DNA of 34,976 nucleotides. Origin: an uncultured Alphaproteobacteria bacterium. Lineage in GTDB: Bacteria > Pseudomonadota > Alphaproteobacteria > CAAHEQ01 > UBA3637. Shown here piece by piece: positions 1-34,976 of the stretch; the first letter of the stretch is position 1; the number at the start of each line of letters is the position of its first letter. Made by a program: the position numbers and the translations under genes. The stretch is from NCBI GenBank assembly GCA_947627155.1, contig CANQUX010000017.1, positions 1 through 34,976 of the forward strand, in the 5' to 3' direction. The notes under the pieces were generated by a model, which was given only the letters and a program-made list of their open reading frames with translations, searched no databases and was not told where the DNA came from.

Positions 1-1329
1 GGGCATTTATCAACACAATATGATCGTTATCCCGTTGATTATGATTGCATCATCAGAGGTAATAAAGAGAGTAAAAATGAGCTTTACAATTGTCGCGAAG
101 CAGATGCTTATTATATTGTCGTGGGGAATGTTTCGAAAGGTGTTTGTAAGCCCCTCACAACGCTTGTTGCCGCCATGGACGGCCGTTTGGAAATGGATAT
201 CAATGGTATTTCCTACACAGAAGGTGATTCATGTACCAGTGATGAAAATAATGAAATTTATGTTGAATTCGATGCAGCGGATGTAAACGGCAATTACGAT
301 TCGAATCGTCCGGAAGGTTGGTGTGCCAAAGATGACGATTGTGACACTTCAAGACCTATTTGTGATATAGAAAATAATGAATGTGTGGAGTGTACAGAAG
401 ATGCAGATTGTGCGGATTCCGGCAGACCCCGTTGTAATGTTGAGCAAGGCAGTTGCGAGTCGTGTCCGCCGGAAACGCCTAAATGGAACGGTCATACCTG
501 TGTGGAATGTGTCACATCTGCCGATTGTGAAAATCCGAAACCATATTGTAATCCTACAACAAATACATGTGAACCGTGTGAGAACGATTCGCAGTGTGAT
601 ACAACGCAAAAGGAACGTTGCAAAACTTCCACGGGTGAATGCGTGGTGTGCGAAGACGGAGCAGAATGGGATGAAGAAACAAAAGAGTGTATGAGTTGCA
701 CGGAACGCGAATGCACCGATAATGATGATTGTTGTAAGGATTATTTTTGCGAAAAGGGATTTTCCGGTGATCATAGTACATCACATAGCAATCCGACAGG
801 CACATGTGAACCGTTGGGAGAAGTAAAATCAATTTCGTTAAACGGCAAATCCCTTTACGGTTCGGATAAGTTTCTTGTCTGGTGGGACGGTTGTCGGTGG
901 TGTGAAGCCTTGCATGGGCAATCGGGAAATCAATGCGACAATAACGCCTATGAGTCGAACTACATGGTCGGTGTTGAAGAAATTGATTGGCAATGCTCGG
1001 GGCTTGGTAATTTAACAGGCTCTCAAAGAGCAGTATATTGTTGTTATGCCGATGGTGCAACAGATATAGATGGTACTCCGCGTGTTCCTTCATATCATAA
1101 TGAACTGGTATGTGATGCAAGTAAAGAGAAATCGTCAACCATTAAAGAGTTGAAAACATTATATAGCGATCAAGATGTGTATATATGGCTTAAAAATTCT
1201 TCTCATGTAACCGGATATGCGGAGTTTGAGTGTATTCTTTTTGCAAATTTGTATCAAGGAATTATAGCAAATGTCGGCGCCAGATACGATGATAAAAGTG
1301 CCAACAGAGCCCGTACTATTTGCAAATAG
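1..1329 (+). CDS. Cysteine-rich repeat protein, 5' end outside window
   Basis: The frame is open from base 1, so the true start lies upstream and about 442 C-terminal residues are visible. After an N-terminal part ending in DVNGNYDSNRPEGWC come about five Cys-rich modules of the form C-x2-D-x-D-C...P-x-C...C-x2-C (for example ECVECTEDADC), each roughly 25-35 residues with six or so cysteines. A C-terminal domain follows with a WWDGCRWCEA motif. Regular cysteines imply disulfide bonds, so the protein is probably exported, but the signal peptide would be off-window. It is clearly paralogous to the gene at 34022-34976 in both the modules and the C-terminal domain. I do not recognise a named family; the modules loosely resemble Dickkopf/EB-type Cys-rich repeats. 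A surface or secreted binding role is inference. Confidence 0.8.
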   Translation, partial: GHLSTQYDRYPVDYDCIIRGNKESKNELYNCREADAYYIVVGNVSKGVCKPLTTLVAAMDGRLEMDINGISYTEGDSCTSDENNEIYVEFDAADVNGNYDSNRPEGWCAKDDDCDTSRPICDIENNECVECTEDADCADSGRPRCNVEQGSCESCPPETPKWNGHTCVECVTSADCENPKPYCNPTTNTCEPCENDSQCDTTQKERCKTSTGECVVCEDGAEWDEETKECMSCTERECTDNDDCCKDYFCEKGFSGDHSTSHSNPTGTCEPLGEVKSISLNGKSLYGSDKFLVWWDGCRWCEALHGQSGNQCDNNAYESNYMVGVEEIDWQCSGLGNLTGSQRAVYCCYADGATDIDGTPRVPSYHNELVCDASKEKSSTIKELKTLYSDQDVYIWLKNSSHVTGYAEFECILFANLYQGIIANVGARYDDKSANRARTICK

Positions 1330-1433
1330 CTTAAAATTGGGGGTGTTTGTTTCAAAATATTTCTTTTGACTCTTTTAAAGACTTTACAAAACAAGAAAAA
1401 AAGAGTAAACTCCTTTAAAGAGGATGAAAGAAA

Positions 1434-2315
1434 ATGAACAATGTTTCAACCGGTTTGATTATCAGCCCGAACCCGAAGGCGCAACAAATTGCCGGCGAGC
1501 TTTTGAATATTTTGCCGGCCACGGTGGTTGATGTTTCGTTTTCGCAAGATAAATCACTTCAAAAACAATTGCATCCTTATAAAAATATGCATCGGTTAAT
1601 TGCCGTCGGCGGAGACGGGGCTTGCTTAAAAGCCATGCGGGTTGCTTTTGAATTATCAAAAAATAATGCACAGATGCCTGTTCGCGTGTTCGGGTTGAAT
1701 TGCGGGCATATCGGGGCTTTATCAAACGATATCGGCAATATTTATGATTTGCCGCAACGATTGGAAACGCTTTCTTATCAACTGATTCAGCCGCTGGAAG
1801 TGAAAACGACTTTTTGCGAAAAAGTAATGTATCACACTTTCTTTAACGAAGTGATTTTAAAACCTTACGAAAACGTTACAAAATTACATATTGTGTGGAA
1901 AGATAATGTGTGGCATCAAAAAAACATTCGCGGCGGCTTGATGATTGCAACCAAAATCGGCGAAAATGCTTCAAATGCCTGTAATTATACGGGACCGGAA
2001 GAAATTTTGCCCATTCCGGATATAGCGCATTGGCGTATGAGTACCGTTCATGCCATGCCGAACGATCAAACCTGTGATAAGCCGTTTCAGGAAATTATTT
2101 CCGCCGATTCCACCGTTACCGTTGATGTGGTTAATCCGTATGAAGACAGAAACGCCCAACTTGTGGGGGACAGTCATTATCATGACGGTGATCGCGCTTT
2201 AATGCAAAAGGGAAAATTGGTCGGTCGGCAATGTAATGTGTTGTTTGTGGAAAAAATTAAAGTGGCAAAATCCGCACACGGTGTTTTGTTGGAACGCGAT
2301 AAATGCCGTTCTTAA
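1434..2315 (+). CDS. nadK: NAD kinase-like protein (divergent)
   Basis: 293 residues. NAD kinase phosphorylates NAD to NADP with ATP in the cytoplasm. The diagnostic GGDG loop is at residues 59-62 (AVGGDGACLKAM), followed by GLNCGHIGALSNDI, which matches the family's G-x-N-x-G-x-x-G-x-L segment. A conserved NE (FFNEVIL) comes next, then GGLMIATKIGENASNACNYTGP in the place of the usual D-G-hydrophobic-x-x-A-T-P-T-G-S-T-A-Y loop. That loop is clearly divergent, so substrate or activity may differ from textbook NadK. The start is chosen because GAGGA lies about 9 bases upstream. The gene stands alone between the Cys-rich gene and glgP. Family assignment is fairly sure; exact activity less so. 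Confidence 0.72.
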   Translation: MNNVSTGLIISPNPKAQQIAGELLNILPATVVDVSFSQDKSLQKQLHPYKNMHRLIAVGGDGACLKAMRVAFELSKNNAQMPVRVFGLNCGHIGALSNDIGNIYDLPQRLETLSYQLIQPLEVKTTFCEKVMYHTFFNEVILKPYENVTKLHIVWKDNVWHQKNIRGGLMIATKIGENASNACNYTGPEEILPIPDIAHWRMSTVHAMPNDQTCDKPFQEIISADSTVTVDVVNPYEDRNAQLVGDSHYHDGDRALMQKGKLVGRQCNVLFVEKIKVAKSAHGVLLERDKCRS

Positions 2316-2437
2316 AAATATAAAAAAAACTCTTTAAATTTTGTTTTTTTTATAATATGTTTTATTTTAAAAGCGTTTGTTAGCAAACTGTTAAGCTTTT
2401 TGCGGGTATATTAAACAAAGCAACAGGAAAGGGATGG

Positions 2438-4900
2438 ATGATGACTGAAAAACAATCAACACATAAAATAACCGCTGCCGAATTACAACGGCGGATTGAA
2501 TGGCATATTAAATATTCGCTGTCGAAACGAGTGTGCGAAGCCGATAAAGATCACTTGTTTACGGCACTGGCCATGGCCGTGCGGGATTTGTGCATTGACA
2601 GTATGTTTGAAACGGCTGCTCGGCATGAAGCCAAAGATCCGAAACGCATTTATTATTTGTCTTTGGAATATTTGCTCGGACGCTTGTTACCCAACAATCT
2701 CTATAATTTTGAAATAATGGATTTATTGGATGAAGTGCATTTGGATAATCCGATTCCGTTGAAAGAAGTGTTGGATTGCGAATATGATCCGGCATTGGGA
2801 AACGGCGGATTGGGTCGGCTTGCCGCGTGTATTTTGGATTCCATTGCCTCGCAAGGCATGCCCGGCTACGGTTACGGCATTAACTATCAGTTCGGCTTGT
2901 TTAAGCAATATTTTGAAAACGGGTGGCAAAAAGAACGCGCCGATTCTTGGCTGGAACGCTCCTCGCCGTGGCAGATTGAACGCGCCGATCGGTCATGTTT
3001 GGTGCAAATTAACGGGCATGTCGTTTATGAAGAAAAAAACGGCGTGCGCGAACCGCATTGGGTCGGTACCAATCAATTACTCGGTGTGCCGTATGATATG
3101 CCGATTGTAGGTTACGGCGGGAAAACCGTTAATTATTTGCGTTTGTTTGCGGCGCGCTCAACCAATGTGTTGGATATTGAAGTGTTTAATCGGGGCGGTT
3201 ATGTGGAGGCCGTTGAAAAAAACATTCAGGTGGAAACCATTTCCAAAGTTCTTTATCCGTCAGATGCCGTTGAACAAGGTAAATTTTTGCGGTTAATGCA
3301 ACAATATTTCTTTACGTCGTGCGTGATTAACGATATTATGCGCCGATTCTTGGAAAATCACACCGACTTTAATTTATTGCCGGAAAAAGTGGCCATTCAG
3401 TTGAATGATACGCATCCGACGCTGGCGATTGTGGAATTGATGCGCGTGTTGCTTGATGTTTATCGGTTGGATTGGAATCAGGCGTTTGATATTACGCGCC
3501 GAACCATGGCTTATACCAATCACACCCTGCTTCCCGAAGCGCTCGAAAAATGGCCGGTTTCGTTGTTTGAAAAACATTTGCCGCGTCACTTGGGTATTAT
3601 CTATGAAATTAACGATCATCTGATGAAAGAAGTAATGGAACGGTTCCCCGGGGATAACGGTCGATTAAGTCGCGTTTCTTTAATTGAAGAAGGGCCGCAA
3701 AAGCAAATTCGCATGGCAAATCTGGCCATTACGGGCAGTCATTCCGTAAACGGCGTGGCGGAAATTCATACCAAACTGTTGGAAACAAAACTGGTGCCTG
3801 ATTTTTATGAAATGTGGCCGGAAAAATTTAATAATAAAACAAACGGCGTGACACCGCGGCGCTGGATTTTGGATTCGAACGAAGGCTTGTCCAAGTTTAT
3901 TACCGACCGAATCGGAAAAGAATGGATTACCGATTTATCAAGCATTAAAAAACTGGAACGATTTGTTGATGACGATTCTTCGTTGGATAAACTGCATCGC
4001 ATTAAGTTTGAGAATAAAAAACGGCTGGCGACATTAATTGATTGCACCACCGGCATTCATGTGAATCCCAACACCATTTTTGATTGTCAGGTGAAGCGTA
4101 TTCACGAATATAAACGGCAGCTTTTAAATGCATTGCATATTGTTTATGAATATCTGAAAATTGTGGAAGACGGCGTGATGTTGCCCATCGGCAAAACATA
4201 TATTTTCGGCGGAAAAGCCGCACCCAGTTACGATTTTGCCAAGCTGATCATTAAGTTTATCAACAATATCGCCAAAGTGGTCAATAACGATCCGCGCGTG
4301 AAAGATCAGTTGAAAGTGGTGTTTATTCCCGATTATAAAGTTTCGGTGGCCGAAGTGGTGTTTCCGGGGTCGGATATCAGCGAACAAATTTCAACTGCCG
4401 GATTTGAGGCATCGGGTACCAGTAATATGAAGTTTATGATGAACGGTGCTTTAACGTTGGGTACGCTGGACGGTGCCAATGTGGAAATTTTGGAGGAAGT
4501 CGGAAAAGAAAACTTTTATCTTTTCGGTATGACGGCGGAAGAAGTATCACAAAAACACGCCTCCGATTCCTATCGGCCGTGGGATTTTTATAATGCCGAT
4601 GCGCAAATTCGGCGCGTGATGGATTCCATAACGTCCGGCTTGTTTACGCCGAGTGAAGATAAAAATTTGTTTGCGCCGATTTTCCAAAACATTATGTTCC
4701 GCGATTATTATATGTTGTTGGGCGATTTCAATTCCTATTGCGAAGCGCATGACAAAATCAGAACGGATTATCTCAATCATTTGGCGTGGGAAAAGAAAGC
4801 TTTGATTAATATTGCCCGTTCGGGTAAGTTTTCCATTGACAGAACGGTTGCCGAATATGCGCGCGATATTTGGCATGTCAAGCCGAGTTCGGAGAAATAG
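2438..4900 (+). CDS. glgP: Glycogen/starch/maltodextrin phosphorylase
   Basis: 820 residues, the normal length for GT35 alpha-glucan phosphorylases, which release glucose-1-phosphate from alpha-1,4-glucans using PLP. The PLP-lysine motif EASGTSNMKFMMNGALTLG is present with the lysine near residue 665. Other family hallmarks are LGNGGLGRLAACILDS, QLNDTHPTLAIVELMR, YTNHTLLPEALEKWPV and VKRIHEYKRQLLN. A GGAAAGGG ribosome site precedes two adjacent ATG codons (2438 and 2441); either could be used. No other glycogen gene is in the window, so whether it acts on stored glycogen or on maltodextrins cannot be told. trmB follows after 3 bases, so the two are probably co-transcribed. Confidence 0.96.
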   Translation: MMTEKQSTHKITAAELQRRIEWHIKYSLSKRVCEADKDHLFTALAMAVRDLCIDSMFETAARHEAKDPKRIYYLSLEYLLGRLLPNNLYNFEIMDLLDEVHLDNPIPLKEVLDCEYDPALGNGGLGRLAACILDSIASQGMPGYGYGINYQFGLFKQYFENGWQKERADSWLERSSPWQIERADRSCLVQINGHVVYEEKNGVREPHWVGTNQLLGVPYDMPIVGYGGKTVNYLRLFAARSTNVLDIEVFNRGGYVEAVEKNIQVETISKVLYPSDAVEQGKFLRLMQQYFFTSCVINDIMRRFLENHTDFNLLPEKVAIQLNDTHPTLAIVELMRVLLDVYRLDWNQAFDITRRTMAYTNHTLLPEALEKWPVSLFEKHLPRHLGIIYEINDHLMKEVMERFPGDNGRLSRVSLIEEGPQKQIRMANLAITGSHSVNGVAEIHTKLLETKLVPDFYEMWPEKFNNKTNGVTPRRWILDSNEGLSKFITDRIGKEWITDLSSIKKLERFVDDDSSLDKLHRIKFENKKRLATLIDCTTGIHVNPNTIFDCQVKRIHEYKRQLLNALHIVYEYLKIVEDGVMLPIGKTYIFGGKAAPSYDFAKLIIKFINNIAKVVNNDPRVKDQLKVVFIPDYKVSVAEVVFPGSDISEQISTAGFEASGTSNMKFMMNGALTLGTLDGANVEILEEVGKENFYLFGMTAEEVSQKHASDSYRPWDFYNADAQIRRVMDSITSGLFTPSEDKNLFAPIFQNIMFRDYYMLLGDFNSYCEAHDKIRTDYLNHLAWEKKALINIARSGKFSIDRTVAEYARDIWHVKPSSEK

Positions 4901-4903
4901 GCT

Positions 4904-5632
4904 ATGCCGCAGTTACGTGACTTGCGTTTCTTCGGACGACGCAAAGGAAAAGCAATTAAACCCTCCAAGCAACGGTTAATCGATGAATTGCTCCCGAAAC
5001 TCAAACCCGTTTTACCGAAAGAGGGCGAACAATTTGATATGAACACCTTTTTCGGTATTCACCCGCAGGAAGTATGGCTGGAAATCGGGTTTGGCGGCGG
5101 CGAACATATTGCCGAGCTTGCCAAGCTTTATCCGACTGTCGGCTTCATCGGTGCCGAACCGTTTTTGAACGGCGTGGCGTCTTTGTTGGCGCATTTAAAC
5201 GGATCACATGAAAAGCAAACAACGCACGCGCATTTGGAAGAAGGGCGCACGGATAACGTGCGTATTTGGCCGGACGATGTGCGCGATTTGTTTCCGTTTT
5301 TTAAAGACGGTTTGTTTCAACGGATTTTTTTGTTATATCCCGATCCGTGGCCGAAAGCGCGTCATGCCGAAAGGCGCTTTATCAATGCGGCCAACTTAAA
5401 ACATTTATATCGGCTTTTAGCGCCGAACGGGCAATTGTTTGTGGCAACCGATGTTGCCGATTATGCCGCGTGGGCAATTGAACAGGTGGCAGCGGACGGA
5501 TGTTTTGAGCAAATCAATGAAGAAGTAACGTGTCCGCCGGCCGATTGGGTGCCCACACGCTATGAAAAAAAAGGCATTGAAGCCGGAAGAAAACCGATCT
5601 ATCTTGTTTTTTCGAAAAAAAGAACGAAATAA
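4904..5632 (+). CDS. trmB: tRNA (guanine-N7-)-methyltransferase
   Basis: 242 residues. TrmB makes m7G46 in the variable loop of tRNAs using S-adenosylmethionine. The Rossmann SAM loop is EIGFGGGEH, followed by the acidic strand end FIGAEPF. The TrmB signature LLYPDPWPKARHAERRF carries the conserved Asp of the active site. The C-terminal PTRYEKKG is the typical T-x-(F/Y)-E-x-(K/R)-G motif. ATG follows the glgP stop after only 3 bases, with GGAGA inside the end of glgP as ribosome site, suggesting translational coupling. Confidence 0.95.
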   Translation: MPQLRDLRFFGRRKGKAIKPSKQRLIDELLPKLKPVLPKEGEQFDMNTFFGIHPQEVWLEIGFGGGEHIAELAKLYPTVGFIGAEPFLNGVASLLAHLNGSHEKQTTHAHLEEGRTDNVRIWPDDVRDLFPFFKDGLFQRIFLLYPDPWPKARHAERRFINAANLKHLYRLLAPNGQLFVATDVADYAAWAIEQVAADGCFEQINEEVTCPPADWVPTRYEKKGIEAGRKPIYLVFSKKRTK

Positions 5633-5635
5633 TAC

Positions 5636-5665
5636 TTGACGAAGCCATAAAAACAAGTCAATATT
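5636..5665 (+). promoter_or_regulatory. Possible promoter of the STAS gene
   Basis: TTGACG at 5636-5641 with poor -10 candidates at 17-18 bases spacing (CAATAT or AATATT). The -35 is good and the -10 weak. The STAS gene could also be read through from glgP-trmB. Confidence 0.3.
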
Positions 5666-5686
5666 AAATAAGCAAAGGAGGGTTGC

Positions 5687-5992
5687 ATGAATTATAAAAC
5701 AACAGATGTTAAAGACGGAAAAGAAATCTTTTTTTCGGGTTCTTTCACGTTTCGGGATCACGACGGCTTTTTTGAAATTGTTTCTTTAATCAAATCGGCA
5801 ACGGTTCCGAAAATTGTTTTTGATTTATCTGACTGTGATTTTATTGATTCGGCGGCACTCGGTATGTTTGTTATTGCGCATGACGAAGCTTCCTCCCATG
5901 CGGTTAACTTATCCATTCGCGGGGTAAAGGGAAAAGTGAAAGATGTGATGTATGCCGCGCGGTTTGACAGTCTTTACGTTTTTGAAGAATAG
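5687..5992 (+). CDS. STAS-domain protein (anti-anti-sigma factor type)
   Basis: 101 residues, a single STAS domain of the SpoIIAA/RsbV type. KIVFDLSDCDFIDSAALGMF is the family core, with the normally phosphorylated serine at residue 55 (IDSAALG). Such proteins relieve or transmit partner-switching control of sigma factors or other outputs when dephosphorylated by a PP2C phosphatase. No partner kinase or phosphatase is adjacent, so its target is unknown. A very strong AAAGGAGGG ribosome site lies 4 bases before the ATG. Confidence 0.85.
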   Translation: MNYKTTDVKDGKEIFFSGSFTFRDHDGFFEIVSLIKSATVPKIVFDLSDCDFIDSAALGMFVIAHDEASSHAVNLSIRGVKGKVKDVMYAARFDSLYVFEE

Positions 5993-6057
5993 TTTTTTGA
6001 ACATTTTAACGGTTTTTTCGTTTTAAACAAATGAAATGAAAAAAACGGAGGAATAAA

Positions 6058-6408
6058 ATGTTATATCGTCAATTCATTACTCTTTCTTTAACGACAGCTT
6101 TTGCGTTTTTAAGTGTGTCTCCCGCAGTGGCCGGTTATGTTTATGTCCCCGATACGGTTCCGCAAACGCAAACCGTTATTTATCAACAAACGCCGGCGCA
6201 AACGGTTATTGTGCGTGAAACGGTGCCCGCACCCGTTTATGTGCAAGAAACACCGCGCGTTTCGGGTGAAACGCTCTTTCTGGCCGGTGCCGGCACGCTC
6301 ATCGGCGGCGCTATATTGCACAGCATTTGGGACAGACATCATCATTATCGGCCGGCACCGCCGCGCCCGCATTTCGGCGGACATAAAGCGCCCAAGCATC
6401 GGCGATAA
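6058..6408 (+). CDS. Small exported protein with His/Pro-rich tail
   Basis: 116 residues, no recognised function. A Sec signal peptide covers about residues 1-26 (hydrophobic core, cleavage near PAVAG). A low-complexity stretch rich in Val, Thr, Gln and Pro follows (repeated QT, PVYV, ETVP). A Gly/Ala-rich hydrophobic segment (LFLAGAGTLIGGAILHSI) could be a membrane or glycine-zipper helix. The tail is rich in His, Pro and Arg (DRHHHYRPAPPRPHFGG). The His cluster might bind metal, but that is speculation. The ribosome site is CGGAGGA, 5 bases before the ATG. It converges with smpB with only 12 bases between stops. Confidence 0.75.
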   Translation: MLYRQFITLSLTTAFAFLSVSPAVAGYVYVPDTVPQTQTVIYQQTPAQTVIVRETVPAPVYVQETPRVSGETLFLAGAGTLIGGAILHSIWDRHHHYRPAPPRPHFGGHKAPKHRR

Positions 6409-6420
6409 ATAAGTTGTTTT

Positions 6421-6900
6421 TTAGTTATGTTGCGTTAAAATACGCCGTTTTACGATATTCCATTCGCGCTTTTTAATATCTTCGCGCTTATCGGCATGAT
6501 TTTTACCGACGGCAACGGCAATTTTCACTTTGGCAACGCCGCGGGCGTTAAAATAAAGCTCTAACGGCACAAGCGTTTTTCCTTTTTGCTCGATGGCACC
6601 GCGTAATTTATTGATTTCCTTTGCGTGAAGCAATAATTTGCGTTTTCGTGTGGCCGATTGTTCGACAAAACCGCCTTTGGCGTTGGTATATTCGGCAATA
6701 TGGGCGTTGATTAAATAAACGGCGCCGTCTTTTTCAATGGAGGCGTAACTTTCGTTAATGGTGGCTCGTCCCGCGCGCAGAGATTTGACTTCTCCGCCGG
6801 TTAGCATAATGCCGGCCTCGTATGTTTCTTGAATCACATAATTAAATCGTGCTTTTTTGTTGGTGGCAACCGTGCCGCTTGAAATGAATGCTTTGCTCAT
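6421..6900 (-). CDS. smpB: SsrA-binding protein SmpB
   Basis: 159 residues, usual length. SmpB binds tmRNA and stalled ribosomes for trans-translation. Family motifs seen are NKKARFNYVIQETYEAGI, GGEVKSLRAGRATINESYA, LLLHAKEINKL and GKTLVPLELYFNARGVAKV. The basic C-terminal tail that enters the mRNA channel is present (KREWNIVKRRIL). Its ATG overlaps the stop of pepP by four bases (ATGA), placing it last in a prmA-pepP-smpB operon. Confidence 0.97.
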   Translation of the reverse strand: MSKAFISSGTVATNKKARFNYVIQETYEAGIMLTGGEVKSLRAGRATINESYASIEKDGAVYLINAHIAEYTNAKGGFVEQSATRKRKLLLHAKEINKLRGAIEQKGKTLVPLELYFNARGVAKVKIAVAVGKNHADKREDIKKREWNIVKRRILTQHN

Positions 6901-8567
6901 TTTTCATCCTTTTGAAAGGCCGTGATAAACGGTAATAAAATTTTTTGTTCTTTAAGATTTAACATCGGAAAAACGGTTTCATAAACGGTTTGATGATAAT
7001 TTTTCAGCCATAATAATTGTTGCTTTGTTAAAGCGTTAAAATCAATCAACCGATAATCAAACGGCGCAAAAATTAAGTTTTCAAAAGAAAGACCGTTTGC
7101 CCCGTTCACCGCCAGCAACATATTTTCCAACCGAATGCCGAATCCGTCGGTTTCGCTGTAAAATGCCGGCTCGTTTGAAAAAATCATACCGGCTTGAAGG
7201 CCGAACGTGTCATAGGGCGATACGGTCGGCGGCATTTCATGCACGGCAAGCATCAATCCGATACCGTGCCCCGTCGCATGCAGAAAATCAACCGAATCCG
7301 CGCGTAAATAAGCATGCGCTTTTTCATCTAACACCGAAGCTTTCGCGCCTTTTGCTAAAAGGGTCGTTGCTAAATCAATATGTCCCTGCAACACTTGCGT
7401 ATATCGTTTTTTCATGAGTTTTGTCGGTTTTTGAACGGCAATCGTTCGCGTCATATCGGTGGTGCCGTTTAAATAATGCCCGCCGGTATCAACCAACAAA
7501 AGCGGCGCGCTCATCAGGGCAACGGTTGATGTTTTATCCGCGCGATAATGCGCCAGTGCCGCATGGGCGCCGACAGCGGCAATCGTTTCAAAACTGTCGC
7601 CGAAGTAAAGCGGATTTTCTTTGCGTAAAGCAATGAGCTTTTCATCGCAGGCGCATTCATCAACCGATTGCTTATTTTCTTCCACCCATGCCAAAAAGCG
7701 ACAAATAACCGCGCTTTCATACAGGCATGCCAAGCGAATGTTTTGAATTTCCGTTTTGTTTTTAACGGCTTTCCAATAATTAACAATATCGGGCGCATTT
7801 TCCAAAACGGCAATTTTTTTTAAGGCCTGATATAAAAAATACGGTGTTGCCGGTTCAAAAAGAGCCACTTTTTTGCCTTTTAATAAAGAAACGGTTTGCT
7901 TATTTAAGGGCCTGTAAACGCCTTGCTGATCAACAAACCCTCTTTCAAAAAGAACGGGATATTCCAAAACCGTGCGGGCGCGTTTGTTTAAGAGCCAGGA
8001 AACATTTTCGGGTGTTGAAACAAGATAAGCATCCCATTTGTTTTGACGAATATGTTTTCCCAAACGCGCTAATTTATTCTCCGATGATTCCCCGCAAAAT
8101 TGAACGGAATAATCAAAAATATTTTTCTGCCGAAAAGCTTGTTTTTCAAAAAATTGCGTAAGTTGGTTAAGCGATAGCGGTTTTAAACAAATGTTGGCTT
8201 TTTGTAACCGTTCCGCGCTTTTTTGAACCCATGATACCGAATGCGTTTGCGGATTAAAATAAACGGTTTTTCCTTTAAAGTTTTCAATAATCCATTGCAG
8301 GGGCGTTGTTTGTGTGGGCACTTCAAAAACCTGAAAAGACGATTGTTTTTTGGCTTGAACCGTATAGCGCGAATCAACGAATAACACATCTTGAACAGAA
8401 TCAATGAATGCCAGTCCCGCCGATCCCGTAAAGCCGGAAACGGCGCTCAATCGTTTGGCTTCGGGCGGATAATATTCTCCCAAAAACGAATCGGTTCGGG
8501 AAATAAGAACGGCACTGTTTTGATGCGTGCGCACAAAGTTTTTAATTTGTTGATAAGCGTTTTTCAT
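6897..8567 (-). CDS. pepP: Xaa-Pro aminopeptidase (M24B, long form)
   Basis: 556 residues from the ATG at 8567, chosen because AGGAGGA lies directly upstream and the ATG overlaps the prmA stop; an in-frame start at 8600 lacks these. Two creatinase N-like domains are followed by the M24 metallopeptidase domain and a C-terminal extension, as in eukaryotic cytosolic aminopeptidase P. The dimetal site is visible: the two aspartates in VDTGGHYLNGTTDMTRT, the histidine in HATGHGIG, and glutamates in SNEPAFY and IRLENMLL. It removes N-terminal residues preceding proline, in the cytoplasm (no signal peptide). Overlaps on both sides show translational coupling. Confidence 0.93.
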   Translation of the reverse strand: MKNAYQQIKNFVRTHQNSAVLISRTDSFLGEYYPPEAKRLSAVSGFTGSAGLAFIDSVQDVLFVDSRYTVQAKKQSSFQVFEVPTQTTPLQWIIENFKGKTVYFNPQTHSVSWVQKSAERLQKANICLKPLSLNQLTQFFEKQAFRQKNIFDYSVQFCGESSENKLARLGKHIRQNKWDAYLVSTPENVSWLLNKRARTVLEYPVLFERGFVDQQGVYRPLNKQTVSLLKGKKVALFEPATPYFLYQALKKIAVLENAPDIVNYWKAVKNKTEIQNIRLACLYESAVICRFLAWVEENKQSVDECACDEKLIALRKENPLYFGDSFETIAAVGAHAALAHYRADKTSTVALMSAPLLLVDTGGHYLNGTTDMTRTIAVQKPTKLMKKRYTQVLQGHIDLATTLLAKGAKASVLDEKAHAYLRADSVDFLHATGHGIGLMLAVHEMPPTVSPYDTFGLQAGMIFSNEPAFYSETDGFGIRLENMLLAVNGANGLSFENLIFAPFDYRLIDFNALTKQQLLWLKNYHQTVYETVFPMLNLKEQKILLPFITAFQKDEK

Positions 8568-9439
8568 TGCTCCTCCTTTTGAATAACAAGCGTACTCCAC
8601 CCGTTAATGCGATATCGGCGCACCAAACGCAGGCCGATATCGGTATGCGCCTTTAACACCCACCGTTCCTGACGCGTTAAAAAGCCCGAAAGAACGGCTT
8701 GTCCGCCCGGAGTTAAGTGCGCTTTTAAATCAGGCGCCATTTCAATAAGCGGGCGCGCCAAAATATTGCATAAAATTAAATCATATTGCCCCGAAACGGC
8801 GCTGTATCCCGTACTTTCCCACACATGCATCAGGGCGCTTAATTCGTTATTTTCGGCATTTTTTAAAGCCATACGCACCGATTCGGGATCAATATCCACC
8901 GCATCAACCGGTTGATGATAGGTTTTGGCATAAGCCATGGCCAAAATGCCCGATCCGCACCCGATGTCAATCACGTTTTTCGGCTGAAAATTCAAATCGT
9001 TTAACGCTTTTAAACACCCGTGTGTTGTTTGATGTTCCCCCGTGCCGAAGGCCGTTGCGGCATCAATTTTTAATGCGATTTTATCAGCAGGCGGCTGATC
9101 GGTAATGTGCGAGCCGTAAATATAATATTTGCCGATGGTAATCGGTTGAAAACTCTGATAACATTCCTGTAACCAGTTTTTATTCGGTAACGGTGTTATG
9201 TTAAACGACGGAACGGCAATATGCGCATTTTCGGCGGCCGTTTTTAAGCAATGCCGAATTGCTTTTTCATCGGGTTTCCCCTCAAAAATGGCTTGCAATT
9301 CCCATAAACCTTTCTGCGCGCCTTTTTCAATCATCACGGTTAAAACGGCGGCGGCCGTTTCTTCCAAAGCCGCTTCAAAAAACGGAACGGCTTTTTGAGG
9401 CAACAAAAATTTTGTTTCATAATTGATAAACTGTGTCAT
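8564..9439 (-). CDS. prmA: Ribosomal protein L11 methyltransferase
   Basis: 291 residues from the ATG at 9439, which has AAGGAG 8 bases upstream; the frame extends further upstream but without a ribosome site. The SAM-binding loop is VIDIGCGSGILAMA, followed by AVDIDPES. The PrmA motif LCNILARPLIEMAPDL and the ATAFGTGEHQTTHGCL segment are both present. It trimethylates L11 in the cytoplasm. First gene of the prmA-pepP-smpB operon and divergent from the cytidylyltransferase gene. Confidence 0.95.
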   Translation of the reverse strand: MTQFINYETKFLLPQKAVPFFEAALEETAAAVLTVMIEKGAQKGLWELQAIFEGKPDEKAIRHCLKTAAENAHIAVPSFNITPLPNKNWLQECYQSFQPITIGKYYIYGSHITDQPPADKIALKIDAATAFGTGEHQTTHGCLKALNDLNFQPKNVIDIGCGSGILAMAYAKTYHQPVDAVDIDPESVRMALKNAENNELSALMHVWESTGYSAVSGQYDLILCNILARPLIEMAPDLKAHLTPGGQAVLSGFLTRQERWVLKAHTDIGLRLVRRYRINGWSTLVIQKEEQ

Positions 9440-9461
9440 TTTCAAAAACTCCTTTTCGCAA

Positions 9462-9490
9462 ATTATGCTTGATTTATGAAAAAAAAGCAA
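9462..9490 (-). promoter_or_regulatory. Promoter of prmA-pepP-smpB
   Basis: On the minus strand TTGCTT (9485-9490), 17-base spacer, CATAAT (9462-9467). This gives a leader of about 15 bases before the ATG at 9439 and fits the operon start. Confidence 0.6.
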
Positions 9491-9588
9491 GTATTTCGTT
9501 TTATTTAAATTTTTGTTGCAAAAAAGAAAATAATTGTATATGCTGAAAAAGAGTTCTGATTTCAAGGGAGGAGAGGAGAAACCGACGT

Positions 9589-10284
9589 ATGTATCAGGGG
9601 AAAAAAATTATCGGTATTATTCCGGCGCGTGCGGGCAGTAAAGGAATTCTCAATAAAAATATGACCCTTCTAAACGGGCAGCCGTTGATTTATTGGACAA
9701 TAAAATCTGCCAAAGAAAGTGAATTGTTAGATGAAATTGTTGTTTCAACCGACGGAGCCGACATTAAAGCCTTTTCGCAAGAACAAGGTGTTTCGGTTGT
9801 GGAGCGTCCGCCCGAATTGGCGCTTGATACATCAAAAACCATTGAATGCATTATGCATACATTAAGTGTTTATGAACAAAAAGGGCAACATTTCGATTAT
9901 ATGATGATTTTACAGCCAACCTCTCCGCTTCGGCGCGCCATGCATATTGACGGTATGATTCAATGGCAAATCGATCACAATTATAATGACGGCGTGAGTG
10001 TTTCGCCCATTCCCTATCATCCGATTCTCACACGATATAAGCAAGATGATACTTTAGTAAACGTGCTTCAACACACGTCAACCGTTCGGCGGCAGGATAT
10101 GAAACAGGCTTATTATGTTGACGGGTGTTTATGGCTTTTTAAAACAGATATTTTATCATTACAAACCTCGTTAAACGATGCGCGACACGGGTATGAAATT
10201 GACAGTTATTTTGCACTGGATATCAATACGCCGGAAGATTTACAATCGTGTGAAATTTTATTGTCGGCAAATCAAACAAAGTAA
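9589..10284 (+). CDS. CMP-nonulosonate cytidylyltransferase (NeuA/PseF/LegF-like)
   Basis: 231 residues. The family activates sialic or related nine-carbon acids to CMP-sugars for surface glycans. The N-terminal nucleotide-binding motif IIPARAGSKGILNKN is canonical, followed by YWTIKSAKES, IVVSTDGADI, LQPTSPLRRA and the C-terminal SYFALDINTPEDL. Length fits the short PseF/LegF/NeuA catalytic domain with no fused second domain. The exact sugar (Neu5Ac, pseudaminic, legionaminic or other) cannot be read from sequence. No nonulosonate biosynthesis or transferase gene is adjacent. GGAGAGGAG lies about 10 bases before the ATG. It ends flush against the convergent gene at 10285. Confidence 0.85.
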   Translation: MYQGKKIIGIIPARAGSKGILNKNMTLLNGQPLIYWTIKSAKESELLDEIVVSTDGADIKAFSQEQGVSVVERPPELALDTSKTIECIMHTLSVYEQKGQHFDYMMILQPTSPLRRAMHIDGMIQWQIDHNYNDGVSVSPIPYHPILTRYKQDDTLVNVLQHTSTVRRQDMKQAYYVDGCLWLFKTDILSLQTSLNDARHGYEIDSYFALDINTPEDLQSCEILLSANQTK

Positions 10285-12030
10285 TTATCGAGTGTTTTGC
10301 TCTTGTAGGACTTGATTCTGTTGAAGCGCCTCTTCACCGTCGCGGGGAAGGGTTTGCCCTTTTAGTCCGAGGTAGTTTTGCACCTCTGGATTTGCGGGTT
10401 GTTGTATATCATTTGGGTTTTGTCTGCCCTGTTCCTCTGCCACACTTTGTGCATCTGCTGCGCTTTGTGTAGCTGCTGCACTTTGTGTCGTTTGTATACC
10501 TGTTTTTTGTTCATTCACTTTTGTAATGACAGCAGCCACCGTTGATGCGGCAGTATAAGCTTCTTGTTGTTCCTTCATCTGAGATCTGACTTGTTCGGGC
10601 GTTATCGGTTGATTACCAGGCTCGTTCAAATGCAGATTATTATGGGGCTGTCTGTGCGGTTGGTGATGAAAATGTTGCAATCCTGCTCTGGCGGCGGCAA
10701 TAAACCCCATTTGTTGTTGTAAAGCTTGTTGCTGAATCTCGTTTTGCAGTTTGCTTTGCATGGTGTTTTGCATATTGTTTTGCAATTGCATTTGCTGCAT
10801 CATAATCATATTATGAAAATCTTTCTGCTCTTGTTTTTGTTGCTTTTGAACGCTTTGTTCAACCGTCGGATTGATTTCGGCTTCTTTTTTTTCTTGTCGC
10901 TTTAATTCGGCAACGGTTAAAGGTTTTTCTGCAGGCATCTCGTTTGGTTTGAAGGCATTTTCCCGTTGTAATAAAGCAAGATATTCCGTTGATTGTCCGG
11001 GTTGCTTTGACGGACGAGTGGCTTGCTGTTCCGGTAAGGGAACGGATTGTTTGATTGATGGTGAAACACCCGCTGCTTCCGTTTGTTGCACGGCTTGTCC
11101 GATTTTTTCTTTTAATCCACCGGCCGAAAATTCGCTCGGCGAAAATCTGCCCGCCGAAGCTTTGCCCGTCGTGAGTTTATCGGTTTTTTCGAAAGCAGCT
11201 TGTTGTTGAATATGTTGTTGTGATAATTGCCGATTATCCGTTTTTTCAACCGAAATTTTGGAGATGAAATTTTTTGTCTGCTCGGTTTTTATTTGTTCTG
11301 CTTTTTCATTCTTGTTTCCGATTAAACGCCTTAAAAAACGGGATTGTTCGTTTTTGATTTGCTTATTTTGTTGAACCGTTTCTTCCTTTTTGATTTTTTT
11401 AACAATTTTATCCGTATTGAGAAGCGAAGTATCGGCTTTTTGCCCGGCAAACTTTTGAGTCCAATATTTTTTGGCCTGTTGTTGCAACAGAATATCTTCT
11501 TTAAATGATTTAAAGCCCAATCCGAGCAGTAACTTGTCGGCAATTTGTTCTTTAATGGAGATATCACCGTTTTTAATCATGGCACCCTTGGCACCGTGCA
11601 CAATAAAATCAATCATTTGTTGCCACGGCGTCCGCTCAATTTTTTCCGGCCCTTGAATTTTTTCTTTTTTCGGTATTTTAGGTTTAATGTTTTCCGGTTT
11701 AAAAAATGGATTTTTTGTTTTTGTTTCTTTCTTTTTAAGCCAAATCAATTCGTTTTCATCTTCTTCGCCACTGCTTGTTCCGCCGCCCGTTTCGTCATCG
11801 TCATCATCGTCATCATCATCGGGATCTTCATCATCATCGTCACTGTCGTCACCTTCCGAATCGTCATCATCGGAATCGTCTCCCGAATCGTCATCGTCAC
11901 CGGTTGTGTCTTTTTTATCGGGTGTTTCTTCATCTTCTTCTTGTTCGACAGGCATTTTTGGCGGACGTGACACCGTTTTTTTCGGCTCATTTTCCTCATT
12001 TTCGGCAGGTAAGACTTCGGGTGTTTCCAT
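10285..12030 (-). CDS. Acidic, Gln-rich low-complexity protein, unknown
   Basis: 581 residues, no recognised family. Roughly residues 25-95 are almost pure Asp/Glu/Ser/Gly with runs of aspartate. Then comes a Lys-rich linker (WLKKKETKTKNPFFKPENI). The most ordered-looking part (PWQQMIDFIVHGAKGAMIKN and LLLGLGFKSFKEDILLQQQ) lies around residues 135-200. The rest is Gln/Lys/Glu-rich and predicted coiled coil or disordered, with a His cluster (HFHHQPHRQPHNNLHL) and short repeats of TQSAA type. There is no signal peptide or membrane segment. AAGGA lies 8 bases before the ATG. The gene is monocistronic, ends base-to-base with the cytidylyltransferase gene and has its own promoter. Function unknown. 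Confidence 0.72.
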   Translation of the reverse strand: METPEVLPAENEENEPKKTVSRPPKMPVEQEEDEETPDKKDTTGDDDDSGDDSDDDDSEGDDSDDDDEDPDDDDDDDDDETGGGTSSGEEDENELIWLKKKETKTKNPFFKPENIKPKIPKKEKIQGPEKIERTPWQQMIDFIVHGAKGAMIKNGDISIKEQIADKLLLGLGFKSFKEDILLQQQAKKYWTQKFAGQKADTSLLNTDKIVKKIKKEETVQQNKQIKNEQSRFLRRLIGNKNEKAEQIKTEQTKNFISKISVEKTDNRQLSQQHIQQQAAFEKTDKLTTGKASAGRFSPSEFSAGGLKEKIGQAVQQTEAAGVSPSIKQSVPLPEQQATRPSKQPGQSTEYLALLQRENAFKPNEMPAEKPLTVAELKRQEKKEAEINPTVEQSVQKQQKQEQKDFHNMIMMQQMQLQNNMQNTMQSKLQNEIQQQALQQQMGFIAAARAGLQHFHHQPHRQPHNNLHLNEPGNQPITPEQVRSQMKEQQEAYTAASTVAAVITKVNEQKTGIQTTQSAAATQSAADAQSVAEEQGRQNPNDIQQPANPEVQNYLGLKGQTLPRDGEEALQQNQVLQEQNTR

Positions 12031-12066
12031 GCAAATGATCCTTTTAAAAACTTATCCTATAACTTT

Positions 12067-12095
12067 ATTGTACAGGTGTTTTTTCATCTTTGCAA
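12067..12095 (-). promoter_or_regulatory. Promoter of the acidic/Gln-rich protein gene
   Basis: Minus strand TTGCAA (12090-12095), 17-base spacer, TACAAT (12067-12072), about 30 bases before the start codon region at 12030. Confidence 0.6.
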
Positions 12096-12189
12096 GTTTA
12101 TTTTTTGTTTTTTTTGCGTTTTTCGGAGGATAAAAAAGTTTTGATAAGAGATTTTCTTTTGTTTTTTTATAAAAACTTTAAAAAGATAC

Positions 12190-12218
12190 TTGCTTTTTTG
12201 TAAAATATATGCCTAAAT
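12190..12218 (+). promoter_or_regulatory. Promoter of gap
   Basis: TTGCTT at 12190-12195, 17-base spacer, CTAAAT at 12213-12218. A leader of about 55 bases follows, containing a near-palindrome around GAAAATTTTC (12241-12250). Confidence 0.55.
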
Positions 12219-12280
12219 AGCAACTGATTTTTGAAATACGGAAAATTTTCGTATGTAATTTAATAATGAAGGAGAAAAAA

Positions 12281-13291
12281 ATGACAATTCGTGTTGCAAT
12301 TAACGGCTTCGGTCGTATCGGTCGGTTGGTTTATCGGGCATTTTTGGAATCGGGACGGAAAGATATTGATATTGTCGCCATTAATGATTTGGGCGATGCC
12401 AAAGCCAATGCCTATTTATTGAAGTATGATTCCGTTCATCGGGCTACCTGCTTTGATGTTCGGGCAGAAGGTGATTACATTATTGCCGGTGATTATAAAA
12501 CAAAAGTCATTGCCCAACGGGATCCCACACAATTACCGTGGAAAGAAATGAATATTGATATCGTGATGGAATGTACGGGTATCTTTACCGCCAAAGAAAA
12601 AGCCATGGTTCACATTCAAGCCGGTGCCAAACGGGTTTTGGTTTCCGCGCCCTCGCAAGGAGCCGATAAAACAATTGTGTTCGGCGTGAACCAAAAAACA
12701 TTAACGGCTGATGATATTGTTGTTTCCAACGCTTCCTGCACCACAAACTGCTTATCGCCCGTGGCTTATGTGTTGGATAAAGAATTCGGCATTGAACAAG
12801 GCTTTATGACAACCATTCACTCTTACACGAACGATCAAAAGATTTTGGATCAGGTGCATAAAGATTTATATCGTTCTCGGGCAGCTGCCATGAGTATGAT
12901 TCCCACCTCCACCGGCGCTGCGAAAGCCGTCGGATTGGTCTTACCGCAATTGGCCGGTAAACTGGACGGTGTTTCCATTCGTGTTCCCACACCCGATGTT
13001 TCATTGGTTGATGCCAACCTTATTATGAAACGCGCGGTAACGGTTGAAGAAGTGAACGCCACCATGAAAAAATATGCCGAAGGCGAATTGAACGGTATTT
13101 TGGGTTACAATGATTTACCGCTCGTTTCCATTGACTTTACGCATAATGCGCATTCCTCCACGTTTGATGCGAACGGCACGAAAGTGATCGGCGGCACGCA
13201 ATTACGCGTGATGAGCTGGTATGATAACGAGTGGGGTTTCTCCAACAGAATGCTTGATACGGCTGCTTATATGGGCGCTTTGATTAAGTAA
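12281..13291 (+). CDS. gap: Glyceraldehyde-3-phosphate dehydrogenase
   Basis: 336 residues from the ATG at 12281; an in-frame ATG at 12266 overlaps the GGAG ribosome site and is unlikely. The NAD-binding start is [12 protein letters not shown]. The catalytic cysteine is residue 153 in [23 protein letters not shown] is the C-terminal signature. It oxidises and phosphorylates glyceraldehyde-3-phosphate in glycolysis or gluconeogenesis. pgk follows on the same strand after 81 bases. Confidence 0.98.
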
Positions 13292-13312
13292 TTCGGTTTT
13301 TTTGGCAAAATG

Positions 13313-13352
13313 GAGGGATTCGTTGTCTGAAAGGCATTGATTCCCTCTTTTT
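13313..13352 (+). terminator. Possible terminator/attenuator between gap and pgk
   Basis: GAGGGATTC (13313-13321) can pair with GATTCCCTC (13339-13347) with one mismatch and a 17-base loop, followed by five T. It could be a partial terminator setting the gap:pgk ratio. The stem is modest. Confidence 0.4.
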
Positions 13353-13372
13353 ATTTGAAAAGGAACAAAAAA

Positions 13373-14560
13373 ATGACTTATAAAACATTAGATGATTTTG
13401 ATTTTAACAATAAAACGGTTTTTGTGCGTGCCGATTTAAACGTGCCTGCCAAAGAGGGCAAAATTACGGATATGACACGCATTGATCGCTTTGTTCCCAC
13501 GTTGAAAGAATTGGTTGAAAAAGGTGCAAAGGTTGTTGTGGCTTCTCACTTCGGTCGTCCGAAAGGTGAAAAAAATCCGGAATATTCCATGACATTTATT
13601 GCCGATGCGTTGGCAAAAGCGTCGGGATTAAAAATTTTGTTTTCGGAAGATTGCATCGGCGATAAACGCGATATGCTGGTGCGCGGTATGCAAAAAGGCG
13701 ATGTGATTTTGCTGGAAAACTTGCGTTTCCATAAAGGCGAAGAAGCCAACGATAAAGAATTTGCCGAACATTTGGCCAGCGGTATTGATATTTATATTAA
13801 CGATGCCTTTTCAACGGCACATCGGGCGCATGCGTCCACCGAAGGAATGGCACATTTATTGCCGCGCGGTGCCGGTCGGTTAATGCAGGAGGAATTGGAA
13901 GCGTTGGATAAAGCATTGGGTAATCCGGTTCGGCCGGCGGTCGCGTTGGTCGGCGGCTCCAAAGTTTCCACAAAGCTTGATTTGTTGGGCAATTTGGTGA
14001 AAAAAGTTGATTATTTATGTATCGGCGGCGGTATGGCGCATACCTTTTTGGCAGCGCAAGGCATTGCCATGGGAGAAGGATCGCTGGTTGAGCCGTCCAT
14101 GATTGATACGGCAAAATCCATTTTGGAAAATGCCGGAAATTGCAAAATTGTTTTGCCGAGCGACTTAACGTGGGCGGATCAATTCGGTGAAGGACAAACG
14201 CCGCATATTTCCGATGCCGCTGCCGTGCCCGCGGGCAAGGTTTTGTTGGATATCGGGCCGAAATCGGTTGAAACGTTCATTCATGTTATTTCTCAATGCA
14301 AAACATTAATTTGGAACGGTCCTGTCGGTGCGTTTGAAATTAAGCCGTTTGATAAAGGCACAAATGAAATTGCCGCCGCGGTGGCCGCTTTAACGAAAGA
14401 AGGCAAGCTCACCTCCGTTGCGGGCGGCGGTGACACGGTTTCCGCTTTGAAAAAAGCCGGTGTGAATGAGGTATTGACATATGTTTCCGCTGCCGGCGGT
14501 GCTTTCTTGGAATGGATGGAGGGCAAATCATTGCCGGGTGTTGCCATTTTGGAAAAATAA
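13373..14560 (+). CDS. pgk: Phosphoglycerate kinase
   Basis: 395 residues from the ATG at 13373, which has AAGGAA 8 bases upstream; the longer in-frame start at 13337 lies inside the stem-loop region and has no ribosome site. The N-terminal signature VFVRADLNVP, the substrate-binding SHFGRPKG, LLENLRFHKGEE, VGGSKVSTKLDLL and the C-terminal nucleotide loop VAGGGDTVSALKKAG are all present. It transfers phosphate from 1,3-bisphosphoglycerate to ADP in glycolysis, the step after gap. Confidence 0.98.
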   Translation: MTYKTLDDFDFNNKTVFVRADLNVPAKEGKITDMTRIDRFVPTLKELVEKGAKVVVASHFGRPKGEKNPEYSMTFIADALAKASGLKILFSEDCIGDKRDMLVRGMQKGDVILLENLRFHKGEEANDKEFAEHLASGIDIYINDAFSTAHRAHASTEGMAHLLPRGAGRLMQEELEALDKALGNPVRPAVALVGGSKVSTKLDLLGNLVKKVDYLCIGGGMAHTFLAAQGIAMGEGSLVEPSMIDTAKSILENAGNCKIVLPSDLTWADQFGEGQTPHISDAAAVPAGKVLLDIGPKSVETFIHVISQCKTLIWNGPVGAFEIKPFDKGTNEIAAAVAALTKEGKLTSVAGGGDTVSALKKAGVNEVLTYVSAAGGAFLEWMEGKSLPGVAILEK

Positions 14561-14579
14561 GGCATTTACGCTTTAAAAG

Positions 14580-14617
14580 AACGGTCTTTGGGGTATCTCA
14601 AAGGCCGTTTTTGTTTT
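14580..14617 (+). terminator. Rho-independent terminator after pgk
   Basis: 11-base arms AACGGTCTTTG (14580-14590) and CAAAGGCCGTT (14599-14609) pair with one T-G wobble around an 8-base loop, followed by a T-rich run. Confidence 0.88.
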
Positions 14618-14645
14618 TCGGCATTCATAAAACTTCTTTTTTCGA

Positions 14646-14675
14646 TTGACAAGACTTTTGTTTTATGCTTATTGT
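14646..14675 (+). promoter_or_regulatory. Promoter of uppP
   Basis: TTGACA at 14646-14651 with TATTGT at 14670-14675 (18-base spacer), directly downstream of the pgk terminator. Confidence 0.55.
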
Positions 14676-14699
14676 TAAGGGCAAAAGAGAGAAAACAAC

Positions 14700-15482
14700 A
14701 TGTCGTTTGATTCAACCCTTTTATTGGCGTTTGTGCAAAGTGCCACCGAATTTTTGCCCGTGAGTTCGTCGGGGCATTTAATTTTAATGGAAAAACTTAA
14801 TTTTTCACATCAAACTTTGTTGATGGATATTTCTTTGCATTTGGGAACGTTAATTGCCGTAATGGCTTTTTTTGCCAAAGATATTTGTCACTTGCTCATC
14901 GGGTTTTGGCATAAAGGTACCGAGCAGAAGCTGGGGTTCGAGTTAATTATTGCCACGCTTCCGGCGTTGATTGTCGGCTTTTTTTTGAAAGACATTGTGG
15001 AAACAACCTTGCGTTCGCCGTTGGTGATTGCTTTCACGGCAGTTTTTTACGGTATTTTACTGTGGATTGTCGATAAAAAAGCGCCTAAAACAAAAACAAT
15101 CGGGCAAATGACCTATCGCAACGCTCTTTATATCGGATTAGCGCAGGCATTGGCTTTAATTCCGGGCACCAGTCGATCGGGCATTACCATGACATGCGCC
15201 CGTTTTTTGGGTTATTCCCGCACCGACAGTGCCAAATTTTCCATGTTGATGTCAATTCCCGTTATTTTTTGCGGCGCGGCATATATGTTATTAACGGCTT
15301 ATCTCAATCAATCGTTATCGGTTGAAAGTTTATCACAAATCGGCGCGGGTATTTTGGCGGCGGCCGTTTTCGGATTGGTTGCCGTGTGGTTTTTAATGCG
15401 TTGGTTGAAAACGGCGTCTTTTGCCGTGTTTGCCGTTTATCGCATTGTGTTGGGGCTTGTGTTGTTTTATTTGTTTTGGTAA
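14700..15482 (+). CDS. uppP: Undecaprenyl-diphosphatase
   Basis: 260 residues, a polytopic membrane protein of the BacA/UppP family. It dephosphorylates undecaprenyl diphosphate to recycle the lipid carrier for peptidoglycan and surface polysaccharides. Catalytic motifs are visible: TEFLPVSSSGHL with the glutamate at residue 17, and PGTSRSG with the arginine at 159. The usual QG before the first motif is QSA here. GAGAG serves as a weak ribosome site. The stop abuts the stop of the convergent MBOAT gene with no spacer. Confidence 0.95.
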   Translation: MSFDSTLLLAFVQSATEFLPVSSSGHLILMEKLNFSHQTLLMDISLHLGTLIAVMAFFAKDICHLLIGFWHKGTEQKLGFELIIATLPALIVGFFLKDIVETTLRSPLVIAFTAVFYGILLWIVDKKAPKTKTIGQMTYRNALYIGLAQALALIPGTSRSGITMTCARFLGYSRTDSAKFSMLMSIPVIFCGAAYMLLTAYLNQSLSVESLSQIGAGILAAAVFGLVAVWFLMRWLKTASFAVFAVYRIVLGLVLFYLFW

Positions 15483-16892
15483 TTAAAACCGAAAATAAAT
15501 AAAGGCACTGTATCCGCTGCCCGTTAAAATGACAATCACAAGAAACAACAGGAAAATTAGCCAAAGATTGATGAAAAAGTGTGTCCAAAAATTCCGATAG
15601 CGTAAAACAGATTTAAACACGCCCGTTGAAGCGATGACGGCAAAGGCAATAATGAACCACAACAGCCCTTGCACATAATAAGAAACGCCGAACGCTTGTT
15701 TATAGGGAAGAAGTCCGAACATTAACCGAATGTAATCATAAGCTTGCGAGAGTGTTTCCGCCCGAAAGATAACCCAGCCGAGCAGTAAGGCGATTAAAGC
15801 GTAACACCGGCCGATAACGGCATAAAAAACGGCGGGAATGTGCGTGATATGCAGAGAATGCGCCGCGGCTTTTAACAGTTTTTCCAAAATCACGAAAAAG
15901 CCTTGCCATAATCCCCACACAACCATGGTCCAAGCGGCGCCGTGCCAAAAGCCGGTTAAGCAAAACACCACCGCCAGATTGAAAACGGTTCGCAACAAGC
16001 CGCATTTATTGCCGCCCAAGGGAATATATACATACGATTTAAACCAGCTTGACAATGAAATATGCCACCGACGCCAAAATTCGGAAACCGATTTGGAAAG
16101 ATAAGGATAATTAAAGTTTTCCAAAAAGCGAAAACCGAACATACGCCCCAATCCGATGGCCATATCGGAATAGCCCGAAAAATCGAAATAAATTTGTAAG
16201 GCATATAAAAACGCGCCGAGCCACGCAATGGCAGGTGTTAAAGACGAAACGGAACCGGCAAAAATAACATCAACGCTATGCCCCACCATATCGGCAATAA
16301 TCACTTTTTTGGCAAGGCCGATTAAAAAGCGGCGTAACCCCTGATAAACCTTTGCCACGGAGTGACGCCGACCGGTCAATTGTTTGGCAACGGTATCATA
16401 GCGCACAATCGGGCCGGCAATCAGTTGCGGAAAACTGCTGACGTACAGCGCCAGTGCGGAAAAACTTTTTTGCGCATCGGCCTTTTGGCGATAAACATCA
16501 ATCACATAAGAAAGCAATTGAAACACATAAAAAGAAATGCCGAGCGGCAGGGCAATATAAAGCAACGGCAGACTTTGTTTTGTTAAATCGTTGAAGGAGG
16601 CAAGAGCAAAATCACCGTATTTGAAAAAGAAAAAAATGCCTAAAATGTAAAAACAGCTTGCCGTACATATCATTTTGGCTTTTTGAGGGTAACGCGTTAT
16701 GCCTTTGGCGGCATAAAACCCGATGACAATAAAACACAGCAACACCAGTAAATGCGCAGGTCGCCCCCACCCGTAAAACAACAGCGAGGCCAAAAGCAGA
16801 AACACATTGCGAAAGCGATTGGGTAATAGGTAATAAATTCCGACAACAATCGGCAGAAAATAACAAAGAAACGTGAATGATGAAAAAACCAT
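15483..16892 (-). CDS. MBOAT O-acyltransferase (AlgI/PatA-like)
   Basis: 469 residues with about ten or more membrane helices. MBOAT proteins of this type take acyl (usually acetyl) groups from the cytoplasm and move them across the membrane for O-acylation of alginate, peptidoglycan or other polymers. Signature segments are FSGYSDMAIGLGRMFGF, FWRRWHISLSSW (His 277) and the catalytic-His motif GFWHGAAWTM (His 317). The N-terminus MVFSSFTFLCYFLP is typical. GAGGT lies 8 bases upstream. The ATG immediately follows the stop of the AlgJ-like gene, so it is translated from the same phase-variable operon. The acceptor polymer is not known. Confidence 0.93.
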   Translation of the reverse strand: MVFSSFTFLCYFLPIVVGIYYLLPNRFRNVFLLLASLLFYGWGRPAHLLVLLCFIVIGFYAAKGITRYPQKAKMICTASCFYILGIFFFFKYGDFALASFNDLTKQSLPLLYIALPLGISFYVFQLLSYVIDVYRQKADAQKSFSALALYVSSFPQLIAGPIVRYDTVAKQLTGRRHSVAKVYQGLRRFLIGLAKKVIIADMVGHSVDVIFAGSVSSLTPAIAWLGAFLYALQIYFDFSGYSDMAIGLGRMFGFRFLENFNYPYLSKSVSEFWRRWHISLSSWFKSYVYIPLGGNKCGLLRTVFNLAVVFCLTGFWHGAAWTMVVWGLWQGFFVILEKLLKAAAHSLHITHIPAVFYAVIGRCYALIALLLGWVIFRAETLSQAYDYIRLMFGLLPYKQAFGVSYYVQGLLWFIIAFAVIASTGVFKSVLRYRNFWTHFFINLWLIFLLFLVIVILTGSGYSAFIYFRF

Positions 16893-18134
16893 TTAAAAAT
16901 ACCTCATTAACTCTTCCAATTTTTGATCGGAAATGCTTAAAATTAAAATATCAATTTTATCATCTGCCAATTCTTTTTCACGCTCCGGCCAATGAATACC
17001 CCACGGCGTACCTGTTCCGTTTTCATTGAATCGATGCATTCTGAAATGCGAAAAGGTGGGCATTAAAAACGGAAGCAGATAATAAGAAAAGCTGTCACCG
17101 ATGATATAAGCCCGATACGGCGCGCCTTTTTCATAATCCGAAAACCGAAACTGCTTATCCCGATGAATTTTTAAAGCGGCTTTATCTTTATAAATATAAT
17201 GTTGATATTGCGTTTCGCCGTAATCAATGCCGTTTAAGTAATTAGACCCGTTATAAAAATACGGTTTTTGCGTATATTGATAAGGCGACCACACTTTTTT
17301 TGTTAATTCAATATGATAATCATCGGGCGTGACGGCACGAATGTCTTTAAAATCTTTTTGTATGGCTTTCATTAACAGCTGATAGGCTTCAAACGCTCCG
17401 TCTTCCGACCAATGCGTGTCGGTTTTGTAAATTAACGGAAATTGACTGCGCGCTTGAGAAATAAGGTGTTTTTCAATCGGCACCACGGTTATTATGTCTT
17501 GCACAGCCGTTTCAACCTGTTCCGCAACGGAGGGATTGTTTTCTCTTAAAATATAATCAGGCATCCATTTGTGATAAATGCGAGAGACTTCCGGCGGAAT
17601 AATTAAATAGACTTTAATGTTATGCTCTTTGGCAAAATCGGCCATTTTTTGAACGTTTTTTCGAAGGAGGCTGATTTGTTTGGGTGTGAATAAATAAGAG
17701 TTTTGATAAACGGATAAAATCGGCAAATTACGGGAAGCGTTTAGACTCGAAAAGATAAAATTTTCTTTACCGATGATTTGCCTTTGTGTTCCCAAATCGC
17801 GCCCCAAACCCGATTCGAAATAAAAATCAATCAGCTCAGGTCGTTTCGGCAAATGATCGGAGATGTATTTTTCAAGCTTTTCGCTTTGCGTCCAAAAATA
17901 ATGCGGAAATTTTTCTAAATTGCGCCGTTCACGCACACTTTTCGTTTGTGTTGTATCAGGCGTAAGACCAATGGTTAATAAACCGCATAAAGGAAAAAGA
18001 ATAAACAAGCAAAGAAGGAATGTATGTATGTATGTATGTATGTATGTATGTATGTATGTATGTAGTCTTTGTTGGCGAGCATTTTTTTCGGCTTTAAAAA
18101 GGGGGATAAATTTTTCATTTGGTTTCCTATGCAT
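16893..18134 (-). CDS. AlgJ/AlgX-like SGNH O-acetyltransferase, phase-variable
   Basis: 413 residues in the open frame. A membrane anchor (about residues 38-57) precedes a periplasmic SGNH-hydrolase-like domain with the AlgJ/AlgX catalytic set: Asp239 and His241 in KTDTHWSEDGA, Ser348 in IIGDSFSYY. These proteins attach acetyl groups delivered by an MBOAT partner, here encoded directly downstream. Residues 25-38 are YIHT repeats coded by a tetranucleotide tract, so slippage changes frame. The ATG at 18134 sits at the predicted transcription start with no ribosome site. A second ATG at 18118 has AGGA 6 bases upstream but lies in a different frame and reaches a stop soon after the repeat in this copy. 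The expression state is therefore uncertain. Family sure; acceptor unknown. Confidence 0.9.
   Translation of the reverse strand: MHRKPNEKFIPLFKAEKNARQQRLHTYIHTYIHTYIHTFLLCLFILFPLCGLLTIGLTPDTTQTKSVRERRNLEKFPHYFWTQSEKLEKYISDHLPKRPELIDFYFESGLGRDLGTQRQIIGKENFIFSSLNASRNLPILSVYQNSYLFTPKQISLLRKNVQKMADFAKEHNIKVYLIIPPEVSRIYHKWMPDYILRENNPSVAEQVETAVQDIITVVPIEKHLISQARSQFPLIYKTDTHWSEDGAFEAYQLLMKAIQKDFKDIRAVTPDDYHIELTKKVWSPYQYTQKPYFYNGSNYLNGIDYGETQYQHYIYKDKAALKIHRDKQFRFSDYEKGAPYRAYIIGDSFSYYLLPFLMPTFSHFRMHRFNENGTGTPWGIHWPEREKELADDKIDILILSISDQKLEELMRYF
18020..18064 (-). repeat. Tetranucleotide repeat, about 11 copies (ATGT/TACA)
   Basis: 45 bases with perfect 4-base periodicity (11.25 units) inside the 5' coding part of the AlgJ-like gene. 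The unit is not a multiple of three, so each gain or loss shifts the frame. This is the classic structure of a slipped-strand contingency locus. Confidence 0.97.
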
Positions 18135-18141
18135 ACAATTT

Positions 18142-18170
18142 ACTATATTCGTTCCTCACAAAAATGTCAA
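18142..18170 (-). promoter_or_regulatory. Strong promoter of the AlgJ-like/MBOAT operon
   Basis: Minus strand TTGACA (18165-18170), exactly 17 bases, TATAGT (18142-18147). The expected transcription start is about 18135, directly before or at the ATG at 18134. That makes this ATG leaderless, and the ATG at 18118 the first one with a Shine-Dalgarno site. Confidence 0.85.
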
Positions 18171-18200
18171 TAAAAAAATAAGAGCCGAAAAAATATAAAA

Positions 18201-18230
18201 AAAAGCACCGCTTTCGCAGTGCTTTTTTTA
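18201..18230 (-). terminator. Terminator of the 10-codon Cys-peptide gene
   Basis: Read on the minus strand: GCACTGC, GAAA tetraloop, GCGGTGC, with flanking A and T runs that extend the stem and give the U tract. It starts 10 bases after the stop of the tiny ORF. It could act on both strands, but no plus-strand gene ends here. Confidence 0.88.
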
Positions 18231-18240
18231 TGCAAAGAAT

Positions 18241-18273
18241 TTATTTCTTTGTTCCACATCCGCAACCCGGCAT
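18241..18273 (-). CDS. 10-residue Cys-containing peptide MPGCGCGTKK
   Basis: Eleven codons including stop. AAGGAGGGG (18281-18289) is placed 7 bases before the ATG, one of the best ribosome sites in the window, and a strong terminator follows 10 bases after the stop. An in-frame upstream ATG would give 18 residues, but the ribosome site lies inside that extension. The CGCG motif with a basic end could bind metal or act as a cysteine-sensing leader for the downstream AlgJ-like operon, although that operon has its own promoter past the terminator. I do not recognise the peptide. The layout makes translation likely; function is unknown. Confidence 0.6.
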   Translation of the reverse strand: MPGCGCGTKK

Positions 18274-18318
18274 AATGCTCCCCCTCCTTTCGAACATATT
18301 ATCGTATCCCACAAACTC

Positions 18319-18347
18319 TATGTAAGAATTAAAATAACACTTGTCAA
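18319..18347 (-). promoter_or_regulatory. Possible promoter of the tiny Cys-peptide gene
   Basis: Minus strand TTGACA (18342-18347), 17 bases, TACATA (18319-18324). The -35 is perfect, the -10 weak. Its -35 overlaps the -35 of the divergent lipoprotein promoter. Confidence 0.5.
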
Positions 18348-18369
18348 GACGATTTGAATTTGTTATATT
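18341..18369 (+). promoter_or_regulatory. Promoter of the lipoprotein hydrolase gene (leaderless start)
   Basis: TTGTCA (18341-18346), 17 bases, TATATT (18364-18369). The predicted transcription start is 18376-18377, coinciding with the ATG at 18377, and no ribosome site is present, so the mRNA is probably leaderless. Confidence 0.75.
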
Positions 18370-18376
18370 AACGTCT

Positions 18377-19132
18377 ATGAAAAAATTATTTGCTTTTTTA
18401 GGCCTCTTTTTTTTAACGGCTTGCGCCACGCAAAACCCGTTGACGGATTTTCGATTTCAAACGCAACCGGCTCCGCCGTATATTTTGGCAAGCTGGTATC
18501 GCATTAACGCTCCCGGCGAGCCCGTTCGCATTTATATTGAGGGCGACGGTGCCGCTTTTAATGCCGACGGTACTCCTTCGGATAATCCCACACCGCAAGA
18601 AGCGTTTTGGCGCAAAGTTGCGGCTGATGATCCGCACGCCAACACGGCCTATTTGGGGCGTCCCTGTCAATATATGCAAGCGGGGGCCTGTTCGCAAGTT
18701 GATTGGACAACCGGTCGGTTTTCACCGCAAATTGTGCGCAGTATGAATAGTGCCGTAACGGCGCTCATGAAAAAAGCACAAACCGATCAGGCGGTGTTAA
18801 TCGGCTATTCGGGCGGTGCGCAAATTGCCGGATTGATTGCCGTTCATGATCCGCATGTGGTGAAAGTGATTACCGTTGCCGGTGTGTTGGATACCGCCGC
18901 ATGGACGGCTTATCATCATGACACGCCCTTAAAAGAATCGCTGAATTTAAAAGATTATCAAATTGAATTTTTAAAAATTCCGCAAATTCATTACGTCGGT
19001 GAAAAAGATACCGTTGTTCCGCCCGCGCTCACAAAAGCTTTCGTGCAAGAGGCAGCGCCGATTGTAACCGTTCGAAAAGCAACGCATAATGACGGGTTTG
19101 AGTCAATTTTAAACGAATTATATCAACAATAG
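18377..19132 (+). CDS. Alpha/beta-hydrolase lipoprotein
   Basis: 251 residues from the ATG at 18377. A type II signal peptide ends in the lipobox FLTAC with the lipidated cysteine at residue 16, so the protein sits on a membrane facing the periplasm. The hydrolase nucleophile motif is GYSGG (Ser145). The likely acid is Asp211 (GEKDTVVP) and the histidine His237 (THNDG), giving a complete catalytic triad. Substrate unknown; esterase or lipase is the family default. A longer in-frame start at 18341 lies within the promoter and is rejected. The ELM1-family gene follows after 9 bases, so they form an operon. Confidence 0.85.
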   Translation: MKKLFAFLGLFFLTACATQNPLTDFRFQTQPAPPYILASWYRINAPGEPVRIYIEGDGAAFNADGTPSDNPTPQEAFWRKVAADDPHANTAYLGRPCQYMQAGACSQVDWTTGRFSPQIVRSMNSAVTALMKKAQTDQAVLIGYSGGAQIAGLIAVHDPHVVKVITVAGVLDTAAWTAYHHDTPLKESLNLKDYQIEFLKIPQIHYVGEKDTVVPPALTKAFVQEAAPIVTVRKATHNDGFESILNELYQQ

Positions 19133-19141
19133 GATAAAAAA

Positions 19142-20110
19142 ATGCTTGTGTGGATTTTGGCAGATGATCGCGCCGGAAACGTTAATCAGTTGTTGGGCAT
19201 TGCCGAAGCATTAGGCCGTTCTTTCGAACGCAAAAATATTGCTTATACAAAAGCCGTTAAATTGCCGAACTTTTTGCGAGACGGGACCTTAATCGGACTT
19301 ACGAAAGAGTCAAAACAAGCCGTGCAAACAACCGTTTATCCCGATGTGGTGCTCAGTGCCGGCCGGCGCGCCTTTCCCGTAGCGAGATACATACAAAAAA
19401 AATCAAAAGGCAAAACAAAAGTTGTGCAATTGATGAATCCGGGCATCAGAGGGTTTAAAAGCGCCGATTTAATTGTGTTGCCCGCGCATGATTTATATAA
19501 AGGAAAGGCCGAAAACGTGATGATTGTTGACGGATCACCGCATCGCGTGACGGAAAAACGCTTACGGGAAGAACGCCAAAAATGGTTGCCCGTTTTTGCC
19601 GATTATCCCGCGCCGCGTTTATCGTTAATTATCGGCGGGGCTACCAAAAACAAGCCCTTTACCGTGGCCGATGCCGAAAAAATTGTTGCGGCGGTGCAAC
19701 AATTGCATCCGGCTTCCGTTTTAATAACAACATCAAGGCGAACACCGGCTGACGTGGTGGCGTTTTTAAAAACAGCCTTTCCGCCGAAAACAACTTTCTT
19801 TTATGCTTTCGGTGATAAGGGTGAAAATCCGTATTTCGGATTATTATCTTGCGCCGACTTGATTGTGGTAACGGGCGATTCGATGTCTATGTGTTCGGAA
19901 TGTTGCGCCGGAAAGGTTCCCGTTTTTATTTTTGCGCCCGCTGAAATGATGAGCGTGAAACATCGGCGTTTTCATCAAACTCTTTTCCGAAACGGCTATG
20001 CGTTACCCCTCGGCAGCGCTTTAAAACCCGTTAAAGGCGGATTTAATCCCTCCCTTGCGATTGCCGAACGCATTTTAAGTCTTTTGAAGGTGTCGGACGC
20101 AAAAAAATAA
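19142..20110 (+). CDS. ELM1-family protein (DUF1022), glycosyltransferase-like
   Basis: 322 residues. Matches the bacterial family related to plant mitochondrial fission protein ELM1: N-terminal WILADDRAGNVNQLLGIAEA, PDVVLSAGRRAFPVARYI, LSLIIGGATKNKPF and VVTGDSMSMCSECCAG. The two-domain layout with a GGATK loop and a late GDSxSM motif resembles GT-B glycosyltransferases. A glycosyltransferase role in the envelope is inference, not shown for this family in bacteria to my knowledge. AGGA lies 6 bases upstream. Second gene of the lipoprotein operon. Confidence 0.85.
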   Translation: MLVWILADDRAGNVNQLLGIAEALGRSFERKNIAYTKAVKLPNFLRDGTLIGLTKESKQAVQTTVYPDVVLSAGRRAFPVARYIQKKSKGKTKVVQLMNPGIRGFKSADLIVLPAHDLYKGKAENVMIVDGSPHRVTEKRLREERQKWLPVFADYPAPRLSLIIGGATKNKPFTVADAEKIVAAVQQLHPASVLITTSRRTPADVVAFLKTAFPPKTTFFYAFGDKGENPYFGLLSCADLIVVTGDSMSMCSECCAGKVPVFIFAPAEMMSVKHRRFHQTLFRNGYALPLGSALKPVKGGFNPSLAIAERILSLLKVSDAKK

Positions 20111-20125
20111 AGAAATTACCTCTTT

Positions 20126-20139
20126 TTGTAAATTTACAA
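20126..20139. promoter_or_regulatory. Perfect 14-base palindrome beside the ybaB promoter
   Basis: TTGTAAATTTACAA is a perfect inverted repeat ending one base before the -35 box of the ybaB promoter, a typical place for an operator. It could also be chance in AT-rich DNA. Confidence 0.4.
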
Positions 20140-20168
20140 TTTACATTTGATTCTTTTTTCTTTATACT
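20140..20168 (+). promoter_or_regulatory. Promoter of ybaB-recR
   Basis: TTTACA (20140-20145), 17 bases, TATACT (20163-20168); both boxes match the sigma-70 consensus at five of six positions. Confidence 0.75.
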
Positions 20169-20204
20169 CTATTGTGTTTTTTATTCTATATAAGGAGTTT
20201 CACT

Positions 20205-20528
20205 ATGAGAAATATCGGTGATTTAATGAAAAAGGCGCAAATGGTTCAATCTCAAATGAACATTTTGCAAGCCAAAATGGAAAAGCAGGAATTTGAAGGC
20301 GTTTCGGGAAACGGTGCCGTTAAAATTATGATGACGGGAAAAGGATATCCGGTCAAAGTGAGCATCGATCCGGAAATTGTGGATAAAGATGATGTGGAAA
20401 CATTGGAGGATTTGGTTTTGTTGGCGGTTCGCGATGCCCGCGAAAAAGCAGATAACACCATTGCATCGGAAATGGAGCGTATTCAATCGTCTTTGGGGCT
20501 TCCGGCCGGCTTTAAACTGCCCTTTTAA
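20205..20528 (+). CDS. ybaB: YbaB/EbfC nucleoid-associated protein
   Basis: 107 residues from the ATG at 20205, with AAGGAG 7 bases upstream; the in-frame ATG at 20172 overlaps the promoter region and is rejected. NIGDLMKKAQMVQSQM at the start and VKVSIDPEIVDKDDVETLED are family hallmarks. It binds DNA as a tweezer-like dimer. Directly upstream of recR, the usual bacterial pairing, here without dnaX in front. Confidence 0.94.
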   Translation: MRNIGDLMKKAQMVQSQMNILQAKMEKQEFEGVSGNGAVKIMMTGKGYPVKVSIDPEIVDKDDVETLEDLVLLAVRDAREKADNTIASEMERIQSSLGLPAGFKLPF

Positions 20529-20552
20529 TTGATAAAACGGATTTAAAAACAA

Positions 20553-21146
20553 ATGGCAGCTCCGGAATTGGAACATTTAATTGCCTTGTTGGCAAAATTG
20601 CCGGCCTTAGGGCCGCGGTCGGCGCGCCGGGCGGTGTTAAGCCTGCTCGGACAAAAAGAAACGCAGTTTGCTCCCTTGGTTGCGGCCATGCAAACCGTGT
20701 TGGAAAAGGTGAAAACCTGTCCGGTTTGCGGCAATCTCGATACAATTGTTCCCTGTTCCGTTTGTCAGGATTCAACGCGAGTGCGTCATCAGTTTTGCGT
20801 GGTGCAGGACGTGGCCGATTTATGGGCGATTGAGCGTACCGGCGTTTTTAAAGGACAATATCACGTTTTGGGCGGTTTGCTTTCGGCTTTGGACGGTATC
20901 GGACCCGATGAATTAAACATTCAATCGCTTTTGGAAAAAGTGGACGCGACTGAAAATTGTGAAGTGATTTTTGCCTTGCCGGCAACGGTTGAAGGACAAA
21001 CAACCACGCATTATTTATCCGACAGATTGGCAAACTTTCCCTGCTCGGTTTCGGCGTTATCGCGCGGGGTGCCGATTGGCGGAGAGCTGGATTATTTAGA
21101 TGACGGCACGCTGCAAATGGCGTTTAAAGCCCGTCGTAACTTGTGA
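20553..21146 (+). CDS. recR: Recombination mediator RecR
   Basis: 197 residues, standard length. The N-terminal helix-hairpin-helix region (LAKLPALGPRSARRAV) is followed by the four-cysteine zinc finger (Cys56, 59, 68, 71 in CPVCG...CSVC). A Toprim domain follows (CVVQDVADLWAIERTGVF, YHVLGGLLSALDGIGP). It works with RecO/RecF in gap repair by loading RecA. The ribosome site is weak, so translation may depend on coupling to ybaB, 24 bases upstream. Confidence 0.97.
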   Translation: MAAPELEHLIALLAKLPALGPRSARRAVLSLLGQKETQFAPLVAAMQTVLEKVKTCPVCGNLDTIVPCSVCQDSTRVRHQFCVVQDVADLWAIERTGVFKGQYHVLGGLLSALDGIGPDELNIQSLLEKVDATENCEVIFALPATVEGQTTTHYLSDRLANFPCSVSALSRGVPIGGELDYLDDGTLQMAFKARRNL

Positions 21147-21153
21147 GGCAAAT

Positions 21154-21342
21154 ATGGAAAAAATTAAAAGTGCCGTTTCCCGTTTGGAAGAAGCCGTTTT
21201 AGAATTGGAAACAGCGGTTTATACGGTCAAAAAAAATTACAATCAGTCATCGGAGCGGGCGGAGGTTTTGAAAAAAGCCGTGAAAACGGCCTATGATAAA
21301 ATAGACGGTATGCTCACAACGTTTAAGCGGGGAGAAGAATAA
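21154..21342 (+). CDS. Short coiled-coil protein (DUF4164-like)
   Basis: 62 residues from the ATG at 21154 with GAGG just upstream; the longer in-frame start at 21100 lies inside recR. Almost entirely a heptad-patterned helix (AVSRLEEAVLELETAVYTVK). In many alphaproteobacteria a DUF4164 coiled-coil gene sits directly before zapA, and this one fits in size and place. Its stop overlaps the zapA ATG by one base. A role in division is inferred from the neighbourhood only. Confidence 0.7.
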   Translation: MEKIKSAVSRLEEAVLELETAVYTVKKNYNQSSERAEVLKKAVKTAYDKIDGMLTTFKRGEE

Positions 21343-21674
21343 TGGCTATTGTTTCGTTAAAAATCGGCGAACGTTTTTATAAGTTTTCCTGTGCCGACGG
21401 ACAAGAAAATTATATGCGCGCACTCGCGGAAAATTTAGATGCGCGCGCTGCCCAGCTGATTAAATCAATCGGTTTTATGCAGGAAGGGCAGCTGCTGGCC
21501 ATGATGTGCTTAATTTTGGCAGAAGAAAAAAATAAACTGGAACGAACAACCAACGCCGTTGTTTTAGATGAATCCGCCAAAGAACTGGCCGAGCGCATTC
21601 AAAATATTGCCGCTAAAATCAGCGCAACGGCGCAAGATTTAAATGCTTTGGTGACAAATCCGAAAGAAGAATGA
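21342..21674 (+). CDS. zapA: Cell division protein ZapA
   Basis: 110 residues. The N-terminal domain VSLKIGERFYKFSCADGQENYMRALAENLD matches ZapA in its segments (for example LKIGERFYKF and YMRALAENLD), followed by a long C-terminal helix for tetramerisation. It bundles FtsZ at the division ring. Overlaps its neighbours on both sides (ATG on the previous stop, stop inside the ATGATGA of the next gene), so it is tightly coupled. No gap is left for the 6S RNA gene that often sits next to zapA. Confidence 0.9.
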   Translation: MAIVSLKIGERFYKFSCADGQENYMRALAENLDARAAQLIKSIGFMQEGQLLAMMCLILAEEKNKLERTTNAVVLDESAKELAERIQNIAAKISATAQDLNALVTNPKEE

Positions 21675-22486
21675 TGAAACTGTTGTTTTGCGGTGATATT
21701 GTCGGAAAATCCGGCAGAAAAGTAATCAATGACTGTTTGCCGAAACTCAAATGGCAATTCGCGTTGGATATGATTATCGTTAACGGCGAAAATGCCGCAC
21801 ACGGGTTTGGAATCAGCCCGAAAATTTATGCCGAATTGTGCCGAGCCGGTGCCGATGTGATTACGCTGGGGAATCATTCGTTCGATAAAGCCGATATTTT
21901 CCCGATTCTGGATTCCGAATCCAACATTATTCGGCCGTTGAATTGTCCCGAAAACACCATCGGAAAAGGCAGTTGTTTGTTTACCACGCCGACGGGCGTT
22001 CGGGTGGCGGTTGTGCAATTGTTGGGTCATATTTTTATGCGCGCCGTCGATGATCCGTTTGCAGCCATGGCAAATTGGCTTTCGATGCATACGCGCGGCA
22101 AAGATTATGAGGTGTTGATTGTTGATTTTCATGCCGAAGCAACGGCGGAAAAGGTCGGTATGGGCTATTTTCTGGACGGAAAGGCCTCACTGGTTGTGGG
22201 CACACACACGCATATTCCGACGGCCGATGCACGCATTTTACCGCAAAAAACAGCGTTTCTGTCAGATGTCGGTATGTGCGGTGATTATAACTCCGTTATC
22301 GGTATGGGGGTGGAAGGGGCGCTCTCCCGATTTTTGTCCCCTGAAAACAAAGGACGCTTGCAACCCGCTGAAAATATAGGAACTTTTTGCGCTGTTTATG
22401 TGGAAATAGATGAAAAAACCGGTGCGGCCGTTAAAATTTTTCCGATTCGCATCGGTGCCATACTTGAAAATACACATCAAATATGA
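21671..22486 (+). CDS. YmdB-like metallophosphoesterase (TIGR00282 family)
   Basis: 271 residues. The metal-binding set is visible: LLFCGDIVGKSGR, NGENAAHGFG, LGNHSFD, DFHAEATAE and GTHTHIPTAD with FLSDVGMCGDYNSVIG. Relatives such as Bacillus YmdB hydrolyse cyclic nucleotides and affect RNA turnover and biofilm, but the physiological substrate here is unknown. Two overlapping starts (21671, 21674) overlap the zapA stop. Located after zapA as in many alphaproteobacteria. Confidence 0.92.
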   Translation: MMKLLFCGDIVGKSGRKVINDCLPKLKWQFALDMIIVNGENAAHGFGISPKIYAELCRAGADVITLGNHSFDKADIFPILDSESNIIRPLNCPENTIGKGSCLFTTPTGVRVAVVQLLGHIFMRAVDDPFAAMANWLSMHTRGKDYEVLIVDFHAEATAEKVGMGYFLDGKASLVVGTHTHIPTADARILPQKTAFLSDVGMCGDYNSVIGMGVEGALSRFLSPENKGRLQPAENIGTFCAVYVEIDEKTGAAVKIFPIRIGAILENTHQI

Positions 22487-22492
22487 TATAAA
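22464..22492 (+). promoter_or_regulatory. Promoter of yebC-ruvC-ampD-terC
   Basis: TTGAAA (22464-22469), 17 bases, TATAAA (22487-22492), inside the last codons of the ymdB-like gene and 45 bases before yebC. Confidence 0.75.
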
Positions 22493-22536
22493 GGAAAAAA
22501 TGATTTTTTTGAAACTGAAATTGAGAGGAAAAAATT

Positions 22537-23295
22537 ATGTCAGGACATTCACAATTTAAAAACATTATGTATCGCAAAGGTGCTCAAGATAAATTGCGCG
22601 CCAAAGTGTTTTCAAAACTCGCACGGGAAATCACGGTTGCCGTGAAAGCCGGCGGTGCCGATATTTCTTCGAATCCGCGGTTACGCTTGGCCATTCAAAA
22701 CGCGCGTTCGGAAAATATGCCGAAAGATAATATTGAACGCGCGATTGCCAAAGGTTCGCAAAGTGCCGATACAACAAATTATGAAGAAGTGCGGTATGAA
22801 GGTTTCGGCCCCGGCAAAGTTTCCGTGATTGTGGAAGCTTTAACGGACAACCGTTCGCGGACGGCACCGTATTTGCGTTCCACCTTTTCCAAAAACGGTG
22901 GGGCATTGGGTGAAACGGGCTCCGTCACATTTAACTTTGAACGAATCGGTTATATTGAATATCCGTTAACCGTCGGTTCGGCCGATGCCATTTTTGAGGC
23001 CGGATTGGAAGCCGGTGCACAAGATGTCACCACCACCGATGAGGCGCATGAAATTACCTGCACGCCGGAGGATTTGTCAAGCGTGCGTGAAAGTATGGAA
23101 GCCAAACTCGGCACACCCAACATTGCGCGGTTGGATTGGAAACCGTTGGTACAAAAAGAAATCACCGATTTGGAAACGGCACAAAAATTGTTTCATTTCA
23201 TTGATTTGTTGAATGAAGACGATGACGTGCAACGCGTGATTACAAATGCCGATATCGCGCCGGATGTTTTGGCACAACTGGAAAGCGCCGAATAA
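22537..23295 (+). CDS. yebC: YebC/PmpR family regulatory protein
   Basis: 252 residues. The N-terminal SGHSQFKNIMYRKGAQD differs slightly from the usual SGHSKW..I..rK. Other motifs are NPRLRLAIQNARSENMPKDNIERAI and YEGFGPGKVSVIVEALTDN. YebC proteins bind DNA and also help ribosomes through polyproline stretches in recent work on the family. GAGAGGA is the ribosome site. It is followed after 2 bases by ruvC, the classical pair. Confidence 0.95.
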   Translation: MSGHSQFKNIMYRKGAQDKLRAKVFSKLAREITVAVKAGGADISSNPRLRLAIQNARSENMPKDNIERAIAKGSQSADTTNYEEVRYEGFGPGKVSVIVEALTDNRSRTAPYLRSTFSKNGGALGETGSVTFNFERIGYIEYPLTVGSADAIFEAGLEAGAQDVTTTDEAHEITCTPEDLSSVRESMEAKLGTPNIARLDWKPLVQKEITDLETAQKLFHFIDLLNEDDDVQRVITNADIAPDVLAQLESAE

Positions 23296-23297
23296 CA

Positions 23298-23795
23298 ATG
23301 ATTCGTATTTTGGGGCTTGATCCGGGGTTACGTCATACCGGTTGGGGCATTGTTGAAAAAGACGGAACGCGTTTACGCTTTATTGCGGGCGGTGTGATAA
23401 ATCCGTCGGAAACGGGAGCCTTATCGGAGCGGTTGGCGGAACTGCATCAGGAACTCAAAAAAATCATTGAAGCTTATCAACCCGATGAAGCGGCGGTTGA
23501 ACAAACATTTGTTAACAATAATCCCACGTCCACGTTAAAGCTCGGACAGGCGCGCGGTGTGGTTTTGTTAACACCGGCATTATATCAATTATCGGTTGCC
23601 GAATATACGCCGAATCAAATTAAAAAAATGGTTGTGGGTGCCGGGCATGCCGATAAAAAGCAGGTTGATATGATGGTTCGAACACTCTTGAAAAGCGTTC
23701 CCGAACATATTCCGCCCGATGCGTCCGATGCTTTGGCCATAGCGCTGTGTCACGGATTTATGCGCTCGACCGTTGCCCACGCAATTTCTTATTAA
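23298..23795 (+). CDS. ruvC: Holliday junction resolvase RuvC
   Basis: 165 residues. The RNase H-like active site is complete: Asp8 (ILGLDPG), Glu68 (AAVEQTF), Asp141 and Asp144 (PDASDALAIA). It cuts Holliday junctions in complex with RuvAB. ruvA and ruvB, often next, are absent here; ampD follows instead. Confidence 0.97.
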   Translation: MIRILGLDPGLRHTGWGIVEKDGTRLRFIAGGVINPSETGALSERLAELHQELKKIIEAYQPDEAAVEQTFVNNNPTSTLKLGQARGVVLLTPALYQLSVAEYTPNQIKKMVVGAGHADKKQVDMMVRTLLKSVPEHIPPDASDALAIALCHGFMRSTVAHAISY

Positions 23796-23804
23796 AGAGG
23801 ATTT

Positions 23805-24347
23805 ATGCACATTATTCAAAAACCTTCCACGCATTTTAACGAACGAACCTGTGCCATTGATATGATTGTGCTGCATGCAACGGCAACGCCCTTTTTACGG
23901 GAAACGTTTTATTACTTAATTGAAAAAGAAGAAGGCGGACGTGTCAGCGCTCACTATGTGATTGATACGGACGGAACGATTTATCAGCTGGTTGATGAAT
24001 CGAAACGCGCTTGGCATGCGGGTGTGAGTGACTGGGACGGGCAAACCGATATTAACAGTCGCTCCGTCGGCATTGAATTTCAATGTGCCGCACGCGATGA
24101 GTGCTCGTTTGCCGCGTTTTCATCGGCGCAAATTGAAGCCGGATTAGAGCTGTGTCGAATGTTGGTTGAAAAATATAAAATTCAGCCCCATAATGTAGTG
24201 GCTCACTCCGATATTGCGCCCGAACGCAAAGTTGATCCGGGACGCACGTTTCCGTGGGAGCGTTTTTGGTTGGCGGGCTTGGCGGAAAATCCGCTGCGGC
24301 GTCCGTTGATTGCGCCACAATCAGATGAAAGGAATAAAAATGTTTGA
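23805..24347 (+). CDS. ampD: N-acetylmuramoyl-L-alanine amidase, AmpD type
   Basis: 180 residues, amidase_2 fold. Zinc ligands fit AmpD: His24 (MIVLHATA), His134 (VVAHSDIAP) and Asp144 (RKVDPG), with the same ten-residue spacing as in AmpD. No signal peptide, so it is cytoplasmic and probably acts on recycled anhydro-muropeptides. AAAGAGGA precedes the ATG. It overlaps the start of terC by 8 bases. Confidence 0.92.
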   Translation: MHIIQKPSTHFNERTCAIDMIVLHATATPFLRETFYYLIEKEEGGRVSAHYVIDTDGTIYQLVDESKRAWHAGVSDWDGQTDINSRSVGIEFQCAARDECSFAAFSSAQIEAGLELCRMLVEKYKIQPHNVVAHSDIAPERKVDPGRTFPWERFWLAGLAENPLRRPLIAPQSDERNKNV

Positions 24348-25290
24348 AGGGCTGTCACATCTTTCAACCGGTGCGCTTTGGATTGTTTTTGCCTGTGTTG
24401 TCGGCTTGATTTTGTTTTTGGACTTGTTTGTTTTTCATAAAAAATCGGAAGAGCCGTCTTTAAAAAGCACGTTTCATATTTGTTTGGGATATTTATGCGT
24501 TGCCTTACTTTTCGGCTTGTTTGTCATTTTTGAAAAAGGCCGGGAAACAGGGTTTTTATATTATACCGGCTATTTGGTGGAATTCAGTTTGTCCATGGAT
24601 AACATTTTTGTTATGTCGCTTATTTTTACGGGGCTGCATGTGGCATCGGCTTATCAACATCGGGTTTTATTCTGGGGCGTTTTGGGTGCCATTATTATGC
24701 GTGCCGTCATGATTTTACTCGGCGCCGGACTTGTCAGCTCGTTTCACTGGATTTTATATTTTTTCTCGGCGTTTTTAATTTATACCGGTGTGAAAATGCT
24801 TTTGGAAAAGAAAGAGGAAAGAAACGATTTATCCGAAAACAAAGTGATTACTTTTTTAAAGCGTTTTATGCATGTAACGCCCGCTTTTCACGGAGAACAC
24901 TTTTTTGTGAAAGAAAAAGGCAAATGGGCAGCAACACCGCTCTTTTTTGCATTGATGAGCATTGAGTTGATGGATGTTGTTTTTGCCGTTGACAGTATTC
25001 CTGCCATTTTCTTGATTACGCAAGATGTTTTTGTGATTTATACCAGTAATATTTTTGCCATTTTGGGCTTGCGGTCGTTATACTTTTTATTGGCGGCAGC
25101 CGTTAATCGATTTACCTATTTAAAACACGCCTTATCATTGGTGCTTATTTTTATCGGTTTAAAAATATTTTTACCCCATATCGGTATCACCGTTTCGAAT
25201 TTAATGTCGTTATGTGTCACATTTTCACTGTTGGCAATGGGAATCATTGCCTCACTTTATTTCACAAAAAAACCTTTTCTGAAAAGATAA
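24340..25290 (+). CDS. TerC/Alx family membrane protein
   Basis: 316 residues from the ATG at 24340 (AAAGGA upstream); a start at 24310 lies inside ampD. Nine or so membrane helices. The family motifs with acidic membrane residues are EFSLSMDNIFVMSLIF and ELMDVVFAVDSIPAIFLIT. TerC/Alx proteins export manganese or other metals and protect secreted metalloproteins. Its last 34 bases overlap the end of the convergent kinase gene. Confidence 0.93.
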   Translation: MFEGLSHLSTGALWIVFACVVGLILFLDLFVFHKKSEEPSLKSTFHICLGYLCVALLFGLFVIFEKGRETGFLYYTGYLVEFSLSMDNIFVMSLIFTGLHVASAYQHRVLFWGVLGAIIMRAVMILLGAGLVSSFHWILYFFSAFLIYTGVKMLLEKKEERNDLSENKVITFLKRFMHVTPAFHGEHFFVKEKGKWAATPLFFALMSIELMDVVFAVDSIPAIFLITQDVFVIYTSNIFAILGLRSLYFLLAAAVNRFTYLKHALSLVLIFIGLKIFLPHIGITVSNLMSLCVTFSLLAMGIIASLYFTKKPFLKR

Positions 25291-25658
25291 GTTAAAATTT
25301 GATACATTAATCTGTATCGCAGAATAATCCAATAACATTTTATTAAAAAATTTAATTTTGTGGATTTTCTGCCCAAAAAACCGTCTATTCTTTTTAAGAA
25401 AAAAGCATGTAAACCCCATATCCATTCTTTTTCCGTTAAATGAAACTGTTGTTGACAAAGTGAAAGCCATTTAATGAAATGAAAATAGGAGATTATGACA
25501 AAAGGAGAACGATAAATTAAACAAAAAATATATCGCATTAAATCTTCACTGATACATCCGAAACGAACTTCTTCAAAATCTATAAAAGCAACGCTTTGAT
25601 GGTTTCTGAATAAAATATTATTATTGTGAAAATCCCCATGAATAACAGCATTTTGCAA
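25257..25658 (-). pseudogene. C-terminal half of the phase-OFF LicA/APH-like kinase
   Basis: The frame is open continuously from the repeat (25751) to the stop at 25257; the TTG at 25658 is only a possible restart. It carries the catalytic Brenner loop HGDFHNNNILF and the metal-binding IDFEE of the aminoglycoside phosphotransferase/choline kinase fold. This frame differs from that of the N-terminal half, and the two meet within the GGAA/TTCC tract. Removing one repeat unit, or adding two, joins them into one protein of about 349 residues. As it stands the half lacks a proper start, so the kinase is OFF. The AT-richness exceeds that of the flanking genes, suggesting horizontal origin. Confidence 0.85.
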
Positions 25659-25707
25659 AATACCTTCTTTTGAAACAGATATTTTATTAAAATTTTTTAA
25701 AATTCGA

Positions 25708-26310
25708 TTATAAAGACATCTTCCTAAAAAGTTTTTTGCTTTCCAGAGAGAGGAAGGAAGGAAGGAAGGAAGGAAGGAAGGAAGGAAGGAAGGAAGGAAG
25801 AGAAGAAGAAAAAAGTTTATTTTCTATATTTTGAATTTTTTCTTGTATTAAATTATATTCCCGACTCCAATCGATTGCCGGAATAATAATATTTTTATCT
25901 TTCCATTCCGTTTGTAAAAAACAAGCATACGCCTTTAAAATTTTTTGAAAATCCTTATATTTTATTTGACAAAATCGTAAAGATTTCCCCGGCAGATATG
26001 TTAAAATAAATCCATATTGATGATTATATAAAAAAGAGGATTTTCCCTGAATGCGTATCGGTTTTACGGTTAAAATTTTTGAATTTTTTTCCAGTGTTTC
26101 ATAAACGCGGAACAATTGTTCAATACTTTCCGGTTTATGATTCACACAAAGCTTAATCAAAAATTTTTCATCGATTGTTTTAACAACAAAATTAAGGGAT
26201 CCGGATCCGCGCTTTAATTTCTGATGCTCGATAATCGGTTTTTGCAAAAGTGTTTCCTGCAAAAATCGGATAAAGTCAGAAGTATTAAAATTTTTAAAAA
26301 CCGGATTCAT
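25708..26310 (-). CDS. N-terminal half of LicA/APH-like kinase, truncated by repeat frameshift
   Basis: The ATG at 26310 has AAAGG about 7 bases upstream and sits about 15 bases after the predicted transcription start; the longer ORF start at 26382 lies upstream of the promoter. The N-lobe is recognisable: glycine-rich RGSGSLNFVVKT, then FLIKLC with the ATP lysine, and YGFILTYLPGKSLRF as hinge. The frame runs through the tetranucleotide tract as LPSF repeats and stops at 25708, before the catalytic loop. Relatives include choline kinase LicA, which drives phosphorylcholine decoration of LPS in Haemophilus and is switched by CAAT repeats. The true substrate here is unknown. Confidence 0.85.
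   Translation of the reverse strand: MNPVFKNFNTSDFIRFLQETLLQKPIIEHQKLKRGSGSLNFVVKTIDEKFLIKLCVNHKPESIEQLFRVYETLEKNSKILTVKPIRIQGKSSFLYNHQYGFILTYLPGKSLRFCQIKYKDFQKILKAYACFLQTEWKDKNIIIPAIDWSREYNLIQEKIQNIENKLFSSSLPSFLPSFLPSFLPSFLSLESKKLFRKMSL
25751..25800 (-). repeat. Tetranucleotide repeat, about 12 copies (GGAA/TTCC)
   Basis: 50 bases of perfect 4-base periodicity (12.5 units) inside the kinase gene. Change by one unit shifts the frame. The count in this sequence leaves the gene frameshifted. Confidence 0.97.
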
Positions 26311-26331
26311 TTTAAACCTTTCAAGAATACT

Positions 26332-26358
26332 ATTATATGTTTTTGGAGAAAAAATCAA
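26332..26358 (-). promoter_or_regulatory. Promoter of the phase-variable kinase
   Basis: Minus strand TATAAT (26332-26337), a perfect -10, with TTGATT (26353-26358) 15 bases upstream, a slightly short spacing. Confidence 0.6.
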
Positions 26359-26369
26359 GTAAATTATGC

Positions 26370-26398
26370 TTGCTTTTAACAAAAAAATAAATTATGCT
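26370..26398 (+). promoter_or_regulatory. Promoter of the uracil-DNA glycosylase gene
   Basis: TTGCTT (26370-26375), 17 bases, TATGCT (26393-26398), divergent from the kinase promoter. Confidence 0.5.
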
Positions 26399-26420
26399 GA
26401 TTTTAATAAGGAGTATAAAA

Positions 26421-27005
26421 ATGTATGAAGCATTGGAAGAAGTGCGTGCCTGTGCGCTGAATTGTCACAAATGCGGACTGGGGAAAACAAGAAACAATCT
26501 TGTTTTTTCCGACGGAATTCCCAATTCCAAATTAATGTTAATCGGTGAAGCGCCGGGCTATAACGAAGATATGCAGGGAAAGCCGTTTGTCGGACGAGCG
26601 GGACAGCTGTTGGATAAAATTTTCGAATCGGTCGGATTGTCTCGGGAAAAAGATGTGTATATTTGTAATACCGTAAAGTGTCGGCCGCCCGAAAATCGCG
26701 ATCCGTTACCGGAAGAAAAAGCCGCTTGTCGGGCTTTTTTGGATCGACAGATTGAAATTTTAAAACCGCGCTTAATTTTATTATGCGGCAAGGTGGCGCT
26801 GACTTCTTTTCTGCCCGATTTAACGGTGGGTATTACCAAAGTGCGCGGGCAATGGTTTGACGGTCCGTACGGCTCGAAAATGATGCCGATTTTTCATCCG
26901 TCGTATTTGTTGCGCAATCCGTCACACAATCCGGGTTCGCCCAAAGCTTTAATGTGGGAAGATATCAAAAAAATCAAGCAGGCTTATGAGGCGTTGGGTA
27001 AATAA
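26421..27005 (+). CDS. Uracil-DNA glycosylase, family 4 (iron-sulfur type)
   Basis: 194 residues from the ATG at 26421 (AAGGAG 7 bases upstream). The four cluster cysteines fit type 4 UDG: two in CALNCHKCGLGKTR, one in CNTVKCRPPENRDP and one in KAACRAFL. The active-site motif is GEAPGYNEDMQGKPFVGRAG and the DNA-intercalation region has HPSYLLRNP. It removes uracil from DNA. The gene stands alone, and the next gene has its own promoter. Confidence 0.95.
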   Translation: MYEALEEVRACALNCHKCGLGKTRNNLVFSDGIPNSKLMLIGEAPGYNEDMQGKPFVGRAGQLLDKIFESVGLSREKDVYICNTVKCRPPENRDPLPEEKAACRAFLDRQIEILKPRLILLCGKVALTSFLPDLTVGITKVRGQWFDGPYGSKMMPIFHPSYLLRNPSHNPGSPKALMWEDIKKIKQAYEALGK

Positions 27006-27035
27006 CGCTTTTTTATCTTTTTTTGAAAAAAGTTC

Positions 27036-27064
27036 TTGACTTCAACCCGGCTTTTACGGATAAA
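27036..27064 (+). promoter_or_regulatory. Promoter of the polyferredoxin-tatA-tatC operon
   Basis: TTGACT (27036-27041), 17 bases, GATAAA (27059-27064); moderate -10. Confidence 0.5.
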
Positions 27065-27095
27065 CTGAATAGAAAGCTATCGGGAAGGATAAAAA

Positions 27096-28367
27096 ATGTA
27101 TCGCGTTTTACGGCTTATCAGAAATATAGCGGCTATTGGTCTTTTTGGGTTATGTGTTTCGGCGTTTATAAAAGCGTTTTATCCGCTTTCGTTTTTTAAT
27201 ATTCAATTCCTTTCTTTACTGGAACGCTTTTCGGTGCGCGAATCGCTTTTTGCCGGTGCGATGTTGATTTTTTTTGTGCTCTTAACGCTTTTGTTCGGGC
27301 GAATTTATTGCTCAATTCTCTGTCCGCTCGGGTTATATCAGGAGCTTGTGCGCCTTATTTTCCGTCGGCAACTGCCTTATCGCCCCAACCGATTTTTGAA
27401 ATATATTTTAGCACTGGTTTTGGTGGGAATGTTATTGGGCGGAACAGTGTTTATAACCCGCTTTTTCGATCCCTATGCCTTATTCGGTGCGGCAATGAGC
27501 GGAGCCGTTTGGGGCGTGTGCCTTTTAGCGAGCATAACGGTTTTAACGGTGTTTAAAGGGCGGTTTTTCTGTACCGATATTTGCCCCGTCGGCGCGATAT
27601 TGGGTTTTTTGGCGCGTTTTGCGCTTTTTCGCGTGTTTATTGATGAGACAAAATGTCGCACCTGCGGCAAATGTGCCAAAGTCTGCCCGAGCGGATGCAT
27701 CGATTATAAAAATCACTTTGTCAATAATGAACTGTGCGTGCGCTGTTCGGCTTGTTTGAAAGTCTGTCCGTTTCAGGCAATGCGTTTTGGTAAAAAATCA
27801 CCGCCGCCGGTGGCGTTTAATTCAAAACGGCGTGAATTTTTGCTGGGTGCTTTGTCGTTGGCCATGGTCGGCGCGGCTTATAAAAGCGGCTTAACATGGG
27901 TGCAAAAAACGGCACACCGATTTAAAAATATTATTGTGCCGCCGGGCGGCGAATCACCCGATGCGTTTGTCAATCGCTGCTTGAATTGCAATTTATGCGT
28001 GCAAAATTGTCCGATGAAAGTGTTAAAAAAAGCAACAGCGGCTTATCCCGCCGTTCATTTGGAATATGATAACAGTTTTTGTTCCGATTCGTGTCATCGC
28101 TGTTCGCAAATATGCCCCTCGGGCGCATTGAAACGCCTTTCTTTGGCACAAAAACGACAAACCAAAATCGGTACGGCCGATATCAATGCCGAAATTTGTA
28201 TCAATTGCGGTTTATGCGCCATGGAATGTCCGCGCGGTGCTATTATACAAGAGGCAACGGTCTCACGCGTGCAACGGGAAAAATGTATCGGCTGCGGCGC
28301 CTGTAAAGCGGTGTGTCCCGTGCAGGCCGTTTTAGTCCACGGGGTTGAAAAACAAACAAGTGTATAA
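27096..28367 (+). CDS. Membrane polyferredoxin, NapH/NapG-like fusion
   Basis: 423 residues. About four helices in the first 180 residues carry two CxxxCP motifs (RIYCSILCPLG, RFFCTDICPVG), as in NapH, NosR and CcoG. Two 4Fe-4S motifs follow (CRTCGKCAKVCP, CVRCSACLKVCP). At residue 245 a twin-arginine motif (KRREFLLGA) precedes a fifth hydrophobic segment. The C-terminal part has four more cysteine clusters (CLNCNLCVQNCP, CSDSCHRCSQICP, CINCGLCAMECP, CIGCGACKAVCP), like NapG. It looks like a quinol-linked electron carrier with a ferredoxin arm on the periplasmic side. tatA and tatC directly downstream support Tat-dependent export of that arm. The electron acceptor is unknown; the exported flavodoxin at 29339 is a candidate. 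Confidence 0.85.
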   Translation: MYRVLRLIRNIAAIGLFGLCVSAFIKAFYPLSFFNIQFLSLLERFSVRESLFAGAMLIFFVLLTLLFGRIYCSILCPLGLYQELVRLIFRRQLPYRPNRFLKYILALVLVGMLLGGTVFITRFFDPYALFGAAMSGAVWGVCLLASITVLTVFKGRFFCTDICPVGAILGFLARFALFRVFIDETKCRTCGKCAKVCPSGCIDYKNHFVNNELCVRCSACLKVCPFQAMRFGKKSPPPVAFNSKRREFLLGALSLAMVGAAYKSGLTWVQKTAHRFKNIIVPPGGESPDAFVNRCLNCNLCVQNCPMKVLKKATAAYPAVHLEYDNSFCSDSCHRCSQICPSGALKRLSLAQKRQTKIGTADINAEICINCGLCAMECPRGAIIQEATVSRVQREKCIGCGACKAVCPVQAVLVHGVEKQTSV

Positions 28368-28386
28368 ATAACAAAAGGAGAAAAAA

Positions 28387-28578
28387 ATGTCTATCGGTTT
28401 AACGGAACTCGGATTGATTTTGGTGATTGCTTTACTGCTGTTCGGCGGGAAGCGATTGCCCGAATTGGCGCGCGGATTGGGTCGGGCACATTATGAATAT
28501 AAAAAAGCCAAAAATATGCTTCAAAACGAAGCACGCGAAATTAAAGAAGCGCTTGATGCGGAAAATGAAAAAAAATAA
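28387..28578 (+). CDS. tatA: Sec-independent translocase subunit TatA
   Basis: 63 residues. A short N-terminal membrane helix (LTELGLILVIALLLFGGKRLPELARGLG) with the F-G-x-x-x-L-P-x-x hinge is followed by a charged amphipathic helix and tail; the key hinge reads LLFGGKRLPELARGLG. It forms the pore part of the twin-arginine system. AAGGAG precedes the ATG. No tatB is next to it, so it may serve both functions or tatB is elsewhere. Its end overlaps the tatC start. Confidence 0.92.
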   Translation: MSIGLTELGLILVIALLLFGGKRLPELARGLGRAHYEYKKAKNMLQNEAREIKEALDAENEKK

Positions 28579-29284
28579 AGCGACTGCCGACGAAACGATT
28601 TTACCGCATTTGGAAGCGTTTCGGCAATTGTTGTTGCATTGTTTGGCGGCCTTGGGCGTTGTGTTCATACCGGCATTTTTAGCAGCGCCAATGTGTATGA
28701 ATATGCTGACTTCGATGTTGCTTCATTCGCAACAATCTTTAAATTATTTTACGCCGTTGGAGGTTTTTTTCGTTCAATTAAAATTGGCTTTCGTGATTGA
28801 TTTAATTTTTTGCGCACCGTGGATTGCTCGGTCGGTTTGGCGTTTTTTATTGCCGGCGCTTTATGAATCGGAACGCAAAATCATTCGAAACTTATCTTTA
28901 TATGCCGCCGGTTTGTTTATAACGGGTGTTTGCGGTTGTTTGTTTTTTATTATGCCGACGGTGATTCGATTCGGATTAAGCTTTGAAACCCTTCATTTGC
29001 ATGCTGTTTGGAGCGTTGGTGCATTGATTGATTTAGCTTTGAAACTTTCCGTTGTTTTCGGGCTGATGTTTCAATTTCCGTTAATGACTTATGCCTGCAT
29101 TCGCTTAAAAATTGTTTCGAAAGAAAAAGTCAAACAAAAGCGTCCGGCCGTTTTTTTGGGCATTTTAATTTTATCGGCTCTGTTAACGCCGCCGGATATG
29201 ATCAGTCAGCTGTTGTTGGCGCTGCCCACATATTTTTTGTTCGAACTCGGATTATTTTTTGCAAAAGCCGAAAAAATCGCTTGA
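28565..29284 (+). CDS. tatC: Sec-independent translocase subunit TatC
   Basis: 239 residues from the ATG at 28565, overlapping tatA by 14 bases; longer in-frame starts lie inside tatA. TatC is the six-helix receptor for twin-arginine signals. Features seen are the conserved N-terminal HLEAFRQLLLHC, YFTPLEVFFVQLKLAF (cf. the family's P-x-E-x-F motif), LLPALYESERKI and FGLMFQFPLMTY, with SALLTPPDMISQLLLALP near the end. The gene order polyferredoxin-tatA-tatC suggests dedicated supply for a redox system. Confidence 0.94.
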   Translation: MKKNKATADETILPHLEAFRQLLLHCLAALGVVFIPAFLAAPMCMNMLTSMLLHSQQSLNYFTPLEVFFVQLKLAFVIDLIFCAPWIARSVWRFLLPALYESERKIIRNLSLYAAGLFITGVCGCLFFIMPTVIRFGLSFETLHLHAVWSVGALIDLALKLSVVFGLMFQFPLMTYACIRLKIVSKEKVKQKRPAVFLGILILSALLTPPDMISQLLLALPTYFLFELGLFFAKAEKIA

Positions 29285-29311
29285 CAGGATGCCCGTTTTG
29301 AATGATATCTT
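29281..29311 (+). promoter_or_regulatory. Possible promoter of the flavodoxin gene
   Basis: TTGACA at 29281-29286 overlaps the tatC stop. -10 options are GATATC (17-base spacing) or TATCTT (19-base spacing). Confidence 0.5.
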
Positions 29312-29338
29312 ATAAAGAGAGAAACAAAGGAGGAAAAA

Positions 29339-29905
29339 ATGAAAAAATTATTATGCGGCTTATTGGCCGGAACACTGTTGCCGTTCGGTGCGGCGCAGGC
29401 CGATGAAACGGTTGGGTCAAACCAAAATCCGAATGTGTTGATTGCCTATTATTCGTGGTCGGGAAACACAAAGGAAATTGCCGAAGATATTCATAAAGCC
29501 GTCGGCGGGACGCTTTTTGAAATTCAAACCGTGCAAAGTTATCCGGAAGAATATCGCGCAACAACGGAGCAGGCCAAAAAAGAAATTAACGATCATTTTA
29601 AGCCGGAATTAAAAACAAAAGTTGAAAATATGGCGCAATATGATACCGTTTTTATCGGCTCGCCGAATTGGTGGGGAACCATCGCGCCTGCTGTCAGCAG
29701 TTTCCTGGCTGAATATGATTTGAACGGCAAAACAGTGATTCCGTTTATTACACACGGCGGCGGCGGTGAACAAAATACCGTTAAAGATTTAACCGCGCAA
29801 TGCACGGGGTGCAATGTTTCATCTCATCCGTGGGTGAGTTATAAAACAATGACGCTCGGCCGAATGAACGGTTGGTTAAAAGAAATCGGATTCATTAAAG
29901 AATAA
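29339..29905 (+). CDS. Exported flavodoxin
   Basis: 188 residues. A Sec signal peptide (about residues 1-21, cleavage near GAAQA-DE) precedes a flavodoxin domain with the FMN phosphate loop YYSWSGNTKEIA. FIGSPNWWGTIAPAVSSFL and PFITHGGGGEQNT are as in flavodoxin_4-type proteins. Most flavodoxins are cytoplasmic, so a signal peptide implies periplasmic electron transfer. It follows the polyferredoxin-tatAC genes, which makes it a plausible partner. A strong AAAGGAGG ribosome site is present. Confidence 0.9.
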   Translation: MKKLLCGLLAGTLLPFGAAQADETVGSNQNPNVLIAYYSWSGNTKEIAEDIHKAVGGTLFEIQTVQSYPEEYRATTEQAKKEINDHFKPELKTKVENMAQYDTVFIGSPNWWGTIAPAVSSFLAEYDLNGKTVIPFITHGGGGEQNTVKDLTAQCTGCNVSSHPWVSYKTMTLGRMNGWLKEIGFIKE

Positions 29906-29923
29906 ATTGTCTTTTTCCCGATA

Positions 29924-29958
29924 AAAAAACCGGTGTTTAGAAAAACGCCGGTTTTTTG
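29924..29958. terminator. Bidirectional terminator between flavodoxin gene and lptG
   Basis: 15-base arms (29924-29938 and 29943-29957) with one T-G wobble around a 4-base loop, A run on one side and T run on the other, serving both convergent genes. Confidence 0.9.
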
Positions 29959-29961
29959 TTT

Positions 29962-31062
29962 TTACCCGTCTTCCAAATGAAGCAGGGCCGTAATGCAAAG
30001 CGGTATGACCACCAAAGACGGCCCCCACGCCGCCAAAATATAGGGCAAGCTTTGTGACAAACCCAGTACATTGGTGACACGTCCCAGAAAATATAAAACA
30101 AAGCCGCCCAGAACGGCTGATACGATTCGGGTAAGCATTTTTCCCTGCCGTGTTGTCGGCGGCAACGTAAAGACGGCCGCAATAAACAACATGGCAACCA
30201 ACATAATCGGATAAGCCAACAATTCATTAAAATACATGGCATGTTCGGCAACGGTAAATCCGGATTCGCGCAAAAATCGAATAAATTTCGGAAACCGCCA
30301 GAACGACATGGTTCGGGGCTCGTCAAAACGTTCTAAAATACGTTCCAAACTGAAACCGGTTTTAATGCTTTCGACCGGTTTTGTAAAAGCTTCTTCCGTC
30401 ATCGGATTAATAATAAAAGCATTCGGAAGCGTTAATTGTCCTTTCATTAAAATAGCATTGTTGCCCTCAATTTGTCGTTTTAATGCGCCGTTTGGCAATA
30501 ATTCAAATAAAGAAACTCTGTCTAAAATAACTTCTTTTCCTTCTTGCCGAACTCGACCGGCACGCAAAACAAGCGTTTGATTATCATCAGCCTCCCGCAG
30601 CCATAACCCTTTTTCCGACCACGAAAACGGATGAGAATTTGTCATGCCGATTCGTTCCTCCAACCGTTCAAACTGCTTGGCTGTCATGGCGGCAAAAGGA
30701 TTAAAAATCGTAATATTAAAAACGCCCAATAAAAACACGAAAGCCACGATCGGTGTTATAAAATTCCACACACTCATACCGATGGAACGCATGATAATTA
30801 ATTCGGAGGAAGCACTGTATTTTAAAAAGAAAATAACGCCGGCAATTAAAGCCACAAAAGGCAGAATAATGTGAATCATTTGAGGTGATTTTAACACACC
30901 CAAAACCAAAATATCCCAAAAGGCAATGTTTTCCCGTTTAGCAGCTATGCGCAACAATTCAATAATATCAAACAACAAAACAATGGCCGTCAATGCAAAC
31001 AAGGTTGCAAAGAAAATAAAGACATAATGTTTTAAAATATATTTGAATAAAATTAAATTCAT
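29962..31062 (-). CDS. lptG: LPS export permease LptG (YjgP/YjgQ family)
   Basis: 366 residues. Three N-terminal and three C-terminal membrane helices flank a periplasmic beta-rich domain (roughly residues 125-265), the LptF/LptG layout. KYILKHYVFIFFATL at the start and SASSELIIMRSIGMSVWNF (coupling region to the LptB ATPase) are typical. The C-terminal helices begin near residue 275. It moves lipopolysaccharide from the inner membrane toward LptC/A. LptF is not adjacent here. LptG rather than LptF is a best guess. Confidence 0.88.
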   Translation of the reverse strand: MNLILFKYILKHYVFIFFATLFALTAIVLLFDIIELLRIAAKRENIAFWDILVLGVLKSPQMIHIILPFVALIAGVIFFLKYSASSELIIMRSIGMSVWNFITPIVAFVFLLGVFNITIFNPFAAMTAKQFERLEERIGMTNSHPFSWSEKGLWLREADDNQTLVLRAGRVRQEGKEVILDRVSLFELLPNGALKRQIEGNNAILMKGQLTLPNAFIINPMTEEAFTKPVESIKTGFSLERILERFDEPRTMSFWRFPKFIRFLRESGFTVAEHAMYFNELLAYPIMLVAMLFIAAVFTLPPTTRQGKMLTRIVSAVLGGFVLYFLGRVTNVLGLSQSLPYILAAWGPSLVVIPLCITALLHLEDG

Positions 31063-31086
31063 TGACGTACCTTGTATTTTTAAACA

Positions 31087-31114
31087 ATCATACGCAAAAA
31101 TAAAAAATTGTCAA
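31087..31114 (-). promoter_or_regulatory. Promoter of lptG
   Basis: Minus strand TTGACA (31109-31114), 16 bases, TATGAT (31087-31092). Confidence 0.7.
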
Positions 31115-31183
31115 TATTTAAATCAAACGGGTATCAGTAAAAGTGAAATGACATAAAAAAATGAATAAAACGAAAAAAAACTA

Positions 31184-31212
31184 TTGACAACCGGTAAATT
31201 ATTCTGTATAAA
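31184..31212 (+). promoter_or_regulatory. Promoter of tRNA-Lys
   Basis: TTGACA (31184-31189), 17 bases, TATAAA (31207-31212), about 12 bases before the expected transcription start region near 31219. Near-consensus, as expected for a stable RNA. Confidence 0.88.
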
Positions 31213-31230
31213 AGGCTCTGTTGAGCTGAT

Positions 31231-31306
31231 GAGTGCGTAGCTCAGCTGGTAGAGCACCTGACTTTTAATCAGGTGGCCCTGGGTTCGAATCCCAGCGCGC
31301 TCACCA
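31231..31306 (+). tRNA. tRNA-Lys (anticodon TTT)
   Basis: 76 bases with encoded CCA. The acceptor GAGTGCG pairs with CGCGCTC (one T-G pair). The D stem is GCTC/GAGC. The anticodon arm CCTGA-CTTTTAA-TCAGG has TTT at the anticodon, and the T arm is CTGGG-TTCGAAT-CCCAG. Discriminator base is A. It reads AAA/AAG lysine codons. Confidence 0.97.
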
Positions 31307-31312
31307 TTTAAA

Positions 31313-31337
31313 AACCACCTTTTGAGGTGGTTTTTTT
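31313..31337 (+). terminator. Terminator after tRNA-Lys
   Basis: AACCACCT (31313-31320) pairs perfectly with AGGTGGTT (31325-31332) around a TTTG loop, followed by a T run. Confidence 0.9.
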
Positions 31338-31400
31338 ATATTTTGTTCAAAAACAAGGAAACAGCCATTCATTCGGTTGAGGCATTAACTAAAAAAAAGC

Positions 31401-31429
31401 TTGCTAAACAATTGAGTTTGTGATATTAT
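31401..31429 (+). promoter_or_regulatory. Promoter of the subtilase-like gene
   Basis: TTGCTA (31401-31406), 17 bases, TATTAT (31424-31429). Confidence 0.6.
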
Positions 31430-31465
31430 TTATTTCATCGATTCCACGGAGAAAAGGAGAAGGAA

Positions 31466-32854
31466 ATGGTTAATATTCTTGTTGTGGAAAGTTATCCGAC
31501 TTATGCTGATTCGGTTTTTTATCGAAAAGATATTCATTTTTATCATTTGTCTTGTCATGATTCAGCTCTTCAAACAGGATTGCCCTCACCGTCGATTCAA
31601 AAAGCAAATCACGGAAAAACCGTTGATCACGGTCGGCTTGTTTTAAGTTGTCTTGCCGGAAAAAACGGGTTAACCGAAACGGGCGAAGAAGGAACGGCAC
31701 CGCAAGAGGCAAACATTGTTTATGCCTACACGGAAAAAACGTTTCAAAAGCCCGATTTTACGCAAGATATTTTTTCATTATTTACAAAACAATTGCTTGA
31801 TAAAACCAAGCGCAACGATCTTTTAAAAAAGTGTCTTTACGGAACAACCAAAATTGATGTGGTGTCTTTGTCCGATTCAACGGATATTTTATTAAACACT
31901 GATGATATGAAATATCACTTGATTGATAATTGTTTGGGTGCCATTTCTTATATGTGTGAACAATCAACACCGGAAGAAAAACTTAAATCAACAGGAAATC
32001 AACCGACGCCAACGGAAAAAATGTTTGATGAAATGGGAGAAGTGTTTAAAAAATACACCGGCAATACGGAAGAAATCGTTAAAAGTCGTTCGTTTCAAAA
32101 AACGCTTCGGGAAGTTCGGCAGAAATATTTTGAATATGTGCGCAATAATATAAAATCGTTTCCGGAAGATCGAATAAAAACACAATTTGTTCTCAAAGGG
32201 TTTGATGCTTTAATCATTCCCTTAAATGAAACCGAATTGCCGATATTGAAAAATCATTCGCCTGTCGATTTTAAAGTGTTGCAGCAACAACTTATGCAAC
32301 GGGCAAATGAATATGATTATTTAAAACAGCAGATTCAAAAAGAGGGAATTGCTTTTATGTCGGTTGATTTGCCGAAGGATTATCGAATTAATGTGCGCGG
32401 ATTCAATAAAAACGGTGATATTTACGAGAAGAATGAAAATGCCCGCAATCCCGATCAATTGCCACCCGAACGCACCGTTTTATTTTTAAATGAATTTGTT
32501 AAATCAAACGGGACAAAAGGTCAAGGCGGAATTTCTTTATTGATTCCGAAATTAGCGGGTTTGGTTGCTGCTGCCAAAGAAGCGAATTCTAATTTAACTC
32601 CGCAAGAAATTTTTGAGCTGATTTTATTAACCGGAGAAATGAAAAAAACAACTTCCGGCAAGGGCGGTGTTATTCCCGATAAAGAAAAATTGTTGAAAGC
32701 CTGCCAAGAGAAAGAAATGATTGAAAAAGCGCAAGAAGCCGCCGTTCAAAACGCGACTGTTACCTCAACAAGCCCTTCACAAAGCGGTTTCAGGGAAAAT
32801 CCGGAAAAAGCGTCTTGTTCCGTTTTTCGCACCAACACCGTTTCTCGGGAATAG
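31466..32854 (+). CDS. Unknown protein with degenerate subtilase (S8)-like fold
   Basis: 462 residues. No full family match, but three segments line up in order with subtilisin catalytic motifs. NILVVESYP (Glu8) stands where the Asp strand would be. VDHGRLVLSCLAG (His55) fits the H-G-T-x-V-A-G pattern. GGISLLIPKLAGLVAAAKEA (Ser357) fits G-T-S-x-x-x-P-x-V-A-G and is followed by NLTPQEIFELILLTGE, very like the helix after the subtilase serine. Asp appears replaced by Glu and about 150 extra residues lie between His and Ser. There is no signal peptide, so it is probably cytoplasmic and either weakly active or a pseudoenzyme. AAGGAGAAGGA lies just before the ATG. The fold call is inference. Confidence 0.6.
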   Translation: MVNILVVESYPTYADSVFYRKDIHFYHLSCHDSALQTGLPSPSIQKANHGKTVDHGRLVLSCLAGKNGLTETGEEGTAPQEANIVYAYTEKTFQKPDFTQDIFSLFTKQLLDKTKRNDLLKKCLYGTTKIDVVSLSDSTDILLNTDDMKYHLIDNCLGAISYMCEQSTPEEKLKSTGNQPTPTEKMFDEMGEVFKKYTGNTEEIVKSRSFQKTLREVRQKYFEYVRNNIKSFPEDRIKTQFVLKGFDALIIPLNETELPILKNHSPVDFKVLQQQLMQRANEYDYLKQQIQKEGIAFMSVDLPKDYRINVRGFNKNGDIYEKNENARNPDQLPPERTVLFLNEFVKSNGTKGQGGISLLIPKLAGLVAAAKEANSNLTPQEIFELILLTGEMKKTTSGKGGVIPDKEKLLKACQEKEMIEKAQEAAVQNATVTSTSPSQSGFRENPEKASCSVFRTNTVSRE

Positions 32855-32919
32855 ATAAAATCCTCTGTTTAAAAAAAATGTGAACAGAACGCATTTGTCG
32901 ATTCATTTCATCATTTTTG

Positions 32920-32947
32920 TTGATTTTCACGCTGTTTTTGATAAAAT
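32920..32947 (+). promoter_or_regulatory. Promoter of the Gfo/Idh/MocA gene
   Basis: TTGATT (32920-32925), 16 bases, TAAAAT (32942-32947). Confidence 0.5.
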
Positions 32948-32966
32948 AAGTTAGAGCGAGGAAAAA

Positions 32967-33995
32967 ATGAAACATGTTTTATGCATCGGCATTGGAAAAA
33001 TGGGGCAATTAACGCTTGATTACTTTAAAAAAGAGAAAACAATCGAGCATATTTATGTTGTTGATCCCAAATTTCAATCGCTTTCAACAAAACGAATCAC
33101 TTATTTAAAAAATTTTTCGCAATTACCCGCATCAGCGCAAATAGACGCCGCTTTTATTATGACACCGGTTTCGGCGCATCAATCTTGTTTGGAGCAGGCG
33201 TTAAAAGCCGGCATTCAAAACATTTTTATCGAAAAGCCCGCGTTACAGTCACAAGCGGAGTTTCAAGCGGTTTTGCCGCTGATTCGAAACCAGAAAATTG
33301 CCGTCGGTTATATTTTGCGACAATCAAAAGCCTTGCGCGATTTAAAACATTTTTTAAAGCAATATACGCATGCCGGATTTTCTTTAACGCAATGCAATGT
33401 CACATATACCAAACCGTATGATTTTTCTTTGAATCATATCAACGCTTGGGAAGAATGTTGTCATCCGTGGGATTTATTGTTTTGTTATTTAAATTTTAAA
33501 CAAGCGCAAAAAACAATTATCAAGCAAAAAAAGCTGGTGAATGATTTAAAATCCGGGCAAACGGTTGCGGCCGATATAAAATATGAGTTAACTTTTAACA
33601 CGCAAAAAACAGATTTAAATATTTTCTTTTCTTATTTAAAACCCGATCGGAAAAGAGAGTTTGTTTTTGAGTTAAAAAACAATCAAAATCAATTCTGTAA
33701 AATGGTTTTATCGCTTGATGTTGCGGCTTCAACGGGCAACGTGCTTGATAAAATCAGTATTTATCAAAACAATCAGCCCGTTTATGTTGCGGCGTATCCG
33801 GCTTATGAAAAATTGGCGCATCAAATTCAAAACGTTTGCCGTTATTTTAACACAAATAAAAAATCAAACTTGCATCTTTTTCAAGAATCGATTGCACTGC
33901 AAAACATTTGTGATGATGTTTTCGGTTCTGCAAAAAATATCGAGCAAAAAAATCTGTTACCGCTTTTACAACGCCCCAATCAAAATAATCGTTAA
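32967..33995 (+). CDS. Gfo/Idh/MocA-family oxidoreductase
   Basis: 342 residues. An N-terminal Rossmann domain opens with LCIGIGKMGQLTLDYF (G-x-G-x-M-G). The family motif IFIEKPALQS holds the conserved E-K-P. AFIMTPVSAHQSCLEQAL fits the nucleotide-binding side, and INAWEECCHPWDLL gives the HxxD-like segment (CHPWD). The family covers NAD(P)-dependent sugar dehydrogenases and many sugar-modifying enzymes. Substrate cannot be told. The C-terminal domain is divergent and Lys/Asn/Gln-rich. GAGG lies just before the ATG. Its own promoter suggests a single-gene unit, convergent with the Cys-rich gene. Confidence 0.8.
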   Translation: MKHVLCIGIGKMGQLTLDYFKKEKTIEHIYVVDPKFQSLSTKRITYLKNFSQLPASAQIDAAFIMTPVSAHQSCLEQALKAGIQNIFIEKPALQSQAEFQAVLPLIRNQKIAVGYILRQSKALRDLKHFLKQYTHAGFSLTQCNVTYTKPYDFSLNHINAWEECCHPWDLLFCYLNFKQAQKTIIKQKKLVNDLKSGQTVAADIKYELTFNTQKTDLNIFFSYLKPDRKREFVFELKNNQNQFCKMVLSLDVAASTGNVLDKISIYQNNQPVYVAAYPAYEKLAHQIQNVCRYFNTNKKSNLHLFQESIALQNICDDVFGSAKNIEQKNLLPLLQRPNQNNR

Positions 33996-34021
33996 GTTGC
34001 TATAAAAGTGAAAAAATCAAT

Positions 34022-34976
34022 TTACTGTAAACATAAAGCATGGTTATAGCTTTCGCCGATTGTATCATAAGGATTTGTCTTCTCTGTTCCTCCTCCAAAA
34101 AACCAATAAACTGTGCAAGAACCGCCTGAATTTCTTAACCATAAATCACGTCTTATGCCATACATCTCAAAAAATTTTAGCCCGATCTCATAGGAAGTCG
34201 GAATTTTATCTTTATCCGGCATAAAGCTCGGATTATCGCCCACTTCACAATTGTTATCGGGAACATGTTTTCTGGCGGCACAAAAACGACAACTTGTCCA
34301 CCAATTCATCGTAACATTTGATCCCCAATAATCGGTACCCTCTATATTGACAGGCTGTGTTGAAAGTAAATCAGTATTAACCGAACGACAAGTACCTGAA
34401 AAATTATCGGCTGCCGGATTATCACTCCATTGAGAACAATTTTCTATGGTATGATACCACTGACCCCCATGACAATAATTTTCAAATCCGCCATCCGGGT
34501 TACAATCTTCATTGCTGCGGCATTCATATTCATAACATTCGCCCTCATAAAAGACCGATTTCGGCGGACATGGCTCGCATTTGTGTGTGCTTTCCTCACA
34601 TTTGGGTTTTTCGGAATCTGTGCAATCTTTATAAGTTAAGCATTCCACGCACCTGTTTTCTTCACCGTTCCATTTAGGTGTTTCCGGCGGACACGCTTCG
34701 CAATCACCCGAATCAACATTACATACCGGTTTGTTATTTGAGCAATCCGTGTTATCTATACATTCCACACACTCGTGATTTGCTACATCGCAAACAGATC
34801 TTGGAGCACTGCAATTGCCATTTCCCACACACTCCACACATTCATGAGTGTCTTTATCGCAAACAGGGGTCGATAATCCTTCGCAATCTTCATTTTTGCC
34901 ACACCAGCCTTCGGGACGATTCGAATCGTAATTGCCGTTCACATCTTCCGCATCAAACTGAATGTAAAATTCATTA
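34022..34976 (-). CDS. Cysteine-rich repeat protein, 5' end outside window
   Basis: The frame stays open to the window edge, so the start is beyond 34976; the GTG at 34942 is internal. About 317 residues are visible. After FDAEDVNGNYDSNRPEGWC come four or five Cys-rich modules (ECVECVGNGNCSAP, ECVECIDNTDCSNNKPVC, RCVECLTYKDC, KCEPCPP). Next is a CYEYECRSNEDC segment and a C-terminal domain with NWWTSCRFCAA. The same modules, the PPETPKWNG sentence and the WWxxCRxC domain occur in the gene at 1-1329. The module order and number differ between the two, as expected for repeat shuffling. Probably exported and disulfide-bonded; function unknown. Confidence 0.8.
   Translation of the reverse strand, partial: NEFYIQFDAEDVNGNYDSNRPEGWCGKNEDCEGLSTPVCDKDTHECVECVGNGNCSAPRSVCDVANHECVECIDNTDCSNNKPVCNVDSGDCEACPPETPKWNGEENRCVECLTYKDCTDSEKPKCEESTHKCEPCPPKSVFYEGECYEYECRSNEDCNPDGGFENYCHGGQWYHTIENCSQWSDNPAADNFSGTCRSVNTDLLSTQPVNIEGTDYWGSNVTMNWWTSCRFCAARKHVPDNNCEVGDNPSFMPDKDKIPTSYEIGLKFFEMYGIRRDLWLRNSGGSCTVYWFFGGGTEKTNPYDTIGESYNHALCLQ

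Follow-up and report, generated by a model that had tools for sequence, protein, structure and literature searches.

A putative O-acylation gene pair

The DNA analyzed here, called the window, is a stretch of 34,976 nucleotides that forms contig 17 of a 1.56 Mb alphaproteobacterial genome (32 contigs, 95.8% complete). On its minus strand lie two adjoining genes. The first (16893..18134) encodes an SGNH-fold O-acyltransferase of the AlgX/AlgJ/PatB-like type, with an N-terminal hydrophobic segment and the motifs DTHWS and GDSF. The protein scores above the cut-off against PF16822, the AlgX acetyltransferase domain (2.9e-12), and among solved structures it matches PatB1 (5v8d, 4.8e-7) and, weakly, AlgJ (4o8v, 0.015). 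Both motifs align to those of PatB1, GDSF at low score only. Since an AlphaFold2 model of the protein (six sequences) has a mean pLDDT of 36.7, the fold assignment is based on the sequence matches to PatB1 and AlgJ.

The second gene (15483..16892) encodes an MBOAT membrane O-acyltransferase partner of the AlgI/PatA/DltB-like type (PF03062, 2.1e-30; 3.9e-42 against the DltB model, which is below the cut-off). The features expected of the AlgJ/AlgX/PatB family, namely a profile match, DxHW and GDS motifs, and an MBOAT neighbor, are all present, and the two proteins look like an O-acylation pair of the AlgI/AlgJ or PatA/PatB type. The SGNH stop codon (16893) abuts the MBOAT ATG (16892). An initial annotation had proposed on these grounds that the partner follows the control of the first gene; the abutting stop and start are there, but the effect may be weaker than was thought because the MBOAT gene carries a GAGG of its own about 9 nt before the start and is perhaps not fully dependent on SGNH translation.

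Upstream of the pair, a small transcription unit ends in an intrinsic terminator (18198..18229, minus strand) with a 14-pair stem and a T-rich tail. It lies about 27 nt before the −35 box of the SGNH gene, which argues against an SGNH transcript arriving from upstream, and a message of that origin was rejected.

Also on the minus strand, at 18241-18273 of the window, is an open reading frame (ORF) of ten residues, MPGCGCGTKK, with a very strong Shine-Dalgarno (SD) sequence (GAAAGGAGGGG) and its own promoter and terminator. It occurs in 11 of the 31 genomes searched (nine of the ten in the genus, plus two from other genera), and its third-position variation is synonymous. This is probably a real Cys-Gly micro-protein, as far as the pattern of substitutions indicates.

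Promoter, start codons, and repeat array

The SGNH gene is preceded by a sigma-70-type promoter, TTGACA-17-TATAGT (18142..18170, minus strand), with the −35 at 18170-18165, the −10 at 18147-18142, and a spacer of 17 nt. It matches the consensus at 11 of 12 positions and is the top-scoring promoter site across 15400-19200. The −10 ends 7 nt upstream of the first start codon, ATG1 (18132..18134), the A of which is a purine within the usual window for a predicted transcription start. ATG1 is therefore a predicted leaderless start, with a leader of 0-1 nt. A second start, ATG2 (18116..18118), lies 16 nt from ATG1 in a different frame and has an AGGA Shine-Dalgarno sequence (18125..18128) 6 nt before it. 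The promoter and this second, SD-led start were both described in the initial annotation, and both are present as it had them. A third ATG (18080..18082), placed by the frame script in the frame of ATG2, has no good SD.

All of these starts precede a perfect (TACA)11 array (18020..18063, minus strand), which encodes YIHT repeats in the N-terminal tail of the protein and is open in all three frames. Tandem Repeats Finder (TRF) places it at 18020-18064 with 100% matches and a score of 90, confirming the 11 units originally counted. It is thus a long, perfect, non-triplet repeat inside an ORF. In the sampled part of the genome, made up of 40 stretches and the window (832 kb, or 53% of the genome), tetranucleotide arrays of at least four units number four in total, and each has 10-13 units; a perfect 11-unit tetranucleotide is therefore not a chance occurrence.

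A script that varied the number of units from 0 to 15 and asked which start reads into the SGNH gene gave a simple cycle. ATG1 reads through at 2, 5, 8, 11, and 14 units, being the sole in-frame start at 11; ATG2 reads through at 0, 3, 6, 9, 12, and 15, joined at 12 by the in-frame ATG at 18082; and neither does so at 1, 4, 7, 10, and 13. The arithmetic first put forward for this locus (ATG1 alone at 11 units, ATG2 at 12, neither at 10 or 13) was reproduced exactly. The third frame meets TAG and TGA stops directly past ATG1 and holds no start codon there, so the OFF state would be truly off. An internal start past the array was rejected, the only one legible in the sequence being an SD-less TTG within the membrane segment.

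Other repeat arrays in the genome

Besides TACA, the sampled 53% of the genome holds three tetranucleotide arrays of 10-13 units, all in glycan-type genes. In the window itself, an APH-family kinase-like gene (25257-26391, minus strand) carries TCCT x12 in mid-gene (25751-25805), which splits it into two frames; it is OFF as assembled, and ON is predicted at 8, 11, and 14 units. A close homologue in another genome (G007, L058) lacks the array and is intact. A GT10 fucosyltransferase-like gene (L078:2832-3980, minus strand) has (TTAC)13 at its N-terminal membrane segment and, as assembled, is in frame and ON. The third, a CgtA-like/GT2-like glycosyltransferase gene (L066:12580-13473), has two out-of-frame ATGs 7 nt apart, both of which feed a (TTTA)10 array; only the second is in frame, and it is poorly spaced from the SD. 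Judged by its sequence, this would be the second dual-start contingency gene of the genome, so that the arrangement appears to recur, here with the starts at unequal distances from one SD. The four array genes form a set of putative Haemophilus-style glycan contingency loci.

Other tracts of possible phase-variable character are a poly-G12 in an ORF of 365 codons that has no Pfam match (L099:3476-3487) and a poly-C13 inside another AlgJ-like ORF (L013:721-733). A further candidate phase-variable gene lies at a contig end (L027, G002:C30), where the contig breaks off in a TACA array soon after a signal-peptide-like start.

Homologous copies and selection

Close homologues of the SGNH gene are found in three sister MAGs (L024, L025, and L026), which together hold five further copies; the genomes compared are MAGs throughout. 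L024 has a single copy with 2 units, a length that could be an assembly artifact. In both L025 and L026 the SGNH gene is present as a tandem pair, of which copy 1 carries the array (9 and 13 units, respectively) and copy 2 does not. A comparison of repeat number among related genomes thus found it to differ, with 2, 9, 11, and 13 units across four species-level MAGs. The 13-unit copy of L026 is OFF, as had been predicted for that length. The 9-unit copy of L025 is also OFF; it has lost the dual-frame arrangement, and its ATGs lie in one frame.

The remaining copies are open. The locked copy of L024 reads from ATG1 only. In the array-less copy 2 of L025, also locked, ATG2 is open and is the sole well-placed start. 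Two extra in-frame ATGs are found there: one is internal and lacks an SD, and the other, 1-2 nt after the −10, is discounted since it would lie upstream of any plausible transcript start. Copy 2 of L026 is open from ATG1, although an upstream vestigial MBOAT ATG could serve instead. The tandem pairs consist of an array-bearing copy that is OFF and an array-less copy that is open, suggesting a switchable and a constant version of the enzyme.

The dN/dS of the coding parts is 0.16-0.33 for every pair, which indicates purifying selection, so there is no obvious sign that the OFF copies are pseudogenes. The changes assigned to the branch of L024 number 18 synonymous and 13 nonsynonymous, a long way from the neutral ratio of about 1:3. 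The private changes of L026 copy 1, at 4 synonymous and 21 nonsynonymous, show a nonsynonymous excess, and this copy may be under relaxed or diversifying selection.

It might be argued that the array is no switch at all but a stable stretch coding for a YIHT tail of variable length. This is highly improbable: perfect tetranucleotides of 9-13 units shift the frame and do not alter length alone, and of the three SGNH copies with long arrays, two are out of frame, with their coding parts still under selection.

The short stretch between ATG2 and the array offers a way to tell the two frames apart. Of its 11 variable sites, seven occupy the third codon position when read from ATG1; the synonymous share in that frame is 4.25 of 10, compared to 1 of 10 when read from ATG2, with about 2 expected for each. 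With 10-11 sites only, this comparison tilts toward constraint on the ATG1 frame rather than the ATG2 frame. Each start is the only well-placed and open one in a different locked relative that is under selection (ATG1 in L024, ATG2 in L025 copy 2), which indicates that both of them are usable. These relatives are the best available evidence on this point, and they support the central proposal of the initial annotation, a translational switch with two out-of-frame starts.

A predicted leaderless start

The geometry of the promoter and ATG1 has been kept. TTGACA is retained in all six homologous copies, and its distance to ATG1 is 35-36 nt in five of them, including second copies with different upstream surroundings. 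A pattern search for the promoter-ATG1 cassette found no other locus in ten genomes of the genus.

Leaderless genes in general also appear to be real in this genome, judging by where −10 boxes fall in the sampled 832 kb. Of 147 SD-less genes, 10 have a −10 whose end lies 6-9 nt from the ATG, compared to 2.8 expected, and none of 300 shuffles reached this number; the neighboring 4-nt distance bins hold 1-2 SD-less genes each. Among genes with an SD the figure is 0 of 491, where the SD sequence itself leaves little room for such a box. The kept geometry, the genome-wide excess of −10 boxes, and the third-position bias in the ATG1 frame together support the reading of ATG1 as leaderless.

A second leaderless candidate is a divergent lipoprotein gene (MKKLFAFLGLFFLTAC; window 18341-18377, plus strand, with its ATG at 18377), which has the promoter TTGTCA-17-TATATT ending 7 nt before the ATG. 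This gene is one of the 10 in 147, and its −10 and spacing look conserved in the three sister MAGs.

These observations bear on the simplest alternative, an ordinary two-state switch in which only ATG2 is real, ATG1 is a chance ATG beside the promoter, and the 11-unit copy in the window is OFF. The recognizable SD does belong to ATG2, and OFF alleles are common here (copy 1 of L025, copy 1 of L026, and the kinase gene in the window). Such a switch would, however, leave L024 with its 2 units permanently OFF, yet the branch leading to it shows purifying selection; the substitutions before the array favor the ATG1 frame over the ATG2 frame, and the spacing between promoter and ATG1 is conserved. 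A two-state switch is therefore considered unlikely.

The proposed switch

The explanation preferred here, which is likely to be correct, is a slipped-strand contingency switch on a two-gene O-acylation operon with a leaderless and an SD-led start. Transcription would begin at ATG1 or within about 1 nt of it, giving an mRNA with a 5'-terminal AUG followed, 16 nt on and in another frame, by the SD-led AUG of ATG2. Slippage in the hypermutable TACA array, presumed to occur in vivo, would pick the frame that enters the SGNH acyltransferase: by sequence, ATG1 at 11 units, ATG2 at 12, and none at 10 or 13. The MBOAT partner would be coupled through the abutting stop and start and through transcript polarity. 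The product would probably toggle O-acylation of a surface or cell-wall polysaccharide among cells, and the switch would work beside the other phase-variable glycan genes of the same genome.

How much each start would yield can be judged from what is known of leaderless initiation. Caulobacter translates its leaderless, non-SD, and SD mRNAs with about equal efficiency (PMC4117421). In E. coli, the output of 5'-terminal AUGs ranges from weak up to equal to that of the SD-led gene, and a 5'-AUG can affect initiation at a downstream SD-led start (Beck et al. 2016, PMC4965119); given this effect, ATG1 and ATG2 may interact rather than act independently. The parity seen in Caulobacter makes a graded output from the two starts, as foreseen in the initial annotation, uncertain.

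Two versions of the switch can be distinguished on this point. In one, the starts are of similar strength, and the array would offer a pair of ON states plus OFF rather than a gradation; the gene would be ON in two of three frames, the second start serving to raise the chance of ON. The equal efficiency of the Caulobacter mRNA classes (PMC4117421) fits this version, as do those E. coli 5'-AUG ORFs that match their downstream SD gene, whereas some others in E. coli show low expression (PMC4965119). Its prospects fall just short of even. The other version, put forward more tentatively, is a three-level switch in which the array would set one protein to be OFF, made by SD-led initiation, or made by leaderless initiation of the 70S type. 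If it is true, the ON level could also track conditions that favor leaderless translation.

In either version, the dual-start switch would place leaderless and SD-led initiation under one random control and so constitute a natural experiment. With one protein made from both initiation modes, a difference in output would be directly testable, and relatives locked on a single start, ATG1 in one and ATG2 in another, allow an unusually clean comparison.

Comparison with known systems

Most work on repeat-driven phase variation concerns host-adapted pathogens, Haemophilus and Neisseria among them. The small set of putative contingency genes with 10-13-unit tetranucleotides described here belongs to an alphaproteobacterium of presumed gut source. 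Its MBOAT and SGNH proteins are encoded in one operon with DxHW and GDS motifs, as in AlgI/AlgJ and PatA/PatB; to our knowledge, the characterized pairs of these types are not repeat-controlled. Among the open-access papers searched, none was found to link leaderless mRNA with slipped-strand mispairing or to describe a leaderless alternative start in a phase-variable switch.

The phase-variable lipooligosaccharide (LOS) O-acetyltransferase of Haemophilus, oafA, is controlled by GCAA repeats (PMC6479036, PMC2651432). It shares with the present locus the phase-variable O-acetylation of a surface glycan, here predicted from sequence, but its array is mid-gene, whereas the SGNH and MBOAT genes have dual starts and an array at the 5' end. 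The E. coli 5'-AUG mRNAs have a short mRNA start with a 5'-terminal AUG and an SD-led AUG, both capable of initiation, as would the message proposed here. Their two AUGs serve separate ORFs and involve no repeat (PMC4965119), whereas in the SGNH gene the repeat would pick which AUG enters the same protein.

The closest known system is licA (lic1A) of Haemophilus, in which three starts (alpha, beta, and gamma) lie upstream of an array of CAAT repeats (PMC2992063). In both loci a tetranucleotide array lies a short way into the gene, with several starts before it, and both are glycan-modification operons with overlapping or abutting downstream genes (PMC2992063). The likeness to multi-start control of licA noted at the outset holds in that out-of-frame starts precede the array and each reads through at some unit number. 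The genes are not homologous, and the SGNH gene differs in having only two usable frames, the third being closed, and one start that is predicted to be leaderless and lies at the promoter.

What the first reader, a model, noticed from the sequence alone, without database searches (positions are those of the whole stretch)
18201..18347. Free-standing gene for a 10-residue CGCG peptide
Within about 150 bases there is a TTGACA -35, a consensus ribosome site at ideal spacing, an 11-codon ORF (MPGCGCGTKK) and a GAAA-loop terminator. Annotation pipelines ignore ORFs this short. The two Cys in a CGCG motif could ligate a metal or carry a modification. Alternatively it could be a cysteine-sensing leader, since it precedes a terminator and then the AlgJ-like operon.
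Basis: partly seen in the sequence, partly recalled or inferred. Interest (0 to 1): 0.75.

Follow-up and report, generated by a model that had tools for sequence, protein, structure and literature searches.

The report
Tiny gene for ten-residue cysteine peptide
Uncultured gut bacteria carry a complete, strongly conserved gene that makes a peptide of only about ten amino acids with two cysteines, too short for ordinary annotation to see, and it may be a redox or iron-handling helper.

Summary
Window 18241-18273(-) encodes MPGCGCGTKK behind TTGACA-17-TACATA and GAAAGGAGG, followed by an intrinsic terminator. Relatives settle that it is a gene: 21 of 43 genomes of the family carry it (reversed-pattern control 0). 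Among the 17 starting MPGCGCGTKK there are 13 distinct 30-base alleles, and all 9 variable sites are third codon positions, while each 30-base flank varies at 30 of 30 sites. Terminator stems differ in sequence. The leader idea fails: the gene after the terminator is convergent in 14 of 21 genomes and differs among the rest, and the AlgJ-like gene has its own promoter-like site. It is therefore a free-standing ultra-short gene, facing a lipoprotein hydrolase gene in 20 of 21 genomes with overlapping -35 boxes. A GTDB-wide scan found matching tiny genes only in these bacteria and three Omnitrophota, where M(S/G)CGCGCGTKKKKKKAKKK sits between an Rrf2 regulator and rubredoxin or superoxide reductase. 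I think it is an abundant basic dithiol peptide for thiol-disulfide or iron-sulfur chemistry: gene about 0.96, mechanism about 0.4.

The parts
18241..18273 (-). ORF MPGCGCGTKK, 10 codons plus TAA
   Evidence: codon-level conservation in relatives
18283..18291 (-). Shine-Dalgarno GAAAGGAGG, 9 bases between GGAGG and ATG
   Evidence: pairing energy above all 29 window genes compared; all 21 family members at or below -11.9 kcal/mol
18342..18347 (-). -35 TTGACA of the peptide gene, overlapping the -35 of the divergent gene
   Evidence: TTGACA present in all 21 members
18319..18324 (-). candidate -10 TACATA at 17-base spacing (weak match)
18198..18229 (-). intrinsic terminator hairpin (GAAA loop) followed by T-rich run
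   Evidence: hairpin plus T-run found by the script in 20 of 21 members, with different stem sequences
18341..18346 (+). -35 TTGTCA of the divergent hydrolase gene
18364..18369 (+). -10 TATATT of the divergent hydrolase gene, 7 bases before its ATG
18377..19132 (+). divergent lipoprotein-like serine hydrolase (FSH1-like), no Shine-Dalgarno, probably leaderless
   Evidence: PF03959 E 2.5e-6; (-1.7 kcal/mol)
18142..18170 (-). separate promoter-like site TTGACA-17-TATAGT of the AlgJ-like gene downstream of the terminator

Best explanation
Shown: this is a complete, free-standing, protein-coding gene for a 10-residue peptide (10-13 residues in most relatives, 21 in one), with a promoter-like site of its own, a very strong ribosome site and a terminator, under strong purifying selection for (P)GCGCG(T/S)K. 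Inferred: it is made in quantity and stays in the cytosol (no signal sequence). Inferred mechanism: it is a basic dithiol peptide whose CGC pair does redox or iron chemistry, either thiol-disulfide exchange (CGC is a known minimal mimic of protein disulfide isomerase) or temporary ligation and hand-off of Fe or an Fe-S cluster, as the C-terminal CGCG tail of A-type Fe-S carriers does. The Lys tail would make the thiols more reactive or steer the peptide to acidic partners. I weigh thiol-disulfide and Fe-S roles about equally.
For: Coding: 13 alleles, variable sites 0/0/9 by codon position, flanks 30/30 variable. Distribution: 21 of 43 family genomes in 8 of 13 genera; on the tree of the neighbouring hydrolase, presence is one split with support 100/99 and 0 of 500 shuffles as low. 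High translation expected: strongest ribosome site of 29 window genes compared. Redox link: three Omnitrophota genomes hold M(S/G)CGCGCGTKKKKKKAKKK (codon differences 9 synonymous to 1 for the distant pairs) directly after an Rrf2 regulator and before rubredoxin (my reading of the translation) or desulfoferrodoxin; in the rubredoxin loci redoxin, FAD/NAD reductase, flavodiiron, rubrerythrin, glutaredoxin and thioredoxin-reductase-like genes follow. Iron-sulfur link: E. coli IscA ends CGCGESFHV; A-type carriers (PF01521) are found in 0 of 43 family genomes although SufB/D is in 39 of 43, and the window genome's suf cluster runs to a SufT-like gene and then mreB with no A-type carrier. No convincing glutathione synthetase: PF02955 in 4 of 43, all partial matches. 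Chemistry: passages of PMC4316792 state that CGC has a reduction potential of -167 mV and that CGC and RKCGC peptides mimic PDI; a passage of PMC7730481 says the C-terminal CxC of ISCA is needed to take the [2Fe-2S] cluster from the donor.
Against: 22 of 43 family genomes lack the pattern, although none of the 43 has an A-type carrier, so the peptide is not a general replacement. In the alphaproteobacteria its constant neighbour is a lipoprotein hydrolase, not a redox gene. The Omnitrophota peptides are rare (3 of 79 in that family) and may be convergent, not homologous. 0 of 79 genomes of that Omnitrophota family have A-type carriers either, so their absence is uninformative there. Expression, location, redox state and metal binding are all untested.
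Confidence: 0.42

Rival explanations
1. Metallothionein-like metal buffer: the CGC pair of two or more peptides binds Cu(I) or Zn(II), protecting the cell from metal stress.
For: CxC is a common soft-metal ligand motif (recalled); one relative has a third CG repeat, CGCGCG (G005), and the Omnitrophota forms have three Cys.
Against: No metal transport or metal regulator gene was recognised among the neighbours I read or ran against Pfam; the Omnitrophota gene set is an O2/ROS set, not a metal-resistance set.
Confidence: 0.2
2. RiPP precursor: the peptide is the substrate of an unlinked enzyme that modifies or crosslinks the cysteines.
For: Tiny precursor genes exist, such as the 7-codon microcin C precursor (PMC6495379, abstract in listing). 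Complete conservation of GCGCG would fit a core.
Against: No modification enzyme among the seven window neighbours run against Pfam, and downstream neighbours vary. No NCBIfam match for the 21-residue member.
Confidence: 0.17
3. The gene works through its promoter or transcript: the overlapping, opposed -35 boxes make transcription of peptide gene and hydrolase gene mutually exclusive, and the peptide is incidental.
For: TTGACA/TTGTCA overlap in 20 of 20 hydrolase-linked loci; hydrolase -10 at 17-base spacing in 19 of 20.
Against: It does not explain third-position-only variation of the ORF, and G016 keeps the peptide at another locus without the hydrolase.
Confidence: 0.08
4. Cysteine-sensing leader/attenuator of the AlgJ-like operon.
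For: In the window the ORF and terminator precede the AlgJ-like gene on the same strand.
Against: That neighbour occurs in 4 of 21 loci; downstream genes are convergent in 14 of 21; the AlgJ-like gene has its own promoter-like site; only two Cys codons.
Confidence: 0.03
5. Non-coding small RNA with a chance ORF.
For: Predicted transcript is only about 130 bases.
Against: The ORF is the conserved part, by codon; terminator stems and flanks are not conserved in sequence; no Rfam match other than a tRNA elsewhere in the window.
Confidence: 0.02

Closest known systems
C-terminal CGCG tail of A-type Fe-S carriers (IscA/SufA/ErpA, PF01521)
   Same: Cys-Gly-Cys-Gly followed by a polar residue; E. coli IscA ends CGCGESFHV.
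   Different: The peptide is only the motif plus a basic tail, with no carrier domain and no third Cys; homology is not shown.
CGC / RKCGC synthetic peptides as disulfide-isomerase mimics (Woycechowsky and Raines 2003; Wang et al. 2011, both as cited in PMC4316792)
   Same: Short Cys-Gly-Cys peptide, in one case with adjacent basic residues.
   Different: Those are synthetic reagents; this is encoded by a gene under selection. Activity untested.
Omnitrophota M(S/G)CGCGCGTKKKKKKAKKK peptides (L048, L049, L056)
   Same: Tiny SD-led ORF, N-terminal CGCG, then T and a Lys run.
   Different: 19 residues, three Cys, in an Rrf2-rubredoxin/superoxide-reductase gene set; common descent not shown.
Microcin C precursor mccA (7 codons)
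   Same: Ultra-short bacterial gene whose product matters.
   Different: mccA goes with its own maturation genes; no such genes are seen here.
Amino-acid leader peptides
   Same: Short ORF then terminator hairpin.
   Different: No conserved downstream gene; most neighbours convergent.

Membership tests
Leader peptide / attenuator | conserved codirectional target gene downstream | tested here: not met
   14 of 21 downstream genes convergent; the 7 codirectional ones are four AlgJ-like plus three others
Leader peptide / attenuator | run of codons for the sensed amino acid | tested here: not met
   two separated Cys codons in 20 of 21 members, three in G005
Leader peptide / attenuator | alternative antiterminator structure | not tested
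   -
A-type Fe-S carrier (PF01521) | Fe-S_biosyn domain of about 100 residues | tested here: not met
   peptide is 10-21 residues; PF01521 in 0 of 43 family genomes
A-type Fe-S carrier (PF01521) | CGCG motif with polar residue after it | tested here: met
   CGCGT or CGCGS in 21 of 21; E. coli IscA CGCGESF
A-type Fe-S carrier (PF01521) | binds a [2Fe-2S] or [4Fe-4S] cluster | not testable with these tools
   -
CGC dithiol catalyst | Cys-Gly-Cys in a short peptide | tested here: met
   21 of 21 members
CGC dithiol catalyst | disulfide exchange activity | not testable with these tools
   -
RiPP precursor | modification enzyme encoded nearby | tested here: not met
   seven window genes around it: FSH1, AlgX-like, MBOAT, ELM1, BacA, PGK, RecR; relatives' neighbours not run against Pfam
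RiPP precursor | modified product | not testable with these tools
   -
Non-coding sRNA | conservation of structure rather than codons | tested here: not met
   variable sites 0/0/9 by codon position; terminator stems differ
Metallothionein-like | Cys-dense metal-binding peptide | tested here: inconclusive
   2 Cys in 10 residues; metal binding not testable

The most novel reading that the evidence does not exclude
A gene-encoded cofactor-like decapeptide: a ribosomally made dithiol that takes the place of small-molecule thiols and/or of the CGCG tail of A-type Fe-S carriers in anaerobes that have kept SUF but lost the carriers and have no recognisable glutathione synthesis, with a parallel form in the O2-defence gene set of Omnitrophota.
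Probability: 0.22. Interest if true: 0.92.

Novelty: new variant of a known kind. Interest (0 to 1): 0.72.

Why it matters
It shows by codon-level conservation that a stand-alone bacterial gene can be ten codons long, well under the length limits of common gene finders (recalled), so a class of genes is being missed. If the redox or Fe-S reading holds, it offers a concrete candidate for a question left open by Vinella et al. 2009 (PMC2682760, passage seen): what does the job of A-type carriers in organisms that have SUF or ISC parts but no such carrier. The peptide is cheap to synthesise and test.

Tried and rejected
Leader/attenuator and sRNA readings were tested by synteny and codon variation and rejected. 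A longer ORF from upstream in-frame ATGs (MFERRGSIMPGCGCGTKK) was rejected: the upstream start is seen only in some members and the Shine-Dalgarno favours MPG. Wider spread: 0 of 286 genomes outside the family in the class draw (2 of 289, both in the family). In the GTDB scan (26 stretches) 18 were this alphaproteobacterial group and 4 Omnitrophota; the Photobacterium and Patescibacteria hits lie inside longer proteins, and the Verrucomicrobia and Campylobacterales hits have no start in frame near the site. Viral contigs: 0 for the strict pattern; one relaxed match without a start between the ribosome site and the core. Of the relaxed Omnitrophota matches (25 of 79 genomes), 18 further loci that I read had no start codon in the gap; matches without a fetched locus were not read. 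One Omnitrophota hit (L062, 42 aa, GCGCGSKK plus a weak rubrerythrin-like match below its cut-off) stands in another gene context and is left aside. PDB search with the 21-residue member: 0 hits. Literature: no held paper contains MPGCGCGTKK or CGCGTKK. A search for CGCGG with radical SAM or RiPP brought no paper that I used; I opened none of them. Searches gave only the papers cited here or nothing used. No structure was predicted: ten residues would not give a meaningful model. Whole-genome co-occurrence could not be done.

Limits of counts: the hydrolase tree used 29 rows of 43 genomes: 30 loci had been fetched (L067-L096), G005 was dropped because its fetched copy is not the peptide-linked one, and 13 genomes had no fetched locus in that set. 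G016 was labelled as a carrier although its peptide gene is elsewhere. In one search two first rows are spurious overlapping ORFs (G023, G027); I judged those two loci by the next row and by likeness to relatives. G041's hairpin was missed by the script's T-run filter; it is visible by eye with a weaker T-run.

Full report
Observation. The sequence was re-read. On the minus strand: TTGACA (18347-18342), 17 bases, TACATA (18324-18319), GAAAGGAGG (18291-18283), ORF 18273-18241 (ATG CCG GGT TGC GGA TGT GGA ACA AAG AAA TAA, MPGCGCGTKK), hairpin 18229-18198 with a GAAA loop. The weakest part is the -10 (3 of 6 matches).

Is it a gene? BLAST of the 171-base region found matches in 17 of 43 genomes of the family. 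Some of these, such as the two overlapping G019 matches, cover only the terminator hairpin. A pattern for ribosome site plus GCGCG found 21 of 43 genomes (13 of 27 well-assembled ones; 8 of 13 genera; reversed-pattern control 0). The products are MPGCGCGTKK (6 genomes), MPGCGCGTKKK (10), MPGCGCGTKKGK (G010), MPGCGCGCGTKKK (G005), MMDGCGCGTKKK (G017), MPGCGCGSKGTKK (G040) and MILYADGCGCGSKGGKKGSAK (G037). In the 17 that start MPGCGCGTKK there are 13 distinct 30-base alleles; nine sites vary and every one is a third codon position; each 30-base flank tested varies at 30 of 30 sites. That is purifying selection on a peptide. A hairpin with a T-run follows in 20 of 21 by script, with stems that differ in sequence. 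The pairing of the ribosome site with the 16S tail (tail sequence recalled) is stronger than for any of 29 window genes compared, even when the best start of each was allowed.

Is it a leader? No. The next gene after the terminator is convergent in 14 of 21 loci (in several a MerR-like gene followed by an IHF-like gene, named from sequence by eye) and codirectional in 7, of which four are AlgJ-like and three are others. In the window the AlgJ-like gene has its own TTGACA-17-TATAGT after the terminator.

Upstream neighbour. In 20 of 21 loci the gene faces a lipoprotein-like serine hydrolase (FSH1 match); in G016 it stands elsewhere. In G005 the facing gene is a more distant copy (40% identity). 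The two -35 boxes overlap on opposite strands (cTTGACAAg read both ways), and the hydrolase -10 lies 17 bases away in 19 of 20. In 16 of 20 the hydrolase ATG is 6-7 bases after the -10, so its mRNA is probably leaderless; its ribosome-site energy in the window is only -1.7. The two promoters could not both hold polymerase at once (inference). On the hydrolase tree, carriers and non-carriers are separated by one branch with support 100/99 (29 rows): one gain or one loss, then descent with the locus.

Spread. None of 286 alphaproteobacterial genomes outside the family matched. A scan of the genome-contig collection, one genome for each of 84,980 GTDB species, gave 26 stretches: 18 are this group (record titles such as sheep, yak and roe deer rectum, colon, cecum or rumen) and 4 are Omnitrophota. 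Three Omnitrophota have a tiny ORF with a strong ribosome site, M(S/G)CGCGCGTKKKKKKAKKK; between the distant pairs 9 codon changes are synonymous and 1 is not. Their neighbours: upstream an Rrf2 regulator (Pfam match in L121, the genome of L048; the cut gene in L049 is alike by eye; L056 ends before that point), then rubredoxin (L049; my reading of the translation) or desulfoferrodoxin (L121, Pfam). In L049 there follow redoxin, FAD/NAD reductase, flavodiiron-type protein, PNPOx, rubrerythrin, glutaredoxin and thioredoxin reductase (Pfam); L056 shows the same series by eye. This is an anaerobe's O2/ROS defence set. Whether these peptides descend from the same gene as the alphaproteobacterial ones cannot be shown with ten residues.

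What it probably does. Three facts point to thiol or iron-sulfur chemistry. (1) CGC is a minimal dithiol: passages of PMC4316792 give -167 mV and PDI-like activity of CGC and RKCGC. (2) CGCG plus a polar residue is the tail of an A-type Fe-S carrier (E. coli IscA CGCGESFHV), and the CxC of such carriers takes up the cluster (PMC7730481 passage). (3) These bacteria have SUF (39 of 43) but no A-type carrier (0 of 43; the control rings in 9 of 14 known genomes), although nearly all Alphaproteobacteria examined in PMC2682760 have two (passages). The window genome's suf cluster runs to a SufT-like gene and then mreB (SufC, SufD and SufS positions are my reading of ORF sizes and order). They also lack a convincing glutathione synthetase (4 of 43 partial matches). 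Against this: half the family does without the peptide under the same conditions, and the hydrolase link is unexplained. I put thiol-disulfide and Fe-S roles together at about 0.42, metal buffer 0.2, RiPP 0.17.

Novelty. No held paper contains the peptide. The gene family appears new; as a kind it is an extreme small-protein gene, comparable in size only to a few cases known to me, such as the 7-codon microcin C precursor (PMC6495379, abstract in listing).

Noticed in passing
18020-18064 (-), inside the AlgJ-like ORF: Perfect tetranucleotide tract (ATGT x 11.2). Relatives have 9, 13 and 2 units; the long frame reads through in G000 and G028 but is shifted in G026 and G027. Looks like a phase-variable switch of polysaccharide O-acetylation.
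   Followed up: partly
25751-25805: Second tetranucleotide tract, AGGA x 13.5, within a 224-residue minus-strand ORF 25708-26382; possibly another phase-variable gene.
   Followed up: no
18134 (-) and about 18118 (-): The AlgJ-like gene has two candidate starts in different frames: one 7 bases after its -10 (leaderless, read through in the window) and one behind AGGA; the repeat length decides which reads through.
   Followed up: partly
18341-18377 (+): The divergent hydrolase appears leaderless (ATG 6-7 bases after the -10) in 16 of 20 loci.
   Followed up: partly
L137 (G000:C4:87500-99000): suf cluster of the window genome with a small ORF that looks MazG-like by eye (no Pfam match) after sufB and no A-type carrier at its end.
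   Followed up: partly
L062, about 6637-6780: Omnitrophota 42-residue protein GMGCGCGSKK...CASCGKMSDTSKTCCGKPMKKKK, weak rubrerythrin-like match below cut-off: a CGCG head fused to a rubredoxin-like knuckle.
   Followed up: no

Follow-up and report, generated by a model that had tools for sequence, protein, structure and literature searches.

Long tetranucleotide tracts in an APH-family kinase gene and three glycan-type genes suggest phase variation in an uncultured alphaproteobacterium

The window analysed here, a whole stretch of 34,976 nucleotides from an uncultured Alphaproteobacteria bacterium (source genome G000), carries a kinase gene on the minus strand (26310-25257) with the following features:

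25708..26310, minus strand: N-terminal kinase half of 200 aa, which starts with the ATG at 26310, crosses the tract in the wrong frame and ends at the 25708 stop
25257..25748, minus strand: C-terminal catalytic half of the kinase, with HGDFHNNN and IDFEE, in a frame different from that of the N-terminal half (Pfam APH, E 9.7e-10)
25751..25800: tetranucleotide tract in the kinase gene, 12.5 units of AGGA (GGAA; on the coding strand TTCC), which encode LPSF repeats

An earlier note on this DNA had described two halves of one kinase, lying in different frames and meeting in a 12.5-unit GGAA tract, and the coordinates bear this out: the frame of the C-terminal half is open from at least 25811 down to the stop at 25257 and overlaps that of the N-terminal half inside the tract, in which all 12.5 units are perfect (TRF span 25751-25805, 98% matches). 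The ORF program puts the start of the N-terminal half at an upstream TTG (26382), and the orthologue in the sister genome G008 starts with an ATG matching 26310. The distance from this ATG to the final stop base comes to 1054 nt, which exceeds a multiple of three by one, and the kinase as assembled is therefore OFF; the note's arithmetic, by which the loss of one unit or the gain of two restores about 349 residues, is correct (349 or 353 aa). The tract begins about 510 nt past the ATG, mid-gene and before the catalytic loop, and apart from the frame break at the tract both halves are open, without further defect.

By its profile matches, the kinase belongs to the APH phosphotransferase superfamily. 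The C-terminal half in the window, the G008 orthologue and homologues score above the gathering cut-off of PF01636, and homologue L008 covers profile positions 4-210 of 239 (E 1e-19); in the window protein the APH match lies in the C-terminal half only, and the N-terminal half alone gave no convincing match. Residues H207, G208, D209, H211, N214, D227 and E229 are invariant across seven homologues. No equivalog cut-off in NCBIfam was reached, a PDB sequence search at E <= 0.01 reached no more than two entries, both aminoglycoside phosphotransferases, and the AlphaFold2 model of the G008 orthologue was poor (mean pLDDT 45.4).

We compared the gene across ten genomes of the genus, with one genome per species. 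Among these, the nearest to G000 are G007, G008 and G009, with 98-99% identity in a uracil-DNA-glycosylase-like protein, and the other six show 76-85% identity in this protein. An intact frame was found in G008, whose orthologue is open, 333 aa long, 78% identical in the search and free of the tract; the halves are each 80% identical to it. In G007 and G009 the kinase gene is absent and its two flanking genes adjoin, and since it is thus gone from two of the four closest species, the gene is dispensable. Open homologues with 30-34% identity stand beside the same glycosylase-like gene in G002, G004 and G006, that of G003 lies about 4 kb from the glycosylase-like gene, and the homologue search gave no match in G001 and G005. 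Among the matches listed, homologues are open and stop-free, with no unrelated frameshifts, and their length varies at the site where the tract sits in G000. Weak matches in G007 (E 2.0e-4) and G009 (E 9.7e-4) were not counted as orthologues; the one in G007 is a different kinase, which adjoins a nucleotidyltransferase-like gene and is presumably, with that neighbour, AmgK/MurU-like.

Among the seven aligned full-length homologues, five (L008, L010, L011, L016, L017) have a phosphoethanolamine-transferase-like gene convergent downstream, a likeness taken from reading the sequences and, for L016, on which Pfam was run, from a Sulfatase match (E 3.7e-44). Also by reading, the L018 homologue adjoins a glycosyltransferase-like gene and the L015 homologue a TerC-like gene. 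A partnership between the kinase and the phosphoethanolamine-transferase-like gene was considered and set aside, as no match to the latter was found in G000 itself, nor in G007, G008 and G009, and the association therefore only hints at kinase function.

Against G008, the N-terminal half has dN/dS 0.28 (27.5 silent changes over 96 sites, 36.5 replacement changes over 390; Fisher p 2.5e-6) and the C-terminal half 0.44 (17.5 silent changes over 89 sites, 36.5 replacement changes over 391; Fisher p 0.0084), both higher than the 0.018-0.114 of six neighbour genes. On these ratios, which would miss a very recent inactivation, the kinase is constrained yet fast-evolving.

The tract census covered 751,740 b of the 1,558,032-b G000 genome (48%), namely the window and 36 further stretches. 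Tetranucleotide tracts of at least 10 nt comprised 156 of 10 nt, 66 of 11 and 8 of 12; no tract fell in the range of 13-43 nt, and above it there were only four, measuring 44, 45, 50 and 53 nt. The longest tetranucleotide tract in 20 third-order Markov simulations (396,764 b each) was 17 nt; the four long tracts form a separate class, far beyond chance length. All four fall within ORFs: the kinase gene and the genes of three further loci, AlgJ/AlgX-like, GT2/CgtA-like and GT10 fucosyltransferase-like:

18020..18064 (window): 5'-proximal (ATGT)11.25 tract of the AlgJ/AlgX-like gene, with the frame ON as assembled
16893..18134, minus strand (window): AlgJ/AlgX-like SGNH-type O-acetylation gene, 413 aa (PF16822, E 2.9e-12)
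15483..16892, minus strand (window): MBOAT (AlgI/DltB-like) O-acyltransferase (PF03062, E 2.1e-30)
L054:12615-12658 (contig C4 of G000): 5'-terminal (TTAT)11 tract of the GT2/CgtA-like gene
L066:3882-3934 (contig C16 of G000): 5'-terminal (AGTA)13.25 tract of the GT10 fucosyltransferase-family gene (PF00852, E 1.7e-14)

The MBOAT gene follows directly after the AlgJ/AlgX-like gene and reaches 144.8 bits for TIGR04091, below the cut-off of 375. The GT2/CgtA-like gene matches PF06306 (E 1.3e-7) and, at 23.0 bits, falls slightly below the cut-off of 23.3 for PF00535; at L054:12592-12658 it has a pair of overlapping ATGs that differ in frame and could permit graded expression. Elsewhere in the window, 9589-10284 encodes a cytidylyltransferase (PF02348, E 1.8e-22), which we take to be of the kind activating sialic or related acids. 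Cysteine-rich proteins, possibly variable surface proteins, are encoded at 121-1329 of the window and at L066:637-2094, the latter with a prepilin-like N-terminus and, by eye, a lectin-like C-terminus.

Each of the GGAA, TACA, TTAC and TTTA classes has one locus only in G000. A pattern search of 43 genomes of the family found GGAA in one (GGAA x6, a single locus, that of the kinase), TACA in three, TTAC in three and TTTA in one, a search for which the reversed-pattern control was uninformative in the GGAA, TACA and TTTA classes because reversal gives the identical repeat. The second census sample, 320,000 b in size, contained none of the four long tracts, so that the genome-wide count of such loci is uncertain. 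Contig C3 of G002 starts (L191:1-20) inside an ATAC tract that lies 5' in a glycosyltransferase-like ORF, where the assembly seems to have broken off, and tract counts in draft genomes may be too low. Further repeats were also observed: G009 has poly-C runs of 12 (L176:14460-14471) and 10 (L169:6970-6979), one close to the start of a membrane-protein-like ORF that follows an ABC-ATPase-like gene, the other at the 5' end of an ORF that by eye resembles a glycosyltransferase, and in G027, from a different genus in the family, a (TTAC)9 tract at L110:1501-1536 lies some 60 bases 5' of a potential start ATG, perhaps in a promoter.

In G000 as assembled, the frames of the AlgJ-like, GT2-like and GT10-like loci are open through the tract. 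The AlgJ-like gene (dN/dS 0.25) has 11 units and is ON in G000, 13 units and is OFF in G008 (the frame from the conserved start hits a stop), 9 units and is OFF in G007 (which lacks the conserved start ATG, and where the frame of a nearby ATG hits a stop), and a short tract of about 3 units in G009, where a 431-aa frame is open (ON). The GT10-like gene is ON with 13.25 units in G000, OFF with 14.25 units in G009, where no ATG frame reaches the enzyme, and open without a tract in G007. As each species is represented by one genome, these differences show tract evolution and not switching within a population; a flank-pattern scan of viral contigs for same-species tract variants gave no match. The AlgJ-like gene is also tandem-duplicated in G008 (L015:18113-20649) and in G007 (L026/L044), with the tract in the first copy only, and is single-copy in G000.

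Several explanations for the broken kinase frame were weighed. The kinase could be a dispensable gene in recent decay, broken by repeat expansion in a pyrimidine-rich linker and heading for loss, with the tract as the lesion; its absence from G007 and G009, the lack of a match in G001 and G005, the presence of the kinase tract in one genome only and a dN/dS above that of the six neighbours would all fit. Yet neither half shows another defect, both are significantly constrained (though a very recent loss would escape detection), and three more long-tract loci exist, two of them with altered lengths in sisters, and we consider decay unlikely. An assembly or sequencing artefact, in which a real tract is in frame and its unit count was miscalled in the draft, seems very improbable: G000 is indeed a draft of 32 contigs, and the G002 contig that starts inside such a tract indicates that these repeats trouble assembly, but ordinary reads can span a perfect 50-nt tract, and a miscalled tract would remain a frame-switching repeat. 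The assembled length of the kinase tract may nevertheless be a consensus or wrong.

The identity given in the earlier note, a phosphorylcholine switch of LicA type in which the kinase would phosphorylate choline for transfer to LPS, can hardly be credited. The superfamily and the tetranucleotide logic are shared with LicA, and the L016 homologue has a Choline_kinase match, albeit below threshold (26.2 bits, cut-off 29); against it, no match to LicD (PF04991) was found in G000 (95.8% complete), with one of the ten genus genomes (G002) over the cut-off, the window and G008 proteins had no match to the Choline_kinase Pfam, choline kinase was absent among the 60 listed of 93 PDB matches, and the tract is mid-gene. 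We therefore rejected the phosphorylcholine identity and kept from the note's OFF-phase LicA/APH-like switch what holds, an APH-superfamily kinase whose frame is broken exactly at the repeat and is otherwise open.

The kinase is, in our judgement, probably a phase-variable (contingency) gene caught OFF. Speaking against such a switch are the single genome and single length from which its tract is known, a dN/dS exceeding that of six neighbours, the mid-gene position of the tract and the absence of the gene from two sisters. The strongest support for it is given by the three further long-tract loci, together with the differences in tract length and frame between sisters at two of them; the constraint on both otherwise open halves, the intact tract-free orthologue in G008 and the varying length of homologues at the tract site also speak for it. 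The best reading of these sequences is that G000 bears a multi-locus, slippage-type phase-variation system of at least four loci. Slipped-strand mispairing during replication would gain or lose GGAA units; since the unit is 4 nt, two thirds of the tract lengths would shift the catalytic half out of frame and end translation after about 200 residues, presumably with loss of kinase activity (the OFF state), and the remaining third would yield the kinase at full length, in which an LPSF-repeat linker precedes the catalytic loop. The frame logic of the latter follows from the coordinates and the protein is predicted. Such a linker would be tolerated in the ON state, as the variable length of the homologues at this site suggests.

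Because the three other loci are of glycan type by family, we predict that the kinase most likely phosphorylates a sugar of LPS or another part of the envelope, or a precursor of one; the neighbours of the kinase family, together with these loci, point to the same substrate class. Acting on a surface glycan, the kinase would by its switching yield a population mixed in surface types. We lean, with less confidence, towards a broader reading, in which this uncultured genus, with relatives from animal guts, would have a Haemophilus-like multi-locus tetranucleotide phasome on surface glycans, its four genes (fucosyltransferase-like, CgtA-like, O-acetylation and kinase) being switched independently and each gene acquiring or losing its tract on its own from one sister species to another.

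If this reading is true, multi-locus SSR phase variation is not limited to known pathogens. With its small genome and at least four long-tract loci, of which two alternate in frame between sisters, this uncultured alphaproteobacterium would be a test case, and as the same gene occurs with and without a tract in pairs, the birth of a contingency locus is open to study. The genome-wide set of loci is of more interest than the kinase gene alone, as a known kind of system in an unexpected lineage; among the titles we found in the open-licence PMC literature, none was on phase variation or simple repeats in this lineage.

Compared with the APH family (PF01636), the kinase scores above the cut-off like its members and differs by the repeat tract and by reaching no NCBIfam equivalog cut-off. 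It shares with LicA of lic1 a place in the broad APH/choline-kinase superfamily and a tetranucleotide tract, and differs in that G000 has no LicD and in that the kinase has no choline-kinase match and a tract away from the start codon. In H. influenzae, all but two of the tetranucleotide repeats in ORFs adjoin the start codon, and one of these two lies in the middle of oafA (PMC2651432); the authors propose that both might serve to modulate the protein and not to switch it. The mid-gene tract of the kinase thus has a precedent in oafA, and since its frame is broken at the tract, an ON/OFF switch is the simpler reading. The H. influenzae contingency loci (licA, lic2A, lic3A, oafA) resemble those of G000 in having long tetranucleotide tracts within surface-glycan ORFs, at several loci per genome, with lengths that vary between strains and with some tract-free orthologues (PMC2651432). 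G000 differs from H. influenzae in being alphaproteobacterial, in its units (GGAA, TACA, TTTA and TTAC), in a length variation known between species only and in a kinase tract that precedes the catalytic loop.
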